Shown here: piece by piece, positions 1 to 64,000 of the stretch | Layout: the number at the start of each line of letters is the position of its first letter | How positions within the stretch are numbered: the first letter of the stretch is position 1 | NCBI GenBank assembly: GCA_018970145.1 | Contig: JAGWWY010000002.1 | Location: 372,001 to 436,000, forward strand | DNA length: 64,000 nucleotides | Reading direction: 5' to 3' | From: Gammaproteobacteria bacterium | Lineage (GTDB): Bacteria > Pseudomonadota > Gammaproteobacteria > Steroidobacterales > Steroidobacteraceae | The notes under the pieces: generated by a model | Database searches by the model: none | What the model saw: only the letters and a program-made list of their open reading frames with translations | Told to the model about the DNA's origin: nothing | Position numbers and translations under genes: made by a program

Positions 1-1490
1 TGTCCACAGGCGCTGAAAACAGACCCGGACGAATCCGAGCGGAAGATATCCTGCATTTGAATGGTTCCCGCCACGATGCCGGTGATTTCGGTGATACGGG
101 TAATGCAGCGGCGTCCGCTCGACAGGCGGGCTTGGTGGACGATCACGTGGATCGAGCCGGCGATCTGCTCTCGGATGGCGCTGACCGGCAACTCGACTCC
201 CGACATCAATACCATCACTTCGAGACGTGAAAGTAACTCGCGAGGGCTATTTGCATGCACCGTGCTGAGCGACCCGTCATGACCGGTATTCATTGCTTGT
301 AACATGTCGAGCGTTTCGCCCCCGCGGCACTCGCCGACCACAATACGATCCGGTCGCATACGAAGCGCATTGCGCACCAGATCCCGAATCGTTATCTCGC
401 CCCGCCCTTCGATGTTTCTCGGGCGGGTCTCCAGGGTGACGAGATTGGCGTGGTCGAAACACAGTTCCGCCGAGTCCTCGATCGTGATGACGCGCTCATC
501 CGCGGGTATCAAACTCGAAAGTACATTCAATAGCGTCGTCTTACCGGAACCCGTGCCACCGCAAACGAGAATGTTTCGGCGCGATTCGACACAGATACGC
601 AAAAACGCCAACATCGCCTCACTGAGCGACCCGTTGGCAACGAGATCCTGCGCCGTCAAACGACGCTTGCCGAAGCGGCGGATGGTCAGCGCAGTGCCTT
701 GTATCGCCAACGGATGCACAATGACATTGACGCGAGAGCCATCCGGCAGGCGCGCATCGACCATCGGCGATGCATCGTCGACACGCCGACCAAGCGGCGT
801 AACGATCCGATCAATAATCCCGCGGAGGGCAGGCTCGCCACTGAAGCGCTGAGGACTGCGTTCGATTTTTCCCGATCGCTCTATGAAGAGGTGCGCCGGT
901 CCGTTGACCATGATCTCACCGACGCGTTCATCGGCCAGCAAGGTCTCCAACGGACCGAGACCTAGCGACTCGGCCAAGACAAAACGAACGAGTTCATCTC
1001 GATCACCACCCAAGCCACGCGACTCCTCCTGCGCGAGCGGGCTCAACAGATCTCTGGCCAACGCGCGTAGATGCTCATCGGACATACTCGCCACGTCGCG
1101 CCGTCGAATATCGAGTTGTTCGATCAACCGCTGGTGTAGACGCCCCGCGGCCGCAAGCCAGCTGGGTTCGTTCGCCATGATGGTGTCGGCCGTACGCCTC
1201 CGCTCGAGATCGGCACTGCCCTCGCGAGCAAGCAAAAATCGTAGGTCGACATCGCCGACTCGAACGATATCCCACGGCCCGAGCGGCCCGGCCGTCACGA
1301 TGCGCTCGCCGTTCACTCGCGTACCGTGCGCACTCCCGAGATCGACCAACCCGAACTTACCATCGACCGCCATCTCAAGCCGAGTGTGGCGATCGATGAC
1401 ACCGGTACTCTCGAGACAGACTGCGCAGTCGGACTCGCGACCGATCCAGTGGACACCCGGCAGCAACGCCACATCGCGGGCTGGGGTCAC
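1..1490 (-). CDS. cpaF: FHA domain-CpaF/TadA type pilus assembly ATPase (3' end off window)
   Basis: Cytoplasmic hexameric ATPase that powers assembly of Tad/Flp pili. 496 codons are visible and the C terminus is cut by the left edge. The N terminus (about residues 10-90) looks like an FHA phosphothreonine-binding domain (IGRESD, then GTRVNGERI). The T2SS/T4SS ATPase core follows: Walker A GGTGSGKTT at about 311, then RMRPDRIVVGECRGGE and the HANS motif. I chose the GTG start at 1490, one base after the secretin stop, because it keeps the whole FHA domain. The FHA fusion implies control by a Ser/Thr kinase, which is inference; no kinase gene lies in the window. Confidence 0.88.
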   Translation of the reverse strand, partial: MTPARDVALLPGVHWIGRESDCAVCLESTGVIDRHTRLEMAVDGKFGLVDLGSAHGTRVNGERIVTAGPLGPWDIVRVGDVDLRFLLAREGSADLERRRTADTIMANEPSWLAAAGRLHQRLIEQLDIRRRDVASMSDEHLRALARDLLSPLAQEESRGLGGDRDELVRFVLAESLGLGPLETLLADERVGEIMVNGPAHLFIERSGKIERSPQRFSGEPALRGIIDRIVTPLGRRVDDASPMVDARLPDGSRVNVIVHPLAIQGTALTIRRFGKRRLTAQDLVANGSLSEAMLAFLRICVESRRNILVCGGTGSGKTTLLNVLSSLIPADERVITIEDSAELCFDHANLVTLETRPRNIEGRGEITIRDLVRNALRMRPDRIVVGECRGGETLDMLQAMNTGHDGSLSTVHANSPRELLSRLEVMVLMSGVELPVSAIREQIAGSIHVIVHQARLSSGRRCITRITEITGIVAGTIQMQDIFRSDSSGSVFSACG

Positions 1491-1491
1491 C

Positions 1492-2844
1492 TCACACCCC
1501 CTTCAGCTCGTGCGAGCGCGCGGGAGCCGGCCGCTCTGGCGCTTTGCGCTGCGCGGGACCGAGTGAGTCGATACGCTCTTGCGCACGTCGCAAGCGCTCA
1601 GCGTCCTCGTTACCACGCGCAGTCGCTGACTCGAGTCGCGGTGTCAAAAAAATCACGACCTCGGACTCTTCTTGTCGTTGACCTTTGACGCCGAATAATC
1701 GACCCACCGCCGGCAATCGAGAAACCCCTGGCAAACCCTCGGTATCTCGACTGCGCTGTCGTTGCGTCAGCCCTGCGATCACGACCGTATCGCCATGACG
1801 CAAATCGATATCGGTGCTCGATCGGCGCTTCAGCAACCCAGGGATCCCCGCGACCCGCTGGGCGTTGTCGACCTGACTGATCTCCGTCTCGACACGGAGC
1901 ATCACGACCCCCGGCGTATCGACCACCGGCTTGATATCGAGGATCACGCCATACTCACGAAACTCGACATCGGTCGATCCGACCGAGTTGACCACCGGCA
2001 CCGGGATTTCTCCGCCGGCGACAAAACGCGCGTGGCCGCCACTGCGACAACTCAAGCGCGGCTCCGCAACGGTCAATGCCTCACCGGACTGCTCCAGCAT
2101 TCGCAGGCGAGACTCCAGCGTGGTGGCAATCCCGAGATACGCCTTGGCCGTTGTGTGCCCCGGAATACCGTCGAAAGCCTCGGGCGCGGCCGGCGTATCG
2201 GGGCCGACGAAGCGGAAGCGGTCGTTCGTGACGAAATCGGCAATGACACCGGCTGAGGGCCCGGCGATATCATCACGCCAGCGAATACCGAGCTCGCGAA
2301 ACTGACCTTGACGAAACTCGACGATTTTGACGTCGACATGAACCAGGGTCTCTGCCGACGGTTTACTCGTCAGATCAACCAGCGTCTCCGGGAATAATTT
2401 GACCACCTCCGAGACTCGCGCGCGAGGACGCGCATCGACGATTTCACCCTCAAGCAGAATGCGACCGCCTGCAACGCGCGCACTGACGCCGGGTACGTCG
2501 GCCAGCAAGCGCCGAATCTCGAGTAAGCTTGCCTGTAAATCGCTCGCAGTGACTCGGACGTCGAGCCGACGCTGACCCCCGTCACGCAACCAAAGTTGCA
2601 CCACCGTATCGCCCGGGGCGTGACCGATCAACACGAACTGCCCCGCGCTCACCAGAGTAGCCGAGACCAACTTGCCATTACCGACAGCGATACGAGTCGC
2701 CTCGGCATCGAGTACGCGGCTGTCACCCACGAACAGATCGATACGTGCCGGTATCGCCGCACTTGACTGCACTACGCAAGCAAGCAGCACGATGAGTGCC
2801 ATCCAGCCGGCCCTGATTCGAAATAGCGTATTTTCTTTGATCAT
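1492..2844 (-). CDS. cpaC: Tad pilus outer-membrane secretin CpaC/RcpA
   Basis: Forms the outer-membrane channel for the Flp pilus. It has a signal peptide (hydrophobic ALIVLLACVVQSSAA), then a pilus/BON-like N-terminal region (residues about 30-150), then a secretin core with EIPVPVVNSVG and EFREYGVILDIKP and the C-terminal RHGDTVVIAGL / SEVVIFLTPRL signature. The ATG at 2844 has GAGGAAG six bases upstream; an in-frame GTG at 2859 is the alternative. It lies 55 bases after cpaB, and its stop is one base from the ATPase start, so it is in the same operon. Confidence 0.9.
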   Translation of the reverse strand: MIKENTLFRIRAGWMALIVLLACVVQSSAAIPARIDLFVGDSRVLDAEATRIAVGNGKLVSATLVSAGQFVLIGHAPGDTVVQLWLRDGGQRRLDVRVTASDLQASLLEIRRLLADVPGVSARVAGGRILLEGEIVDARPRARVSEVVKLFPETLVDLTSKPSAETLVHVDVKIVEFRQGQFRELGIRWRDDIAGPSAGVIADFVTNDRFRFVGPDTPAAPEAFDGIPGHTTAKAYLGIATTLESRLRMLEQSGEALTVAEPRLSCRSGGHARFVAGGEIPVPVVNSVGSTDVEFREYGVILDIKPVVDTPGVVMLRVETEISQVDNAQRVAGIPGLLKRRSSTDIDLRHGDTVVIAGLTQRQRSRDTEGLPGVSRLPAVGRLFGVKGQRQEESEVVIFLTPRLESATARGNEDAERLRRAQERIDSLGPAQRKAPERPAPARSHELKGV

Positions 2845-2899
2845 GTCGAGCTTCCTCACGATTCTCTCGCGCAGTCTTCATCGGCGACACGCCGCGTGG

Positions 2900-3805
2900 T
2901 CATGGTCGATCGGAAAACCAGTGCTGACTCTTTGCGAGCTCCCGATCGCCACCCACCCAAAGCTCGACACTGCGTCCCGTGCGCAGCGTCTTCGCCGAGC
3001 CAGATACTGTGACGGACTTTTTCCCGTCAGAGCGTTCGCACGCCGGCGAATCCGAGACCCGAGGTTTGAGCGAAACCGGAGTTGCATCACCCTGACCGCG
3101 CAGCAGCGGTATCAGGTCACCGACTCGTAGCGCGAGCGCCAACTGCTGAGCCTGTTCAGGCGTTACATCCAACGTCATCGTGGAGTAGGAAATACCGAGC
3201 TCCGCGCGCCGCTGCAGCAGTTCGTCGGCGCCGCGCGAGGGATCGACCTGATGCGCGCCGGTCGCCAGCACTTTGAGCGACTCGAGCAGCGGCTTCACCA
3301 TCACACATCGCACACTCCCTTCGGTCGTTTCCTCCGCCAATAACAAATCCACCTGATCGCCGGGTCGGACCAAGCCCGCTTGCGAGCTGACTTCGTCGAC
3401 CGGCACCGTCACCGCTCGAGTTCCGTTCAATAAGCGACTCGCGAGCGCCTGCCCGCCGTGACCCGACAAATGGGTCGTACTCAATGCATCTCCAGCAGCG
3501 AGCGAAATGACCAACTGTTGTCCGATAACCGTCGCGATCTCATCGACAGGCAAGGTTCCGCCGGGCAAGTAAGCAGCGGGCATCTCGCGCTTTGCCAGAT
3601 CTTCCACGCTCAGAATTTTGCCGGCCGGTAACGCCGCTGCGGCGACCACCACAGGCGTTGGCCGATATCGCTCACGCCAGTCGACTTCGATCTTGGTTCG
3701 CTCCTGCTTCAAATAGCGTTGTGCGCCCACAAATGCGATACCGGCGAAGATCAGCGCCACGATGAAGGTCACTACCGTTGAGTTGAGAGTTGTCGGCCAC
3801 TTCAT
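2900..3805 (-). CDS. cpaB: Flp pilus assembly protein CpaB/RcpC
   Basis: Periplasmic, membrane-anchored partner of the secretin. An N-terminal transmembrane helix (VTFIVALIFAGIAFVGAQ) is followed by an SAF domain (VVVAAAALPAGKILSVEDL) and a CpaB/RcpC C-terminal domain (RAVTVPVDEVSSQAGLVRPGDQVDLLL). The ATG at 3805 has GAGGAG ten bases upstream; the frame stays open to 3997, but that stretch overlaps the upstream gene. Length (301 aa) is normal for the family. Confidence 0.88.
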   Translation of the reverse strand: MKWPTTLNSTVVTFIVALIFAGIAFVGAQRYLKQERTKIEVDWRERYRPTPVVVAAAALPAGKILSVEDLAKREMPAAYLPGGTLPVDEIATVIGQQLVISLAAGDALSTTHLSGHGGQALASRLLNGTRAVTVPVDEVSSQAGLVRPGDQVDLLLAEETTEGSVRCVMVKPLLESLKVLATGAHQVDPSRGADELLQRRAELGISYSTMTLDVTPEQAQQLALALRVGDLIPLLRGQGDATPVSLKPRVSDSPACERSDGKKSVTVSGSAKTLRTGRSVELWVGGDRELAKSQHWFSDRP

Positions 3806-3834
3806 GTCATCGTTACTCCTCGGGTACACCCTAT

Positions 3835-4068
3835 TCAAATCACCGCCAACCACCAAAGAAAAATGCGGATCCGATGTACGATCGCATCGAGAAGCTGCTG
3901 CGCCGGCGACGGATTCCCCACCCACGGGACGACCAAGGCGAGCACCAAGACGGCGCAAATCCACAGGTACTCGAGCATCGTCTGACCACGATGACACCGC
4001 GGCTCGACTGCCCGGCTAACCTTGGTCTTGACGGATATTTTCCTGACGGGTATTTCCTTGACCGACAT
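3835..4068 (-). CDS. small Flp-type prepilin/pseudopilin (77 aa)
   Basis: Residues 28-34 read G-QTMLEY. This matches the Flp prepilin processing motif G/XXXXEY (cleavage after Gly, Glu at +5, Tyr at +6). The leader is positively charged (28 aa) and the mature part would be only 49 aa: a hydrophobic helix (LWICAVLVLALVVPWV) and a second short hydrophobic tail (IFLWWLAVI). SD GGAG lies nine bases before the ATG, and the start sits two bases after the stop of the upstream gene. A second pilin or minor pseudopilin is the likely role; no closer family is recognised. Confidence 0.7.
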   Translation of the reverse strand: MSVKEIPVRKISVKTKVSRAVEPRCHRGQTMLEYLWICAVLVLALVVPWVGNPSPAQQLLDAIVHRIRIFLWWLAVI

Positions 4069-4069
4069 T

Positions 4070-4723
4070 TCATTGCTCCGCGCCGTCGAGCTGAATCACG
4101 ATGCGCGTGCCGGTCTTGGATGCCGCAACGGCAGCTTGCAGCTGCCGCGTGCCGCGCAGACTCATGAGGACGCCGTGGTCCGCGGAATCGAGACGCGTCG
4201 CGCTCCAACCTGCTCGGATCAGAGAGGCACGCAGTTGACGAACGACCGTTGGAACCGTTTGATGACTGCGGAAAAGCAGGGTCATGGGCGCGCTGCGCGA
4301 CAGACCGTGACGAACGGAGGAAATGCGCTGCCAATCCGTCGGCACCACGAATGGGGCGGCGCCCCATGCTTCGATCGGCTCACGGAGGTCGCGGATCGCA
4401 TATTCGACTCGCGTGCTCCCGGGTAGCCTGCCCCGTTGCAAACTGACCGTCTCGTGATAGGCCTGACGCTGACGACCGAGAATGATGCGGCCATCGCGAA
4501 GTTGCATCGTCAGCGGCGCCGGCCCGCTTTCAGCCCAACGACGTGTCAGCCCTTCGGCGAGCGTCTCGGGCTCACCCAACTCGGTAGTCGAACGCAAACG
4601 CAGCGGCACACCATTGACGACGACGGTCTCGGATCGTGTTGCGGCACCGACTGGATCAGCGAGACTGCAGACGGCGAGAAGGGTCCCGATCAACCAGGCG
4701 TCCACGGGTCGAGATGTCAGCAT
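4070..4723 (-). CDS. unknown exported protein in the Tad locus
   Basis: A 217-aa protein with a probable Sec signal peptide (hydrophobic LIGTLLAVCSLADPVGAA) and no domain I recognise. The rest is soluble, arginine-rich and strand-prone (VVVNGVPLRLRSTTELG near the mature N terminus). It overlaps the TadE-like gene by 7 bases and is immediately followed by the small prepilin gene, so it should be made with the pilus machinery and probably acts in the periplasm. A possible pilotin or minor assembly factor; function is inference. Confidence 0.7.
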   Translation of the reverse strand: MLTSRPVDAWLIGTLLAVCSLADPVGAATRSETVVVNGVPLRLRSTTELGEPETLAEGLTRRWAESGPAPLTMQLRDGRIILGRQRQAYHETVSLQRGRLPGSTRVEYAIRDLREPIEAWGAAPFVVPTDWQRISSVRHGLSRSAPMTLLFRSHQTVPTVVRQLRASLIRAGWSATRLDSADHGVLMSLRGTRQLQAAVAASKTGTRIVIQLDGAEQ

Positions 4724-5481
4724 GGTCTTGGCCTCGCGTCACCACCCTGACTGCCCTCCGTGCGATCGGAGGGCACGATATCGACGTCAAGGCGACCGGG
4801 GCAAAAGCGCTCGAATGCCGGCTCAATGATCGCGATGACGGGTCGAACCGCATCGAAGACCGTGGTCGCCTCCGCGAGTCGCGCTTGAACGGTCATCCCA
4901 ATGACATGATCGCGGGTGTCAGTATCGCTGCGCGAAGACCATCCGTGATGCAGCGCGGCGAGCTGCTCGGTGAGCAGGATGGGCGTGTCAGTTTGTGCGG
5001 CGGCTAGAAAATCAGGTAATCGAAACGACCACTGCGCTCGCGCTTGGATGCCACTGGATGTCGGCAGACGGAAGTCGCCGCCAGTGACGATACCCGCCGG
5101 CAACAACGTGCTTTGGGTAATTTCGTGCAACTGCTTGGGCGAGGGTAACGGCTTTGCCTCCGTTAACTCCAGTTGCAAGCGTAACGAGCTCGGCATCCAC
5201 GGTGCATCGGCTGACATGTCGCCGTAGCGGCTGCGAGCGATCGCGGCGATCTCGGCCCTAGGTAGGGCTCCATCGGTCAGGTGTGACAGGATCACCGCAT
5301 GGCGCACCGACGAAATCGCCGCCTGTTGTGCCGCCAAGAGCTCGGCAAGAAACAATAAAGCGAACCATAGCGGAATCAGCCAAAAGAGAGCCACCATGGA
5401 CTCGACCAGTGCTTGTCCGCGTTGCGTAACCCGCGCAACGTGCGCTCGGATCAACGCCGTCACGGCGCCACCGCAAGCCAT
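4717..5481 (-). CDS. TadE-like pseudopilin
   Basis: The N terminus has the prepilin-type site RGQALVES followed by a hydrophobic helix (FWLIPLWFALLFLAELL), as in TadE/TadF minor pseudopilins (Gly then Glu at +5). The remaining 200 residues are predicted periplasmic. The ATG at 5481 overlaps tadG by 22 bases. A GTG at 5463 overlaps the tadG stop as GTGA and is an equally good start, giving a leader of typical length. It probably helps stabilise or initiate Flp pili. Confidence 0.75.
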   Translation of the reverse strand: MACGGAVTALIRAHVARVTQRGQALVESMVALFWLIPLWFALLFLAELLAAQQAAISSVRHAVILSHLTDGALPRAEIAAIARSRYGDMSADAPWMPSSLRLQLELTEAKPLPSPKQLHEITQSTLLPAGIVTGGDFRLPTSSGIQARAQWSFRLPDFLAAAQTDTPILLTEQLAALHHGWSSRSDTDTRDHVIGMTVQARLAEATTVFDAVRPVIAIIEPAFERFCPGRLDVDIVPSDRTEGSQGGDARPRPC

Positions 5482-6770
5482 GCTGGCGAGCCGTCGAGCG
5501 CCGCAAGGCGAACGCGTTCGTCGCTCGTGAGAGTGGCAAGGCGTGCCCTCCAAAAGGGGCTAAACAGACTTGCTCGTTCGCGCGCACCATCCAACCGAGG
5601 ATGCGGGCGCTCGAAGGACGTCGTGGCGGCCGATTCGGCGAACCAACGCGGCGCAGACCCTTCAAGATGCTGCTCGTGACCCGTCGGAGTCGGTACGCTC
5701 GCGAAGCCGAGCAGTGCTTTGGCCCCCCGACGCGCCGAATCGTCGAGTGCCACGCGCACGAGTATGCGCGGTGGCGCGAAACTATCGCGCTGTGCAGCAG
5801 AAAGATCATAGAGCGAAGGCAAACCGAGATAACCGACAGAGCGTCGAACGGAGCGATCCGCCAGACGACTCGCACGCGGATTGCGACGATAACTGTCACC
5901 GTGCTCGCCGCGACTGAAGGACGGTTGACCAGTTTCGGACCCGCCCCAGGCGATGGGTGTCCGCTCGCGGATCGAACCGAACAGGAGCCCTCGACGCGCA
6001 TGCAGCGACAGCGTGTCGAGGCCGCGCCAGTTATCGAAATCGACGAGCTCGGTACCGCCGCGTTTCTCGAACCGTACGATGCTCGTACCCAGTAACGGCG
6101 CGAGCGTGTACCGGCGATCACTGGAGAACCCGTCGAGTGAGCGATGCACCACATCGCGTTGCCGCCAACGAAAAGACCCGCCATAGAACGACGCGAAGCG
6201 CAGCCACTCGCTCGCCCAAACAGCCACCGCCGCTTCGCCGCCCGTGGATAAGCGATATCGCGAATCGGTCTGGCTAAGCGACTCGCGCAGTATCGCGGGA
6301 ACCACCGTGACTGTACCGAGGTGCATGACGCGTTGCGCCGCGGCGATATCGTGCGAGACGAGACTCGTCGTCGCTTCGAGTGTCATCAGACTCGGCTGTA
6401 GCACGGCATCCACGACGTGCCACAACCGCTGCAGTGTCATCATGGCGGTGTTCAGATACGGCACCCAGGCCGTCACCAACGCAGCACTAGGTAGTAGGCG
6501 AGTCATGTACGACGACCATGATCTCAAACTCACCGACTGCGCCAATGCAGCCTCGTTCGCGACAATCGCTCGATTGGTATAGGCATCGAAGTTCAAGGCC
6601 CGCGCTTGCCATACCGCCGCACTCAAGGCAGCCGCATCGGCGGCATTGGCGAGGCGCTGCTTTTCATTGACAGCCGACCCCGCCTCGGTCGTCCACCACA
6701 GCGCGCTCAAGAGCGCCCCGAGTAGAACGACGAGGACGAGTAACGACTGACCGTGTTGATGCGACGGCAT
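5460..6770 (-). CDS. TadG-like pilus locus protein
   Basis: A 436-aa protein starting MPSHQHGQSLLVL, with one N-terminal membrane helix and then a TadG-type stretch (NEKQRLANAADAAALSAAV), the region that defines TadG-like proteins. The leader keeps Gly-Gln but lacks the Glu at +5 seen in its neighbours, so processing by the prepilin peptidase is uncertain. No von Willebrand A domain is evident. The ATG at 6770 lies 22 bases after the flp stop; the frame is open to 6956, but that would overlap flp. Confidence 0.75.
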   Translation of the reverse strand: MPSHQHGQSLLVLVVLLGALLSALWWTTEAGSAVNEKQRLANAADAAALSAAVWQARALNFDAYTNRAIVANEAALAQSVSLRSWSSYMTRLLPSAALVTAWVPYLNTAMMTLQRLWHVVDAVLQPSLMTLEATTSLVSHDIAAAQRVMHLGTVTVVPAILRESLSQTDSRYRLSTGGEAAVAVWASEWLRFASFYGGSFRWRQRDVVHRSLDGFSSDRRYTLAPLLGTSIVRFEKRGGTELVDFDNWRGLDTLSLHARRGLLFGSIRERTPIAWGGSETGQPSFSRGEHGDSYRRNPRASRLADRSVRRSVGYLGLPSLYDLSAAQRDSFAPPRILVRVALDDSARRGAKALLGFASVPTPTGHEQHLEGSAPRWFAESAATTSFERPHPRLDGARERASLFSPFWRARLATLTSDERVRLAALDGSPAWLAVAP

Positions 6771-6792
6771 GAATGTCGGTCGATTCGCGCGC

Positions 6793-7047
6793 TTACTTTT
6801 CGAAATCCTTGAGCGACTTAGCGGTCGCCTGCTCATTGGCCTTGGTTCGACCGCCCGTGACCAGTTGGCGCCCGGTCGTGTTGCTCTCACCGGACAAGGC
6901 GACGGCGGCGACCGAGGTCTGACCACGCAGGACATCGCCGAACGCAGAGTAAACACCGATCGCCGCCACGGCGATCAAAGCGACGACGATGATGTACTCG
7001 GTCATGCCTTGACCCATGACCTTCGGCTGGATTGCGGACTGACGCAT
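6793..7047 (-). CDS. flp: Flp-family type IVb major prepilin
   Basis: An 84-aa prepilin: short leader MRQSAIQPKVMG, then QGMTEY (the G/XXXXEY motif), then one hydrophobic helix (IIVVALIAVAAIGVYSAF) and a 45-residue polar tail. The tail is longer than in classic 50-residue mature Flp pilins. A near-perfect SD (AAAGGAG) stands six bases before the ATG, the best ribosome site in this locus and fitting for an abundant structural subunit. First gene of the leftward operon. Confidence 0.85.
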   Translation of the reverse strand: MRQSAIQPKVMGQGMTEYIIVVALIAVAAIGVYSAFGDVLRGQTSVAAVALSGESNTTGRQLVTGGRTKANEQATAKSLKDFEK

Positions 7048-7114
7048 ACAGAACTCCTTTGCTGGCTCGGGGTGAAACTCGTGGAGCGCATTGCATGCCG
7101 GTACCAAAGCAAGG

Positions 7115-7144
7115 TCACGGTGAGAATCGACGTGATTTCACGGT
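7115..7144. repeat. direct repeat TCACGGT x2 upstream of flp
   Basis: TCACGGT occurs at 7115-7121 and again at 7138-7144, 23 bases apart, in the 191-base gap between the divergent flp and S46 peptidase genes. This spacing, close to two helical turns, could suit a dimeric regulator. Chance occurrence is quite possible. Confidence 0.25.
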
Positions 7145-7196
7145 ATTAGCTGGCAAGTCGGGATTTCTCGGTATCGAGCGGTTTAATCGACAGTTG

Positions 7197-7205
7197 TGCT
7201 GTAAT
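7197..7205 (+). promoter_or_regulatory. candidate extended -10 for the S46 peptidase gene
   Basis: TGCTGTAAT is an extended -10 (TG, one base, TGTAAT). It would start an mRNA about 27 bases before the ATG at 7239. No convincing -35 is visible. Confidence 0.3.
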
Positions 7206-7238
7206 GGCTGTCTGTTTTCGTCTATCGAGGTTAATCCG

Positions 7239-9296
7239 ATGCGTCGTTTGCTATCGATCGCCCTTGCCTGCGCCGCCGTGATCGGCAGTGCTCGCGCCGA
7301 TGAAGGTATGTGGACTTACGACAACTTCCCCTCCGCGTTGGTACGCGAGAAGTTCGGAGCCACGATTGACCAACCGTGGCTTGATCACGTTCGGCAAGCA
7401 ACCGTTCGCCTCGCTGGCTGCACGGCGTCGTTCGTCTCCGAAGATGGCTTGATCCTCACCAACCATCACTGCATCACGGCGTGCCTCGCCGAAAACTCGA
7501 GCAAGGAAAAGAGCTTGTTGGAGGATGGCTTTCTCGCTAGGCAGCGCGAACAAGAATTGCGGTGTCCGACTCAGCTTGCGGATGTTCTCGTCGGCATGGA
7601 TAACATCACCATGCAAGTTGAAGCCGCATCGACAGGGCTCGACGATCGTGCCGCCAACGACGTACGCAAGCGCACATTGACCGCCCTTGAGCAAGAGTGC
7701 GAGAAAACAAGCGGTCAAAAATGTCAGAGTGTCTCTCTCTACAACGGCGGACAGTATTTTCTCTATCGTTATCAGCGCTACACCGACATTCGTCTTGTCT
7801 TCGCACCCGAAGCGGGCATAGCTGCCTTCGGCGGAGATCCTGATAACTTTCAGTTTCCGCGCTGGTGTCTCGACATGGCGTTCCTGCGCGCCTACCAAGA
7901 CGGCAAGCCTGTGCGTATCGCGCAGCCGCTCAGGATCAATTTCGCAGGTGCCGAGGCTGGCGAACTGATCCTCGTGTCTGGGCATCCCGGCTCGACGGAT
8001 CGCTTGTTGACGGTGTCGCAACTGCAACGACTTCGCGATACCGATCTGCCAGCCGCGCTGCTGCGCAGTAGCGAACTGCGTGGTCGCTATATCCAATTCG
8101 CGAAAGGCAGCGAGGCTAATCGCCGTATCGTCGATGATTCTTTGAGCGGTCTCGAGAACGGCATCAAGGTGCGTCGTAAACTGCTCGATGCACTCCTAGA
8201 CGAAAATCTGCTCACGAAAAAGCAGCGAGACGAAGCGGCCCTGCGTGAGCGCGTGGCCGCTACACCGTCGTTGGCTACGATGGGTGACCCGTGGGGTGAC
8301 ATCGAACGCGCCAATCGGGTTGCGCGCGGACTGAGCAATGAACTCACTTTCCTAGAGGGAGCTGCCGGCTTCAACAGCCGCTTGTTCCGCTACGCACGCA
8401 CGCTGGTTCGCGCAACGGCCGAGCGCGAGAAGCCGAACGGTGAACGCCTGCGCGAGTTTACCGATGCGGCCCTACCGAGAATCGAGCAACAACTCAAGGC
8501 ACCCGTGCCGGTGTACCCAGAGCTCGAGCGTCTGACGCTGTCCTTCAGCCTCGAGCGTATGCGCGAGTGGCTCGGCCCTGACGATGTGACGGTCCGTCAA
8601 TTGCTTCGCGCCGACTCGCCCGATACCTTGGCGAACAAGCTGATCGAGGGCTCGGCGCTTGCTGATCCGGCCGTGCGCCTTGCGCTATGGAATGGCGGTG
8701 TCGCAGCTGTCGCGGCATCGACCGATCCGATGATCGTACTCGCCCGGCAGATCGACACTCGTTCACGCCACATCCGCAAGCGCTACGAGGATGAAGTCGA
8801 GGCGCCGGTCAGCGTTGCCGAGACCAAGATCGCTAAAGCCCGCTTTGCGATCTACGGAACCAATGTATATCCCGACGCCACCTTCACCTTGCGCCTGAAC
8901 TTCGGCACGGTGCAGGGCTGGGAAGAGCCGGGCAAGCTTGTCCCGCCTTACACCACGCTAGCGACGCTCTTCGAACGCGCCACCGGCGAGGCTCCGTTCG
9001 CGATCCCTGCGAGTTGGTCGGCGGTCAAAGACCAACTCGATATGTCGACTCGCTTCAATGCATCGGGTAACAACGACATCGTCGGCGGCAACTCCGGCAG
9101 CGCGCTACTCAACGCGAAGGGCGAGGTCGTGGGCTTGATGTTCGACGGTAACATTCATTCGATCTCGGGCTCGTACTGGTTCGACACCGAGAAGAATCGC
9201 TCGACTGCGGTGCACCCGGCGATCATGCGAGAGGCGCTTGCCAAGGTATACAAGGCCGATCATTTGCTGAAAGAACTTCAGCAGCGCCGGCGCTGA
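7239..9296 (+). CDS. S46-family dipeptidyl peptidase (DPP7-like)
   Basis: Exported serine dipeptidyl peptidase that removes dipeptides from peptides in the periplasm. Signal peptide at residues 1-20 (LLSIALACAAVIGSARA). A chymotrypsin-type double barrel carries the catalytic His in GLILTNHHC (about residue 77) and Ser in GGNSGSALL (about 619). After the Ser, the residue that separates DPP7 (Gly) from DPP11 (Arg) reads FDGN, which favours DPP7-like preference for hydrophobic P1 residues; that assignment is inference. The ATG at 7239 is chosen for the signal peptide, with GAGG eight bases upstream. 685 aa fits the family. Confidence 0.9.
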   Translation: MRRLLSIALACAAVIGSARADEGMWTYDNFPSALVREKFGATIDQPWLDHVRQATVRLAGCTASFVSEDGLILTNHHCITACLAENSSKEKSLLEDGFLARQREQELRCPTQLADVLVGMDNITMQVEAASTGLDDRAANDVRKRTLTALEQECEKTSGQKCQSVSLYNGGQYFLYRYQRYTDIRLVFAPEAGIAAFGGDPDNFQFPRWCLDMAFLRAYQDGKPVRIAQPLRINFAGAEAGELILVSGHPGSTDRLLTVSQLQRLRDTDLPAALLRSSELRGRYIQFAKGSEANRRIVDDSLSGLENGIKVRRKLLDALLDENLLTKKQRDEAALRERVAATPSLATMGDPWGDIERANRVARGLSNELTFLEGAAGFNSRLFRYARTLVRATAEREKPNGERLREFTDAALPRIEQQLKAPVPVYPELERLTLSFSLERMREWLGPDDVTVRQLLRADSPDTLANKLIEGSALADPAVRLALWNGGVAAVAASTDPMIVLARQIDTRSRHIRKRYEDEVEAPVSVAETKIAKARFAIYGTNVYPDATFTLRLNFGTVQGWEEPGKLVPPYTTLATLFERATGEAPFAIPASWSAVKDQLDMSTRFNASGNNDIVGGNSGSALLNAKGEVVGLMFDGNIHSISGSYWFDTEKNRSTAVHPAIMREALAKVYKADHLLKELQQRRR
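9282..9295. repeat. 14-bp perfect palindrome at the end of the S46 peptidase gene
   Basis: CAGCGCCGGCGCTG is self-complementary and overlaps the last codons and the stop of the peptidase gene. It could fold as a 5-bp stem with a CCGG loop in either transcript. There is no T tract on either side, so it is not a standard terminator. Confidence 0.35.
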
Positions 9297-9316
9297 TTGA
9301 GGCCGCGCTGATCGGT

Positions 9317-11089
9317 TCAGAAGCCCGCCTCGGGCAACCTCAACACGGCATCGTCGAAATTCGCGACGATGCCGAGTTGGGCCCGGGCGCGTGGCAGGTC
9401 CTGCGCGAAAAAATGTTGTGCAGCACATAATTTTCCCTCGAGAAAATCCTGCTCGTCTTGCGTAGGCGACTCGTTGCGCAGCCGGTTGATCGCGATGCGC
9501 GCCCTCTCGAGCCAACGCCAGCCGACGGTGATCGTCCCGATCGCATCGAGATACACGGTCGCATTGGTCAAAGCGCGCTCGATCTCACCGGCGCGTTGAA
9601 GCTTCATCACACCTCGTGTGGTCTCAGTCGCAAGACTGACAAGCTCACGCAGGACGATGGCGCTCTCGCTCAACTCCGCCATCGGCACAATTGTCTCGAT
9701 CGTTCCCGTGATGCTCCGACGCCAAAGATCGAAGGCGGCACCGCCGTTCGCTGTGACCTTGCGACCGAGTAGATCGAGCCCATGAATGCCCCAAGCTCCC
9801 TCGTGAATGTGATTCAGCCGATTATCGCGATAGAGACGCTCGAGCGGCAGATCACGCGTGTAGCCGGCGCCGCCTGCGACCTGAATGGCGAGCTTGTTCG
9901 CTTCGAGCCCATACTCGGCTGGCCAACTTTTGGCGATCGGTGTCAAAAAATCGAGCAGCAACGCAGCCTCGTTTCGCGCAACTGCCTCACCCGTAGAGCG
10001 CGAGACATCCACGAGATTCGCACAGTAGAGCAATAGATCGAGTGCGCCCTCAACCCAGGCCTTTTGCGATAGCAGCATCCGCCGAATGTCTGGGTGCTCG
10101 ATGAGCGCGACCTGCTCCGAGCGCGGATCGCGATTGACGAGCGAGCGCCCTTGTCGACGCTCGCGTGCGTATTGCAGCGAGTAACGGTAACCCGCGAAGC
10201 CAATCGCGGCGGCCGATAATCCGACCGACACACGCGCTTCGTTCATCATGAAGAACATGTAGGCAAGCCCTTGATGCAACGTGCCGACCAATTCGCCGAT
10301 GCACTCTGCGTTATCACCGAAGGCGAGTGCCGTGTTGACGTGAGCACGCCAGCCCATCTTGTGATTCAGACCGATGAGACTGACGCCATTTGGTACGCGG
10401 CCCGACTCTTCCTCGCGGTAACGGGGTACGAGAAACAGCGAGATGCCCTTGACACCGGGCGGCGCATCGGGCGTGCGCGCGAGCACCAGGTGCACGATAT
10501 TCTCGCCCAGCTCATGCTCACCACCGGAGATCCACATCTTGCGCCCACGCAAAGCATAGCGCCCATCCTGTCGTGGACTCGCCATCGTGGTGATATCTGC
10601 CAGGGACGAACCCGCCTGCGGCTCCGACAAACACATGGTGCCGTAGACCTCGCCCGCCAGCATGCGCTTAATCCAATGCTGACGCTGTGCCGCACTGCCG
10701 AAATGTCCCAGCAAATTCGCGGCTCCCTGAGTCAACATGGCATAACTGTGGAAGCCGACGTTCGCCGCTGCGAACAAACTGCCGCAGGCCTGCGACAGCG
10801 TGAACGGCAAACCGAGGCCGCCGTGCTCTTCGGCAAACGACGTCGCCAGAAAGCCACCATCGGCAAGCGATCGCATCGCCCTTGTCAGTTCAACGGGCAA
10901 TACCACCCGACCCTGATTCAAGTGAGGCTCCAGTCGATCGCCGAGTGCGGCATGCGGCGCGAACTGCTCGTCTGCCAATCTCGCGGCGGCCTCAAGTACG
11001 GCGTCGAAAGTTTCTCGGGTCGAGGCCGAATCTGCAAGGCCCAACACCTCGAAGAGGTCGAACTGCAATTCGCGTAGAGGTATGCTCAT
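9317..11089 (-). CDS. acyl-CoA dehydrogenase (long, AcdC/DmdC-like)
   Basis: FAD enzyme for alpha,beta-oxidation of an acyl-CoA. 590 aa, longer than classic 380-residue members because of an extra C-terminal domain, as in the DmdC/FadE-like subgroup. Visible motifs: MCLSEPQAGSSLADI, KMWISGGEHELGENI, GLNHKMGWRAHVN, and the catalytic-base region EGAWGIHGLDLLGRK. The start MSIPLRELQ at 11089 has no SD but lies six bases after a TATAAT, so the mRNA may be leaderless. The substrate is unknown; the neighbouring genes are for aromatic-ring catabolites. Confidence 0.88.
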   Translation of the reverse strand: MSIPLRELQFDLFEVLGLADSASTRETFDAVLEAAARLADEQFAPHAALGDRLEPHLNQGRVVLPVELTRAMRSLADGGFLATSFAEEHGGLGLPFTLSQACGSLFAAANVGFHSYAMLTQGAANLLGHFGSAAQRQHWIKRMLAGEVYGTMCLSEPQAGSSLADITTMASPRQDGRYALRGRKMWISGGEHELGENIVHLVLARTPDAPPGVKGISLFLVPRYREEESGRVPNGVSLIGLNHKMGWRAHVNTALAFGDNAECIGELVGTLHQGLAYMFFMMNEARVSVGLSAAAIGFAGYRYSLQYARERRQGRSLVNRDPRSEQVALIEHPDIRRMLLSQKAWVEGALDLLLYCANLVDVSRSTGEAVARNEAALLLDFLTPIAKSWPAEYGLEANKLAIQVAGGAGYTRDLPLERLYRDNRLNHIHEGAWGIHGLDLLGRKVTANGGAAFDLWRRSITGTIETIVPMAELSESAIVLRELVSLATETTRGVMKLQRAGEIERALTNATVYLDAIGTITVGWRWLERARIAINRLRNESPTQDEQDFLEGKLCAAQHFFAQDLPRARAQLGIVANFDDAVLRLPEAGF

Positions 11090-11095
11090 GAAAGG

Positions 11096-11101
11096 ATTAT
11101 A
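11096..11101 (-). promoter_or_regulatory. TATAAT -10 element six bases before the acyl-CoA dehydrogenase start
   Basis: Perfect TATAAT on the minus strand, followed by CCTTTC and the ATG. The expected transcription start falls on the A of the ATG. No good -35 is evident. Confidence 0.45.
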
Positions 11102-11121
11102 AGCAGCAACCTTGAGACCCC

Positions 11122-11814
11122 ATGTCGATCTCATTCGCCTTCGAGCCCTATGCACCGGTCACAGCGCCGATTAGCGCCTCGGCACTTCGCTTTCCGGTGC
11201 ATCGTATCTATTGCGTCGGTCGTAATTACGCCGAGCACGCCAAGGAAATGGGATCGGACCCCACCCGCGAGCCGCCCTTTTTCTTCTGCAAACCCGCCGA
11301 TGCCATCATCGCCGATACGCTGCCCGTCCCTTACCCGCCGCGCACCCAGAACTTCCATCACGAAGTCGAGCTCGTCTTGGCACTGCATCGCGGCGGTAAA
11401 AATCTCACGCTCGAAGCGGCAGCCGGGTGTATCTATGGCTATGGGATCGGAATCGACTGGACCCGTCGTGACTTGCAGAACGACGCCAAAAAAACCGGTC
11501 GCCCCTGGGATACGGGTAAAGCCTTCGATGCCTCGGCGACGCTCGGACCGATCCACTTGCACAGCGTCGTTGGCGAACTCGGTAGCGGCAAGATCTGGTT
11601 GAGCGTGAACGGCGAATTACGCCAACAAGGTGATCTGGCCGATTTGATCTGGAACAATGCCGAGATCATTGCGGAGCTCTCGACTCTCTTTGAACTACGC
11701 CAAGGCGATCTCATCTACACCGGCACACCCGCCGGCGTAGCGGCGGTCGTTCGCGGTGATCGACTCGAAGCGGGAATCGACGGTCTCGGTTCGATCCAGC
11801 TCGCGATCTGCTGA
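11122..11814 (+). CDS. fumarylacetoacetate hydrolase-family protein (fumarylpyruvate hydrolase-like)
   Basis: Small (230 aa) FAH-fold metal-dependent hydrolase of a C-C bond in acyl pyruvates. Motifs: IYCVGRNYAEHAKEMG, FHHEVELVLAL (metal-binding acidic residues), WDTGKAFDASA and GDLIYTGTPAGV. It is followed 18 bases later by a zeta-class glutathione transferase, so the two could carry out the last steps of gentisate or homogentisate breakdown (isomerase then hydrolase). The specific substrate is inference. A weak SD precedes the ATG. Confidence 0.88.
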   Translation: MSISFAFEPYAPVTAPISASALRFPVHRIYCVGRNYAEHAKEMGSDPTREPPFFFCKPADAIIADTLPVPYPPRTQNFHHEVELVLALHRGGKNLTLEAAAGCIYGYGIGIDWTRRDLQNDAKKTGRPWDTGKAFDASATLGPIHLHSVVGELGSGKIWLSVNGELRQQGDLADLIWNNAEIIAELSTLFELRQGDLIYTGTPAGVAAVVRGDRLEAGIDGLGSIQLAIC

Positions 11815-11832
11815 AATTCTCGCGCGTATCGT

Positions 11833-12477
11833 ATGAATATCTTGCACGATTACTGGCGTAGCTCTGCATCGTGGCGCGTTCGCATCACGCTGGCCATCAA
11901 AGGCATTGACTGGCAATCGAATAGCCACGATCTCACCGGCGACGAGCAACGGGACCGTGACTACCTGACTCTCAATCCGCAGGGATTCGTCCCAGCGTGG
12001 CAAGAAGCCGACGGCTGGACGCTCGCACAATCGGTGGCGATTCTCGAATATCTCGAGGAGCGCTTTCCGACACCGGCGCTGTTACCTCCCTCGGCCCGTG
12101 CCCGTGCCGAGGTGCGCTCGCTCGTCCAAACGATCGCTTGCGACATTCATCCACTTAACAACCTGCGCGTCACTCGTTACCTGCGCACGCAATGGCAAGC
12201 CGATGACGCCCGCGTGAGCGCGTGGCTTTGCCACTGGATGCACGAAGGCTTCATCGCCCTCGAAGAACGCGCCCTGCAACAAGGATCAACGCGACATTTA
12301 CACGGTGAGTCTTTGACGCTCGCGGACGTGTGCCTCGCACCGCAGCTTTATAACGCGCGACGCTTCGGCTGCCCGCTCGATGATTTTCCGACTTTGGTCG
12401 GGATCGGCGCGCATTTGTCCTCGTTGACCGCGTTCGCTGAAACCCGACCCGAAAATCATCCCGGCGCACCGCGTTGA
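11833..12477 (+). CDS. maiA: zeta-class glutathione S-transferase (maleylacetoacetate/maleylpyruvate isomerase)
   Basis: Glutathione-dependent cis-trans isomerase. 214 aa with an N-terminal thioredoxin fold and an all-helical C-terminal half. The zeta signature is DYWRSSASWRVRITLAIKG, with the active-site Ser-Ser, followed by the GSH-site QSVAILEYLEE. It sits in an operon with the FAH-family hydrolase, the usual partner. Its stop is one base from the stop of the convergent cytochrome b561 gene. Confidence 0.87.
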   Translation: MNILHDYWRSSASWRVRITLAIKGIDWQSNSHDLTGDEQRDRDYLTLNPQGFVPAWQEADGWTLAQSVAILEYLEERFPTPALLPPSARARAEVRSLVQTIACDIHPLNNLRVTRYLRTQWQADDARVSAWLCHWMHEGFIALEERALQQGSTRHLHGESLTLADVCLAPQLYNARRFGCPLDDFPTLVGIGAHLSSLTAFAETRPENHPGAPR

Positions 12478-12478
12478 A

Positions 12479-13177
12479 TCAAAAGCCGAACAGAAAGGCC
12501 TCCGGTGCCGTCTGCACGAGCAAGACGAGTACCGCGATGACGACTGCAGCGATCACGATGGCAATAAACCCACGCGATGCCTGGATCTCCTCACCCTCGG
12601 GTACGTCCTTGCGCGATTTTCTTCCGGAGAACATTGGTGCGATCAGGTTGCGCCGCTTGATGATCAAATAAAAGATGGCCGCCAACACGTGGATCAGGAT
12701 GGCGCCCCACAGCACATCGAAGATTTGCTTGTGCAGTGTGGTCACGCGATCACTCATCTGACCCGTGACATAACCAAACAGCGGACCGGTCTGATAGACC
12801 TGATCGTTGGAGAACAAACCGGTCACGCCTTGGGCCAGCAGCATGCCGAGCAACGCCAGGATCATCCATGCTCCGGCTGGCGTATGACCGACCGAGCCCT
12901 CCGCATCGCGTTTCCACAATGTCCGCAGATCACCCAAAACCGCCCTCGGACCCCGCACAAAGGCGACGAAGCGCGCATGCCGCGTACCGACGAAGCCCCA
13001 AACCAGACGAACGACGGTAACGACGAGCACGGCATAGCCAAAGCGAACGTGCCACGCGAACCAGTCGCCCTCCAATTCGTGGGTCAGCCACGCCCCGAAT
13101 ACCGACAGTACAAGGCACCAATGCATGACACGCACCGGCCAATCCCAAACCAACACTTGGTCATTGCTCGAACTCAT
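12479..13177 (-). CDS. cytochrome b561-family membrane protein
   Basis: A 232-aa di-heme b-type cytochrome predicted with four core transmembrane helices plus a C-terminal fifth. Helix-borne His residues that could bind heme include VRVMHW, WHVRFGYAV, TLHKQIF and ILIHVLAA. It probably passes electrons from quinol to a periplasmic acceptor. Its ATG overlaps the stop of a tiny upstream reading frame as ATGA. Confidence 0.85.
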   Translation of the reverse strand: MSSSNDQVLVWDWPVRVMHWCLVLSVFGAWLTHELEGDWFAWHVRFGYAVLVVTVVRLVWGFVGTRHARFVAFVRGPRAVLGDLRTLWKRDAEGSVGHTPAGAWMILALLGMLLAQGVTGLFSNDQVYQTGPLFGYVTGQMSDRVTTLHKQIFDVLWGAILIHVLAAIFYLIIKRRNLIAPMFSGRKSRKDVPEGEEIQASRGFIAIVIAAVVIAVLVLLVQTAPEAFLFGF

Positions 13178-13248
13178 ACGGGGTGCTTCTCACGCTGGTT
13201 GTATTCGACAAAGTAATCCTCGGGGCCCCAGAGACGGAGCGACGTCAT
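13174..13248 (-). CDS. possible 24-aa leader/small protein upstream of cytochrome b561
   Basis: An ATG at 13248 opens a frame reading MTSLRLWGPEDYFVEY and ending VTA of the b561 start (stop TGA overlaps ATG as ATGA), the same coupling seen at many junctions here. The frame continues upstream without a stop for 19 more codons (HFSVKGANGEILQ), which looks protein-like, so this could be the tail of a decayed gene. No family is recognised. Confidence 0.3.
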   Translation of the reverse strand: MTSLRLWGPEDYFVEYNQREKHPV

Positions 13249-13359
13249 TTGCAGTATCTCGCCGTTCGCCCCCTTGACGCTGAAATGAGGTGGCGCTGCG
13301 TAGGATCAGCGTCGTGGCCTTGACGAGTAGCGGCGAAATCGAATCGTTAGCCATAACGA

Positions 13360-14442
13360 TCAGCGCGTTCTCATGATCAATAATAACGACGCTGCCGCAA
13401 GCAATAGGGTCGGCGTCCACGCCAGCAACGCTGGTGGCCCTCCGAAAACGATGGCGCCACTCTCGAGCGTGCGTTGCAGCGAGAAAAATCCGATGCCGAG
13501 TACGAAGCCCATCGCCACCCTTGCTCCGGAGCCAGAGTCGCGCAATGATCCAAAGACAAATGGCAACGCCAACATCAACGCAAAAAAGATCGCAACCGTC
13601 CGCGCAATCCGCGACCAAAACGCAAACAACGGTTCACGGTCATCCAGTCCGTTATCTCGCAGGTGCATCACGACTCGCCACACCGACAGCGTCGACATCT
13701 GAGCTGGCGCACTCGCCGCATCACCAAAGAAATCTGCGCTGAGGTTCGATACGAACGGCTCCTTGCCACGACGCCGCGCGGTCACCTGAGAGTCGTTTAA
13801 CACCGTCGTCTCGGCGTACTGACCGAGCAGCCAGCGACCTTCCGCCTCAAACTGGATCGATGTCGCCTGTGCCATCGATCGCAGCCGATTTCGATCGTCT
13901 AGTTCGAATAAAGTAACTCCACCATATCCGTCACCGCCACCCCGTCGCTCGATACTCACGATCAACCGACCGTCACGGACCCAGGTCGCGCCAAGCGTGC
14001 CGCCCCCTTGCCCGGCCGTCTTCTGCAGCGTTTTTTGTTGCTTCGCCAACTGCTGCATCGGCGGTGCAAGCGACTCGCCCAATACCACAGCGATGACCAA
14101 CAAAACGACTCCCGCCGCCACCACGCCGCGGGAGAGACGCCAGACGGACCAGCCGGCCGAGCGCATCACCGTCAGCTCACTCCCACGAGCCAGATTACCG
14201 AGGCCCAGCAGCCCGCCGATCAACGCACTGATCGGTAACAGATCCCATATCTGCTGCGGCAGACTCAGAAACACGAAGACCGCAGCACTGGCAGCCGTGT
14301 AATTACCGACTCCGATGTCGTTCTGCTGACCAATCACAAGGAACAGGGTGCCGAGCGAGGCCAGGACGGCCGCAACCATCGCGACCCCCGAGAGCACCGC
14401 GCGCATGACATAGCGATCGAGAACGCCAAGCAGAGGTCTCAT
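13360..14442 (-). CDS. lptG: LPS export ABC transporter permease LptG
   Basis: Inner-membrane subunit of LptB2FG, which extracts lipopolysaccharide and pushes it to the periplasmic bridge. 360 aa with six predicted transmembrane helices (three at each end) around a periplasmic beta-jellyroll. Start MRPLLGVLDRYVMRAV at 14442 overlaps the lptF stop as ATGA; the frame is open much further upstream, but that lies inside lptF. Tandem lptF-lptG divergent to pepA is the usual gammaproteobacterial order. Confidence 0.9.
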   Translation of the reverse strand: MRPLLGVLDRYVMRAVLSGVAMVAAVLASLGTLFLVIGQQNDIGVGNYTAASAAVFVFLSLPQQIWDLLPISALIGGLLGLGNLARGSELTVMRSAGWSVWRLSRGVVAAGVVLLVIAVVLGESLAPPMQQLAKQQKTLQKTAGQGGGTLGATWVRDGRLIVSIERRGGGDGYGGVTLFELDDRNRLRSMAQATSIQFEAEGRWLLGQYAETTVLNDSQVTARRRGKEPFVSNLSADFFGDAASAPAQMSTLSVWRVVMHLRDNGLDDREPLFAFWSRIARTVAIFFALMLALPFVFGSLRDSGSGARVAMGFVLGIGFFSLQRTLESGAIVFGGPPALLAWTPTLLLAAASLLLIMRTR

Positions 14443-15530
14443 ATCGGCGAACCTCGGTAGCGCCAGCGCGCCCGCCAACGTGGCGACAACAACACCAGCA
14501 TCGTCACAGCGATCACGAGCAGATGGACCCACCAAAGACCGAGCGAGGCCGGAATCACGCCCTTTTCGATCCAGACACGCCCCGCCGAGATGAGGCTGAA
14601 ATAAACGAAATAAAGCACTACACCGAGCCAGATCCGCGCGTATCGGCCCTGCCTCGGCCGCAACCGAGCCAGTGGTACGGCGAGCATTGCCAAGACCAAC
14701 ACCATCACCGGCGCGGCAATACGCCATTGCCATTCGGCGATCGCCGCCAAATCCTCGGAGGCCAGCAACTGCGTAGTTGATTGAGCTTCGAGTCGCGGTG
14801 GCGCGAGCAACGCATCGGGAACCGCGACCGGGATGACGCTTTGCTCAAAGCGGACACGGCGTAACTCGGCAGAGCCCGGCGTACCCTCGATGCGCTCACC
14901 CGAGTACAGCGTCAACAAATGCAACCGTCCGTCTGACGAGACAGTGTGTCGACCGCGATCCGCTAGAACGATTTCCTGTCGACCGTCGCTGTATCGCTGA
15001 ATGAAGACATTGCCGAGCATGCCGTTCGAATCGAGCGTTTCGGCATAGAGCACGATCGAGCCGCCACCAAAGCTGCGGAAACGCCCCTCGGCGATCGGCG
15101 AGAACTCGCCATCACGTAACGCCTCGCTGCGAACCTGCTGGGTCTTGGAGACGGCCATCGGCCCGACGACCGATGTTAAAAAACCGACTGCGACCGCGCA
15201 GACCATCGCGATCAACAGTACGGGCAGCCAAGCGTATCGACCCCCGACGCCACAGGCCTGCATCGCCGTCATTTCACTGTCGTGATACAGCCGGCCCAGC
15301 GCGAGCATCACGCCCAGTAATAAACCGATTGGCAACAACACGGCGATGTTCTGGGCCGTGCCGAGCGCGACCAGCGTGAGGACTACCTGCGGCGGGAATC
15401 CCTGCTCAGCCGCACGGGCGAGCACCGTCCCCAGTTGATTGGTGAGCAGAATGACCGTCAGCACGGCCGTTACCGTCAGCCAACTGCCGATGGTCTCTCG
15501 AAGGATGTACCGCGCTAGCGTGGGGATCAC
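14439..15530 (-). CDS. lptF: LPS export ABC transporter permease LptF
   Basis: Partner permease of LptG, 363 aa, with an N-terminal RYILRETIGSW helix, transmembrane helices at both ends and a periplasmic jellyroll (about residues 130-260). It starts with GTG at 15530. No SD is obvious. The LptB ATPase is encoded elsewhere. Confidence 0.9.
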   Translation of the reverse strand: MIPTLARYILRETIGSWLTVTAVLTVILLTNQLGTVLARAAEQGFPPQVVLTLVALGTAQNIAVLLPIGLLLGVMLALGRLYHDSEMTAMQACGVGGRYAWLPVLLIAMVCAVAVGFLTSVVGPMAVSKTQQVRSEALRDGEFSPIAEGRFRSFGGGSIVLYAETLDSNGMLGNVFIQRYSDGRQEIVLADRGRHTVSSDGRLHLLTLYSGERIEGTPGSAELRRVRFEQSVIPVAVPDALLAPPRLEAQSTTQLLASEDLAAIAEWQWRIAAPVMVLVLAMLAVPLARLRPRQGRYARIWLGVVLYFVYFSLISAGRVWIEKGVIPASLGLWWVHLLVIAVTMLVLLSPRWRARWRYRGSPI

Positions 15531-15553
15531 GATCAGGCCCAGCAGAAAAACGC

Positions 15554-15559
15554 TAGAAT
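15554..15559 (+). promoter_or_regulatory. candidate -10 (TAGAAT) for pepA-valS
   Basis: TAGAAT in the 97-base gap between divergent lptF and pepA, about 69 bases before the pepA ATG. It would leave a leader of about 60 bases that contains the hairpin at 15582-15602. The -35 is weak. Confidence 0.35.
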
Positions 15560-15581
15560 GTTACGTCACTTGCAAGGGTTC

Positions 15582-15602
15582 GTGGTGCATCGCTGCACCC
15601 AC
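15582..15602 (+). promoter_or_regulatory. hairpin in the pepA leader
   Basis: GTGGTGCA / TGCACCCAC pair with one bulged base around a TCGC loop. It lies 25 bases upstream of the pepA start. It could affect pepA translation or mRNA stability; function is inference. Confidence 0.3.
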
Positions 15603-15627
15603 CCCTACCGGACTTGGAGACCTCACG

Positions 15628-17118
15628 ATGAAGTTCGATATCCTCACCAGTAGTCCCGCCCAAATCACCGTCGACTGTCTGGTCGTCGGCGTACACGACT
15701 CGGGCGCGCTCTCACCGCTTGGCGTCGCGGTGGATCGTAAGAGTGGTGGCGCTCTGATGCGTTTTTTGGCACAGGGTGATTTCGCGGGGCGACTCGGCGA
15801 GTCGCTGTTGCTGCCCGCCTTTCGGGGTCTTAAGTGCTCGCGTTTGTTGTTGGTGGGCCAGGGCAAGTTGGAGGTCTCTCGCCGAGCCTGGCGCAAGGCC
15901 CTGGCGAGCTCAGTCTCGGCATTGGCGAAAACGCGAGTGCGATCCGCCGCGATCGCGTTGACCCGCCCCGCCACACGCGATCTCGACGACTATCTCTACA
16001 CGCGCTCAGCAGTGGAAGCCACCGGAGCGGCGCTGTATCGCGTCAACGATCTGAAGTCGGGGAAAAAAGCCCCGCCGCCCGCGCTCGAAGTCGTCAAGCT
16101 CGCCGGCGTTCGTCCCGCCTCAGCCGCGGCCGCGCGGCGCGGAATCCTGCACGGCTTGGCCTCGTCGAGCGGAGCCAAACTCATGCGCGATCTCGCCAAT
16201 CTACCGGGCAACGTCTGTACCCCGACCTACCTCGCCGAGCAGGCGTTGGCGTTGGCAGCCCGTTATGAACGGCTCAAAGTTCGCGTGCTCGATGAAGCCG
16301 AGATTCGCGCCGAAAACATGGGCTGCTTCCTCGCCGTCACCCGCGGTAGCGACGAACCACCCAAGTTCATCGTGATCGAGTACAAAGCGCCACGGGCAGC
16401 GCGCGCGCCTGTCGTGTTGGTTGGTAAGGGCATCACCTTCGATACGGGCGGAATCTCGCTCAAAGATCCCGGCGCGATGGACGAGATGAAATTCGACATG
16501 TCGGGGGCCGCGACGGTCCTCGGTATGATGGCGGTCGTAGCCGAACTGAGTCTCAATCTGAACGTCGTGGGCCTAGTGCCCACTTGCGAAAACATGCCGA
16601 GCGGCCGAGCGATCAAGCCGGGTGATATCGTCACCAGTGCCGCCGGTCTCACGGTCGAAATCCTGAATACCGATGCCGAGGGTCGTTTGATCCTCTGTGA
16701 CGCACTGCACTATTCGCGTCGCTACAAGCCACAAGCGGTCATCGATATCGCGACCCTCACCGGTGCCTGTGTCATCGCGCTCGGTCATCATCACACCGGT
16801 GTGATGACCAACGACGACAAGCTCGCCGCGGAACTGGTCGAGTCCGGCGTGCGCGCGGATGATCGCGCCTGGCAAATGCCGCTCACCGACGAATACGGAG
16901 ACCAGTTACGCAGTAACTTCGCTGATATGGCGAACGTCGCCGGGCGCGATGGTGGTGCGATCACTGCAGCCGCTTTCCTCGGCAAGTTCACCGAGGGTCT
17001 GCGCTGGGCCCACATGGACATCGCGGGCTCTACCTATGTCGGCGGTGCAGCAAAAGGCAGTACCGGCCGGCCGGTTGCGCTGCTGTCGGACTTCCTGTTG
17101 CGACGCGCCAGCCGCTAA
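15628..17118 (+). CDS. pepA: leucyl aminopeptidase PepA (M17)
   Basis: Two-metal cytosolic aminopeptidase that releases N-terminal residues from peptides. 496 aa, family-typical. The catalytic domain shows VGKGITFDTGGISLK and the signature NTDAEGRLILCDAL. Start MKFDILTSSP at 15628; the open frame upstream overlaps lptF and is not used. In E. coli, PepA also binds DNA; nothing here tests that. ValS follows nine bases later, without the holC gene usually found between them. Confidence 0.93.
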   Translation: MKFDILTSSPAQITVDCLVVGVHDSGALSPLGVAVDRKSGGALMRFLAQGDFAGRLGESLLLPAFRGLKCSRLLLVGQGKLEVSRRAWRKALASSVSALAKTRVRSAAIALTRPATRDLDDYLYTRSAVEATGAALYRVNDLKSGKKAPPPALEVVKLAGVRPASAAAARRGILHGLASSSGAKLMRDLANLPGNVCTPTYLAEQALALAARYERLKVRVLDEAEIRAENMGCFLAVTRGSDEPPKFIVIEYKAPRAARAPVVLVGKGITFDTGGISLKDPGAMDEMKFDMSGAATVLGMMAVVAELSLNLNVVGLVPTCENMPSGRAIKPGDIVTSAAGLTVEILNTDAEGRLILCDALHYSRRYKPQAVIDIATLTGACVIALGHHHTGVMTNDDKLAAELVESGVRADDRAWQMPLTDEYGDQLRSNFADMANVAGRDGGAITAAAFLGKFTEGLRWAHMDIAGSTYVGGAAKGSTGRPVALLSDFLLRRASR

Positions 17119-17127
17119 GCGTTCACG

Positions 17128-19923
17128 ATGGATAAGTCCTACTCACCGCTCGACATCGAGCGGCGCATCTACGAGCGATGGGAATCCTCGGGTCTCTTCG
17201 CCCCCGCGGGCGAGGGAGTGGGCTACTCCATCGTGATCCCACCGCCCAATGTCACCGGCACGCTGCACATGGGGCACGCGTTCCAAGACACCATCATGGA
17301 TGCCCTCACCCGCTACCACCGTATGCGTGGCGAGGCGACGTTGTGGCAACCGGGCACGGACCACGCAGGCATCGCCACCCAGATGGTGGTCGAGCGCCAA
17401 CTCGAGGGTGAAGGCTCTAGCCGCGCCGCATTGGGCCGCGACGCCTTCATCGAGCGCGTCTGGAAGTGGAAAGGGGAATCCGGCGGCACGATCGCGCGGC
17501 AGATGCGGCGCCTCGGTGCCTCGGTCGACTGGTCACGCGATCGCTTCACGATGGATGAGGGTCTTTCGCAGACCGTTACCGAAGTTTTTGTACGCCTCTA
17601 CGAAGAGGGACTCATCTATCGCGGTAAGCGATTGGTGAACTGGGATCCGGTGTTGCAAACCGCCGTATCGGATCTCGAGGTGTTGAGCACTGAGGAAGAC
17701 GGATCGCTTTGGCATCTGCGTTATCCATTGGCGGATGGCAGCGGACATCTCGTCGTTGCTACGACCCGCCCCGAGACGATGCTCGGCGACACCGCGGTCG
17801 CCGTGCATCCGGACGATGAGCGCTATCGGCATCTCATCGGACAACAACTGCGGCTACCGTTGACCGATCGAACGATTCCGATCATCGGTGATACGTACGT
17901 CGATCCGGAGTTCGGATCCGGTTGCGTGAAGATCACCCCGGCACACGATTTCAACGACAACGAAGTCGGCGAGCGTCACCAACTCGCCGTCATCAACGTC
18001 TTTACGCCTGACGCAAAAATCAACGAAAACGCACCCGCTGAACTGCAAGGGCTCGATCGTTTCGAGGCGCGCGTGCGCATCATCGAAAAACTGACCGAAC
18101 AGGGCCTGCTCGAGCGTATCGACAAGCACAAGTTGATGGTGCCGCGCGGCGATCGCTCCGGGTCGGTGATCGAGCCGTATCTGACGGACCAGTGGTACGT
18201 CAACATCGCGCCGCTCGCCGAACCCGCCGTCGAAGCCGTGACGTCGGGCAAGATCAAATTTGTGCCGGAGAACTGGTCGCGTACCTACTTCGAATGGATG
18301 CGTAACATCAAAGATTGGTGCATCAGTCGCCAGCTTTGGTGGGGGCATCGTATCCCTGCTTGGTACGACGCCGAGGGGAGGATCTACGTTGGCCGTTCAG
18401 AAGCGGACGTTCGCGCCAAGCACGCACTTGCCGCTAATCTGGCGCTTAAGCAAGACGACGACGTTCTCGATACCTGGTTCTCTTCTGCCCTTTGGCCGTT
18501 CTCGACGCTGGGCTGGCCGCAGTCGACAAGCGAATTACAACGCTTCTACCCCACCTCGGTGCTGGTGACGGGGTTCGATATCATTTTCTTCTGGGTCGCC
18601 CGGATGATCATGATGGGCATCAAGTTCATGGGGGATGTGCCGTTCCGAGAGGTGTATGTGCACGGACTCGTGCGCGACTCCGAAGGCCAGAAGATGTCGA
18701 AGTCAAAGGGCAACGTACTCGACCCGCTCGATATCGTCGATGGCATCGCGCTTGAGGATCTCGTTCGTAAGCGAACGACGGGACTCATGCAGCCGCGGCT
18801 TGCTCCGAGTATCGAAAAGGCCACTCGTAAGACTTTCCCCGATGGCATCGAATCGCACGGCACCGACGCACTGCGTTTCACGTTTGCGTCGCTCGCGACG
18901 CAGAGCGCCGACATTCGATTTGACCTCGCACGGGTCGGTGGCTACCGCAATTTCTGCAACAAGCTGTGGAACGCCGCGCGTTTCGTACTTCTGATGCTCG
19001 AAGATGACACCGGCAAGCCACTCGATCCGCAGCTGTTGAGCGGCGAGATCGCGCCGGGCGTCGTCGATCGGTGGATCGTGTCGCGCTTGGGACATACCCT
19101 GCGCGAAGTCGATCAGGCATTTGCCGACTATCGCTTCGACTATGCCGCTTCGGCACTCTACGAATTCACTTGGTACGAGTTCTGCGACTGGTACCTCGAG
19201 CTCGCCAAGCCGATCCTGCAATCGGAGCAGAGCAGCGAAGCGACGCGGCGCGCCGTCCGTCAGACGCTCGTACAGGTGCTCGAAACGCTGCTACGCGCAC
19301 TGCATCCCTTGATGCCTTTCATCACAGAAGAAATCTGGCAACGTGTAGCACCTCTTGCAGGCACGGCGATGACTCGTGGCGGGACCCTCATGACAGCCCG
19401 TTGGCCTGAGGCCGCTCGATATGGTGCGGACCCGGATGCCGAAGCCGATGTGGCCTGGATAAAAGCCTTCGTGCTCGGTATCCGCCAGATCCGCGGCGAG
19501 ATGGACATCAGCCCGTCGCGCAAACTCAGCGTGCTGATCGAGAATGCGAGTGCCGCCGATCGGCACCGTCTCGACTCGCAAAGCTCTTACCTTGCGCGTC
19601 TCGCGGGTCTTGAATCGTTACGCGAACTCATCACTGGCGAGATCGCGCCACCTGCGGCATTGGCTGTCATCGGTGACATGCGGGCGATGGTGCCCATGGA
19701 AGGCCTCATCGATCCGCAGGCCGAGGTGACACGTCTTGATAAGCGTGCGGCCAAGACACGCGACGAAATTCAGAAGGCACGCAACAAACTCGCCAATGAA
19801 AACTTCGTGCGTAATGCGCCGCCCGAGGTTGTCGCCCAAGAGCACGGTCGCGTCGCCGACTTCGAACGTACTCTCGCGAGTATCGACTCGCAGTTGCAGC
19901 GCGTTCGAGCGCTGCTAAAGTAA
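17128..19923 (+). CDS. valS: valyl-tRNA synthetase
   Basis: Class I synthetase charging tRNA-Val, 931 aa. Motifs: [14 protein letters not shown] (HIGH), the CP1 editing domain (about residues 200-350, [17 protein letters not shown]), [14 protein letters not shown] (KMSKS), an anticodon-binding domain, and the C-terminal coiled coil (about 865-930) typical of ValRS. Nine bases after pepA, so co-transcribed. Confidence 0.96.
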
Positions 19924-19939
19924 CGGCGGTCGATCTCGC

Positions 19940-20758
19940 GTGGCCCGCTTAGTCATCATCCTGCTGCTCATCGCGATCGCGATGGCGTGGTGGTATCTGC
20001 GCAAGAAACGTGGCGGTGTGCCAGCCGAGTCGGCTGCCTCGCGGGCGACTCGCTGGCAGAGCCTGCTGGAGCGTGACTGGCCGATGTGGCAGAGACTTCC
20101 TGCCGATCTGCGCCCCATGCTGCTAGATCGTCTCGCCCACTTCCTCGAACGCATCCCCTTTAATGGTGCGCATGCTCTGGTCGTCACCGAGGAGATGCGC
20201 GTTCTGGTAGGCGCACAAGCTTGCCTCATCACCTTGGGTAACGAGGATTATCCGTTCGACGACCTGCACGGCATCACCCTGCATCGCGACGAATTTGTCG
20301 TCGAAGAGGCTGTGGAGGATGAAGATACGGGTGTTGTCACCGAGGGCTATCAAACCCTGTCAGGTCAAGCCATCGAGGCCGATCGAATCGTGTTGTCATG
20401 GGCGGACGTAATCGAGTCGATGCGTCGCCAGGATGGCTATAACGTCGTCATCCACGAATTCACGCATTTTCTCGAACACACTCGTCCGGGCGGTGATCGC
20501 GCTGCCCGCACAGCTCTCGAGTCTTGCTTGTCAGAGCTGCGTGCCGCAGTCGATCGAGGCGAGCAGACGCTGCTCGACCCATACGGCGCAGAGGACATCA
20601 CGGAGTTCCTGGCGGTCGCCGCAGAGTTTTTCTTTGAGCGTTCGCAAGAATTGCGGGAGCAGCATCCGTTGCTTTATGTCTTGTTGCGCGACAGCTTCCA
20701 TCTTGACCCGGCAAGCTGGGCAGCACCTGTCGCGCTGCCGGCGCAGAACCCGCTCTGA
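19940..20758 (+). CDS. zinc-dependent peptidase, MtfA (M90) family
   Basis: A 272-aa protein with an N-terminal membrane anchor (VIILLLIAIAMAWWYL) and an MtfA-like metallopeptidase domain. The zinc site HEFTHFLEH is clear and the third ligand is likely the Glu in VAAEFFFER. E. coli MtfA is a cytosolic regulator of the glucose PTS that binds Mlc; this membrane-anchored form probably has another role. GTG start at 19940, 16 bases after valS. Confidence 0.85.
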   Translation: MARLVIILLLIAIAMAWWYLRKKRGGVPAESAASRATRWQSLLERDWPMWQRLPADLRPMLLDRLAHFLERIPFNGAHALVVTEEMRVLVGAQACLITLGNEDYPFDDLHGITLHRDEFVVEEAVEDEDTGVVTEGYQTLSGQAIEADRIVLSWADVIESMRRQDGYNVVIHEFTHFLEHTRPGGDRAARTALESCLSELRAAVDRGEQTLLDPYGAEDITEFLAVAAEFFFERSQELREQHPLLYVLLRDSFHLDPASWAAPVALPAQNPL

Positions 20759-20761
20759 TCA

Positions 20762-21355
20762 TCAGCGAAAGTTCTCGGGGTGCCGCGCCATCTCGGCGCT
20801 GAAGAAGGACTTCAGGTGAGCGTAATCGGCCTCGTAATCGTTGCACGGCGACAGCGGCTCGCCGATCAAGACGCGTCGCTGTCCAAAATCGATCGCGACC
20901 GGCACGATCGGCACGCCCGCGGCGAGCGCAATGTAGTGGTAACCCCGCTTCCAACCGTCAACCGCGCCACGAGTTCCCTCGGGGGCGATGACGAGCATCA
21001 TGCTCTCGCGCTTGGCGAATTCGACATTCGAACTCTGCACCACGTTACCGGCCTGACTGCGATCAACGGCGACGGCACCCAGATAACGACCGAGCGGCCC
21101 CCACGGGCCCCTCAATGCCGTGTGCTTAGCCAACCAATTCGCATCGAGACGCAACGCGAAGTAGGTGAGGATACCGACGACGAAATCCCAGTTCGACGTG
21201 TGCGGAGCGACGATGACGACGAACTTCCGCAAACTCGGAAAGTTACCCTCGATGCGCCAACCCATCAGCCATAGGCCAAGGATACCAAAGGGACGACGCC
21301 ACCAACTTCGTACCTGAGGGACATCTCCCGGTGTCTTCGGAAATCGCCGGCTCAT
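20762..21355 (-). CDS. 1-acyl-glycerol-3-phosphate acyltransferase-like protein
   Basis: A 197-aa PlsC-type acyltransferase with the catalytic motif HTSNWD (H-X4-D) near residue 51 and EGTRG near 126. It belongs to the short subgroup lacking long flanking regions, so the acceptor lipid is uncertain. Its ATG overlaps the stop of the upstream transporter as ATGA. Its stop is three bases from that of the convergent MtfA-like gene. Confidence 0.85.
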   Translation of the reverse strand: MSRRFPKTPGDVPQVRSWWRRPFGILGLWLMGWRIEGNFPSLRKFVVIVAPHTSNWDFVVGILTYFALRLDANWLAKHTALRGPWGPLGRYLGAVAVDRSQAGNVVQSSNVEFAKRESMMLVIAPEGTRGAVDGWKRGYHYIALAAGVPIVPVAIDFGQRRVLIGEPLSPCNDYEADYAHLKSFFSAEMARHPENFR

Positions 21356-22614
21356 GTTGAGCTACGTACCTCGGGGACCCGCGACAACAGCAAGCCCCCA
21401 CCCAAAAACAGGATGACGAGCGAGGTAATCGACAGTCGGGAGTCGCCGGTGCCGTACGCGACTGCTGCGATCAACAAGGGACCGATGAAGCTCGCGAACT
21501 TACCCATCATGTTGTAGAAACCGAAGAACTCGCCGCCCTTGCCCTCGGGCACGAGCCTCCCAAAGAATGAGCGCGACAAACTCTGTACACCACCCTGCAC
21601 GAGACCGACTACGACCGCGAGTGCAAAAAACTCGACCACGGAATCGAGAAAGTACGCGTACAGCGTTGCTGCCAAATAAACGCCGATACAAATCAAGATC
21701 CCCTGCTTAGGTCCGATTCGGTTACCGAGCCATCCGAGCAGCAGTGCCGATGGAAAGGCCACGAACTGGGTCAACAGCAGCGCCGCGAGCAAACTCGAAC
21801 TCGGCAAGCCGAGCGCCACGCCGTAATCGACTGCCATCGTATAGATGGTGTGTACGCCGTCGATATAGAGCCAATACGCCAACAGAAACAGCGAGATGTC
21901 GCGATGCGCCCGAATTCGTCTCAGGGTGTTTCCGAGCTCGCGCAGACCTGCCGTCAACGACTCAAAAAACGACTCGCTCTTGGCTTGGCTTGACCGCTCT
22001 CGCACGTGACGAGCGAGCGGGATGGTGAATATCGACCACCACAGGGCGACGCTCAGAAAAGACCATTGCACTGCCTCGGCGGCACTCGACAAACCGAACC
22101 AAGCCGGTTTGAGCGTCATCAGGACATTGAAGGCAAACAAGATACCGCCACCCAAATAGCCCAGCGAGTAACCGAAAGCGGATACCGTGTCGAGTTCTCG
22201 CTCGGAGGCCACATCGAGCAAAAGCGCATCGTAGAAAATATTCGCGGCGTTGAAGCCGATCCCGGCGACGATGAAACAGGCGGCCGCCCAACCCCACTCG
22301 CCCTGCCCGACGAATGACAATACCGCCGTACCCGCAATACCAATGGAACTGAACAAGATGAGCTGCGCTTTGCGACCGGCCGTCCGATCGGCCAAGGCAC
22401 CGAGCACGGGCGCCAGCACAGCCACGACGATCCCGGCTATCCCATTGGCCAGACCCAAACGCGACGTGCTGATCGTCGGATCAACTCCGGTGCTCCAGAA
22501 CTGCTGGAAAAACACCGGGAAAAATCCCGCAAGCACGGTCGTCGCGAACGCCGAATTCGCCCAGTCGTACAACGCCCAGGAAACAGTGTCACGGCGCTTG
22601 TACGGGCTTGTCAT
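21352..22614 (-). CDS. UMF1-family MFS transporter
   Basis: A 420-aa major-facilitator protein with about 12 hydrophobic segments. The N terminus WALYDWANSAFATTV is characteristic of the UMF1 (Atg22-like) group. Substrate unknown; in yeast, Atg22 exports amino acids. Start MTSPYKRRD at 22614 is two bases after the prfC stop. Confidence 0.87.
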   Translation of the reverse strand: MTSPYKRRDTVSWALYDWANSAFATTVLAGFFPVFFQQFWSTGVDPTISTSRLGLANGIAGIVVAVLAPVLGALADRTAGRKAQLILFSSIGIAGTAVLSFVGQGEWGWAAACFIVAGIGFNAANIFYDALLLDVASERELDTVSAFGYSLGYLGGGILFAFNVLMTLKPAWFGLSSAAEAVQWSFLSVALWWSIFTIPLARHVRERSSQAKSESFFESLTAGLRELGNTLRRIRAHRDISLFLLAYWLYIDGVHTIYTMAVDYGVALGLPSSSLLAALLLTQFVAFPSALLLGWLGNRIGPKQGILICIGVYLAATLYAYFLDSVVEFFALAVVVGLVQGGVQSLSRSFFGRLVPEGKGGEFFGFYNMMGKFASFIGPLLIAAVAYGTGDSRLSITSLVILFLGGGLLLSRVPEVRSST

Positions 22615-22616
22615 GG

Positions 22617-24200
22617 TTAGTGTGCCTGCTCGCGCGTTTCGCGGAAAACGATACCGGGCCAACGCTCGACGGTAAGCTCGAGATTCACCCTAGAGGGCGC
22701 AAGATATACGAGCGCTCCGCTGTGATCCACCGCGAGGTGATCGTAGGCCTTCTGCCGAAATTCCTCGAGCTTCTTGGCGTCGTCGCACTGGATCCAGCGC
22801 GCCGTCTGCACGTTGATTGGTTCGAATGCACATTGCACGGCGTATTCATCCTGCAGCCGAAACGCCACCACCTCGAACTGCAACTGGCCCACCGCACCGA
22901 GGATCTGATCGTTGTTACGCAAGGGCCGAAATAATTGGGTCGCTCCCTCCTCGCAGAGCTGACCAAGACCCTTGGATAGCGCCTTCATCTTGAGAGGATC
23001 TTTGAGTACGGCGCGCCGAAACATCTCCGGGGCAAAGTTGGGAATACCGGTGAAACCGAGCTTTTCACCCTCGGTGAAAGAGTCTCCGATGTTGATCGTC
23101 CCGTGGTTGTGTAGACCGATGATGTCACCGGCATAGGCATCCTCGGCGGCCGAGCGGTCAGAGGCGAGAAAGGTCAGCGCGTCGGCTATCCGGACATCTT
23201 TACCGAGACGCACATGGTGCATCTTCATTCCTTTGGTGTATTTCCCCGAGCAGAGCCGCAGGAACGCGATTCGGTCGCGATGCATCGGATCCATATTAGC
23301 TTGGATCTTGAAGACGAAGCCGGTCAGCTTTTCCTCTTGAGGCTGAACGCCGCGCTGGCGTGTCATGCGGGGTAAGGGGCCGGGCGCATCGCGCGTAAAG
23401 GACTTCAACAACTCTTCGACGCCGAAATTGGAGATCGCAGAACCAAAGAAAACGGGTGTTTGCTTGCCAGCTCGATAAGCCGCGAGATCGAAACTCTGTG
23501 TTGCACCTTTGACAAGTTCGATCTCGTCGTCGTAGGCACTCGCTGCCATGCCGAGCAACTCGCGGCCCGCCGGACTGTGTAATCCTTCGATGACGATATT
23601 TTCGCCGACGCGCCCTTTCTCACCAGCCTCGTAGACGTAAATTCGATCTTCGATGAGATGATAGATGCCCTTCAGGTCACGACCCATACCGATCGGCCAC
23701 GTGATGGGTGCGGTTGCGATACCGAGCACTTTCTCGATTTCATCGAGCAGCTCGATGGGCGCTCGTCCTTCGCGATCGAGCTTGTTGATGAATGTCATGA
23801 TCGGCGTGTCGCGAAGGCGACATACCTCCATCAGCTTGATGGTGCGCTCCTCGACGCCCTTTGCGCAATCGATGACCATCAAAGCCGAGTCGACGGCCGT
23901 CAGCGTTCGGTAAGTGTCTTCGGAGAAGTCCTCGTGACCCGGCGTATCCAGAAGATTGACAATGCAGTCGCCGTACGGGAACTGCATCACCGAGGAGGTG
24001 ACCGAGATGCCGCGCTGCTGCTCGAGTCGCATCCAGTCGGAGGTTGCGTGTCGCGCCGCCTTGCGCCCCTTGACAGTGCCCGCAAGCTGGATAGCGCCGC
24101 CGAACAGCAACAACTTTTCGGTGAGTGTGGTTTTACCGGCGTCGGGGTGAGAGATGATCGCGAACGTACGACGCCGCGCGACTTCGTCGCTGAGTTTCAT
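22617..24200 (-). CDS. prfC: peptide chain release factor 3
   Basis: GTPase that recycles RF1/RF2 after termination. 527 aa. G1 [16 protein letters not shown]3 DTPGHEDF, G4 NKLDREG, followed by domain II and the RF3-specific C-terminal domain. Full length for the family. It lies 15 bases after rimI. Confidence 0.95.
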
Positions 24201-24215
24201 GGCCGATATTGTCGC

Positions 24216-24710
24216 CTATCGGACCTGTAATGACAGCCGCATCACGATCGCATCCTCGCGACCTTGCTCGGCCTGGTAGTAACCACGCCGTAGGCCGACC
24301 TGCTGCAATCCCAGCGATTCGTAGAGTCGTATTGCCGACACGTTGCTCGGTCGTACTTCGAGAAACAAATCATGCGTGCCGCACGCGCGAGCCACATCGA
24401 ACAGATGCTCCATCATGCGACGGCCTAAACCACGAAACCGGAATTCTGGTCTGACGCACACGTTGAGCACGTGAGCCTCGCCCGCACCCGTGCTGAGTAC
24501 CGCATAGGCTGCGAACTGCTCATTGATTTCCATGACGCGACAGTGATAACCCGCCCGGATGCAGTCGCGGAAAATCCCCTCGCTCCACGGGAAGGCGTAG
24601 CCGAGCCGCTCGGATTCGGCGACCTTTGGCACATCGATTTCGACCATGCGCCGGATGACGACATGGGCATCAGCTGCGGCTTGTAGAGCCTCGCGTGGCA
24701 GGCTTGCCAT
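24216..24710 (-). CDS. rimI: ribosomal protein S18-alanine N-acetyltransferase-like GNAT
   Basis: GNAT acetyltransferase, 164 aa, with acetyl-CoA binding in VRPEFRFRGLGRRMMEHL and the RimI-type end NVSAIRLYESLGLQ. It probably acetylates the N terminus of ribosomal protein S18. The ATG at 24710 shares one base with the stop of the upstream glycosylase (TGATG). rimI next to a family-4 UDG is a common order. Confidence 0.88.
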   Translation of the reverse strand: MASLPREALQAAADAHVVIRRMVEIDVPKVAESERLGYAFPWSEGIFRDCIRAGYHCRVMEINEQFAAYAVLSTGAGEAHVLNVCVRPEFRFRGLGRRMMEHLFDVARACGTHDLFLEVRPSNVSAIRLYESLGLQQVGLRRGYYQAEQGREDAIVMRLSLQVR

Positions 24711-25372
24711 CAGACCTCCGTCGGCAACTCGGCGAACACCTTCCGCGCCAATTTCAAATCCTCCCACGCCTTACGTTTGTCGCCCGGCGTCCGGAGCAAG
24801 TAGGCCGGATGGTAAGTGACGACGACCGGGATTTGCCTCGGACCGAAACGATGTACCGTGCCGCGCAACTTCGCGAGCGTGGTGTCGGTGCCCAGCAAAC
24901 TCTGTGCAGCGACTCGACCGAAGGCAAGCAGAATGCGTGGCGCAACCTGCTCAATCTGCTGATGCAGGTACGGTAAACACTCGTTGATCTCCTCTACGCT
25001 AGGATCACGATTCTCCGGCGGTCGGCATTTGAGGATGTTGGCAATGAACACCGTCTCGCGAGGCAACTCGATGGCGCCGAGCATCGCGTTGAGCAACTGT
25101 CCGGCGGCGCCCACGAAAGGCTCGCCACGCCGATCTTCCTCGGCGCCGGGCGCTTCGCCGACGACCATCCACTTGGCTTTCTGATCACCGACTCCAAACA
25201 CCGGCTGTGTACGCGAACGATGCAAATCGCAGCGTGTGCACTTTGTGACGCAGCGCTTCAGTTCGCCCCAACCATCCGTAGCCGCTGACGCCGTAGCCGC
25301 TGACGGCCGGGCCGCCCAACGATCGATGCCCAGAGCCTCGAGGTACGCGGCGCGACGCTGCGGGTCGATCAT
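24710..25372 (-). CDS. family 4 uracil-DNA glycosylase
   Basis: Iron-sulfur uracil-DNA glycosylase, 220 aa. The N-terminal CTRCDLHRSR supplies two cluster cysteines; the other two are probably in ILKCRPPENRDP and EINECLPYL. Motif A is GEAPGAEEDRRG and motif B is HPAYLLR. It removes uracil from deaminated DNA. The start MIDPQRRAAY at 25372 overlaps the pssA stop as ATGA. Confidence 0.9.
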   Translation of the reverse strand: MIDPQRRAAYLEALGIDRWAARPSAATASAATDGWGELKRCVTKCTRCDLHRSRTQPVFGVGDQKAKWMVVGEAPGAEEDRRGEPFVGAAGQLLNAMLGAIELPRETVFIANILKCRPPENRDPSVEEINECLPYLHQQIEQVAPRILLAFGRVAAQSLLGTDTTLAKLRGTVHRFGPRQIPVVVTYHPAYLLRTPGDKRKAWEDLKLARKVFAELPTEV

Positions 25373-26244
25373 GCTCCGAGGGAGCGTCGCAACTTCCGCC
25401 ATATCCACATTAAAGGCGCGAGCGACACATAGCATGTGAACAGCAAGAGCAACATCGGCGGTGGATTCGCCACGACGAGAGCGAGCGAGAGCGGCACGAT
25501 GACGAAATAGAAAAATTTGACCCGCGCATTCCAATCGATTTGTTTGATGCTTTGGTACGGGATCGCCGAAATCATCAAGACGCCTGCGATGGCACACACG
25601 CCAAACGACAACGCGAGACCCGCCAGATCCGGCTCGAGCCATTCGCTCGAAAACCACACGAAAGCGGCGACTAGCCCCGCGGCGGAAGGACTCGGCAAGC
25701 CTTCAAAATAGCGCTTGTCGGCCGTTGCCGCGCGCGCATTGAAACGAGCGAGACGCAACGCGGCACACACTGCGTAAAAGAACGAGGCGATCCAACCGAA
25801 ACGCCCCCAACCGCTACCATACTCGGCGATCGCTGCGACGCCCCATTGATAAGCGACGAGCGCCGGCGCCACTCCGAAAGAGACCATGTCGGCGAGGCTG
25901 TCGAATTCCTTGCCAAAAACACTCTCGGTGCGAGTCCAGCGGGCGACTCGACCGTCGAGTCCGTCGAAGACCATTGCAGCGAAGATCGCTTGCCCCGCGC
26001 GCGCAAAATCACCGTGAATGGCCGAGACGATCGCGAAAAAACCACACGCGAGACAACCCGTCGTGAGGATGTTGGGGAGCAGGAAAACCCCGCGCCTAGC
26101 AGGCGACGAAGGCTGTGGGGTGGATGCAGAGTCGGAATTCAAGGCGGGCCACAGCTCCGGGGAGGTAAAAACCACGTCATCATAGGGGTCGAAACCTTTC
26201 GGGACAATCTCCGCATCCGTAACATGGCACACCTGCATCGTCAC
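25369..26244 (-). CDS. pssA: CDP-diacylglycerol-serine O-phosphatidyltransferase
   Basis: Membrane enzyme making phosphatidylserine, the precursor of phosphatidylethanolamine. The CDP-alcohol motif is FDGLDGRVARWTRTES with the downstream EFDSLADMVSFG. 291 aa, with a 45-residue N-terminal extension (DPYDDVVFTSPELWPAL) before the conserved FLLPNILTTG. The extension looks real: a strong SD (GGAGGGGAG) stands eight bases before the GTG at 26244. That SD is complementary to bases just before the proS start. Confidence 0.93.
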   Translation of the reverse strand: MTMQVCHVTDAEIVPKGFDPYDDVVFTSPELWPALNSDSASTPQPSSPARRGVFLLPNILTTGCLACGFFAIVSAIHGDFARAGQAIFAAMVFDGLDGRVARWTRTESVFGKEFDSLADMVSFGVAPALVAYQWGVAAIAEYGSGWGRFGWIASFFYAVCAALRLARFNARAATADKRYFEGLPSPSAAGLVAAFVWFSSEWLEPDLAGLALSFGVCAIAGVLMISAIPYQSIKQIDWNARVKFFYFVIVPLSLALVVANPPPMLLLLFTCYVSLAPLMWIWRKLRRSLGA

Positions 26245-26261
26245 GCGAGTAGCTCCCCTCC

Positions 26262-27983
26262 ATGCGTTGGTCTCGATACCCCATCAATACCGTCAAGGAA
26301 ACCCCCTCCGAAGCAGAGGTCGTCAGTCACCAATTAATGCTGCGCGCGGGGCTGATCCGTCGGCTCGCCGCCGGAATCTACACCTGGACCCCCTTCGGTT
26401 TGCGGACGCTGCGAAAGGTCGAGAACATCATCCGCGAAGAGATGGATCGCGCGGGGGCGCTCGAAGTGCTGATGCCGGCCGTACAGCCGGCTGAACTGTG
26501 GCAGGAATCGGGGCGCTGGGAACTATACGGTCCGGAACTGCTGCGACTGAAGGATCGGCACCAGCGCGACTTCGTCATCGGACCGACCCACGAAGAGGTC
26601 ATCACCGATCTTGCGCGCCGAGAATTGAAGAGCTACCGGCAGTTACCCGCGAACTTCTACCAGATCCAACTAAAGTTCCGCGACGAGATCCGCCCCCGCT
26701 TCGGGGTTATGCGCGGCCGTGAATTCATCATGAAAGATGCGTACTCGTTCCATGCGACGCAGGAATCGCTGCAGGAGGGCTACGACCTGATGCGCGATGC
26801 TTACATTCGGATGTTCACGCGCATGGGCCTCGAGTTTCGACCGGTCAAGGCCGATACGGGCTCTATCGGCGGAACCGCTTCTGAGGAATTTCAGGTACTC
26901 GCGGACTCCGGCGAAGATGCGATCGCCGTCTCGGACGGCACCGATAACTACGCCGCCAATCTGGAACTCGCACCTGCACTACCGCCGTCGACGCCGCGTC
27001 CCGCGGCGCTCGCCAGTCTCACCAAAGTCGCCACACCGCATAAACGCACTATCGAAGAGGTGGCGATATTTTTGAAGGTCACTCCGCAGCAATGTCTCAA
27101 GTTGCTACTGGTCGAATCGACCGACGGTGGTGTCGTCGCCCTCGCACTGCGCGGCGATCACGAACTCAACGCCATCAAGGCGCAGAAATTGCCGCAAGTT
27201 GCCCAGCCGCTGCGCATGGCATCGCCTGAGGCGGTGGTCGCCGCGACGGGATGCGAGCCCGGCTATCTCGGACCTATTGGACTTAAATGCCCGCTGTATG
27301 CGGATCACGCAGCGCTCGCCGCGGCGGATTTCATCTGCGGCGCCAACGAGATGGGTCACCACTACATCGGTGCCAATTGGGGTCGCGATCTGCCGGAGCC
27401 CACGCGCGCAGACTTGCGTAACGTCGTCGCTGGCGACCCGAGCCCCGGCGGCAACGGCAGCTTGCGAATTCGTCGCGGTATCGAGGTCGGCCACATCTTC
27501 CAGCTCGGCAAGAAATACAGTGAGGCCATGCAGGCGAGCGTGCTCGATGAAGCCGGCAAACCTGTGGTGATGTTCATGGGTTGCTATGGAATCGGCGTCA
27601 CTCGTATCGTCGCGGCCGCTATCGAACAAAATCACGACGCAGCCGGTATCCGTTGGCCTGCGCCGATCGCGCCGTTCGATGTCGTCCTCGTACCACTGAA
27701 TGCAGCCAAGTCACCCAAAGTGGCTGAGCTTGCCGAAGCACTGTATGCGCAGTTGCAGCAACGCGGCTTTGAGGTACTACTCGATGATCGCGATGCACGT
27801 CCGGGCGTCAAGTTTGCCGACGCCGAACTCATCGGTATTCCACACCGTATCGTGATCTCTGATCGGGGTATCGAAGCCGGTGCACTCGAGTATCGGCATC
27901 GGCGCGCGAGTGAAAACGAGGCCTGGCCACTAAGTGAGGTCATCGAGCGACTTGCCGCTGCGCGGAGCGCAACATCAACATGA
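26262..27983 (+). CDS. proS: prolyl-tRNA synthetase
   Basis: Class II bacterial-type ProRS, 573 aa. Motif 2 region [18 protein letters not shown] and [17 protein letters not shown]; the INS editing domain (about 220-400); motif 3 [17 protein letters not shown]; and an anticodon-binding domain at the C terminus. Only 17 bases separate its ATG from the pssA GTG on the other strand, and no SD is seen. The wrbA start overlaps its stop. Confidence 0.95.
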
Positions 27984-28597
27984 ACACCGCCACGAATGTC
28001 GAAGTACTGGTCGTCTTCGATTCGCGCCACGGCGCTACGGCAGAGCTCGCGCGACATCTGTGTCGCGGTATCGAATCGGTCGACGGTGTCATCGCCACGC
28101 TCAGGCGAGTCCCAAGTGTTTCCGCCGATAACGAGCGACCCGTCGTACAAGTGCCCGACTCTGGCGCGCCCTGGGTCACTCATGAAGATCTGCGACGGTG
28201 CGACGGATTGCTGCTCGGCAGTCCGACGCGCTTTGGCAACATGTCAGCCGCGATGAAGCACTTTCTCGACGGCACGAGCACCTTGTGGGCGGAGGGCGCT
28301 TTGAGCGGCAAGCCCGCGGGTGTTTTCGGTGGCAGCAGCAGTTTGCATGGCGGCCAAGAAAGCACGCTGCTGACGATGCTCATACCGCTGCTGCACCACG
28401 GCATGGTGGTCGCCGGCATTCCCTATTCCGAGCGCGCCCTTTCGGAGACGCGCAGCGGCGGCACGCCCTACGGTGCAACGCACTTCACACCGCATGGCCA
28501 ATCGGTTCAGCTGAGTGAACACGAGCGCGTGCTCGCGCGTGCGCAGGGCGAGCGCATCGCCTCTCTCTCGCGCGCGCTCAAGATTCGCCGAGGATAG
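27980..28597 (+). CDS. wrbA: NAD(P)H:quinone oxidoreductase, WrbA-like flavoprotein
   Basis: FMN flavodoxin-fold quinone reductase, 205 aa, acting in the cytosol against quinone redox cycling. The FMN loop is [16 protein letters not shown] and the family signature is [17 protein letters not shown], with [17 protein letters not shown] overlaps proS as ATGA. Its last 20 bases overlap the 3' end of hda on the other strand. Confidence 0.9.
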
Positions 28598-29261
28598 ATT
28601 TGACGAAAGGAATCGTGAGACGACGCTGAGCCGAGAGCGAGGCGAGATCGATCTCATCCAACAACCGGCCGAGCGTGCTCATGTCGCGGGGGAAACGCCG
28701 TAACAAATAGCGCGCCGTGTCGTCCGGCAAATCGAGTCCGCGCGCGACGGCGCGCATGCGCAGTGCCTCTCGTTCGTCATCCTCGTCGAGCGGCTTCAAC
28801 TGAAAAATCTCCGCTGCGCCGAATCGCGATCGAATATCGGCCAATACCCAAGGTAACCCGGCCGGAGGTTGCGCGGCCGCAACGATGAGTCCACCGCCGC
28901 GCTCATCGAGACTGCGATGCGCCGAGAACAGTGCGAGTTCAAAATCACGACGACCAATCAGCGAATCGATGTCATCGAGGCACAGTAGGTCTAGCAAGCG
29001 GACATCGTCGAGAAAGCCCGTGGCCTCTGCGCCCAATTCGCGCAGCGGCAGGTAAGCAGCACGACGCCCTCCGGCTGCGGCGCACGCGGCTTGCAAGAGG
29101 TGACTGCGGCCGCTGCCACGAGCACCCCACAACCAGATCACCCCGCGATCGCCGTAAGCGAGCGACCTCAAGCGCTCGACGGCCATGGTGTTCGGGCCGG
29201 GATGAAACGAAGCGAAATGGGCGCGATCTTGGATCGACACCCCGAGCGGCAATTGCTGCAT
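28578..29261 (-). CDS. hda: DnaA regulatory inactivator Hda
   Basis: AAA+ protein that, with the DNA-loaded sliding clamp, stimulates ATP hydrolysis on DnaA. 227 aa. The N terminus MQQLPLGV resembles the clamp-binding motif of Hda (QLSLPL in E. coli). Walker A is GARGSGRSH, with Arg in place of Lys as is normal for Hda; Walker B is LLCLDDID. The start shares one base with the pgsA stop (TGATG). Confidence 0.9.
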   Translation of the reverse strand: MQQLPLGVSIQDRAHFASFHPGPNTMAVERLRSLAYGDRGVIWLWGARGSGRSHLLQAACAAAGGRRAAYLPLRELGAEATGFLDDVRLLDLLCLDDIDSLIGRRDFELALFSAHRSLDERGGGLIVAAAQPPAGLPWVLADIRSRFGAAEIFQLKPLDEDDEREALRMRAVARGLDLPDDTARYLLRRFPRDMSTLGRLLDEIDLASLSAQRRLTIPFVKSILGES

Positions 29262-29821
29262 CAGTCCGTCGCCGCCGGCTGTGCCCACGCGCGCACGAAA
29301 AAGCGTGTCACGTAATCGACTCCCGACCAAATGGTTGTCAGCAGCGTCAGCACCATCAGCGCACCAAAGACGTCCGGCCAGATCACCCACCAACCCGCTT
29401 GGATGATCGAGCCCACCAACACCAACAACTGCAGCGTGGTGTTGAGCTTCGATATCCATGTTGGCTTACCGCGCAACTCACCAAACCACAGTCGGAACAC
29501 GACCGAGCCTGTCGAAATGAGCACATCGCGCGCGATCGCCGCCGCCGCCAACCACACCGGCACCAGCTCTTGCCAGACACAAGCGAGGAATACGCTGACG
29601 AGCAATATTTTGTCGGCCAGCGGGTCAAGGAATTTACCGAGCTCACTGATCCAGCCAAAGCGTTTGGCGAGATACCCATCGACACCGTCGGAGACGGCCG
29701 CGATCGCGAACAACGCGAGGGCGAGACCGTAGCGCCCTTGTTCCAACGCGACGACGATCGGTAGCGTCAGCACGATGCGCAGGATACAAATCGCGTTCGG
29801 AAGATGACGCCATAGGGTCAT
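29261..29821 (-). CDS. pgsA: CDP-diacylglycerol-glycerol-3-phosphate 3-phosphatidyltransferase
   Basis: Membrane enzyme of phosphatidylglycerol synthesis, 186 aa. CDP-alcohol motif DGVDGYLAKRFG with LGKFLDPLADK, and N-terminal LPNAICILRIVLTLPIV. Start MTLWRHLP at 29821. Operon with hda downstream and the DUF2066 gene upstream (13-base gap). Confidence 0.92.
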   Translation of the reverse strand: MTLWRHLPNAICILRIVLTLPIVVALEQGRYGLALALFAIAAVSDGVDGYLAKRFGWISELGKFLDPLADKILLVSVFLACVWQELVPVWLAAAAIARDVLISTGSVVFRLWFGELRGKPTWISKLNTTLQLLVLVGSIIQAGWWVIWPDVFGALMVLTLLTTIWSGVDYVTRFFVRAWAQPAATD

Positions 29822-29834
29822 GGTTAATCGAGCC

Positions 29835-30791
29835 TCATGGCGCGTAGCGATAGACCAGCAGATCGCGACCACTGCCCTCGCGCACCAGCTTGGCGTTGCT
29901 CTTCAGTGCATCGATCAAAACCCGCTCGCCACCGGCAACCTGTACCTCAAAAACCGCCGCTCCAGCGCCCACCTCGACGACCTCGACCTGCTTGACGCCG
30001 ATCAGAGCCGCCAGCACGCGCTGGACCGTCAGATGCTCCTTGAGGCTGACAAGCCCGGTGATCCTCAGGCGAGTGACCGAGAGTGGCTGCGACAAGACCG
30101 ATTGTGAGGCTAATGCGAGCACATCCGCCGAACCCTCCACCCCTGCCGTGACGTCGCCCGGGAAAACCGTGCTCGCGCTGGCGTCGACCAACGTCCACTG
30201 CCAGTCCGATCCATCTGCCTCGCCAATCAAGGCCATGTCCGCTCCCGCGCGACGCGCAGCCTCGAGCACCGCAGCTGCCGAGGGTGCGCTGTCGGCTCGT
30301 AGGCCCGCGGCTGCAGCCGAACTCAACCGTAGCGGCAACCCGCGTTGCTCGGCTGCGATATCGAGCGCCTCGCGCACCCGCGCCGGATCAGCACCACGCG
30401 GCGCCGAGAGAATGACTCCGAGCAGCACCGGACGTTCGCTCACCCAGCGCGGACGACCGAGCTTGTCGATCGCTCTTTCGATGGCTGCGCTATCGAGCGT
30501 GATTCGCGCCGGTGAAGTTGCCGTCGCCGGTCGTCGAATCTGTACATATCGATCGGCATCGACAATCAAGGGTCGGTAGATCGGATCATCGGCGGCACGA
30601 CGATCGCCGGTGGCGCGAACGATCGCCGCTCGCATGGCCTGCGCGTTGATCGGCTCATCACCGGAGCGAATGCTGATCTCGCCGATCACGACCTTTTGTG
30701 TCGCCATCAGTGGCACCGGGGCAAAGACGAGCCACAGCACGCTTAGCAGTCGGCGTAGCCAGAGTTTCGATGTGGATATTCGCGACGACAT
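29835..30791 (-). CDS. DUF2066-family periplasmic/membrane-anchored protein
   Basis: A 318-aa protein with an N-terminal hydrophobic signal or anchor ([16 protein letters not shown]). A DUF2066-type domain fills the rest, alternating beta-rich and alanine-rich segments. This family is regularly found divergent to purM, as here. Its function is not established. Start MSSRISTSK at 30791. Confidence 0.8.
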
Positions 30792-30804
30792 AATCGGGAC
30801 GTCG

Positions 30805-30810
30805 TACAAT
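30805..30810 (+). promoter_or_regulatory. candidate -10 (TACAAT) for purM-purN
   Basis: TACAAT in the 49-base gap between the divergent DUF2066 gene and purM, 31 bases before the purM ATG. No clear -35. No PurR-like operator was seen. Confidence 0.3.
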
Positions 30811-30840
30811 ATCACACGCGTTTTTCCAGCCCGTCCGCTC

Positions 30841-31881
30841 ATGAACACACCCGCCAAACCCACCGGATTGACCTATCGCGATGCCGGTGTCGATATCGAC
30901 GCCGGCGATGAACTCGTCGATCGCATCAAGCCGTTGGTCAAGCGTGCAAGTCGCCCTGAAGTACTGGCGGGTATCGGCGGCTTCGGTGCCTTGGTCGAGC
31001 TGCCGCTCGATCGATGGAAACGTCCCGTGCTCGTCTCGGGAACCGATGGTGTGGGCACCAAGCTGCGACTGGCCATCGATACGGGTCAACACGACGGTAT
31101 CGGTATCGACCTGGTCGGCATGTGTGTCAACGACGTCGCGGTGCAGGGTGCCGAACCGCTCTTTTTTCTCGACTACTACGCCACTGGCAAGCTGGAGGTC
31201 GACGTGGCCGAGCGCGTCGTCGCCGGTATCGTCGAAGGCTGCAGACTCGCCGGCTGCGCACTCGTCGGCGGCGAAACAGCCGAAATGCCGGGCATGTATC
31301 ACGAGGGGGACTACGATCTCGCAGGATTCTGTGTCGGCGTCGTCGAGAAAGACGCCATCATCGACGGTTCCAAAGTAGCCATCGATGATGCGGTAATCGG
31401 CATGGCCTCGTCCGGGCCACACTCCAACGGTTATTCTTTGATTCGCAAGCTGATCACCGTAGCTGGCGCAGACGCCTCCACCCAGCTGGATGGGCGTTCC
31501 TTGTTCGAGCAGTTATTGATACCGACGCGCATTTACGTGCCCGCCATGCTGGCGCTGAGTAAAGCAATACCGGTGCACGGGTTCGCCCACATCACCGGTG
31601 GCGGTCTGACTGACAATATCCCGCGCGTGCTACCGCAGGGCTGCGGCGTGACTCTCGATCGTCGCAGTTGGCAACGCGCTGCCGTCTGGGAGTGGCTGCA
31701 AGACGCCGGCAACATCGCCAACGACGAGATGCACCGCACCTTCAACTGCGGAATCGGCATGGTCGCCATCGTCGCGGCCGCCGATGCCGAACGTGCCCTG
31801 GCCACACTGCGAGCCTGCGGCGAGACGGCCTCGATCATCGGATTTGTCCGAGCCGGGCACGGCGACGTCGTCATCGAATGA
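30841..31881 (+). CDS. purM: phosphoribosylformylglycinamidine cyclo-ligase
   Basis: Fifth step of purine synthesis: converts FGAM to AIR using ATP. 346 aa. N-terminal [17 protein letters not shown], glycine-rich FGALVELP and [14 protein letters not shown], and [21 protein letters not shown] at 30841; the longer open frame reaches back into the divergent gene. The stop overlaps the purN start as ATGA. Confidence 0.95.
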
Positions 31882-32528
31882 GTCGAGCTCGACTCGCCGT
31901 CATCATCTCGGGTGCCGGCTCCAACATGCTGGCGATCGACGACGCCTGCCGGCAAGGCGCCCTGCACGCCGATGTGGTTTGCGTGATCAGCAATCGCGCC
32001 GATGCGGCCGGACTCGCGCATGCCGCTGCGCGTGGTATCCCAAACTACCTCGTCGCACCGACTGCCGGTGAGTTGCGCGAGTCGTACGATGAACGGCTCG
32101 CAGCCGCCATCCAGGCAGCCACCGTCGATTACGTCGTGCTGGCCGGATACATGCGCATCCTCTCCCACGACTTCGTGCGCGAGTTCGCCGGTCGCCTGCT
32201 CAATATCCACCCCTCACTGCTGCCCGCCTACAAGGGCTTGCACACCCATCGCCGGGTAATCGAAGCGGGCGAGACGCAACATGGCGCTACGGTGCATTTC
32301 GTGACCGCCGAACTCGACGGGGGTCCACGCATTCTGCGTGGTGTGTTGACTTTGTCCCCGACCGACGACGAAGAGAGTCTGCAGCGACGGGTACAACGCA
32401 TCGAACATGTCATTTACCCAGAGGCGCTCGAGTTACTGGCGCGAGGTCGCTTGCGACAGCTCGACACCGGCGCGGAACTTGACGGTCAGACGCTCGTCGA
32501 ACCTTTGGAGCGCCGCTTCGATTTCTGA
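31878..32528 (+). CDS. purN: phosphoribosylglycinamide formyltransferase
   Basis: Formyl-THF-dependent formylation of GAR in purine synthesis. 216 aa. N-terminal [15 protein letters not shown], then YMRILS, the catalytic region [16 protein letters not shown] and the Asp in [11 protein letters not shown]. Coupled to purM by a four-base overlap. Confidence 0.94.
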
Positions 32529-32550
32529 AGCCGGCGCGGGAGACCCGACC

Positions 32551-33279
32551 ATGCACATCCGCTCTCATTGGATCGCGATTGCGCTATTGCTCCTCGCGGT
32601 ACCCGATGCGCGCGCAGACAGGGCTACCTCGATAGCCCCCTTCAGCGTCTCCTACGAGGTGACCTTTCGTGGGCTGAATGCCGGCACAGCGAGTCTCACT
32701 CTGCAACGGGAAAACGGAGATCGCTGGCGCTACGAATCGCGGAACGAGGCACGCGGCCTGTTCCGTCTCGCCTTACCCGGCGAGATCATTCAAACGAGCG
32801 TCTTTCGTATCGACAACCACGTCGTGATCCCACTCCAGTACCGCGCTGACGACGGAACGGACTCGACCGACAAAGATATTTCATTGACCTTTGATCACGC
32901 AGCCGGAAAAGTCACCGGAGTGGCGGGACGGACCAACTTGAGCCTACCCATCGAGGCGGGCGCACAAGACCCGATGTCGGTGCAGATCGCCGTCATGCAG
33001 GTTCTGATGCTCGACCAATCTCCTAGCCGGTATACGCTGGTCGACAAGCAGGAGGTCAAAACTTACGAGTATCGATCTTGGGGTCGCGAACGCATCGCCA
33101 CTCCGATCGGCCCGGTCGAGACTGTGATTTGGTCGAGTGCTCGGATTGGATCCAATCGCGTGACCAAAGTGTGGTACGCCGCGCAAATGGGGTATATCCC
33201 CGTTCGCGCCGAACGACGTCGTGGCGACAAACTCGAGTGGACGATGAACCTCAAGACACTCAAGTCTTCGGCAAAGTGA
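32551..33279 (+). CDS. DUF3108-family exported protein
   Basis: A 242-aa protein with a clear signal peptide ([16 protein letters not shown]) and a beta-rich DUF3108 domain beginning [15 protein letters not shown]. These proteins often follow purN; their function is unknown. SD GGGAG is nine bases before the ATG. The 3' end overlaps dcd (minus strand) by 20 bases. Confidence 0.85.
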
Positions 33280-33826
33280 CGCCGCGCTGACCTTGGTACT
33301 TGCCACCGCGATCGCGGTAGGATGTTGAACAGACTTCATCGCTCTCGAAAAAGAGCATTTGCGCAACGCCCTCATTGGCGTAAATCTTGGCCGGCAGCGG
33401 CGTCGTATTCGAAAACTCGAGCGTCACATGCCCCTCCCATTCGGGCTCGAGCGGAGTCACGTTGACGATGATGCCGCACCGCGCATAGGTCGACTTACCG
33501 AGGCACACGACGAGCGTGCTGCGAGGGACGCGGAAATACTCCACTGTGCGCGCCAACGCGAACGAGTTCGGCGGAATGATGCAAACGTCCGAATCGACAT
33601 CTACGAAACTCTTCTCATCAAAAGCTTTCGGATCGACGATAGTTGAGTTGATGTTAGTGAATATTTTGAATTCACGAGCGCAACGCACATCGTAGCCATA
33701 GCTTGAGGTGCCGTAGGAGACGATCCGCTGCCCATCAACGGTACGCACCTGCCCGGGCTCGAAGGGCTCGATCATGCCGTGCTCGCTCGCCATGCGGCGG
33801 ATCCAATGGTCGGACTTGATGCTCAT
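33260..33826 (-). CDS. dcd: dCTP deaminase
   Basis: Converts dCTP to dUTP to feed dTMP synthesis. 188 aa trimeric enzyme. The conserved stretch is [17 protein letters not shown], and the catalytic Glu is in GHVTLEFSN. Full length. The ATG overlaps the mrp stop as ATGA. Confidence 0.94.
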
Positions 33827-34920
33827 GTATCCTCTACGACGATTTTGGGAAATGCCCCACTGCGATCGCGGGAGCGCCGAGCTAATTCGCCAGCCGTGCG
33901 CCGGGCCAACGCGAGATACGCTTCGCCGCGTGCGCTATCGGGTGCAGCGGCGACGGTCGGTCGACCGCTATCGACCTCCTCGCGAATTCGTCCATCGAGC
34001 GGCAACGCCCCGAGTAATTCGACTCCATACTGCGATGCCATGCGTTCGCCGCCACCGGCGCCGAAAATGTGCTCGGCATGGCCGCAGTTCGAGCAGACGT
34101 GCACGCTCATGTTCTCGACGATACCGAGCACGGGCACATTGACCTTCTCGAACATCTTGAGGCCCTTGCGTGCATCGGCCAGCGCAATGTCTTGTGGCGT
34201 CGTCACGATCACCGCACCGGCGACGGGCACCTTCTGCGCGAGCGTCAGTTGGATATCGCCGGTGCCAGGCGGCATGTCGACGACGAGGTAATCGAGCTCA
34301 CCCCAATCCGTCTCGGCTAACAGTTGGTTTAGTGCCGACGTTACCATCGGCCCGCGCCACACCATTGGCTGCTCGACATCGACCAAAAATCCGATCGACA
34401 TCGCAGCAACACCGTGCGCGCGCGGCGGAATCAACCTCTTGCCGTCGCGCACACCCGGCTTCTCGCCTTGTAACCCGAGCATGATCGGCTGACTCGGACC
34501 GTAGATATCGGCATCGAGCACGGCCACCCGCGCCCCCTGTTGCGCCCACGCGAGTGCTAGGTTGACCGCGACGGTCGATTTGCCGACGCCGCCTTTGCCG
34601 GAGGCGACCGCTACAACATTGGCGATTCCGGGCAGCGGCGTCAGACCGCGCTGCACCGCATGCGCCGCGATCCGCGACGACAGCTGCAACTCGACCGACG
34701 CAGGCACACCGATGTTCGCCAGATGAGTCGCGAGCCTTTGATGCAAATCGGCCGCGTAACCGCCGGAAGGATAGCCCAGCTCCACGGTGACTCGAACGCC
34801 CGAGGGTGTTGCCGTGATACCGCGCAGGACCCGCGATTCCGCCCAGGTCTGGCGGGTATTCGGGTCGAGGTACTGACCGAGAGCCGCCTCGATGGCAGCG
34901 GAATCAAAGCTCGTGGACAT
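33823..34920 (-). CDS. apbC: Mrp/ApbC Fe-S cluster carrier ATPase
   Basis: P-loop ATPase that binds and delivers Fe-S clusters. 365 aa: an N-terminal MIP18/DUF59-like domain (about 1-95), then the ATPase with deviant Walker [18 protein letters not shown] and the cluster-binding CXXC in HVCSNCGH. The ATG at 34920 lies six bases after TAGAAT and has no properly spaced SD. It is divergent from metG. Confidence 0.92.
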
Positions 34921-34926
34921 GGCCTC

Positions 34927-34932
34927 ATTCTA
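34927..34932 (-). promoter_or_regulatory. TAGAAT -10 element six bases before the mrp start
   Basis: TAGAAT on the minus strand followed by GAGGCC and ATG: the same geometry as at the acyl-CoA dehydrogenase gene. The GAGG is too close to the ATG to be a normal SD. It suggests a leaderless transcript. Confidence 0.4.
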
Positions 34933-34973
34933 GCGGTTTCTGGTCGCTCACGGCCCGGCTACCGGTGACGCTG

Positions 34974-34982
34974 TGCGATAAT
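34974..34982 (+). promoter_or_regulatory. extended -10 (TGCGATAAT) seven bases before the metG start
   Basis: TG, one base, then GATAAT, ending seven bases before the ATG at 34990. The predicted start of transcription is at or next to the A of the ATG. No SD is present between them. Confidence 0.45.
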
Positions 34983-34989
34983 TCTATTC

Positions 34990-36981
34990 ATGTCACGCCA
35001 GATTCTCGTCACCAGCGCCCTGCCTTACGCCAACGGGTCATTGCACTTAGGTCACATCATCGAGGCCGTTCAGACCGACGTCTGGGTACGCTTCCAGAAG
35101 ATGCAGGGACACTCCTGCCTCTACGTCTGCGCCGAAGACACCCACGGCACACCGATCATGATTCGCGCACAATCCGAGGGGATTCTTCCCGAGGATCTCA
35201 TCGCGCGAGTCGCCGAGGAACACAAGGCTGATTATCGCGACTTCCTGATCGGACACGATCAGTTCCACTCGACACACTCGCCGGAAAATCGCTACTTCAC
35301 TGATTCGATGTTCGAGCGTCTGCAGGCGGCGGGGCACATCACACGCCGCAGCGTGCGCCAAGCCTATGACGAAAAGGCCGGGATGTTCCTGCCCGATCGC
35401 TACGTACGCGGCACTTGCCCCACTTGCAAAGCGCTCGATCAATATGGCGACAGCTGCGAAGCCTGCGGCGCCACCTACACGCCTGCCGAACTCATCGAGC
35501 CACGTTCGACAATCACTGACACGGCGCCTGTCTGGCGCGAGTCGGAACATCTTTTTTTCGCACTCGGCCACTTCGAGGCGATGCTTCGCGAGTGGGTGAA
35601 GAGCGGCTCCTTGCAGGATGCCGTTCGATCAAAACTGGACGAGTGGTTCGACGCCGGCTTACAGGACTGGGACATCTCGCGCGATGCACCCTACTTCGGC
35701 TTCGAAATCCCGGGTGCGCCGGGAAAATATTTTTATGTATGGTTCGATGCGCCGATCGGTTACTTAGGCAGCTTCAAGGCGTATTGCGATCGTACGGGCC
35801 TCGACCTAAATCATTATCTGCGTCCCGACACTGCGACCGAGCTGCATCACTTCATCGGCAAGGACATCAGCTACTTCCACACGCTGTTCTGGCCAGCCGT
35901 GTTGCACGGTTCGGGCTTCCGTCGACCGACCGCCGTGCACGTGCATGGCTTCCTGACGATCAATGGCCAGAAAATGTCGAAGTCGCGCGGCACCTTCATT
36001 ACGGCGCGTCGCTACCTCGATCATCTGCCCGCAGAGGCACTTCGTTATTATTTTGTCGCCAAGCTCGGCGCTGGGGTGGATGACATCGACCTCTCACTGG
36101 AAGACTTCACCGCTCGCGTCAACTCAGATCTCGTCGGCAAGCTGGTGAATATCGCAAGCCGCTGCGCCGGCTTCGTCGCGCGCGGTGGCGGTCGTCTTGC
36201 ACCCGCGCTCGCCGATGCTACGCTCTACGCCGAGTTCACCGCTGCGGCGCCGCGGCTTGCGGCGCTGTACGAGGCACGCGACTACTCGCAAGCCATTCGC
36301 GACATCATGGCGCTTGCCGACAAAGCGAACCAATACGTCGATGCGAACAAGCCTTGGGCGCTCGCCAAAGATCCCGCTCGCGCCGCAGAGGTCATTGCCG
36401 TTGCGAGCCAGGGTATCAACCTGTTCCGTGTGTTGATGGTTTATCTCGCGCCCGTACTGCCGCAGATGGCGTGCAAGGCTGCCGCGTTCCTCGGTGCACC
36501 TCTCGCACGCTGGAGCGAAATCGACCAACCGCTACTTGGCACACCACTCGCCGACTACGAGCCACTCGCGCTCCGTCTCGATCCAAAACAAGTTGCCGCG
36601 CTAGTCGAGACGACGGGCGCTGCCATGGCGACAGCCGATTCGGCGCCGAGCAAGCCTCTTATTTCGATCGACGACTTTGCGAAACTCGATCTGCGCACGG
36701 CGCGTATCGCCGACGCGAGCGCCGTCGAGGGTTCTGACAAACTACTCAAGCTCACGCTCGAACTCGGCGAGACGCGTCGAACGGTGTTCTCAGGTATCCG
36801 CAAGACGTATTCACCCGAGGCACTTGTCGGCCGTCATGTCGTCGTCGTCGCCAACCTGGCGCCGCGTAAGATGCGCTTCGGCGTTTCCGAAGGCATGGTG
36901 CTGTGCGCATCGGATGCGGCGGATCGACTCTTCCTGCTCGGTGCCGACGAAGGGGTGACGAGCGGTCTGCCGGTCAGCTGA
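34990..36981 (+). CDS. metG: methionyl-tRNA synthetase with C-terminal tRNA-binding domain
   Basis: Class I synthetase, 663 aa. HIGH-type motif [19 protein letters not shown], a four-Cys zinc knuckle (CPTCKAL and CEACGATY), KMSKS in [12 protein letters not shown], an anticodon domain, and an EMAP-like tRNA-binding domain from about 555 ([11 protein letters not shown]). Likely leaderless. The rnfB-like gene follows 15 bases later. Confidence 0.95.
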
Positions 36982-36996
36982 TCCGAAGCTCGCCTC

Positions 36997-37548
36997 ATGA
37001 GCGCTCGAGTCGATGCCATCCACGCGCTGTTACCGCAGACCCAATGCACTCGCTGTGGCTTCCAGGGTTGCCGACCGTATGCCGAAGCGATCGCTGCCGG
37101 CGCGAGTTTGATCAATCGTTGCCCCCCGGGCGGCCGAGCGACGATTCATCAACTGGCGAGATTGCTGCAGACCGATGAACTCGCGCTGGATCCCGAGTGC
37201 GGCATCGAAAGCCCTGCGATGGTCGCCCACATCGACGAGGAGCGCTGTATCGGTTGCGCGCGCTGTCTACCGCCCTGCCCAGTCGATGCGATCATCGGCG
37301 CGCAGCGGCAGATGCATACGGTGCTGAATGATCTTTGTACCGGCTGCGAGCTATGTGTCGCACCATGCCCCGTGGATTGTATTTCTTTGATACCTCGCTC
37401 GGAGCTACGACCGTCGTCACCAGAGCCTAAGGCCGCCGAGAACCTTCGGCGTTACGATGCTCACGAGACGCGTCGCGCACGACGCGAACAAGACCGTACC
37501 GCGATGCTAGCGGCGCGCAAGCGCCGCATCGACGTGATGACGCCGTGA
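36997..37548 (+). CDS. rnfB: solitary RnfB-like iron-sulfur protein
   Basis: A 183-aa soluble protein with an N-terminal 4Fe-4S domain (CTRCGFQGC plus CPPGG) and two ferredoxin-type clusters ([32 protein letters not shown]). It lacks the N-terminal membrane helix of true RnfB, and no other rnf genes are present. It sits between metG and nth, where E. coli has rnfABCDGE-nth. Possibly an electron donor for Fe-S proteins such as Nth; that is inference. Confidence 0.85.
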
Positions 37549-38183
37549 AACCGGCGGCTCGACAACAGCTGTTCGAGCGTCTGCGCGCTGCGAACCCGCA
37601 GCCCACGACTGAGCTCGAATACCGTTCGACCTTTGAATTACTGATAGCCGTCATCCTCTCGGCACAGGCGACCGATCGCAGCGTGAATATCGCCACGCGA
37701 AAGCTGTTTCCGATCGCCAACACACCGCAAGCACTGCTCGCGCTCGGAGAAGAAGGCCTGCTCTCCTATATCCGTACCATCGGTCTGTACAAAAATAAGG
37801 GTAAGAACATCGTTGCCACGTGTCGTTTGCTGATCGAACAACACGATGGTGAGGTCCCGCGCGAGCGCGAAGCGCTCGAGGCACTGCCCGGTGTTGGTCG
37901 AAAAACGGCGAATGTGGTGTTGAACACAGCTTTTGGCGAGCCGACGATGGCTGTAGACACGCATATCTTTCGTGTTTCGAACCGGACCGGGCTCGCACCC
38001 GGTAAAACCGTACTCGCCGTCGAAAAAAAGCTGCTCAAGAATATTCCTATCGAGTTTCTACACGATGCCCACCACTGGCTGATCTTGCATGGTCGCTACG
38101 TCTGTAAGGCTCGCAAACCGAACTGCCCCGTCTGTCCGATCGCCGATCTGTGCAGTTATCGACGCAAAACCCGCGCCGACTAA
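37545..38183 (+). CDS. nth: endonuclease III
   Basis: DNA glycosylase/AP lyase for oxidised pyrimidines. 212 aa. HhH element [13 protein letters not shown] with the catalytic Lys, catalytic Asp in VDTHIFRV, and the C-terminal 4Fe-4S loop [20 protein letters not shown] start overlaps the rnfB stop as GTGA. Confidence 0.95.
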
Positions 38184-38214
38184 CCAGCCGACTACCAAGG
38201 GGGATACCCTACGC

Positions 38215-38646
38215 ATGTTCTTTGACAAGACCCGCGACGATCTACGCCGAGACTGGCTGACAGCGTGGCAACGGCACACCGCGCAGTTACCGGTGACACC
38301 GCTCGAGGCACAGCTGGTCGATCTCATCGCCGTGCATCCGGAGTATCACGTTTGGCTCGAGCGCGGTGAGGAGCTCTTGCAACACGAGTTTTCCCCCGAG
38401 GGTGGCCGAATCAACCCTTTCTTGCATCTGTCGATGCATATGGCACTGCGCGAACAGGTCGGCACTGATCGACCACAAGGCATTCGTGCGATTCATGCTC
38501 GGTTGGCCGCGCGCAGCGATGCGCATGAGGCCGAACACCAGATGATGGAAGCGCTGGGGCGCGCGCTGTGGGAGGCACAGCGAGCCGGTCGCATGCCCGA
38601 TGAACAACTCTACCTTGAAGATCTACAGCGACTCGCGGGTCGCTAG
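38215..38646 (+). CDS. DUF1841-family protein
   Basis: A 143-aa helical soluble protein that starts MFFDKTRDDLRRDWLTAW, typical of DUF1841, and is often found after nth. Function unknown. It is rich in His and acidic residues (FLHLSMHMALREQ; DAHEAEHQMMEALG), as expected for the family. Confidence 0.85.
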   Translation: MFFDKTRDDLRRDWLTAWQRHTAQLPVTPLEAQLVDLIAVHPEYHVWLERGEELLQHEFSPEGGRINPFLHLSMHMALREQVGTDRPQGIRAIHARLAARSDAHEAEHQMMEALGRALWEAQRAGRMPDEQLYLEDLQRLAGR

Positions 38647-38661
38647 ATACCGCGCTCGAGC

Positions 38662-40398
38662 TTACTTGCGCTTTGGCATGTAAAGATCGGTCAAGGTTCC
38701 TTCGAAGGCCTCTGCTGCCATCGCCACCGACTCCGACACCGTCGGATGTGGATGGATGGTGAGTCCCACATCAGCCGCATCCGCGCCGAGTTCGACGGCC
38801 AACGCGACTTCGGCGATGAGTTCGCCGGCACTCGGACCCACGATGCCGCCACCGATGACGCGATGCGTCTGCGGATCGAACAGCAATTTGGTAAGACCCT
38901 CGTCGCGACCCTGGGCGAGTGAGCGACCACTCGCTGCCCACGGGAACACGCCCTTCTCGTAAGGGATGCCCTTGGCTTTCGCCTCGGTCTCGGTCACCCC
39001 GACCCAGGCGATCTCGGGGTCGGTGTAAGCGACCGACGGGATCACCCGCGCCTCGAAGGCGCGCTTTTCACCCGCAACGACTTCGGCTGCGACCTTACCC
39101 TCGTGCGTCGCCTTGTGAGCGAGCATGGGCTGACCCACGATGTCACCGATGGCAAAAATATGCGAGACATTGGTACGCATCTGCTTATCGACCGCGATGA
39201 ATCCCCGTTCGTCCACGTGCACGCCCGCGGCATCCGCACCAATCAGCAGACCGTTCGGCTTTCGACCCACCGCGACAAGCACGCGATCAAACAATTGCGG
39301 CTCGGGTGCCGAGTCACCCTCGAAGGTGACCTTCAAGCCGGCCGCTTCGGCCTCGACCGCCTTGACCTTCACACCAAGCAGGATGTGCTCGTAACGCTTG
39401 CGCAGTCGCTTCTCCAGCGGCTTGACGAGATCGGCATCGGCACCCGGCATCAGTTGTTTGAGCCATTCGACGACACTGACCTTCACGCCGAGAGCATCGT
39501 ACACACAGCCCATCTCGAGCCCGATGATGCCACCGCCGATCACGAGCATGCGCTTTGGAAGATCCTGCAACTCGAGCGCCCCGGTCGAATCGATCACGCG
39601 CGGGTCGTTCGGTACAAAGGGGAGTTTCACCGGTTCCGAGCCGGCCGCAATGATGCACTGGTCGAAGCTCAAAGTGCTCTTGGCGCCGTCGTCCGCGGTC
39701 ACTTCGAGAATTCGCGGACCTAAGAACCGCGCCTGACCGCGCATCACATCGACTTTGCGCTGCTTGGCCAGCATCGTGAGGCCGTTGGTCAATTTACCGA
39801 CGACCGCGTTCTTCCAGCTGCGGAGCTTATCGAGATCGATGCTGGGCTTACCAAAGACGATGCCATGATCGGCCATCGATGCCGCCTCATCGACTACCTT
39901 GGCCGCATGCAGCAGCGCCTTCGATGGAATACAACCGACATTGAGACAAACGCCACCGAGCGTAGGCCAGCGTTCAATCAGCATCACCTGTAAGCCGAGA
40001 TCCGCTGCGCGAAACGCAGCCGTGTAACCGCCCGGGCCGGCGCCGAGCACGACCACGGGCGAGTGGCGATCGGCTCGCGGAGCCGGTCCCTGCGGGGCAG
40101 CGGGGGCTGTCGTCGTGGCAGCCGGCTTCACAGCGGGAGCCGCCGGTTGACTCGCTTCAGCCTCGACGCGAATCCGCGCGACCAGATGCCCTTTCGACAC
40201 CTTTTGACCACGCGCCACCAGAATCGCCTCGACGGTACCGGCTACAGGCGATGGGACGTCCATCGAAGCCTTGTCGGTCTCGAGCGTCAACAGGGGCGAG
40301 TCGATCTCGATCACCTCACCCACTTTGACAAGTATTTCGATGACCGGTACCTCGGCAAAATTACCAAGGTCAGGGACAGTGATTTCTTTGATGCTCAT
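38662..40398 (-). CDS. lpdA: dihydrolipoyl dehydrogenase with N-terminal lipoyl domain (PDH E3)
   Basis: FAD enzyme that reoxidises dihydrolipoamide of pyruvate dehydrogenase. 578 aa: a lipoyl domain at 1-75 (lipoyl Lys in LETDKASMD), an Ala/Pro linker (about 80-110), then E3. Motifs: GAGPGGYTAAFRAADLG, redox disulfide in GGVCLNVGCIPSKALL, NAD site VIGGGIIGLEMG, and catalytic HPHPTVSES. Last gene of aceE-aceF-lpd. Start MSIKEITVPDLG at 40398. Confidence 0.94.
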   Translation of the reverse strand: MSIKEITVPDLGNFAEVPVIEILVKVGEVIEIDSPLLTLETDKASMDVPSPVAGTVEAILVARGQKVSKGHLVARIRVEAEASQPAAPAVKPAATTTAPAAPQGPAPRADRHSPVVVLGAGPGGYTAAFRAADLGLQVMLIERWPTLGGVCLNVGCIPSKALLHAAKVVDEAASMADHGIVFGKPSIDLDKLRSWKNAVVGKLTNGLTMLAKQRKVDVMRGQARFLGPRILEVTADDGAKSTLSFDQCIIAAGSEPVKLPFVPNDPRVIDSTGALELQDLPKRMLVIGGGIIGLEMGCVYDALGVKVSVVEWLKQLMPGADADLVKPLEKRLRKRYEHILLGVKVKAVEAEAAGLKVTFEGDSAPEPQLFDRVLVAVGRKPNGLLIGADAAGVHVDERGFIAVDKQMRTNVSHIFAIGDIVGQPMLAHKATHEGKVAAEVVAGEKRAFEARVIPSVAYTDPEIAWVGVTETEAKAKGIPYEKGVFPWAASGRSLAQGRDEGLTKLLFDPQTHRVIGGGIVGPSAGELIAEVALAVELGADAADVGLTIHPHPTVSESVAMAAEAFEGTLTDLYMPKRK

Positions 40399-40405
40399 AA
40401 CGACC

Positions 40406-41728
40406 TCAGACGCGCGCCGCGCCGAGCAACTCAGCGGGCTTGGCGAGGCAAGCGGCGAGCCACGTCGTGAAGCGCACGCCCTCCGCGCCATCGATCACTC
40501 GATGGTCGTACGACAGGGACAACGGCAAAGTCAGCCGCGGCACGAAGCTGGATTCTCGCCACACGGGTTTCATCGCCGACTTCGACACCCCGAGAATCGC
40601 GACTTCCGGTGCATTGATAATCGGCGTGAAGGCCGTACCGCCAATCCCGCCGAGACTCGATACGGTGAAACAACCACCCTGCATGTCGCTACCCGGCAAC
40701 TTGCCGGCTCGCGCCTTCTCGGACAACTGCGCCAGATCGCGCGCGATCGCAAAGATGTCCTTCTGATCAGCATCACGGATCACGGGCACCAGCAAGCCAT
40801 TTGGCGTATCGGCTGCGAAACCGAGGTGACAGTATTTCTTCTGAACGAGGTTTTGCCCCGACTCGTCCAACGAGGAAGCAAAGTTCGGGAATTGCAACAA
40901 GGCGCGCGCGCATGCAGCAATAATGAACGCGAGCGGAGTGAGTTTGACGCCCTCTGCCGCTGAACGATCCTTCAAAGATTGGCGCAAGGCATCGAGCTCG
41001 GTGATATCCGCCTCGTCGAATTGGGTGACGTGCGGCAGATTGATCCACGAAGCGTGCAGCCGCGGACCCGAAATCTTGCGCACACGACCGAGTGGCTGCA
41101 CCTCGATCGGTCCAAAAGCCGCAAAGTCGACGACCGGAACCTTCGGCAGCGCCGGCGCCGCGGGTGCGAGCCCGCCTTGCAGGGCGCGCTTGACCCAGGC
41201 CTTCACATCCTCGTGACTGATTCGGCCCTTCGGTCCCGACCCTGCGACACGGGCGAGATCGACACCGAGTTCGCGCGCGAGCTTGCGAACCGACGGGCCC
41301 GCGTGAGCCGTACCGAAAGACGGGGCATCGAGAGAAACGCCGAGCGACATCGCCACCGCAGCGGACGCGGCACTCACCGAGGCTGCGCCCACAGGAGTCG
41401 CCGCTTGAGCGGATGGCGTCGCAACGGCCGCGGGTATAGGCACCACCAGCGGCGCTGCTACAGGCGCCGCTGCCGCAGCCTGAGTCGGCAACTCGCCCTC
41501 CACGATGGCGACCAGATCACCGCCGTTGACGCTGCCACCCCGGGCGATGTGTAGCGATAGCACTTTGCCACTGACCGTCGAGGGCACATCCATGGTGGCC
41601 TTCTCGGTTTCAAGCGTTGCGATCGAGGCATCGATCTCGATTTGATCGCCTGGCTTGACCAGCAACTCGATGACTGCGACGTCCTTGAACGTTCCGAGAT
41701 CCGGAACACGCACTTCAATGCTTGCCAT
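40406..41728 (-). CDS. aceF: dihydrolipoamide acetyltransferase (PDH E2)
   Basis: Core of the pyruvate dehydrogenase complex, 440 aa. One lipoyl domain (lipoyl Lys in LETEKATMD), an Ala/Pro linker, a peripheral-subunit-binding domain (about 145-180, SVRKLARELGVDLARV), and the acetyltransferase domain ending with active-site SYDHRVIDGAEG. E. coli has three lipoyl domains here; this protein has one and E3 carries another. Eleven bases after aceE. Confidence 0.94.
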   Translation of the reverse strand: MASIEVRVPDLGTFKDVAVIELLVKPGDQIEIDASIATLETEKATMDVPSTVSGKVLSLHIARGGSVNGGDLVAIVEGELPTQAAAAAPVAAPLVVPIPAAVATPSAQAATPVGAASVSAASAAVAMSLGVSLDAPSFGTAHAGPSVRKLARELGVDLARVAGSGPKGRISHEDVKAWVKRALQGGLAPAAPALPKVPVVDFAAFGPIEVQPLGRVRKISGPRLHASWINLPHVTQFDEADITELDALRQSLKDRSAAEGVKLTPLAFIIAACARALLQFPNFASSLDESGQNLVQKKYCHLGFAADTPNGLLVPVIRDADQKDIFAIARDLAQLSEKARAGKLPGSDMQGGCFTVSSLGGIGGTAFTPIINAPEVAILGVSKSAMKPVWRESSFVPRLTLPLSLSYDHRVIDGAEGVRFTTWLAACLAKPAELLGAARV

Positions 41729-41739
41729 GGTTGCTTCCG

Positions 41740-44418
41740 TCAGCTGTTGAGCGGGTTGGGCTTGTTGACATCGATACCGAGTGCATTAATCGCCTCGGCG
41801 AGCAGCGAACGCGGCACCACGCCCTCGTCAGCCAAGGCTCGCAACGTGGCGAGCACGATGAATCGGCGATCGACCTCGAAGTGTGCACGCAAGGCCTCGC
41901 GGCCGTCGGATCGACCGTAGCCATCAGTGCCGAGCACGACGTAACGACCCGGCACCCATTGACGGATTTGCTCCGGCACGTTGCGCACGTAGTCGCTGGC
42001 GGCCACAAAGGGACCAGCGCAGTGCTGCAGGACCTCGGCGACGTAGGGCACACGAGCAGCTTCGGTCGGGTGCAGCAGATTCCATCGATCACAATCGAGT
42101 GCGTCACGACGCAGCTCACTGAAGCTCGGCGCCGCGAGCACTTCACAATGCACATCGTAATCTTTGGCGAGCATTTCAGCGGCGGCAATGACCTCTCGCA
42201 GGATCGTACCCGCGCCTAGCAGAGTCGCATTTCGCGCACTTGTCGCACTCGCTGCGTGCCTCGAGAGCGGGTAGAGACCCTTGAGGATGCCCTGCTCCAC
42301 GCCGGCCGGCATCGCCGGCATGGGGTAGTTCTCGTTCATCACGGTGATGTAGTAGAAAATGTTCTCGCCCTCGGCATACATGCGACGCAGACCATCTTGC
42401 ATGATGACGGCGAGTTCATAGCCGAAGGTCGGATCGTACGACCGGCAGTTCGGCACCATGGTCGCGAGCAACTGGCTGTGACCATCTTGGTGCTGCAAGC
42501 CTTCACCCGCCAGCGTCGTGCGGCCGGCCGTTGCGCCGAGCAGGAAACCACGCGCCTGCATGTCACCCGCCGCCCAGATGAAATCACCCACGCGTTGAAA
42601 ACCGAACATCGAGTAAAAGATGTAGAACGGCACCATGCTGATGGCATTGTTGGCATACGAGGTTCCCGCAGCCATCCAAGAGCACATGGCACCGGCTTCG
42701 TTGATACCCTCTTCGAGGATCTGCCCCTTCTTGTCCTCTCGATAAGACATGAGCTGATCGGCGTCTTGCGGCGTGTAGAGTTGTCCCATCGAAGAGTAAA
42801 TTCCGACCTGACGGAACAGACCCTCCATGCCGAAGGTACGCGCCTCATCGGGCACGATCGGCACGATATGCTTGCCGATGCCTTTGTCCTTCAGCAGCGC
42901 AGTCAAGATACGCACGAACGCCATCGTGGTGGAAATCTCGCGCCCCTCGCTTCCCTCGAGCAAGGGCTTGAAAAGATCGAGCGACGGCACCGGCAAGGGA
43001 CTCCCCATGCGGCGACGCGCCGGCAGATAACCACCAAGACCCTTGCGCTTGCCGCGCAGATAGCGCAACTCCTCGCCCTGTTCATCGGGTCGGCGGAACG
43101 GCAGGCGCGATACCTCTTCGTCCGATACCGGAATGTTGAACCGGTCGCGGAAGCCGCGCAGATCCTCATCCGAGAGCTTTTTCTGCTGGTGGGCAACCAT
43201 CTGGCCCTCGCCGGACTTGCCCATACCGAACCCCTTGACGGTCTTGGCGAGGATGACCGTCGGTTGCCCGCGATGCGTTGCTGCCGCCGCATACGCTGCG
43301 TAAACCTTGCGCGGATCGTGACCACCCCGGTTCAAACGCCAGATTTCCTCGTCCGACATATTGGCCACCATGGCCTTCAACTCGGGATACTTGCCAAAGA
43401 AATTCTCGCGCGTATACGCACCGCCCTTGGCCTTGAAGTTCTGATACTCGCCGTCGACACACTCTTCCATGACTCGGCGCAGCAGGCCTTGCGAGTCCTT
43501 CGCCAAAAGTGGATCCCAACGCGAACCCCACAATACTTTGACGACGTTCCAACCTGCACCGAGGAACGCCGCCTCGAGCTCTTGGATGATCTTGCCGTTA
43601 CCACGCACCGGTCCGTCGAGCCGTTGCAAATTACAGTTGATCACGAAGACGAGGTTATCGAGCTTCTCGCGCACGGGCATCGTGAGCGCGCCCATCGACT
43701 CGGGCTCGTCCATCTCACCATCACCGAGGAAAGCCCAGATTTTGCGATCACTCGGCGCGATGAGACCACGGTGCTCGAGATAGCGTTGAAACCTTGCCTG
43801 GAAGATCGCCTGCATCGGACCCAAGCCCATCGAGACGGTCGGAAACTGCCAGAAGTCCGGCATCAACCATGGATGGGGATAGGAGGATAAGCCGTTACCC
43901 GCCACCTCCTGCCGGAAATGACGCAACTGATCCTCGGTCAATCGGCCTTCGAGAAACGCGCGAGCGTAGATGCCGGGGGAAGCGTGACCCTGAATGAAGA
44001 TCATGTCGCCGGGATGGTTGGCGGTTGGCGCGCGCCAGAAGTGGTTGAAACCGACCTCGTATAGCGTCGCTGCCGACGCGTACGTCGAGATGTGCCCGCC
44101 GTACTCGGACGAAATACGGTTGGCCTGAACCACCATCGCCATGGCGTTCCAGCGAATGTAGGCCTCGATCCGCCGCTCCATCTCGCGATCGCCGGGATAC
44201 TCCGGCTGCTGCCCGGTCGGGATGGTGTTGAGGTACGCCGTGTTCGGCTTGAACGGCAGGTACGCACCCGAGCGACGCGTATGGTCGATCAGTTGTTCGA
44301 GCAGATAGTGTGCGCGCTCCGGTCCGTAGGCCTTGAGCACCGAATCGATCGATTCCAGCCACTCGCGAGTCTCGGCCGGGTCGACATCCTGGATGGGGGC
44401 CAGCGGCGTGGGGGTCAT
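41740..44418 (-). CDS. aceE: pyruvate dehydrogenase E1, homodimeric type
   Basis: Thiamine diphosphate decarboxylase, first step of pyruvate to acetyl-CoA. 892 aa, normal for AceE. ThDP/Mg motif GDGEMDEPESMGAL; GHASPGIYARAFLEGRL; DIDATING-type C-terminal domains follow. SD AGGA is near the ATG at 44418. A long opposite-strand frame (42256-43890) is a coding shadow. Confidence 0.95.
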   Translation of the reverse strand: MTPTPLAPIQDVDPAETREWLESIDSVLKAYGPERAHYLLEQLIDHTRRSGAYLPFKPNTAYLNTIPTGQQPEYPGDREMERRIEAYIRWNAMAMVVQANRISSEYGGHISTYASAATLYEVGFNHFWRAPTANHPGDMIFIQGHASPGIYARAFLEGRLTEDQLRHFRQEVAGNGLSSYPHPWLMPDFWQFPTVSMGLGPMQAIFQARFQRYLEHRGLIAPSDRKIWAFLGDGEMDEPESMGALTMPVREKLDNLVFVINCNLQRLDGPVRGNGKIIQELEAAFLGAGWNVVKVLWGSRWDPLLAKDSQGLLRRVMEECVDGEYQNFKAKGGAYTRENFFGKYPELKAMVANMSDEEIWRLNRGGHDPRKVYAAYAAAATHRGQPTVILAKTVKGFGMGKSGEGQMVAHQQKKLSDEDLRGFRDRFNIPVSDEEVSRLPFRRPDEQGEELRYLRGKRKGLGGYLPARRRMGSPLPVPSLDLFKPLLEGSEGREISTTMAFVRILTALLKDKGIGKHIVPIVPDEARTFGMEGLFRQVGIYSSMGQLYTPQDADQLMSYREDKKGQILEEGINEAGAMCSWMAAGTSYANNAISMVPFYIFYSMFGFQRVGDFIWAAGDMQARGFLLGATAGRTTLAGEGLQHQDGHSQLLATMVPNCRSYDPTFGYELAVIMQDGLRRMYAEGENIFYYITVMNENYPMPAMPAGVEQGILKGLYPLSRHAASATSARNATLLGAGTILREVIAAAEMLAKDYDVHCEVLAAPSFSELRRDALDCDRWNLLHPTEAARVPYVAEVLQHCAGPFVAASDYVRNVPEQIRQWVPGRYVVLGTDGYGRSDGREALRAHFEVDRRFIVLATLRALADEGVVPRSLLAEAINALGIDVNKPNPLNS

Positions 44419-44506
44419 TCGCTCATCCTGCTTGTGAAAATGGCTATGTTAACTTTTCCGGAGCGCCGAGTGTAGGCGAGTCGCTGTGTTAGCATCCGGC
44501 GCCTCC

Positions 44507-45547
44507 ATGAGCGATACCCTCACCCTGCGCCGACCCGACGACTGGCACGTGCACTTGCGCGATGGCGCCGCCCTAGCGGCGGTCTTACCGCACACCGCGC
44601 GGCAATTCGCCCGTGCGATCGTCATGCCCAATCTGAAACCACCGGTCACCACGACAGCATTAGCACTCGCCTACCGAGATCGTATCCGGGCGGCACGCCC
44701 CGAGGGCTCTGATTTTGAGCCGTTGATGACGCTCTACCTGACAGACAACACCGCCGCTACCGAACTGGAGATCGCGAGTCGAACCGAGTCGATCGTAGGG
44801 TGCAAATTGTATCCCTCAGGCGCGACAACGAATTCCGATTCGGGGGTGACGGACGTGCGTCGGCTGGATGAGGCTCTAGCCGCCATGGCGCAGTTCGGAC
44901 TCGTCCTGCAGGTGCACGGTGAAGTCACGGCCGACTCGGTGGATGTGTTCGAGCGCGAACGTCGTTTCATCGATGAGATCTTGGCGCCGCTCGTCGAGCG
45001 ATATCCGACGCTAAAGGTGGTCTTCGAACACATCACGACGGCCGCCGCCGTCGATTTCGTCAGTCGTGCGCGAGCCGGCGTCGGCGCTACGATCACTCCA
45101 CAACACCTGCTCTACAACCGCAACGAAATGTTCCGCGGCGGCATCCGCCCGCACTTCTACTGTCTGCCGATCCTCAAGACCGAGTCCGATCGCGAGGCAC
45201 TCATCGCTGCCGCGACCGGCGACAACCCGCGCTTTTTCTTGGGCACCGACAGTGCGCCACATGCGCGTCACACCAAAGAAAATGCCTGCGGCTGCGCAGG
45301 AATGTATTCCGCTCATGCAGCGCTCGAACTCTACGCGGAGATTTTCGATTCTCGGGCCGCGCTGAGTCGCTTCGAGGCGTTCGCGTCCGAGCGGGGACCG
45401 GATTTCTACGGACTGCCGCGCAATGAGACTCGAATCGAAATGCGTCGCGTGGAGTGGCAGGTGCCAGCCGAATACAACTTTGGTAGCGATGTCGTCGTAC
45501 CGATACGCGCCGGAGAAAAGTTGCGCTGGATCATGGTGCGCGCATGA
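44507..45547 (+). CDS. pyrC: dihydroorotase
   Basis: Third step of pyrimidine synthesis. 346 aa class II dihydroorotase. Metal ligands in DWHVHLRDG, the carboxylated-Lys region [16 protein letters not shown], and [14 protein letters not shown]. Start MSDTLTLRR at 44507. An extended -10-like TGTTAGCAT ends about 11 bases before it, so the leader is very short. Confidence 0.94.
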
Positions 45548-46239
45548 GCCTGCTCGCGCGACGTTTCCGGGGGTTTCTACCGGTCGTCGTCGATGTCGAA
45601 ACCGGTGGTCTCAACTGCGCCACCGACGCACTGCTCGAGATCGCTGCCGTGCTAATTGACGTAGCAGCCGACGGCACGTTGCTGCGCGGTGCAACCCACA
45701 GCTATCACGTGAAACCCTTCGCGGGCGCCAACATCGAGGCCGCCTCGCTCGCCGTCACCGGCATAGACCCGTTTCATCCGCTGCGCCCCGCCCTCGATGA
45801 AAAAGAGGCCTTGACCCGCATCTTCAAGGAAGTGCGCGATGCGGTAAAACTGCATGGCTGCAAGCGCGCCATCTTGGTCGGACACAACGCCTCGTTTGAT
45901 CTCGGCTTTCTGAACGCCGCCGTTGCGAGAACGGATATCAAGCGCAATCCCTTCCACCCGTTCTCGAGTTTCGACACAGTCACCTTGGCGGGCGCCGCGC
46001 TCGGACAAACGGTGCTGGCCAAAGCCACGCTCGCCTGCGGACTCGATTGGGATTCCTCCGCGGCCCACGCCGCGGCGTACGATGCCGAGCGCACGGCCGA
46101 TCTGTTTTGCCGGGTGTGTAATTTCTGCCAGCCGAGTTATCTCGCCGCCGAGAAACGCGCGCGTGAACTCGGTTGGCACGATGACAACAGCGGCAACGGA
46201 GGACCGAACTCGCCGGTTGCGGACGAGTCGAGCCCCTAA
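45544..46239 (+). CDS. rnt: ribonuclease T
   Basis: DEDDh 3'-5' exonuclease that trims tRNA and other stable RNA ends. 231 aa. Acidic residues in VVDVETGGL and [12 protein letters not shown], and the final block [15 protein letters not shown]. Overlaps pyrC as ATGA; the pyrC-rnt pair is common in this class. Confidence 0.93.
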
Positions 46240-46256
46240 GATCGACTGTGTGGCGA

Positions 46257-46586
46257 TTAAGCCGTTGCGCCGGCTTCCGAGAGCACCTTCTGCAACTCAC
46301 CGCTGTGGTACATCTCGAGAGCGATATCGCAACCGCCGAGCAATTCCCCTTTGACGTACAACTGTGGATAGGTCGGCCAGTTCGAATATCGCTTCAGAGC
46401 CTCGCGCAGCTCCGGGTCTTCGAAAATATTGACGTGCTGAAACTTCGCACCGCAGGCGCGTAATGCACCGACGGTCTGCGCAGAGAAGCCGCACTGCGGA
46501 AAATCGGGTGTGCCTTTCATGAAGAGCACCACCGGAGCAGCCGCGAGCTGCGCTTTGATTCGTTCGGTCACATCCATCGTTGTCAT
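46257..46586 (-). CDS. grxD: monothiol glutaredoxin Grx4
   Basis: CGFS-type glutaredoxin that carries 2Fe-2S clusters. Motif MKGTPDFPQCGFSAQTV, then WPTYPQLYVKGELLGGCDI. Two starts are possible: an ATG at 46586 that overlaps the upstream stop as ATGA, and an ATG at 46577 (MDVTERIK) that has the better spacing from SD AAGGGGG. About 106-109 aa. Confidence 0.93.
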   Translation of the reverse strand: MTTMDVTERIKAQLAAAPVVLFMKGTPDFPQCGFSAQTVGALRACGAKFQHVNIFEDPELREALKRYSNWPTYPQLYVKGELLGGCDIALEMYHSGELQKVLSEAGATA

Positions 46587-46801
46587 TCCCCCTTGCGAGA
46601 TCGGACAGGCAGCCCGCGCGCCTCCCGACGAAGTTCCAACTCCCGCAGCAGCGACCATTGCTCCTGCGGACTCAATTTGATCCAACCGGCGATTTCGTCG
46701 CGCGTGCGCAAACAGCCCGCACAGTGGCCCGAAGGATCGAGTGCACAAATGCTGATGCAGGGCGACAACGGTCGCTTGGAAATCGAATTCTCGGTCATCA
46801 T
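46583..46801 (-). CDS. DUF1289-family small cysteine protein
   Basis: A 72-aa protein with the DUF1289 pattern SPCISICALDPSGHCAGCLRT and downstream WIKLSPQEQW. The four cysteines could bind Zn or Fe-S. Its function is unknown; overlap with grxD suggests a link to Fe-S or redox handling. Two adjacent ATGs (46801 and 46798) are equally possible starts. Confidence 0.85.
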   Translation of the reverse strand: MMTENSISKRPLSPCISICALDPSGHCAGCLRTRDEIAGWIKLSPQEQWSLLRELELRREARGLPVRSRKGE

Positions 46802-46935
46802 GGTCGTCGACCCGTCCTTAGGTCCGCTGACGCGAGCTCACCACCCGCGTATCGCGTTGAATTATGGGGTGTCGTCGCCTATTCTTCAAAGCCGTTTTTG
46901 TCTGCCTGTCTGCAATCTGCCGGAGAACTCGAATC

Positions 46936-47523
46936 ATGAAAAACCCTCTCGATAGCGTCGGCGCCACAGTCTCCTTGGGTGTGGTGTTTGCGATCATCGT
47001 CATGGCGCTGCCGCAAACCCCCGACGTCGGCGGCTTCAACCACTTAGGTCTCGGTCGCTGGGCGCACATCGTGACCGGCATCTTCTGGATCGGGCTGCTG
47101 TACTACTTCAACGTAGCGCAGATCCCGGCTCTCGCGGCGGCCAATGCCGACACGGGTGGTCCGGGCGGTGCCGGCATCATCAAGTACGTCGCACCCCGCG
47201 CGCTGCTGTGGTTCCGCTGGATGGCGCTCGCCACCTGGATCACCGGTGGCTGGCTGCTCGGTGGAAACCTCCTGAATGCCTTTACGCTGCAAGAGGGTCA
47301 TGTCGTGATCGGTATCGGCGCGTGGCTCGGTACGATCATGCTGTTCAACGTTTGGGTTTTGATTTGGCCGAACCAAAAGAAAGTGATCGGCGTAGTCGAG
47401 GCGACCGCGGAAGAAAAGGCGAAGGCTCGGCGCGTTGCGTCGCTGACCTCGCGCGTCAACTTCTTGTTGTCATTCCCGATGCTGCTGTGCATGGGCGGCC
47501 ACTCGCACGGCCTGCCGTTCTAA
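46936..47523 (+). CDS. PuuD-like (Urate_ox_N-type) integral membrane protein
   Basis: A 195-aa protein with about five hydrophobic segments. The stretch GRWAHIVTGIFWIGLLYYFN resembles the N-terminal membrane domain of PuuD urate hydroxylase, but the cytochrome c domain is missing. Several helix-borne His (ending GGHSHGLPF) could bind heme. SD GGAGA is nine bases before the ATG. Function uncertain. Confidence 0.65.
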   Translation: MKNPLDSVGATVSLGVVFAIIVMALPQTPDVGGFNHLGLGRWAHIVTGIFWIGLLYYFNVAQIPALAAANADTGGPGGAGIIKYVAPRALLWFRWMALATWITGGWLLGGNLLNAFTLQEGHVVIGIGAWLGTIMLFNVWVLIWPNQKKVIGVVEATAEEKAKARRVASLTSRVNFLLSFPMLLCMGGHSHGLPF

Positions 47524-47530
47524 GCAACGG

Positions 47531-49240
47531 TCACGGTTGATAGCGAATCGCCTTTGACGGGTTGCCGCGCGCGATGCACTCGCGTTGCGGCAACCCCTCG
47601 ACGAACCACCAGAGATCGTCGCTGCTCTCCCCAGCAAGGCGTCTGGTGTTCGCCTCGAAACACGGCGCAAGCAGGTACTCGGGCACCAACAAGATGCGCC
47701 CCCTCGTATCGTCGGCAAGCCAACGCGCGGCATCCGCTACCTCCGCCGTGCCCTCTCGCCAACGCGCGTGCCCAAAGTTGGTCACTTCGCGATCGAGGTA
47801 CAACAGGAATTGCTCTTTGTAGCCGACCAGCCCGAGCTCTCGCCCCGGCGGCAACTTCGCGAGCATGCCCTGCGTGAAACCCGAGGCAGATCGCTCGGCA
47901 TTGATCTGCGGCGCGATGAACAGACCCCAATGCATCGTCAAACACGCGAGCACCAACGGCCAAGCGAGTAATGGTCTGCGCCACGTCGCAAAGATCCACA
48001 GCAGCGCGGCGACGATGGCGTAGCTGACGACGGGCCATACATGACCCAATTCGATCTCGGCCCAGGCACGCTCGACGCGGTCGATACCGAGCAGTCGACC
48101 GCCGACGAGCAGCCATGCGGGCACGACGAGCACGGCCGCCAGTACGCACGATGCACGTCGCACGCCCACGCGCCGATAAAGCTCGGGCAAATACGCCGAC
48201 GCGGCCAAGGCCAACGCCGGGAGTGCGGGCAGGATGTAGACGCCCCGCTTGCCCGGGCTCAGGCTGAAAAAGACGATGAGCGAAATCGCCCAAGCAAGCG
48301 GCAGCAACGTCGCAGCGCGTCGCTCCGCAAAGTCCGCGCGCCAGCGCGGCACGAGCCACCAGAGCAGCAAACTCAAGGGTAACCACAGGACCGGTACGAC
48401 CTCGAGCAGGAAGTAGTACCAAGGCCGCAGGTGATGCCAAGCAGCGGTGTAACGGGTCACGGTCTGTTGGAACAACAACTCGTCGCGGTACGCCACCAAC
48501 TCAGCGGATCCGGAATTCGCCACGTGCCAAAGCATCGGCGCGAGCCAAGCAGCCAAGACCAGCGCGAATGCGGCCAACGCCGCTAGACCAAAACGCCAAT
48601 CCGCCGGCGATCGCGTCGGCGACGAACCCTGGGCGAAGATCGCAGGCTTGCGGAGCAACCACCACGCCAGTGGCCAAATGAGCAGTGTCAGGAAGCCGAC
48701 CGCTTTGTCCATGACGCCCAGACCCGCCGCGATACCGCCGAGCACGACGAGGCTGAAGCTCGGCGAAATCAGCCAATGCCGCAGGAAAGCCCACAAGGCC
48801 AGTGTGCAGAAAAAAATCAGCGTAGCGTCGATCTGCGCGCCGCGCGTCGTGATCGTGAAGTGCAAGCTGCAAGCGAGAGTGACTGCCGCGAACAAGCCTG
48901 CCTCGCGCCCGTGCAAGCGCTTGGCAAGATCGTAGACGAGAACCAACGTGCCGAACGATGCGAACATCGACGGCAACAGAAACGACCAGCGCAAAGAACC
49001 GATGATCGAGTAAGCCGCTGCGATCATCCAAAAATGCAACGGTGGTTTATCTTGGTATAGATCGCCGCCCACACGGGGGAACAGCCAGTCGCCCGTTGCC
49101 ACCATGTCGCGCGCAACCGAGGCAAAGCGCGGTTCGTCCGCCGGCCACGGATCGCGCAGACCGAATCCGGCCAGAATCAGCAGCACGAACCACAGCGCGA
49201 TCCAGAGGAGATCCTGCGTCGTGGAGCGAGAAAGGATCAC
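47531..49240 (-). CDS. ArnT-like GT39 glycosyltransferase
   Basis: A 569-aa polytopic protein (about 12 hydrophobic segments) of the PMT/ArnT fold. The N-terminal loop DPWPADEPRFASVARDM matches the ArnT signature with its acidic pair. It would move a sugar from undecaprenyl phosphate to a periplasmic acceptor such as lipid A. Its ATG overlaps the LAB_N gene as ATGA. Sugar and acceptor unknown. Confidence 0.87.
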   Translation of the reverse strand: MILSRSTTQDLLWIALWFVLLILAGFGLRDPWPADEPRFASVARDMVATGDWLFPRVGGDLYQDKPPLHFWMIAAAYSIIGSLRWSFLLPSMFASFGTLVLVYDLAKRLHGREAGLFAAVTLACSLHFTITTRGAQIDATLIFFCTLALWAFLRHWLISPSFSLVVLGGIAAGLGVMDKAVGFLTLLIWPLAWWLLRKPAIFAQGSSPTRSPADWRFGLAALAAFALVLAAWLAPMLWHVANSGSAELVAYRDELLFQQTVTRYTAAWHHLRPWYYFLLEVVPVLWLPLSLLLWWLVPRWRADFAERRAATLLPLAWAISLIVFFSLSPGKRGVYILPALPALALAASAYLPELYRRVGVRRASCVLAAVLVVPAWLLVGGRLLGIDRVERAWAEIELGHVWPVVSYAIVAALLWIFATWRRPLLAWPLVLACLTMHWGLFIAPQINAERSASGFTQGMLAKLPPGRELGLVGYKEQFLLYLDREVTNFGHARWREGTAEVADAARWLADDTRGRILLVPEYLLAPCFEANTRRLAGESSDDLWWFVEGLPQRECIARGNPSKAIRYQP

Positions 49241-49518
49241 GCGTCAGCCTGTTGCTTGCCCGCGCGGATCAAATAAAGATTCCGCAGATAGACCACCAGA
49301 CCCAAGCCCTGCCCCGCGATAAACACCGGGTCTTGCCGGTGGATCGCATAAGCGAGCAAGGTCACGCCACCGGCGAGACTGAAATACCAGAACGCCGTGG
49401 GAATGACGCTGCGCTTGACGCGCTCGCTCGCCAACCACTGCACGAAGAATCGGGCCGAGAACAACGCTTGTCCTAGAAACCCGATCACGATCCAAAGTGT
49501 CGTATCGCTCGCCTGCAT
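49237..49518 (-). CDS. LAB_N (LpxB N-terminal-like) small membrane protein
   Basis: A 93-aa protein with three hydrophobic segments. Motifs FLGQALFSARFFVQWLASE and PTAFWYFSLAGG define the LAB_N family, originally seen fused to LpxB. As a small multi-helix protein beside a GT2 and a GT39, it could translocate the lipid-linked sugar (inference). Start MQASDTT at 49518, one base after the GT2 stop. Confidence 0.88.
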   Translation of the reverse strand: MQASDTTLWIVIGFLGQALFSARFFVQWLASERVKRSVIPTAFWYFSLAGGVTLLAYAIHRQDPVFIAGQGLGLVVYLRNLYLIRAGKQQADA

Positions 49519-49519
49519 A

Positions 49520-50242
49520 TCATTCCTCTCGGATCTGAAGACCACTCTGATGGCGCCTTCGCAGCCACATCACACCAAAGATATCGACGATGCCGACCCA
49601 TAAGCGATCGAACAAACCGTATTTGGACACACCGCGCTCGCGCGGCCGGTGGCGAACCGGCACCGACTTCACCCGACAACCCGCCCGTAAAAACAGTGCC
49701 GGGAGAAAACGATGCATGTGGTCAAAGCGCGGTAAATCCATGAACGCGTCGCGCTGCATCACTTTGATGCCACAGCCCGTGTCGGGCGTGCCATCACCGA
49801 GCAGGGTGCCACGAACACCATTGGCAACGCGCGACTGAACATGCCGCAACCAGGTATCGCGCCGGGACGTTCGATTGCCCATGACGAGCTCGGCCGTATG
49901 TCGCTCGGCGTACAACGCCGGGATATCCGCCGGATCGTTCTGACCATCGCCATCGAGCGTGGCGATCCACGGCGCCCGCGCTGCGCGAACACCCGAACAC
50001 ACAGCGGCGCTCTGTCCACTGCGAAACGAGTGTTTCAACAAGCGAATTTCACCAAGGCCCTCGCGTCTCGCCTGCAGTACGGCAGCCGCCGTCCCATCTG
50101 TACTGCCATCATCAACGAAAAGAATTTCGAAAGGCGTTGCCTTCAGCGCCACCGCGATCTCCCGTGCCAATGGGATGACGTTACCCTCTTCGTTGCAAAC
50201 AGGGATGACGACAGAAATCTCGGGCGTTGCGGAATCGCTCAT
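49520..50242 (-). CDS. GT2 glycosyltransferase, dolichyl-phosphate-sugar synthase-like
   Basis: A 240-aa soluble enzyme. GT-A fold with SVVIPVCNEEGNV, DDGSTDGT and DGDGQNDP (the DXD site). It has no C-terminal transmembrane segments, unlike ArnC. It probably charges undecaprenyl phosphate with a sugar for the ArnT-like GT39. Located 30 bases after the acyltransferase gene. Confidence 0.88.
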   Translation of the reverse strand: MSDSATPEISVVIPVCNEEGNVIPLAREIAVALKATPFEILFVDDGSTDGTAAAVLQARREGLGEIRLLKHSFRSGQSAAVCSGVRAARAPWIATLDGDGQNDPADIPALYAERHTAELVMGNRTSRRDTWLRHVQSRVANGVRGTLLGDGTPDTGCGIKVMQRDAFMDLPRFDHMHRFLPALFLRAGCRVKSVPVRHRPRERGVSKYGLFDRLWVGIVDIFGVMWLRRRHQSGLQIREE

Positions 50243-50272
50243 GGTTTTACTCGTTCAAAGTCAGACGCAAGG

Positions 50273-51160
50273 TCAAACGGACGCACTCGGCGCCTGCAAA
50301 CGCCAACGCTTGTGCGACCAGGGCCAATCTGCCGGCGCTTCACGAATCTGACGCTCGACGCGGCGCGCATACCTCTCGGTGAACTCACCTTCACTGAAGT
50401 TTTCGTCTGCGTGTGACAACGACTCGAAGCGCACACGATAGCGACCACGACCAGTACGCTCGATCGCACAAAAAAAACTGGGGTAGCCGAGTCGCCGTAC
50501 GAGAACTTCAGCACCCATAAAGAAGGCCGACTCGCGATTCAGAAAACGCGTCCAGTAGCGACGATCACTCTCGACGGGCTCCTGATCAGCCACTAGCGCG
50601 ATCAGCCTCGGTACCCGACGACGTGCCAACACATCTCGAGTGAGCTTATCGGCTGGAATCAAACGCGCACCAAAACGACTGCGCAGCGCAAGCATCTCTC
50701 GGTCAGCCCACGGATTTTTCAGAGGTTTGTAGGCCACATCGAAGGGGTGTCCCAATCGACGCGAAATGGCGAGCAGGATCCACTCCCAATTGCATTGATG
50801 CGCCGCGAGCAATAGTGCCGGTGTGCCACCTTCGAGTGTGGCTTGCACCGCCTCGAGACCGACAAGCTCCATCCGCCGATCGAGCTCGGCGCCATCGAGA
50901 GTTGCGGACTTGATGATCTCGATCATCACATCCCCGTAGCCGCGGTAGTAATCGCCCTTGATGTGTTCGCGCGCTGCCGGATCGAGCTCGGGAAATGCCA
51001 ACGCCAAGTTTTCGTCGATGACCCGCGGTCGGTAAGGGAACACCTTGAGCGCCATGAAGGCGAAACCGCGGGAGAGCACATGCAAAGCCCGCATCGGCAG
51101 GCGCGAAATGGCGCGAACCCACCAAGCTGGGATCGGAGCGGATGCGGACTCGGAGGCCAT
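50273..51160 (-). CDS. LpxL/HtrB-family lipid A acyltransferase
   Basis: A 295-aa inner-membrane acyltransferase. N-terminal helix region, then LALAFPELDPAAREH, the catalytic HQCNWE (H-X4-E), and VADQEP. It adds a secondary acyl chain to lipid A or a related lipid. Start MASESASAP at 51160, 35 bases from the divergent phosphatase. Confidence 0.87.
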   Translation of the reverse strand: MASESASAPIPAWWVRAISRLPMRALHVLSRGFAFMALKVFPYRPRVIDENLALAFPELDPAAREHIKGDYYRGYGDVMIEIIKSATLDGAELDRRMELVGLEAVQATLEGGTPALLLAAHQCNWEWILLAISRRLGHPFDVAYKPLKNPWADREMLALRSRFGARLIPADKLTRDVLARRRVPRLIALVADQEPVESDRRYWTRFLNRESAFFMGAEVLVRRLGYPSFFCAIERTGRGRYRVRFESLSHADENFSEGEFTERYARRVERQIREAPADWPWSHKRWRLQAPSASV

Positions 51161-51195
51161 TTCGGTCGCGAGTTTACCGTACAATTCGCGCGAGC

Positions 51196-51882
51196 ATGAG
51201 CACGCTTTTCCTAGTCCGGCACGGCCAGGCCAGCTTCGGCAGCGAGAACTACGATCGACTCTCCCCGCTTGGCGTTCAACAAACGCACCACCTGCGCGAT
51301 CACTTCGTCGAAAACGCGGTCGAACTACACGGAATTTTTAGCGGCCGACTGCAGCGCCAACGCACGACGGCCGACATCCTAGCCGGCCCATCGCAGCGAA
51401 CGGTCGCCGTCTCGGCTGCCTTCGACGAGTACGATGCGCACCGCCTGATGCAACATTACGCAGATATGACGGGCGAGCCTTTGCAGTCGCTGCAGGGCAC
51501 ATCGCAACGGCTCGAGCCACGCATCTTTCAACAACACCTCGAGAAGGTGAGTCGTGCTTGGGTTGCAGAGCAAATCGCAGCACCCGAGCTCGAGTCGTGG
51601 AAGAGCTTTCGTGCTCGCGTCGGTCGCGGCATCGATGACATCACGACCCAGACGCCACGGAGTCAGAATGTCGCCGTCGCCACCTCGGCGGGCGTGATCG
51701 GTGCGGCGATCGCGCATGTCTTAGGACTCGAAGATTTCGCGGCGCTGCAACTGTCCTACGTGGTCCTGAACTCTGCTGTCACGCGGATCGAATTCGATGG
51801 CAGACGCCGCACCCTCTCCTCTTTCAACAGCACGTCACACCTTGAGCGCGCGGGTCGCCGCGAACTACTAACCTATCTCTAG
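51196..51882 (+). CDS. histidine phosphatase family protein
   Basis: A 228-aa phosphoglycerate mutase-like phosphatase. The catalytic His is in LFLVRHGQASFG; FSGRLQRQRTTADIL follows. Substrate unknown; it is monocistronic. TACAAT lies ten bases before the ATG. It overlaps the convergent dehydrogenase by four bases. Confidence 0.88.
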   Translation: MSTLFLVRHGQASFGSENYDRLSPLGVQQTHHLRDHFVENAVELHGIFSGRLQRQRTTADILAGPSQRTVAVSAAFDEYDAHRLMQHYADMTGEPLQSLQGTSQRLEPRIFQQHLEKVSRAWVAEQIAAPELESWKSFRARVGRGIDDITTQTPRSQNVAVATSAGVIGAAIAHVLGLEDFAALQLSYVVLNSAVTRIEFDGRRRTLSSFNSTSHLERAGRRELLTYL

Positions 51883-52961
51883 GCCCTGCCGGTCGAGCCG
51901 GCGGTGTGGTACAGCCCACCGGTGCGTGTCGCGAAAAATCGTGCGAGTGGAATTTCTTCCTGTTTCAGAAAACCCTGTGTCGGTAACAAGCCCTCACGCA
52001 CCATCTCGATGATCGCCACGACCGAGGCCGAGGTCGTCCAGGCGATCGCGGTGCGCGAGCGTCCCTGAATCTCGATCGGCCGATATGCGCGAACAAACTC
52101 GCGCCGCTGCAATCGCCCGTCCGCCCAGCCCTCAGCTGCGGCGTGCAAGTAAACGACATCCGCATCGACAGGCGGCTTGGCATTGGCAAGGATTTGACCC
52201 GCGAGATCACGTCGCTCGCGCATCAAAAGTTCGTGGAAGAAAAAATTCATCAGCTGCACATGACCCGGATAGCGCATAGTTTTGTAGTCGAGATTGGCGA
52301 CTCGACCCTCGAAGGTCTCGCACATCGTCCCGAGACCGCCCGAAGTCGTAAACGCCTCAAGCTGCATGCCGTCGATGTAGAGTGTTTCGATCCACTCCAT
52401 GGCACTGACGGTCTTACGCACGCCCTCTTCGATGACTTCGCAATCGTTGAGATATTCATTGACCACGCCTTCGGGTGACCAATTGAAGGCATAACCGAGC
52501 AAACCCGTCGGATTTTGCGGTAATGCACCGACTCGCAAGCGGATTGAGCGTACACGCTCGAACTGATTGGCGAGATCCGCGCCAACGATCCCGATGAATC
52601 CCGGTGCCAGCCCACATTGCGGCGCCATCAGGGCGCGCGAAGATGCTGCCAGAGTTCGAATGTGCTGCGTCGTCGGCACATCCTCGGTGAGATCGAAGTA
52701 GTGGATACCGAGCTCATGTGCACAGCTCGCCACGCCTCGATTGAGCGCGTAAGGCAAGCACGACAACACGGCATGCTGCTCCGACAAGGCGCGTCGCAAG
52801 GCAGCGCCATCAGCTACGTCGACGATCTCGGCCTGCAACGTGGGCGTCTTGACGGGTCGCCCGTCAATCGGTGTGACGACAAACCCGGACCCCTGCAACA
52901 ACTCGGCGGCCAGATGACCGACCTTACCGAGACCCAAAACAGCGACTTTTTCGATGCTCAT
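51879..52961 (-). CDS. saccharopine / lysine 6-dehydrogenase-family protein
   Basis: A 360-aa NAD(P)-dependent dehydrogenase with Rossmann VAVLGLGKVGHLAAELL and the family region QCGLAPGFIGI. These enzymes give alpha-aminoadipate semialdehyde from saccharopine or directly from lysine. The ALDH7 gene upstream would oxidise that product, which supports lysine catabolism. Which substrate is used cannot be decided from sequence alone. Confidence 0.82.
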   Translation of the reverse strand: MSIEKVAVLGLGKVGHLAAELLQGSGFVVTPIDGRPVKTPTLQAEIVDVADGAALRRALSEQHAVLSCLPYALNRGVASCAHELGIHYFDLTEDVPTTQHIRTLAASSRALMAPQCGLAPGFIGIVGADLANQFERVRSIRLRVGALPQNPTGLLGYAFNWSPEGVVNEYLNDCEVIEEGVRKTVSAMEWIETLYIDGMQLEAFTTSGGLGTMCETFEGRVANLDYKTMRYPGHVQLMNFFFHELLMRERRDLAGQILANAKPPVDADVVYLHAAAEGWADGRLQRREFVRAYRPIEIQGRSRTAIAWTTSASVVAIIEMVREGLLPTQGFLKQEEIPLARFFATRTGGLYHTAGSTGRA

Positions 52962-52971
52962 CCGCCCGCTC

Positions 52972-54468
52972 TCAAATATCGAAGGTCACGCCCTGCGCGA
53001 GCGGCAGATCACGTGAGTAGTTGATCGTCGCGGTTTGCCGACGCATATATCCTTTCCACGAGTCCGAGCCGCTTTCGCGACCGCCGCCCGTCTCCTTTTC
53101 GCCGCCAAAAGCGCCACCGATCTCCGCACCTGAAGGACCAATGTTGACATTGGCAATTCCACAATCAGAGCCCGAAGCGGCCACGAACTGTTCCGCCTCA
53201 CGCAGATCAAGCGTGAAGATGCACGAGGACAAACCCTGCGGCACTGCGTTTTGCATCGCGATCGCATCCTCGAATTGCTCGTACGTCACCACGTACAGAA
53301 TCGGCGCGAACGTCTCCTCGTGCATGACCGCGGTTTGCGCGGGCATCGCGACGATCGCGGGATGCACATAGGTGCCACCCGCAGGCACGCCATCGATCAC
53401 CGTGCCACCGCCCCAGACGTCGCCACCCTCGGCACGCGCACGCTCGAGTGCCGCGTTCATACGCGCAAGAGCCGCCGTATCGATGAGCGGACCGAGCAAG
53501 GTTGTTTTGTCGCGCGGATCACCGATGCGAAGAGACGAGATCGCTTGCTTCAAACGTGCAATCAAAGAATCACGAACCGAGCGATGCACGATCAAACGTC
53601 GCAGCGTCGTACAGCGCTGCCCCGACGTGCCGATGGCCGAGAAGACGATCGCCCGGACCGCCAGATCAAGATCGGCGGACGGTGTGACGATCATGGCACT
53701 ATTGCCGCCCAGCTCGAGAATGCTGCGACCAAATCGCGCCGCGACGATCGGTCCTACGATCCGCCCCATGCGCGTGGAGCCCGTCGCAGAGACGATCGCG
53801 ACCCCTTTCGAGCGCGCGAGCGCCTCACCCTGCTCAGCACCGCCCATCACGAGCTGCACGAGCCCCGCGGGCGCATCAGCACCGAAGCGCTCCAGTGCAC
53901 GCGCGAGGATGCCCATCGTGGCAAGTGCGGTCAGCGGCGTTTTATCCGACGGTTTCCAGATCACCGGATCGCCGCACACCAGTGCGAGTGCCGCGTTCCA
54001 ACACCAGACGGCGACCGGAAAGTTGAACGCCGAAATCACGGCGCAAGGTCCCATCGGATGCCAAGTTTCCATCATGCGATGACCGGGGCGTTCTGAAGCG
54101 ATCGTCAGGCCGTGCAACTGACGCGAGAGACCGACGGCAAAATCGCAAATGTCGATCATCTCCTGCACTTCGCCCTGACCCTCGGAAACGATCTTGCCCG
54201 CCTCGAGCGTCACCAAGGCCGACAAGGCCTCTTTGTCGCGCCGTAGTTCTTCCCCAAAAAGTCGTATGAGCTCGCCGCGACGCGGTGCAGGCAGGTTACG
54301 CCAAAGACGAAAAGCCGCTTGCGCGCGTTCAATCGCCGCCTCGACATCGGACAATTCGGTGATCGGTACTTCGCCGATTTTTTTGCCATCGATCGGCGAA
54401 TGACTGGTGAGTGTGCTGACCGGATTCATGCAGAGCTGCCCCGAAATTCTTGGTTCTGATGAAGCCAT
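52972..54468 (-). CDS. ALDH7-family aldehyde dehydrogenase (aminoadipate semialdehyde type)
   Basis: NAD-dependent aldehyde oxidation, 498 aa. Catalytic ELGGNSAMIV (Glu) and SGQRCTTLRRL (Cys), and the ALDH7/antiquitin-type start SPIDGKKIGEVPI. Together with the adjacent dehydrogenase it would make alpha-aminoadipate from lysine. Start at 54468; an ATG at 54429 is an alternative. It lies 13 bases after the photolyase gene. Confidence 0.87.
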   Translation of the reverse strand: MASSEPRISGQLCMNPVSTLTSHSPIDGKKIGEVPITELSDVEAAIERAQAAFRLWRNLPAPRRGELIRLFGEELRRDKEALSALVTLEAGKIVSEGQGEVQEMIDICDFAVGLSRQLHGLTIASERPGHRMMETWHPMGPCAVISAFNFPVAVWCWNAALALVCGDPVIWKPSDKTPLTALATMGILARALERFGADAPAGLVQLVMGGAEQGEALARSKGVAIVSATGSTRMGRIVGPIVAARFGRSILELGGNSAMIVTPSADLDLAVRAIVFSAIGTSGQRCTTLRRLIVHRSVRDSLIARLKQAISSLRIGDPRDKTTLLGPLIDTAALARMNAALERARAEGGDVWGGGTVIDGVPAGGTYVHPAIVAMPAQTAVMHEETFAPILYVVTYEQFEDAIAMQNAVPQGLSSCIFTLDLREAEQFVAASGSDCGIANVNIGPSGAEIGGAFGGEKETGGGRESGSDSWKGYMRRQTATINYSRDLPLAQGVTFDI

Positions 54469-54481
54469 TATGAAGGATCGG

Positions 54482-55798
54482 CTAGCCTCCGAGCCATAAA
54501 CGCCGGTAAGCCCCGTCGACATCGTACTGGCGTGCTTGCCGATCCGGGTCGAAACGCCGGCCGACGCGCGGATCAGTCCCGCGGCCGCTGACATAGAGCC
54601 AATTACCCTGATTGCTGTAGATGTCGAAGTCGACGAGTTGATGCTCGAACCATGCCGCACCCGCGCGCCAATCACCCGGCTGATCGTGCACCAGATAGCT
54701 GGCGACGTTTTGGCGCAACCGATTGGACAGGTAACCCGTCAGTGCGAGTTCACGCATACCGGCGTCGATAAAACGCTCGCCTGTCGCTCCCTTGCACCAT
54801 TGCAGGAACGCCGATCGATCGTGCCTCGGTACACCCTGCGAACTCAAACCACCAGCGCGGTAGAGATGCTGACCGTGCTGCAAGTGCAGCAGCCGAAAAT
54901 AATCGCGCCACAACAGCTCAAACCAAATCCAATAGGTGCTTTCATTGGCGCCATGCAAGGCTTCATGCGCGCGGAGCGCCTCAAAGACGCGACGGGGCGA
55001 GACTGCGCCACTCGCGAGCCACGGCGAAAACTTGGTGGAATAGTCCAAACCAACCAGCCCATTACGAGTGATCTTGTAAGTTTGCGGCTTGTCGCTCCCG
55101 AAGTAGTCTTGCAAGAACGCGAGCGCCGCTGATTCACCACCGCGACACCGATCGCTCGAGTAGGGAAACGCCGAGCGCGAATCGACGGTAACAACACCCA
55201 CACCCAATGCCGCCTCGATATCGAACTCACTCAGCGCCGCATCCGGCGGCGGTGGCAGCCTCGCGGGCGCGGCAATCGTGGGGCGCGGCGATATCTGTGC
55301 CTTCTCGACTGACTCCCGAAATCGCGTAAAGACTCTCGGTAGTTGCTCGACCTTGAAAGGCAGGTCATTCGGCTCAAGCAACGACGACTGCCAATGCGTA
55401 CGAACATCGAGACCCGCCGCGCGCAAGGCCGTCACATCGGCCTCTTCTTCCGGGGCCGCGATCTGCTCGCAATGAATTTGCTGGATCCCCAAGCGCCGCG
55501 CATGGTCGATGAGCAGCTCGATGCCGCCACCTGACAGTACCGCGACGTGCTGCGGATGATCCCCACTTTGATAACCAGCCAATCGTGACCGCAGATCCTT
55601 CAAGGTGTCGGCGAGCACGCGACGTCGATGCAGACCCATACGCCGATCGGCAAACGGAAGCCAAGAGCTCGGTCTATCGTGTCGCGCATCGTGCAGATAA
55701 ACGAGTGCCAGTTCACTCGCCTCGCTTGCGACGGCCATCAGACCGGGCTGATCGTGCAAACGCAGATCGTGACGAAACCAGTAGAGCGCGCGGGTCAT
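54482..55798 (-). CDS. cryptochrome DASH / photolyase
   Basis: A 438-aa FAD protein of the photolyase superfamily: ALYWFRHDLRLHDQPGL at the N terminus and the FAD-binding C-terminal half. The stretch HQLVDFDIYSNQGNWLY is the CRY-DASH pattern. CRY-DASH proteins repair cyclobutane dimers in single-stranded DNA. The ATG overlaps the DUF2256 stop as ATGA. Confidence 0.9.
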   Translation of the reverse strand: MTRALYWFRHDLRLHDQPGLMAVASEASELALVYLHDARHDRPSSWLPFADRRMGLHRRRVLADTLKDLRSRLAGYQSGDHPQHVAVLSGGGIELLIDHARRLGIQQIHCEQIAAPEEEADVTALRAAGLDVRTHWQSSLLEPNDLPFKVEQLPRVFTRFRESVEKAQISPRPTIAAPARLPPPPDAALSEFDIEAALGVGVVTVDSRSAFPYSSDRCRGGESAALAFLQDYFGSDKPQTYKITRNGLVGLDYSTKFSPWLASGAVSPRRVFEALRAHEALHGANESTYWIWFELLWRDYFRLLHLQHGQHLYRAGGLSSQGVPRHDRSAFLQWCKGATGERFIDAGMRELALTGYLSNRLRQNVASYLVHDQPGDWRAGAAWFEHQLVDFDIYSNQGNWLYVSGRGTDPRVGRRFDPDRQARQYDVDGAYRRLWLGG

Positions 55799-55965
55799 GG
55801 ACTCGCCGGCGCGCGTCGACACCGCTCGGAGCAATATTTCACGGTGTCCCAATTCTTCGCCCACGACTTACGCCAGACCATTTCTCGGTTGCAATGCGCA
55901 CAGAGTTTGCGTGGCAACGCGGCTTTGTTGCCGCGGAAGCTTTCTTTGGTCAACGATCTCGTCAA
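55795..55965 (-). CDS. DUF2256 small zinc-finger protein
   Basis: A 56-aa protein with CAHCNREMVWRKSW and WDTVKYCSERC, the DUF2256 pattern (two CXXC/CX3C-type pairs). The family is often next to CRY-DASH, as here. I prefer the TTG start at 55965, which overlaps the upstream stop as TTGA; an ATG at 56007 would overlap that gene by 46 bases. Confidence 0.82.
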   Translation of the reverse strand: MTRSLTKESFRGNKAALPRKLCAHCNREMVWRKSWAKNWDTVKYCSERCRRAPASP

Positions 55966-56840
55966 CGTCGGTCTGCCGCTGCCAAGACGCGCTGCGCTTT
56001 GATCCAATGCGGTCGATCGATGAGCTTGCCCTCGATACGCAGCGCCCCAACACCCGGTGCGGCATCGAAGGCTGCAATGATCTTACGGGCGTCATTGATC
56101 TCGGCTTCGGTCGGTGTAAACGCATCATGGATCGCTGCAACCTGCGCAGGATGGATCGCAAGCTTGCCGACATATCCCGCGCGGCGCGATTCACGCGCTC
56201 GAGTGCGCATGGCATCGAGGTCGCGGATCTCCGTATCGACGGTATCGATGCCAAGCACCCCGGCAGCGGCAGCGGCCGTGAGACACAACGAACTCGCCCA
56301 CACATACGGCGCTTCATACCGACCGCTCGCATCGCGGTTGCCGAGCGCACCCAAATCCAAAGCCAGATCCTCGGCACCCCAAGTCACGCCGAGCACACGA
56401 GGAGGCAACGACGCAAAGGTCGGCATGGCCAACAAGGCGCCCGCTGTCTCGGTGATCATCGGAATCACTCGAACCGCGCCGACCGGCAATCCGGATACCA
56501 CTTCGAGGGCCTCGAGCCAATGATCGAGCCGACGCACATCCTCACCGTGGCGCGCCTTCGGCAACATGATTCCATCAGGGCGTGCCGCAACCACAGCGGA
56601 CAGATCGGCTAAGGCGACGCTCCGGCCTGACTCGGTCGCATCGACCGGATTGATCCGAACCCACAGTGGCACGGACCGATTTGAGCGACGCAGGTAGTCG
56701 GTGATGTGGCCACGCGCCTCCGCACGACGTTCAGCCGCAACGGCATCCTCGAGATCGAAGATCACCGCATCAGCGCCACTTTTTTCGGCCTTTTCGAAGC
56801 GCTCGGGACGATCGCCCGGCACGAACAACATCGATCGCAT
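55962..56840 (-). CDS. HpcH/HpaI aldolase / CitE-like lyase
   Basis: A 292-aa TIM-barrel lyase with N-terminal RSMLFVPGDRPERFEKA, the FDLEDAV metal region and VTWGAEDLALDLG. It cleaves a beta-hydroxyacyl-CoA or thioester; possible substrates include malyl-CoA or citramalyl-CoA. It heads the operon that continues through the photolyase and lysine-catabolism genes. SD GGAG is 12 bases before the ATG. Confidence 0.85.
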   Translation of the reverse strand: MRSMLFVPGDRPERFEKAEKSGADAVIFDLEDAVAAERRAEARGHITDYLRRSNRSVPLWVRINPVDATESGRSVALADLSAVVAARPDGIMLPKARHGEDVRRLDHWLEALEVVSGLPVGAVRVIPMITETAGALLAMPTFASLPPRVLGVTWGAEDLALDLGALGNRDASGRYEAPYVWASSLCLTAAAAAGVLGIDTVDTEIRDLDAMRTRARESRRAGYVGKLAIHPAQVAAIHDAFTPTEAEINDARKIIAAFDAAPGVGALRIEGKLIDRPHWIKAQRVLAAADRR

Positions 56841-56905
56841 ACGAGGTATTCACTCCAAAACGGAATCAAAACACCTCAAGTTTGCCATGGCCCCACCTAG
56901 GGCGC

Positions 56906-56919
56906 GGCAAGAACTTGCC
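56906..56919. promoter_or_regulatory. inverted repeat between citE-like gene and flagellin
   Basis: GGCAAG-AA-CTTGCC, two perfect 6-base arms, in the 203-base gap between the divergent genes and about 125 bases before the flagellin start. It looks like an operator for a dimeric regulator. No good sigma-28 or sigma-54 promoter was found nearby. Confidence 0.35.
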
Positions 56920-57043
56920 TCATCATGCCGTGGTTTACCGAAAGATCATTTCGAAATCGAGTTTTTGTCGCGCTTGAAAACTTGAAATGTGAACCGGTTG
57001 GCAGTTTTGTCCCCAGCTATCCACCCCAACGGAGGCGACGGCG

Positions 57044-59941
57044 ATGCCTATCGTCATCAATACGAATCTGAATTCGATCACGGTCCAGCGCAGTCTCGAG
57101 ACGGTCAACCGTCAGCTCACCCAATCCATCCAGCGGCTCTCCTCGGGTCTGCGTATCAACAGCGCCCGGGATGATGCCTCTGGGCTCGTGATTGCGACGC
57201 GACTCACCTCGCAAATCCGCGGCCTCAACGCCGCGGTGCGCAACCTGAGCGACGGAATCTCTCTCGTGCAAACGGCCGAGGGTGGTATCAGCTCGATCAC
57301 CGACAACCTGCAACGCATCCGCGAACTCGCCGTGCAGTCGGCCAACATCACGCTCACCGATACCGAGCGCGCCGCACTGCAATCCGAGGTTGCACTCGCT
57401 CGCGAGGAGATCAGCCGCGTCGCGCAGCAAACGACCTTCAACGGTCGCATATTGCTCAACGGCAGCTTGGGCCCTGGCAACTTCGTCGCGGGCGCTAACA
57501 TCACCGATGTGCTGTCGTTCTCTGGCATCGAAGATCTGCGTGCCACTGCCCTAGGGTTCAATCAAACGACGGGCGCTCCGCCAACGCCGGTGGGTGAGGG
57601 TCCGGGTGGTGTACCCGGCTTCACGCGCACCAATCTGCCGTTGCTACCCACGGGCACGAGCGTTGCGCAAAGCATCACGGTGCTCGGTACCAACTACACC
57701 TTGGGCAGCTTTGTGCCAGGCGCGAAGGATCTGACCACGGCCATCAACGGGCTCGGGGTCGCGGGGCTCACCGCCTCGGTTGGCCCGAATAGCATTAACG
57801 GCACCACCAACAGTAGTTATCTCAACACCTTCGATCCCGAGGGTACCCTCACCCTCAACGGGGTCGAGATTGCTCTTGTGGGCTCACGCAGCAACAACCT
57901 GAGTCAAAACGTCACTGCGGCGGTAGCCGCGATCAATGCACGTTCGATCGACACGGGTGTTATCGCGACTAACGGCGTGTCACAAGGCAACGGTCTTGTC
58001 CTGACGGCCGCCGACGGTCGCAACCTGACGGTGTCTTTTGCAGCGACCGATATCAACGAAAATCGTGCGCCGATCGGTCCAGGTCCCGGCGGCGTGCCGG
58101 GCTTCATCGCGACCAACATCGATGTCGAAAGCGCAGCCACGGCAGGCGCACAGAACGTCAACGTGCTCGGTACCAACTACGCACTCGGCACATTCACGCG
58201 GGATGCGCGAACCCTGGCCGAAGCGATCAATAACGCCGAAATACCGGGCCTCTCGGCGAATGCCGAAGCCAACGTCTACGAAGGCGCCCAGAGCAGTTCG
58301 TATTTCAATTTCTTTGACCCCGAGGGCGTACTCACACTCAACCAAGTGGCGATCACGCTCACCGGTTTGAAATCAAATAGTCTCTCACAAAACGTCGATC
58401 TCGCCGTGGCCGCCATTAATGCCGTCTCCGGTCAGACCGGTGTCACAGCTTCAAATGGCACGGCCAACGGCGCCGGCATCATTCTGACGGCCGCCGACGG
58501 GCGTAATATCACCGTCGACTTTCAAGCGACCGACATCAACGCTGAGCAGACGGTCAGTGGCGCAGGTCCCAACGGATTACCCGGCTTCATCGCCAACGAC
58601 ATCGCCGTGGCAGGCTCGGCAACGGCGGTGGCTCAATCGGTCGAGGTGTTGGGCTCGAGCTATGCGCTCGGCACTTTCGCACCGAGCGCCAACAATCTCG
58701 CAAGCGCCATCAATGCCGCGGGAATCGCGGGGCTCACTGCAACCGCTAACGCGAACGTCGTGGAAGGCGAACAAGACTCGAGCTACTACCAGTACTACGC
58801 TCCGCAAGGGACGTTGACGATCAACGGTGTGGACATCGGGCTCTCGGCTAATAAAACGAGCAGCATGACTTCCAACATCGCGACCACCATCAACGCGATC
58901 AACCAAGTTTCGGCGCAAACCGGTGTTGTCGCGCAGAACGGTTTCTCGAGTGGCAAGGGCGTCGTGCTCACCGCAGCCGATGGCCGAACGATCACCGTCA
59001 CCTTCCAGGCGACCGATGTCGGTAACGCGTCGGCACCCGATTACTCAACAACCGCCGGCAATTTCGGTGTCGCGATCACCGGTGCAGCGGGCCAAACCGG
59101 CACAATCGACCTCGCCTATCTCGCGCCGGCCGGCGTGCTCTCGGGTGATGTCACTTTCAGTTCGAACACCGGCCTCACGCAAACCAACTTTGGTGTTGTC
59201 GGACAACTCGGCCCCGATACCGACCCCGCGCCGGATTTTGCCACCGTAGCGGGCAACTTCGGCTTGTCGAAGACGAGCGCTGCCGGTGTCGCTGGCTCCA
59301 TCTCGATCGCCTATGCGGCTCCCTCGGGCGTGATCAGTGGCTCCGTTCAATTCAACTCGGCGACCGGCCTCGGACAGACGGCCTTCAGCGTACAAGGCGA
59401 ACTGGGCCCGGACTCGGACCTCGCGCCCGACTACTTGAGTGTCGCCGGCAACTTTGGCATCACTACGACCGGTCCGAACGGCGTGTCGCCCGGCATCAAT
59501 ATCAGCTACGTCTCACCCAGTGGCATCTTGAGTGGCACCGTGGAACTGAGCGAATCAACCAATGTGAGCGATCGGATACTTCAGGTGGTTGGGTCGCTGC
59601 AAAGCCCGGATTTCCGCTCTGTCGCCAACATCGATATCTCGACGATTGCCGGCTCGAATCTCGCAATCCAGACCATCGATGGCGCGCTGCAATCCGTCAA
59701 TTCGACCCGCGCGCGATTGGGCGGTGTCTTGAACCGGCTCGACAGTGCCATCGACAACCTTCGCGTCGCCGAAGAAAATCAGATCGCCGCTCGCTCACGC
59801 ATCCTCGACGCCGACATCGCCGCCGAAACCGCCGCCCTCGCTAGAGCCCAAGTTCTGCAGGAATCAGGTATCGCACTGCTCGTACAAGCGAATGCCATTC
59901 CGAGGAACGTGGTCAACCTACTCCGCAGTAGCTATCTCTAG
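57044..59941 (+). CDS. fliC: giant repeat-containing flagellin (965 aa)
   Basis: Filament subunit secreted through the flagellar export apparatus. The conserved D0/D1 N terminus (1-160, VINTNLNSITVQRSLETV and SGLRINSARDDASGL) and C terminus (about 860-965, ending NVVNLLRSSYL) are typical. The middle has three 161-residue repeats (186-660) with Flagellin_IN-like motifs and three 65-residue repeats (664-853). It is about twice the usual length of 490 aa. SD GGAGG is eight bases before the ATG. No FliD, FliS or flagellar operon gene lies beside it. Confidence 0.95.
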   Translation: MPIVINTNLNSITVQRSLETVNRQLTQSIQRLSSGLRINSARDDASGLVIATRLTSQIRGLNAAVRNLSDGISLVQTAEGGISSITDNLQRIRELAVQSANITLTDTERAALQSEVALAREEISRVAQQTTFNGRILLNGSLGPGNFVAGANITDVLSFSGIEDLRATALGFNQTTGAPPTPVGEGPGGVPGFTRTNLPLLPTGTSVAQSITVLGTNYTLGSFVPGAKDLTTAINGLGVAGLTASVGPNSINGTTNSSYLNTFDPEGTLTLNGVEIALVGSRSNNLSQNVTAAVAAINARSIDTGVIATNGVSQGNGLVLTAADGRNLTVSFAATDINENRAPIGPGPGGVPGFIATNIDVESAATAGAQNVNVLGTNYALGTFTRDARTLAEAINNAEIPGLSANAEANVYEGAQSSSYFNFFDPEGVLTLNQVAITLTGLKSNSLSQNVDLAVAAINAVSGQTGVTASNGTANGAGIILTAADGRNITVDFQATDINAEQTVSGAGPNGLPGFIANDIAVAGSATAVAQSVEVLGSSYALGTFAPSANNLASAINAAGIAGLTATANANVVEGEQDSSYYQYYAPQGTLTINGVDIGLSANKTSSMTSNIATTINAINQVSAQTGVVAQNGFSSGKGVVLTAADGRTITVTFQATDVGNASAPDYSTTAGNFGVAITGAAGQTGTIDLAYLAPAGVLSGDVTFSSNTGLTQTNFGVVGQLGPDTDPAPDFATVAGNFGLSKTSAAGVAGSISIAYAAPSGVISGSVQFNSATGLGQTAFSVQGELGPDSDLAPDYLSVAGNFGITTTGPNGVSPGINISYVSPSGILSGTVELSESTNVSDRILQVVGSLQSPDFRSVANIDISTIAGSNLAIQTIDGALQSVNSTRARLGGVLNRLDSAIDNLRVAEENQIAARSRILDADIAAETAALARAQVLQESGIALLVQANAIPRNVVNLLRSSYL
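57599..59023 (+). repeat. flagellin repeat A, three units of 161 codons (483 bases)
   Basis: The string GPGGVPGF or GPNGLPGF starts at residues 186, 347 and 508, exactly 161 apart (units at 57599, 58082 and 58565). Each unit has LGTNY/LGSSY, an AIN helix, a PEGTLTLN-type strand, then AAIN and LTAADGR. The motif pair resembles Flagellin_IN. The reading frame is kept throughout. Confidence 0.9.
59033..59602 (+). repeat. flagellin repeat B, three units of 65 codons (195 bases)
   Basis: APDY/APDF starts at residues 664, 729 and 794, exactly 65 apart (units at 59033, 59228 and 59423). Each has VAGNFG, an AY.APSG turn and LGPDSD-type spacers, and looks strand-rich. A fourth start, SPDFRSVAN at residue 854, merges with the conserved C-terminal domain. 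Confidence 0.88.
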
Positions 59942-59966
59942 AAACCGCCGCTTCTAGTATCCTCAT

Positions 59967-59991
59967 CCTCGCCCCGCGATCGGGGCTGAGG
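59967..59991 (+). terminator. GC-rich hairpin between flagellin and monooxygenase genes
   Basis: CCTC-GCCCCG / CGGGGC-T-GAGG, ten pairs with one bulge and a CGAT loop, 25 bases after the flagellin stop. There is no T tract, so it may be a weak terminator. It ends two bases before GGGGAG, the likely SD of the next gene, and so may also limit its translation. Confidence 0.4.
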
Positions 59992-60003
59992 TGGGGAGCG
60001 TCG

Positions 60004-61461
60004 ATGTCGGAGTGTTCGTTCGATGTGTTGATTATTGGCGCCGGTCTGACCGGTGTCGGCTCGGCGGCCGATTTGCGACGCCGGTTCCCGCAGAAGCGCA
60101 TCGCCGTTCTCGAAGCCCGTGAGCGCATGGGCGGCACGTGGGATCTCTTTCGTTATCCTGGCATCCGCTCGGACTCGGACATGTACACCCTCGGCTATCG
60201 CGCACGCCCTTGGCGCGAGCCGCGTTCGATCGTCGATGGCCCTTCCATTCGACGGTACATCGAAGAGACCGCCGCAGAGACCGGCGTAGACCGACTCGTT
60301 CGCTTTGGCGTGCGTGCCGTCTCGGCCGCTTGGTCATCGCCGAGGGCCCGATGGACCGTGCAGATCGCGCATCGGGACGGCACCCGCTCCACCCTCGAGA
60401 CACGATTCCTGCATTTTTGTAGCGGCTACTACAGTTACGCAGAAGGTCATCGCCCGCAGTGGGAGGGCGAAGCGGATTTTCAGGGCGATATCGTTCACCC
60501 GCAATTCTGGCCAGAGAACTACGACTACCGCGGAAAGAAAATAATTGTGATCGGTAGTGGTGCCACTGCCGTGACACTCGTCCCCTCAATGGCCGATCAG
60601 GCCGCACACGTGACCCTACTGCAACGATCACCCACGTACATCGCCACGCAGCCCGCCGAGGATCCACTCGCGAAGTGGCTCACACCTTGGCTGCCAAAGC
60701 GCCTCGCCTATTGGATCGTGCGTTGGAAATGCATCCTCGCGGGAATGTTCTTCTACTCGCTCGCCAAATCGCGACCGAAGCCCTTCAAGAGGAGCGTTAT
60801 CAATCTGGCGCGCAAAGAATTACCCGCCGATTTCGATATCGCCAAACATCTCACGCCCGGCTATAACCCTTGGGATCAGCGCCTCTGCGCGGTCCCTGAT
60901 GGAGATCTTTTCAAGGCAATCTCAGCGGGCAAGGTCTCGATGGTGACGGATCACATTCGACGCTTTGTACCCAACGGTATCGAACTGCAATCGGGTGAAG
61001 TGCTCGAAGCCGATCTCGTCATCACCGCCACAGGGCTCAAGATCGAAGCCTTAGGTGGCGCTGAACTGCGCGTCGATGAGAAACCGGTCAGGCTCGAGGA
61101 GATGATGGTGTATCGCGGCGCTCTTTTTAGCGGAGTGCCAAATCTCGTCTACACGTTCGGCTATACCAACGCTTCGTGGACTTTGCGGGCTGATCTGATC
61201 TCGCACTATCTCGGCCGCCTGCTGCGCCATATGGACAAACACGGCTACGACAGCGTCGTTGCCGAACGCGACCCTACGGTCAGCGAGCAACCCTTCCTCG
61301 ATTTCACGTCGGGCTATGTATTGCGCGCCCTGCCCTCGCTGCCAAAACAAGGCGATCGCTTTCCGTGGCGCATCCATCAAAACTATTTGCGTGATGTACA
61401 TGTCACGCGCTTCTCACCGCTCGTCGATCCCCACCTGCATTTCGCAAAGGCATCCTCATGA
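60004..61461 (+). CDS. flavin-containing (Baeyer-Villiger type) monooxygenase
   Basis: FAD/NADPH monooxygenase, 485 aa. FAD site VLIIGAGLTGVGSAADL, the Baeyer-Villiger fingerprint FQGDIVHPQFWP (FXGXXXHXXXWP), and the NADPH site IIVIGSGATAVTLVP. It would insert oxygen next to a ketone to give an ester or lactone. First gene of a likely operon, with overlapping downstream genes; substrate unknown. Confidence 0.9.
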   Translation: MSECSFDVLIIGAGLTGVGSAADLRRRFPQKRIAVLEARERMGGTWDLFRYPGIRSDSDMYTLGYRARPWREPRSIVDGPSIRRYIEETAAETGVDRLVRFGVRAVSAAWSSPRARWTVQIAHRDGTRSTLETRFLHFCSGYYSYAEGHRPQWEGEADFQGDIVHPQFWPENYDYRGKKIIVIGSGATAVTLVPSMADQAAHVTLLQRSPTYIATQPAEDPLAKWLTPWLPKRLAYWIVRWKCILAGMFFYSLAKSRPKPFKRSVINLARKELPADFDIAKHLTPGYNPWDQRLCAVPDGDLFKAISAGKVSMVTDHIRRFVPNGIELQSGEVLEADLVITATGLKIEALGGAELRVDEKPVRLEEMMVYRGALFSGVPNLVYTFGYTNASWTLRADLISHYLGRLLRHMDKHGYDSVVAERDPTVSEQPFLDFTSGYVLRALPSLPKQGDRFPWRIHQNYLRDVHVTRFSPLVDPHLHFAKASS

Positions 61462-62291
61462 GTCCGCGTGTTTCTGTCGAAGGGTTAACCGCAGTCATCA
61501 CCGGCGCCGGCAGCGGCATCGGCCGGGCGCTGGCGCTCGGTCTCGCCGAGCGTGGCTGTCACCTCGCGCTCGCCGATATTCGCGAGCAAACCCTCGCCGA
61601 AACAGCTGCGATGCTTGAGACCCATCGGCAGCGCCGACCACAATTGCGAGTCTCTACCCATCTTCTCGATGTTGGCTCTCGGGAAGCCATCGCTGTTTTT
61701 CCGTCGATCGTGCTTGCAGCGCATCCGACCGTGAATCTGCTTTTCAATAACGCGGGCGTGGCAATCGAGGGAGACTTCCGCGAAATCAAGCCTGCCGATT
61801 TCGAGTGGCTGATGGACATCAACTTTTGGGGTGTGGTGCGTATGACGCGCGCCTTTCTACCCATTCTCGAGCGTAGCGACATCGCACACATCATCAATGT
61901 CTCGAGCCTCTTCGGCTTGATCGCGCCGGCGGGTCAGTCCGCCTACGTTGCCAGCAAGTTCGCCGTAAGAGGTTTCTCGGACGCGCTAAGACACGAACTC
62001 GAGGATGGACACATTGGCGTGACAGTTGTCTGCCCCGGTGGAGTGAACACCTCCATCGCGCGCAACGCACGCCAGTCGAAGGACCTCGCGCCCGCCGATC
62101 TCGAGCGACGATTGGTCCGCGTGCAGAAGCTCTTGCGGCTACCGCCTGAGGATGCGGCAGAGATGATTCTCAGCGCCGTCGAGCGCCGACAGCCTCGGGT
62201 CATCGTCGGTACCGACGCTAAGATCGGCGCGTGGGCGGAACGCCTGATGCCGATCGCTTACTGGAAGCTCGCACGCAAACTCATGTTCTAA
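61458..62291 (+). CDS. short-chain dehydrogenase/reductase
   Basis: NAD(P)-dependent classical SDR, 277 aa. TGAGSGIGRALALG cofactor loop, NNAGVA, and catalytic Ser with YVASK. Overlaps the monooxygenase as ATGA. It probably oxidises an alcohol to the ketone used by the monooxygenase (inference). Confidence 0.9.
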   Translation: MSPRVSVEGLTAVITGAGSGIGRALALGLAERGCHLALADIREQTLAETAAMLETHRQRRPQLRVSTHLLDVGSREAIAVFPSIVLAAHPTVNLLFNNAGVAIEGDFREIKPADFEWLMDINFWGVVRMTRAFLPILERSDIAHIINVSSLFGLIAPAGQSAYVASKFAVRGFSDALRHELEDGHIGVTVVCPGGVNTSIARNARQSKDLAPADLERRLVRVQKLLRLPPEDAAEMILSAVERRQPRVIVGTDAKIGAWAERLMPIAYWKLARKLMF

Positions 62292-62305
62292 CTTCGGTAT
62301 CCACG

Positions 62306-63265
62306 ATGCTCGCCACTGCAATTTTTTTGGTCAGTCTCTTCGTGCTCAGTCTGATTTGGCTAACCCTGCGTACCGCACGCGGCGTGGAACAACGCATCCC
62401 ACCGGTGGGCAAATTCATCGATTTGCCGACCGCTCGTCTGCACGTGCTCGATCGCGGTGTCGCAGGCGAAGCCATCCCGCCCGTGCTGATGCTGCACGGG
62501 CTCGGGGGTCAGTTACATCATTTTGCTTACCATCTCGTCGATGCCATCGCGAAGCACACGCGAGTGGTGACGCTAGATAGACCGGGCTCAGGCTACTCGA
62601 GTCGAAACACCGGCGCCGCTACGACACTTCGTCAGCAGGCTGACACGTTCGTCGCGCTACTTGATCACTTGCAGATTGAAAAAGCTTTCGTGGTCGGTCA
62701 CTCGTTGGGCGGCGCATTGGCACTGACACTCGCCATTTATCACCCCACGCGGGTTGCCGGTCTCGCACTCATCACGCCGCTCGCATTCACGCCACCTACA
62801 GTGCCGAAGGCCTTTCGTGCCCTCGATGTCGGCAGCCACGTGGCAAGGCAAATCATCGCCTGGACGCTGGCAACGCCGGGTTTCATGTTAGGTCGCGACA
62901 AGGTTCTGCCCGCCATCTTCGGACCCGACCCAGTTCCCAAAGATTTCGCCGTTCGAGCGGGCGGTATCCTCGCGATGCGTCCGAGCCAGTTCGTCGCAAC
63001 CTCGGAAGATCTCCGCGCCCTGCCGGGCAATCTGCCCGAACTCATCGCTCGGTATGACGAGCTAAGTCGCGAAGACGCGCCGCCGGTGAGTATCCTCGTT
63101 GCACGCCAGGACCGCATCCTCGATTCGCAAAACCAGGGCGTGGCCTTGGCAGAACGGTTACAGCGCGCCCATCTACAGATCGTCGAGGGCGGGCACATGC
63201 TGCCCGTCACGCAACCGGAGATCGTCACCCAATTTGTTGAAGAGTCGCTCAAGCGCCGCGCGTGA
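62306..63265 (+). CDS. membrane-anchored alpha/beta hydrolase
   Basis: A 319-aa hydrolase with an N-terminal membrane helix (IFLVSLFVLSLIWLTL). Oxyanion-hole HGLGG, nucleophile GHSLGG, acid in ARQDRI and base in EGGHMLP. In this operon it could open the lactone or ester made by the monooxygenase. Start at 62306, 14 bases after the SDR gene. Confidence 0.88.
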   Translation: MLATAIFLVSLFVLSLIWLTLRTARGVEQRIPPVGKFIDLPTARLHVLDRGVAGEAIPPVLMLHGLGGQLHHFAYHLVDAIAKHTRVVTLDRPGSGYSSRNTGAATTLRQQADTFVALLDHLQIEKAFVVGHSLGGALALTLAIYHPTRVAGLALITPLAFTPPTVPKAFRALDVGSHVARQIIAWTLATPGFMLGRDKVLPAIFGPDPVPKDFAVRAGGILAMRPSQFVATSEDLRALPGNLPELIARYDELSREDAPPVSILVARQDRILDSQNQGVALAERLQRAHLQIVEGGHMLPVTQPEIVTQFVEESLKRRA

Positions 63266-63834
63266 AACGCAGGGTCTCTCTCGTATTGCTTTATCTCGCC
63301 GCTGCTTCCGTGGGGCTTGGCAGTACATGGTTTATTTTGAAACGCGTTGGGCTCGAGGGGGTGACAGCGGGCGCGTGGCGCGCAGATCTGCTTGCGGGCA
63401 GTGCTGATGCGGGTCTCTATACCCGAGCGCGTATCGCGGTAAACGCGGTGCTCGCGCTCGATCGTAGCGAGACGATTTATTTTCTAGCGACGCAGGATGA
63501 CCGGGGCAAACCTTTGCGCGCCGAGTGTCGTTATCGCTTGAATGGGGTGGCACCCCATGCGGCTTGGTGGAGCATCACGGCCTATGCGGACGACAACTTT
63601 CTGTTCCCAGTCGAGTCGCATCGCTACAGCGCTAGCGGCAATTCTTTGAACGTCCGTGCCGACGAAATCTTCTCGATAACGATCGGACCGGAGTCGACAA
63701 ATCCCGACATCGAAACAGTGGGCACGGGGGCGCTTCGACTGACGCTGCGTCTCTACAAGCCCGGTGCCGCCCTTCAACGCAATCCGGCTACTCTCAAGGC
63801 ACCGACCATCGAACTCGCGGAGGTCTGCCCATGA
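63262..63834 (+). CDS. DUF1214-family protein
   Basis: A 190-aa protein with an N-terminal signal or anchor (VSLVLLYLAAASVGLGS) and a DUF1214-type beta domain (LNGVAPHAAWWSITAYADD). DUF1214 proteins are usually paired with DUF1254 proteins, as here. GTG start overlaps the hydrolase stop as GTGA. Its function is not established. Confidence 0.82.
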   Translation: MKRRVSLVLLYLAAASVGLGSTWFILKRVGLEGVTAGAWRADLLAGSADAGLYTRARIAVNAVLALDRSETIYFLATQDDRGKPLRAECRYRLNGVAPHAAWWSITAYADDNFLFPVESHRYSASGNSLNVRADEIFSITIGPESTNPDIETVGTGALRLTLRLYKPGAALQRNPATLKAPTIELAEVCP

Positions 63835-64000
63835 GGCGCAGCCTCGATCGCCGCAAGACTTGGCCTTGGCAGCGTCATTTGCTGCTTGCTGTGCTGCTCG
63901 CAGCGTCGCTGCATCTGCTCGCCGTATTCTTGATTCCCCGACTCATCATGAATCGCGTCATCGCCACGGCGGCCGCCGAAGGCGCTCGGCCGTACTTACC
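63831..64000 (+). CDS. DUF1254-like protein (5' end only)
   Basis: 56 complete codons are visible before the right edge. An Arg-rich start (MRRSLDRRKTWPWQRH) is followed by one hydrophobic segment (LLLAVLLAASLHLLAVFL) and PRLIMNRVIATAAAEG. The ATG overlaps the DUF1214 stop as ATGA. The paired partner suggests DUF1254; this rests on context more than on the few visible residues. Confidence 0.65.
   Translation, partial: MRRSLDRRKTWPWQRHLLLAVLLAASLHLLAVFLIPRLIMNRVIATAAAEGARPYL

Follow-up and report, generated by a model that had tools for sequence, protein, structure and literature searches.

How sugars bound to polyprenyl phosphates cross membranes is an old question that is still open; GtrA, SMR and MATE proteins and MPDU1 were proposed as flippases, but little has been proven. 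The question is raised again by a locus in the window, the whole stretch of 64,000 nt of contig JAGWWY010000002.1 of a freshwater Gammaproteobacteria bacterium (genome G000 in our comparisons), in which an LpxL-family acyltransferase, a GT2 glycosyltransferase, a LAB_N protein and a GT39 transferase are encoded side by side. Do these genes form one pathway for a lipid-linked sugar, and which part of it would be played by LAB_N?

Composition and conservation of the locus

The four co-directional genes of the original prediction were confirmed by open reading frames and Pfam matches (Lip_A_acyltrans 121, Glycos_transf_2 84, LAB_N 116 and PMT_2 67 bits). They occupy the minus strand from 47531 to 51160, between the first in-frame ATG of the acyltransferase gene and the GT39 stop codon (Table 1). 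The acyltransferase and GT2 genes are about 30 nt apart, the LAB_N start codon at 49518 lies 1 nt past the GT2 stop codon, and the GTG start of GT39 at 49240 overlaps the LAB_N stop codon (GTGA). Neither promoters nor terminators above chance were found at the cassette, nor a Pho box above chance near it or near a second GT39 locus of G000. An origin from defence systems or phages was rejected, as none of the four proteins had a PADLOC match and GT2 alone matched PHROGs, mainly GtrB.

Table 1. Features of the cassette locus and its conserved flanks, in window coordinates
Feature	Position	Strand	Remarks
Divergent LpxL-family (PF03279) acyltransferase	50273..51160	-	295 aa from ATG 51160
TM-less GT2, predicted polyprenyl-phosphate monosaccharide synthase (ArnC/GtrB/DPM1-like)	49520..50242	-	240 aa
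LAB_N (PF07578), candidate Und-P-sugar translocase and/or GT2 membrane partner	49237..49518	-	93 aa, three predicted membrane helices
ArnT-like GT39 (GT-C) transferase	47531..49240	-	569 aa
Conserved flank, membrane protein, partial Urate_ox_N match	46864..47523	+	One edge of syntenic slot
Conserved flank, histidine-phosphatase-family protein	51142..51882	+	Other edge of syntenic slot

The locus was compared among 24 genomes of the genus, including G000, and more widely among 80 named LAB_N loci. LAB_N was present in 17 of the 24 genomes. All 17 contained a cassette-type GT2 (in two pieces in G021) and a GT39, while the GT2 was found in none and the GT39 was missing from six of the seven genomes without LAB_N. 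Among the named loci, GT2 adjoins LAB_N in 73, and GT39 is located at most 1.5 kb away in 51. The co-occurrence of LAB_N with GT2/GT39 pairs, together with the tight gene junctions and the ArnT-like catalytic residues of GT39, supports the predicted order of action from GT2 via LAB_N to GT39. Because the arrangement recurs in congeners and the GT2-LAB_N pair in 73/80 named loci, the four-gene arrangement is far beyond chance. The three-gene cassette is widespread, with carriers in environmental genera such as Salinicola and Halomonas.

The notion of a four-gene unit did not hold: the conserved unit is GT2-LAB_N-GT39, and the acyltransferase, though frequently found next to it, can be separated from it. 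It adjoins GT2 in 15 of the 17 cassette-bearing genomes of the genus. We rejected it as a fourth component because G017 carries the cassette without LpxL and six of the seven congeners without the cassette have the acyltransferase, which then adjoins a GT9 or a sulfatase-fold transferase or stands alone. The heptosyltransferase-like GT9 takes the place of the cassette in G009, G010 and G015, and the sulfatase-fold swap partner is nearest to phosphoglycerol transferase I. Adjacency to LpxL is a lineage trait; LpxL was found within 10 kb in five of the 80 named loci, three of them in congeners. In the backbone tree, G019 and G022 are placed beside cassette-bearing sisters and the species with GT9 form one clade, a pattern in favour of loss or replacement of the cassette. 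It may have been regained in G005; the proteins behind the gene trees are short.

Components of the cassette

GT2 is predicted to act as a polyprenyl-phosphate monosaccharide synthase from its matches to the GtrB PHROG (90.5 bits), the ArnC model (89.6 bits) and PDB entries including ArnC and sll0501. It contains no TM-like segment, and the same applies to all 73 LAB_N-partner GT2s of the named loci, whereas eight of nine control GT2 ORFs of the genus without LAB_N have at least two TM segments, two being C-terminal. This exclusive pairing of LAB_N with TM-less GT2s is a new observation and indicates that LAB_N may also be the membrane anchor of the synthase.

For GT39, ArnT was the sole PDB match (profile E 1.8e-54). 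The best structural match of the GT39 model (pLDDT 90) was ArnT bound to Und-P (Z 35.4, 507 aligned residues, 3.8 A, over model residues 4-550), followed by Pmt4 (Z 26.5). D35/E36, K65 and Y335 align with D55/E56, K85 and Y345 of ArnT, which are described as catalytic and lipid-phosphate residues in the accessible part of PMC7801869. In the model, GT39 has the global GT-C fold of ArnT, including the periplasmic domain, with the equivalents of its key residues. The ArnT sequence model was matched with 86.5 bits and the Arnt_C domain (PF18583) was not matched. G000 has a second locus of this type, GT39/LpxF-like PAP2/GT39, away from the cassette and near phoX, and no second strong polyprenyl-phosphate sugar synthase was found in G000.

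LAB_N spans the whole PF07578 domain (profile positions 1-71 of 71; 115.8 bits, gathering cut-off 26.7) and weakly resembles SemiSWEET/PQ-loop proteins. All five PDB matches of its profile were SemiSWEETs, each weak (E 0.039-0.47). Direct comparison by hhalign gave E 0.0048 over 74 columns at a probability of only 7.4, against 0.066-0.074 over 12-14 columns for reversed controls, and Foldseek again gave a weak match (E 0.24). SemiSWEET was not among the 50 matches listed in a second structural search, and the single LAB_N sequence gave only chance-level PDB matches, to poly(ADP-ribose) glycohydrolase. LAB_N has the three-helix unit in common with this family, which includes eukaryotic MPDU1, and its invariant Gln aligns with the Gln of the PQ motif, but LAB_N lacks the motif itself and the individual scores are not significant. 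Invariant residues of LAB_N are R23, Q27, D63 and N80. Among open-licence PMC papers, we found none on LAB_N together with a glycosyltransferase, which is not proof of absence in print, nor was such a function found in the accessible parts of those naming the domain. The family seems to be poorly understood and its translocation step has apparently not been worked out.

Proposed pathway and alternative readings

We consider it moderately probable that the locus encodes a three-component Und-P-sugar cassette that delivers a neutral hexose or N-acetylhexosamine to lipid A or the inner core, LAB_N being the translocase and probably also a membrane partner; donor lipid, sugar, acceptor and the flipping or anchoring by LAB_N are what we infer. 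The TM-less GT2 would transfer the sugar from a nucleotide sugar onto undecaprenyl phosphate at the cytoplasmic face. LAB_N, with its three helices, would bring the soluble synthase to the membrane and move the charged lipid to the periplasmic face or aid this movement, and the ArnT-like GT39 would pass the sugar on to lipid A or the inner core. The neighbouring LpxL probably acts on the same lipid A, attaching a secondary acyl chain, as a partner rather than a part of the cassette. This protein is a clear member of PF03279 (121 bits, cut-off 22.3), and HQCNWE at residue 121 fits HX4E, a form of the HX4(D/E) motif of the LpxL/HtrB family. It is only 25% identical to the housekeeping LpxL of G000, and does not reach the cut-off of the curated LpxL model TIGR02207 (79.6 of 297.8), which the housekeeping copy misses likewise (260.5). 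LpxK is present in G000.

LAB_N might instead be no flippase and serve the soluble GT2 as a membrane anchor or activator, with the lipid being moved by some unrelated protein or by none. DPM2/DPM3 provide a comparison for such a role, of which LAB_N would be a bacterial analogue. The lack of TM segments in the partner GT2s and the nearly invariant GT2-LAB_N adjacency agree with this reading, but the weak, convergent likeness to SemiSWEET transporters speaks against it, and it leaves the flipping step unfilled, since G000 lacks GtrA, which normally acts as flippase in such systems; we regard it as rather unlikely. Similarly doubtful is a role of the cassette in glycosylating protein or the sugars of inner core or O-antigen, with LpxL as an incidental neighbour. 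ArnT-like GT39s can have other acceptors, LpxL is not found beside the cassette in G017 and most named loci, and the phosphoglycerol-transferase-like and heptosyltransferase-like swap partners indicate that the slot may be used for core or periplasmic glycans instead of lipid A. GT39 has protein O-mannosyltransferases among its relatives too, but all of them match it clearly less well than ArnT does (Z 26.5 versus 35.4). The acyltransferase had been taken to suggest lipid A as target. In favour of lipid A, in our interpretation, are the conserved slot next to a divergent LpxL, where other genes for envelope modification can stand in for the cassette, the presence of LpxK, and the LpxF-like PAP2 between two further GT39s; the position of LpxL outside the cassette weakens this conclusion.

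Modification of lipid A with aminoarabinose or, as in Rgt systems, galacturonic acid, with supply genes elsewhere, appears very improbable, even though the named proteins nearest to GT2 and GT39 are ArnC and ArnT. As the original prediction held, the aminoarabinose route is absent: aminoarabinose or uronic acid was rejected for G000, whose assembly is missing 5%, for lack of Ugd and a convincing ArnB genome-wide. The best PF03721 match was 20.5 bits (cut-off 27; clear ones 96-223 bits), and the best PF01041 match was partial (34 bits, positions 22-145 of 360), though above the low Pfam cut-off of 19.8; ArnB of G019 scores 372 bits. Six of the 12 LAB_N-containing genomes searched likewise lack a Ugd over the cut-off. 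G005 and G019 have their arn-type operons at other loci, and these score far higher (ArnC 332-335, ArnT 225-236 bits) than the cassette of G000 (89.6 and 86.5 bits), although these congeners also fail the NCBIfam cut-offs. In Rhizobiales loci, UDP-glucose dehydrogenase adjoins the GT2-LAB_N pair, which speaks for this alternative and means that the sugar may differ between lineages. In the Lgm system of Bordetella, a deacetylase gives free glucosamine. NodB-type deacetylases (PF01522) were absent from the cassette-bearing G003, G014 and G020, and the two matches in G000 are away from the cassette. The most probable choice is a neutral sugar, either a hexose (Glc, Gal or Man) or an N-acetylhexosamine (GlcNAc), rather than aminoarabinose or a uronic acid.

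Relation to known systems and implications

The proposed cassette shares with GtrA-GtrB-Gtr O-antigen glucosylation and its LTA/WTA and pentofuranose analogues the clustering of a polyprenyl-phosphate monosaccharide synthase, a small membrane protein in flippase position and a GT-C transferase. It is not a GtrA-type three-component system, however: LAB_N occupies the position of GtrA, SMR or MATE, the synthase has no pair of C-terminal TM segments, the transferase resembles ArnT and the neighbours point to lipid A or core. GtrA (PF04138) was absent from G000 and found only in G011 and G017 among the 24 genomes. With the Arn pathway (ArnC-ArnEF-ArnT), it shares an ArnC-like GT2 and an ArnT-like GT39 with its catalytic and lipid-phosphate residues, but it has a soluble GT2 and LAB_N and lacks a convincing ArnB, Ugd and an Arnt_C match. 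Rhizobial RgtE/RgtF(/LpxE), as far as described in the accessible excerpts, likewise combines a polyprenyl-phosphate sugar synthase with a GT39-type transferase, and its sugar replaces or caps a lipid A phosphate; G000 has a PAP2-GT39 locus too, away from the cassette, but lacks a source of UDP-GlcA/GalA, and LAB_N is not mentioned in those excerpts. Bordetella lgmA-D, which adds glucosamine to lipid A phosphates, is in the excerpts available also a small locus with an ArnT-type enzyme (lgmB).

On a wider view, LAB_N could represent an unrecognised, widespread PQ-loop/SemiSWEET class of polyprenyl-phosphate-monosaccharide translocases, bacterial counterparts of MPDU1, that work with soluble GT2s only and replace both the TM anchor of the synthase and GtrA. 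In this genus, one Und-P-hexose pool would then feed up to three GT39s, including the pair flanking the LpxF-like phosphatase near phoX, and lipid A phosphates would be removed or capped with neutral sugar. We regard this extension as speculative and distinctly unlikely in its entirety; if true, it would mean phosphate-sparing lipid A in freshwater bacteria. The Pfam name 'Lipid A biosynthesis N-terminal' is questionable, as it says little about the probable role of LAB_N. The slot beside the divergent LpxL holds the cassette in some congeners and GT9, a sulfatase-fold transferase or neither in others, which suggests that outer-membrane chemistry is switched from species to species in this genus of small genomes. 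For the passage of polyprenyl-phosphate sugars across membranes, a LAB_N protein of 93 residues, tied almost invariably to a soluble synthase, offers a very small test object.

Gene arrangement in the window and across the genus

The four co-directional genes originally predicted as a compact cluster for a lipid-linked sugar (Table) are real and conserved, and the pathway of the GT2-LAB_N-GT39 cassette is of a known kind. The acyltransferase and GT2 genes are separated by about 30 nt, the LAB_N ATG lies 1 nt after the GT2 stop and LAB_N and GT39 overlap by GTGA, a close spacing that implies translational coupling. No TM-like segment was found in the sequence of the window GT2, and three helices are predicted in the LAB_N model (pLDDT 91.5).

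Table. Coordinates of the features discussed (unprefixed positions refer to the window)
Feature	Position	Strand	Basis
Four-gene cluster	47531-51160	-
Acyltransferase (PF03279)	starts at ATG 51160	-	Pfam
GT2 (PF00535)	within 47531-51160, after acyltransferase	-	Pfam
LAB_N protein (PF07578)	ATG 49518	-	Pfam
GT39 (PF13231)	within 47531-51160, after LAB_N	-	Pfam
Saccharopine-dehydrogenase-like protein	51879-52961
L-piperidine-6-carboxylate dehydrogenase	52972-54675		NF050084, over its cut-off
GT39, PAP2 protein, GT39	C15 ~17959-21845 (L157:7960-11846)
arn-type operon, G019	L212:447-8524
arn-type operon, G005	L211:4645-8758
UDP-glucose dehydrogenase, Brucella/Rhizobiales	L113:10364-11671; L139:10281-11588
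UDP-glucose dehydrogenase	L084:6800-8125
Carrier protein, GT2, LpxL-family protein, G024	L062:1-2726

LAB_N is present in 17 of the 24 genomes of the genus, which comprise G000, the genome holding the window (2.43 Mb, 94.65% complete), and 23 congeners. A cassette-type GT2, called at >250 bits or, in G021, as two pieces at one place, occurs in all 17 and in none of the seven LAB_N-negative genomes. GT39 likewise accompanies LAB_N in 17/17 and is missing from six of the seven others, the exception being G019 with two other GT39s, one of them inside an arn-type operon. The divergent LpxL-family acyltransferase immediately precedes GT2 in 15 of the 17; it lies about 2 kb from the cassette GT2 in G011 and is missing from G017, where the cassette is present.

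The surrounding order, aceE-pyrC-rnt-grx-membrane protein-[slot]-LpxL-His phosphatase, is conserved as far as contigs extend, except in G011, whose cassette is at another place, and in G017, which has an insertion and lacks LpxL. In genomes that lack the cassette, a heptosyltransferase-like GT9 (G009, G010 and G015; L052, L053, L054) or a sulfatase-fold protein closest to phosphoglycerol transferase I (G016; L055) occupies the slot, which is empty in G019 and G022; in G007 (87% complete) a housekeeping-type acyltransferase was the sole one found. Grouping of G022 with G013/G018 and of G019 with G005 in the flanking-gene tree suggests that the three genes may have been lost or replaced together repeatedly while LpxL was retained, with regain in G005 as the alternative.

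The two adjoining dehydrogenase-type genes that flank the slot in the window are a probable lysine catabolism pair. A row of phosphopantetheine-carrier protein, GT2 and distant LpxL-family protein in G024, which resembles aryl-polyene clusters, is unrelated to the cassette.

TM-less synthases and the nature of LAB_N and GT39

Outside the window, 80 named LAB_N loci were analyzed, which are the best-scoring of 562 relatives, are biased toward close ones and include three apparent congeners (L071, L072, L119). GT2 adjoins LAB_N in 73 of the 80, in reversed order in L141, and GT39 lies at most 1.5 kb away in 51, on the same strand in 48 of these. Of the seven loci without GT2, three (L086, L134 and L147) lie near the start of a contig, and the other four (L077, L085, L105 and L130) look like true orphans, LAB_N genes with no adjoining GT2. 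Carriers include Gamma-, Alpha- and Betaproteobacteria, Rokubacteria, Nitrospirota, Acidobacteria, Omnitrophota and Halanaerobium. None of the 73 adjoining GT2s has a TM-like segment (19-residue hydropathy peaks at 1.6; their median length, measured from the start of the domain to the stop, is 247 aa, with L107 truncated by its contig). Of nine genus ORFs not near LAB_N that served as controls, eight have at least two such segments and the ninth starts at a contig end; some of the nine are overlapping frames of one locus. The literature searched offered no explanation of the LAB_N component or of its pairing with TM-less synthases only.

A 77-row LAB_N profile gave five matches at E <=10 among 177,635 PDB sequences, all SemiSWEETs (E 0.039-0.47), three of which are labelled just transport or uncharacterised proteins; their entries are SemiSWEET structures that also appear in the Foldseek search or, in one case, 4qnd, a further SemiSWEET structure. 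Alignment by hhalign with 20 MtN3 proteins of the class was collinear over 74 columns (E 0.0048, probability 7.4; reversed controls 12-14 columns, E 0.066-0.074) and matched the invariant Gln27 to the PQ-motif Gln. SemiSWEET was also the top Foldseek match, a weak one (E 0.24), and was not among the 50 matches listed in a second structure comparison. Combined, the sequence and structure searches are suggestive of kinship and not proof of it. GtrA and SWEET have been placed in one superfamily (PMC7176098), and three-component systems with GtrA, SMR or MATE flippases have been described (PMC11127046, PMC7389260), flipping being noted as unproven (PMC11127046).

For GT39, the only PDB match of the profile was ArnT (E 1.8e-54). 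D35/E36, K65 and Y335 align with ArnT D55/E56, K85 and Y345 (chain index minus three, derived from the printed alignment), for which functional roles are described in PMC7801869. The predicted structure (pLDDT 90) matched Und-P-bound ArnT with Z 35.4 over 507 residues at 3.8 A, and the next fold was Pmt4 (Z 26.5).

Candidate sugar and acceptor

If one sugar is used genus-wide, it is most likely a neutral hexose or an N-acetylhexosamine. UDP-glucose dehydrogenase (Ugd) was not detected over the cut-off in six of the 12 LAB_N-positive genomes searched, G000 included, and G000 yielded no convincing ArnB (best PF01041 match 34 bits versus 372 for ArnB of G019). G000 has two NodB-type deacetylases; none was found in G003, G014 and G020, cassette-bearing genomes that are all 97% complete or more, and G003 is without both Ugd and such a deacetylase. 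Arn-type (aminoarabinose) operons occur elsewhere in the genomes of G019 (ArnT with Arnt_C, ArnB, ArnC, formyltransferase, dehydrogenase and deacetylase) and G005 (ArnC, ArnB and ArnT checked), which combines operon and LAB_N cassette in one genome. The G019 operon adjoins an LptF/LptG permease gene. Other lineages may use a different sugar: Ugd adjoining the GT2-LAB_N pair in L113 and L139, and near it in L084, suggests a uronic-acid donor there.

LpxK (341 bits) indicates that G000 makes lipid A. Its two PF03279 genes are a housekeeping copy on contig C17 and the divergent copy beside the cassette. On contig C15, the GT39-PAP2-GT39 set, with a divergent PhoX upstream and a PAP2 protein whose nearest NCBIfam is LpxF (73.5 bits, under its cut-off), looks like a second site of lipid A dephosphorylation and glycosylation; G006 has the whole set as well, and G003 has PAP2-GT39. 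Because no second strong cassette-type GT2 was found in these three genomes (additional matches: none in G003, partial at ~75 bits in G000 and G006), the GT39s of the PAP2 loci may use the same donor lipid as the cassette. Given the ArnT-like fold, the LpxL slot and the LpxF-like locus, lipid A is our best guess for the acceptor of the cassette, followed by the core.

Follow-up and report, generated by a model that had tools for sequence, protein, structure and literature searches.

The window (the whole 64,000-nucleotide stretch of DNA analysed), which derives from a freshwater bacterium, contains a gene for a large flagellin, flanked by one CitE-like and one flavin monooxygenase-like gene (Table 1). 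The predicted protein is devoid of Cys and Trp and has a pI of 4.3. Two Pfam matches exceeded the curated cut-offs, namely Flagellin_N at residues 5-141 (2.2e-39, 135 bits) and Flagellin_C at residues 875-960 (8.2e-20, 71 bits), whereas Flagellin_IN gave a sub-threshold match only (residues 451-485). The 965-aa protein has the terminal regions of a bacterial flagellin (FliC), and the normal D0/D1 ends described in the initial annotation are borne out by the translation and by Pfam.

Table 1. Positions of the genes, protein segments and other features of the large flagellin locus within the window.
Feature	Position	Strand	Description
CitE-like gene	55962..56840	-	Citrate-lyase-like (HpcH/CitE type), divergent; named by eye from sequence; not flagellar
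Dyad GGCAAG-AA-CTTGCC	56906..56919		Upstream of flagellin
Large flagellin gene	57044..59941	+	965 aa plus stop (translation)
N-terminal D0/D1	57044..57568	+	Residues 1-175; Pfam Flagellin_N
Unit A1	57599..58081	+	Residues 186-346; putative D3 and outgoing half of D2 (fold by analogy with the A3+B1 model)
Unit A2	58082..58564	+	Residues 347-507
Unit A3	58565..59023	+	Residues 508-660; B1 directly after, like ordinary flagellins
Unit B1	59033..59227	+	Residues 664-728; putative returning half of D2
Unit B2	59228..59422	+	Residues 729-793
Unit B3	59423..59617	+	Residues 794-858; short linker, then D1
C-terminal D1/D0 and stop	59618..59941	+	Residues 859-965; Pfam Flagellin_C
Flavin monooxygenase-like gene	60004..61461	+	Downstream; named by eye

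In most other species of the genus (at least ten), the CitE-like and monooxygenase-like genes lie next to each other, usually 110-190 bp apart, with no flagellin between them. The flagellin is therefore either additional at this site or has been lost from it elsewhere. The dyad upstream of the flagellin has a related counterpart (TGGCA-N6-TGCCA) at the same place in G008, a species of the same genus, and is missing in G018 and G013, where the CitE/monooxygenase gap is shorter; it may serve the divergent neighbour. Consensus scans for sigma-28 and sigma-54 promoters revealed no site conserved in both the window genome (G000) and G008, and the window yielded no hit in scans for Rfam families and tRNAs. 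Genes resembling those of Tad/Flp pilus assembly (CpaC-, CpaB- and TadE/TadG-like, judged by eye) are present at 1492-6956 of the window, on the minus strand.

The middle of the protein consists of two blocks of repeats, for which the unit starts given previously (186/347/508 and 664/729/794) were confirmed. The period of 161 residues assigned to the A block is also correct. However, the third A unit spans only about 153-156 residues, roughly 6 short of the period, and runs into B1, which it would overlap by five residues at full length. Comparison of the protein with itself yielded, for the A block (residues 186-668), an identity peak at an offset of 161 (175/322 positions; mean 28 and maximum 47 in 2000 shuffles) and, for the B block, a peak at an offset of 65 (64/130 positions; mean 11 and maximum 26 in the same number of shuffles). 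These values lie far above those of the shuffles, and the repeats are not due to chance. The units are nevertheless diverged, with pairwise identities of 47-55% (protein) and 55-58% (DNA) among the A units, and 38-60% and 45-58%, respectively, among the B units. Agreement between units at fourfold silent sites is 36-48%, compared with 34% expected by chance, and the repeats are old. Tandem Repeats Finder reported no array in this region, because the copies are too diverged. An assembly artefact is not a likely source of the repeats, since exact matches between units extend to 18 bp at most and the same type of gene is found in three other species.

The order of the units is AAABBB, with equal numbers of A and B. 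The A ends are 161 residues apart, and no B-like segment follows A1 or A2 (B-like scores of 27 and 24, versus 263 after A3). A different arrangement was observed in several flagellins of 687-729 aa with two A units, identified in a sample of the class (Gammaproteobacteria). These have the order A-B-A-B, with A ends 197-217 residues apart, and in four of the six testable cases homology was seen between the segments that follow the two A units. The block order AAABBB, rather than ABABAB, is the real peculiarity of the large flagellin.

In a structure prediction based on 34 homologues (pLDDT 83, pTM 0.76), the A3+B1 fragment forms a single confident unit matching known flagellin outer domains. 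The highest structural scores were obtained with the outer regions of Helicobacter pylori FlaB and FlaA (Z 10.4 and 10.2), followed by the Pseudomonas aeruginosa filament (8sug; Z 9.4, 175 aligned residues, 3.8 A), the P. aeruginosa D2/D3 crystal structure (8erm; Z 9.2, 160 aligned, 3.5 A) and Campylobacter jejuni flagellin (Z 8.3). The matches are continuous (model residues 5-222), and the predicted module corresponds end to end to D2/D3 of the PAO1 type. Profile searches against solved structures produced, for A, only the Legionella flagellin (6b5b, 1e-7, residues 271-412) and, for B, nothing credible. In PAO1 the chain forms one half of D2, then D3 (residues 243-353), and then returns to complete D2 (PMC10256154). 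The B strands (model residues 181-214, pLDDT 92-95) fall within the returning half of this PAO1-type D2. A and B are two halves of one domain type, a relationship missed by the initial annotation, and in the model B constitutes the returning half of the domain begun by A. Such a B unit should need an A partner, which would explain the equal numbers of the two units.

Among 396 genomes sampled from the order (all of the genomes compared are draft assemblies), close proteins with multiple A units were found only in the window species and in three others of its genus, G023 (a Lake Erken assembly), G004 (a Steroidobacteraceae assembly) and G008, which have the same type of locus. G023 and G004 encode 3A+3B, the latter in a gene split over two contigs, and G008 encodes 4A+4B in 1186 residues. 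The ordinary flagellins of the genus (477-545 aa) contain one A followed by one B, as counted in G005, G011 and G019. An independent, family-wide search for B showed that the B count equals the A count in every complete flagellin counted. A degenerate case, the 837-aa flagellin of G009 (L027:5830-8751), contains a single B and about four A-like motifs that are diverged or partial, and represents a different route to a larger middle. Among the seven genome-contig matches, three (L065, L066 and L067) are flagellins with other middles and L064 has no clear frame; the plasmid records searched contained no relative of the large flagellin.

The window protein and its G023 counterpart are 92% identical and have the same number and order of units. 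Since dN/dS is 0.048 (dN 0.042) at a dS of 0.88, the large flagellin is, by this estimate, under strong purifying selection, and no relaxation was detected in the units scored (all but A1 and B3). These results run against the proposal, made in the initial annotation, that recombination changes the repeat number and thereby generates surface variation. The difference in copy number between G000 and G008 would agree with such a phase-variable protein, as would the ends of contigs at this locus (L026, L032, L033, L111): those of G023 and G004 terminate within the gene, and that of G006 terminates next to it, just upstream of the neighbouring monooxygenase. These breaks could reflect population variation or chance. 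A recombining surface protein would be expected to have near-identical repeats whose copy number changes among close relatives, whereas here the units share at most 18 bp of exact sequence, their silent sites are near saturation, and unit number and order have stayed constant between the window and G023. Such an array is therefore highly improbable. Over longer time, the repeat number does change between species.

The flagellar cluster of the genome is located elsewhere, on contig C20 (the large flagellin is at C2:429044-431938). It includes four small flagellins of 291-344 aa (C20:136000-140000) with FliD and FliS-type neighbours. A further flagellin of approximately 557 aa, beside a flgA-like gene, is distributed over the end of C20 (L029; C20:156368-156872) and C11 (L030; C11:4409-5758), the two contig ends overlapping by about 45 residues within it. 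In a tree of the D0/D1 regions, the large flagellin groups with that of G008 (100/97). Their neighbour is a flagellin of G018 with one module (100/98), and the large flagellin falls in the clade that is encoded alongside a second FlhA gene in G006. Six to seven further flagellins of G006, of about 286-328 aa and some of them nearly identical, are arrayed in a single cluster (L112). Only one FlhA was found in the window genome (about 95% complete assembly), of the type common to all (99% to C17 of G006). Because the flagellin clade is associated with the second FlhA in G006, the large flagellin appears to be an orphan of a second flagellar type, although a second cluster may be missing from an assembly of this completeness. 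It is presumably expressed and exported by the single remaining apparatus.

Considering the unit order together with the predicted module, we regard it as probable that the AAABBB flagellin comprises three stacked, nested D2/D3 modules, i.e. that a single outer domain of the PAO1 type has been multiplied to three copies. In each module, A would run outward, forming D2 as far as its midpoint and then D3, and B would run back, completing D2. The chain would leave D1, pass outward through A1, A2 and A3, turn at the A3-B1 junction and come back through B1, B2 and B3 to D1, and we infer one-to-one nested pairs of (i) A3 with B1, (ii) A2 with B2 and (iii) A1 with B3. Only short linkers separate D1 from A1, A3 from B1 and B3 from D1, so that, if the modules are rigid, A1+B3 would lie near D1 and the core, and A3+B1 at the far tip. 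Three similar domains stacked outward in each subunit would render the outer layer of the filament thicker or ridged. The enlarged outer domain suggested earlier for this filament is supported as probable by the duplicated outer domain and the normal D0/D1 ends.

Two other ways of folding the same chain have to be considered. The A and B units might be independent small domains, forming six beads on a string with no A-B co-folding. This would be in keeping with the full-length prediction (965 aa, from five sequences; overall pLDDT 43), in which the A cores reach 70-80 and B is low, and with the similarity of model residues 64-181 to folds that occur by themselves in cap and phage tail proteins. 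However, a confident prediction of B was obtained only in combination with A, D2 of PAO1 is completed by the returning segment (PMC10256154), and A and B are equally numerous in every complete case, which makes independent beads unlikely. The pairing might also be parallel (A1-B1, A2-B2, A3-B3), with crossing connections. A correlation of unit distances, seen in both G008 and the window, is in its favour: in G008, parallel numbering (A_i with B_i) fits with r 0.79 and reversed numbering with r 0.00, a difference that is not significant (n=6, p 0.12). With the short B3-D1 and A3-B1 linkers, a chain paired in this way would have to cross the entire tower twice, and we consider parallel pairing a quite unlikely fold.

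The origin of the order is a separate matter. If copies of AB were inserted at the A/B junction, AAABBB would arise in one step per module, and outer domains would grow by recursive nesting, A(A(A B)B)B, into a self-similar tower with three modules here and four elsewhere. We find this mode of growth fairly likely. The unit distances favour parallel numbering, which is evidence against the joint addition of new A and B units in the form of a nested AB copy. Alternatively, the two blocks may have grown by separate tandem duplications, of 483 bp for A and 195 bp for B. Such duplications produce AA and BB directly, and the closest pairs in G008 are A2/A3 (63%) and B2/B3 (50%); the better fit of parallel numbering points the same way. 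They would, however, require two matched events for each added module, passing through an unpaired state, and coincidence or selection would have to account in part for the equal numbers in the 3/3 and 4/4 species. We give separate duplications a chance slightly short of even; the unit distances lean towards this two-step origin. The alternative concerns the origin only, and the nested folding may apply in either case. In the tree of A units, A3 of G000 groups with A4 of G008 (92/88), the last A predating the split of the two lineages, and A2 and A3 of G008 are sisters (90/87). Long branches prevail in the tree of B units, which served purely as supporting evidence.

Duplication of the outer domain is already known from giant flagellins, as are the 30-nm filaments that these build (PMC6248924); the window protein differs in its AAABBB order with equal numbers of A and B. 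No description of this order was found in the literature searched (papers available without subscription). The published term applies to flagellins longer than 1000 aa (PMC6248924). The window protein, called giant in the initial annotation, falls just below this limit at 965 aa and qualifies as large (over 800 aa), while its relative from G008 exceeds it. The resemblance to the giant flagellins lies in the size, the duplicated outer domain and the occurrence in gammaproteobacteria. Those of Bermanella marisrubri and Oleibacter marinus carry two consecutive DE regions in tandem (PMC6248924), whereas the window protein has three A parts (four in G008) followed by the matching B parts. It lacks the head-to-tail arrangement of DE regions, and no DX insert was seen in it. 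DE regions have also been reported for Pseudomonas, Campylobacter and Helicobacter, and in fold the A+B module matches the outer domains of flagellins from these genera.

The authors of that study weighed a continuous tandem against a split, nested folding of the duplicated domains, favoured the former, and left the question open; the split domain scheme was proposed for the known giant flagellins but disfavoured (PMC6248924, Fig 3B). The AAABBB order looks like the split nested case "written" in the sequence, as the order alone separates the continuous (ABAB) from the split nested (AAABBB) case. With members of one, three and four modules in one genus, the open folding question becomes directly testable, and the genus offers a natural series for relating outer-domain length to filament thickness and swimming. 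The large flagellin may also serve as a naturally occurring case in which a domain withstands being inserted into itself several times.

Among the other known systems, FliC of the PAO1 type (8erm, 8sug; PMC10256154) aligns end to end with one module (Z 9.2-9.4); it has a single module, and the window flagellin three. The two-module flagellins of gammaproteobacteria (L098, L100, L101, L103 and L104) share with the window protein the repeated A and differ from it in their alternating order. In flagellins of the Salmonella and Escherichia coli H7 types (D2, D3, D4), the chain likewise runs out and back through outer domains that are stacked or inserted in one another, and D2/D3 of the H7 type is unlike that of Salmonella (PMC8931119). 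Whereas the window flagellin repeats its units, the outer domains of these proteins have not been described as mutual copies.
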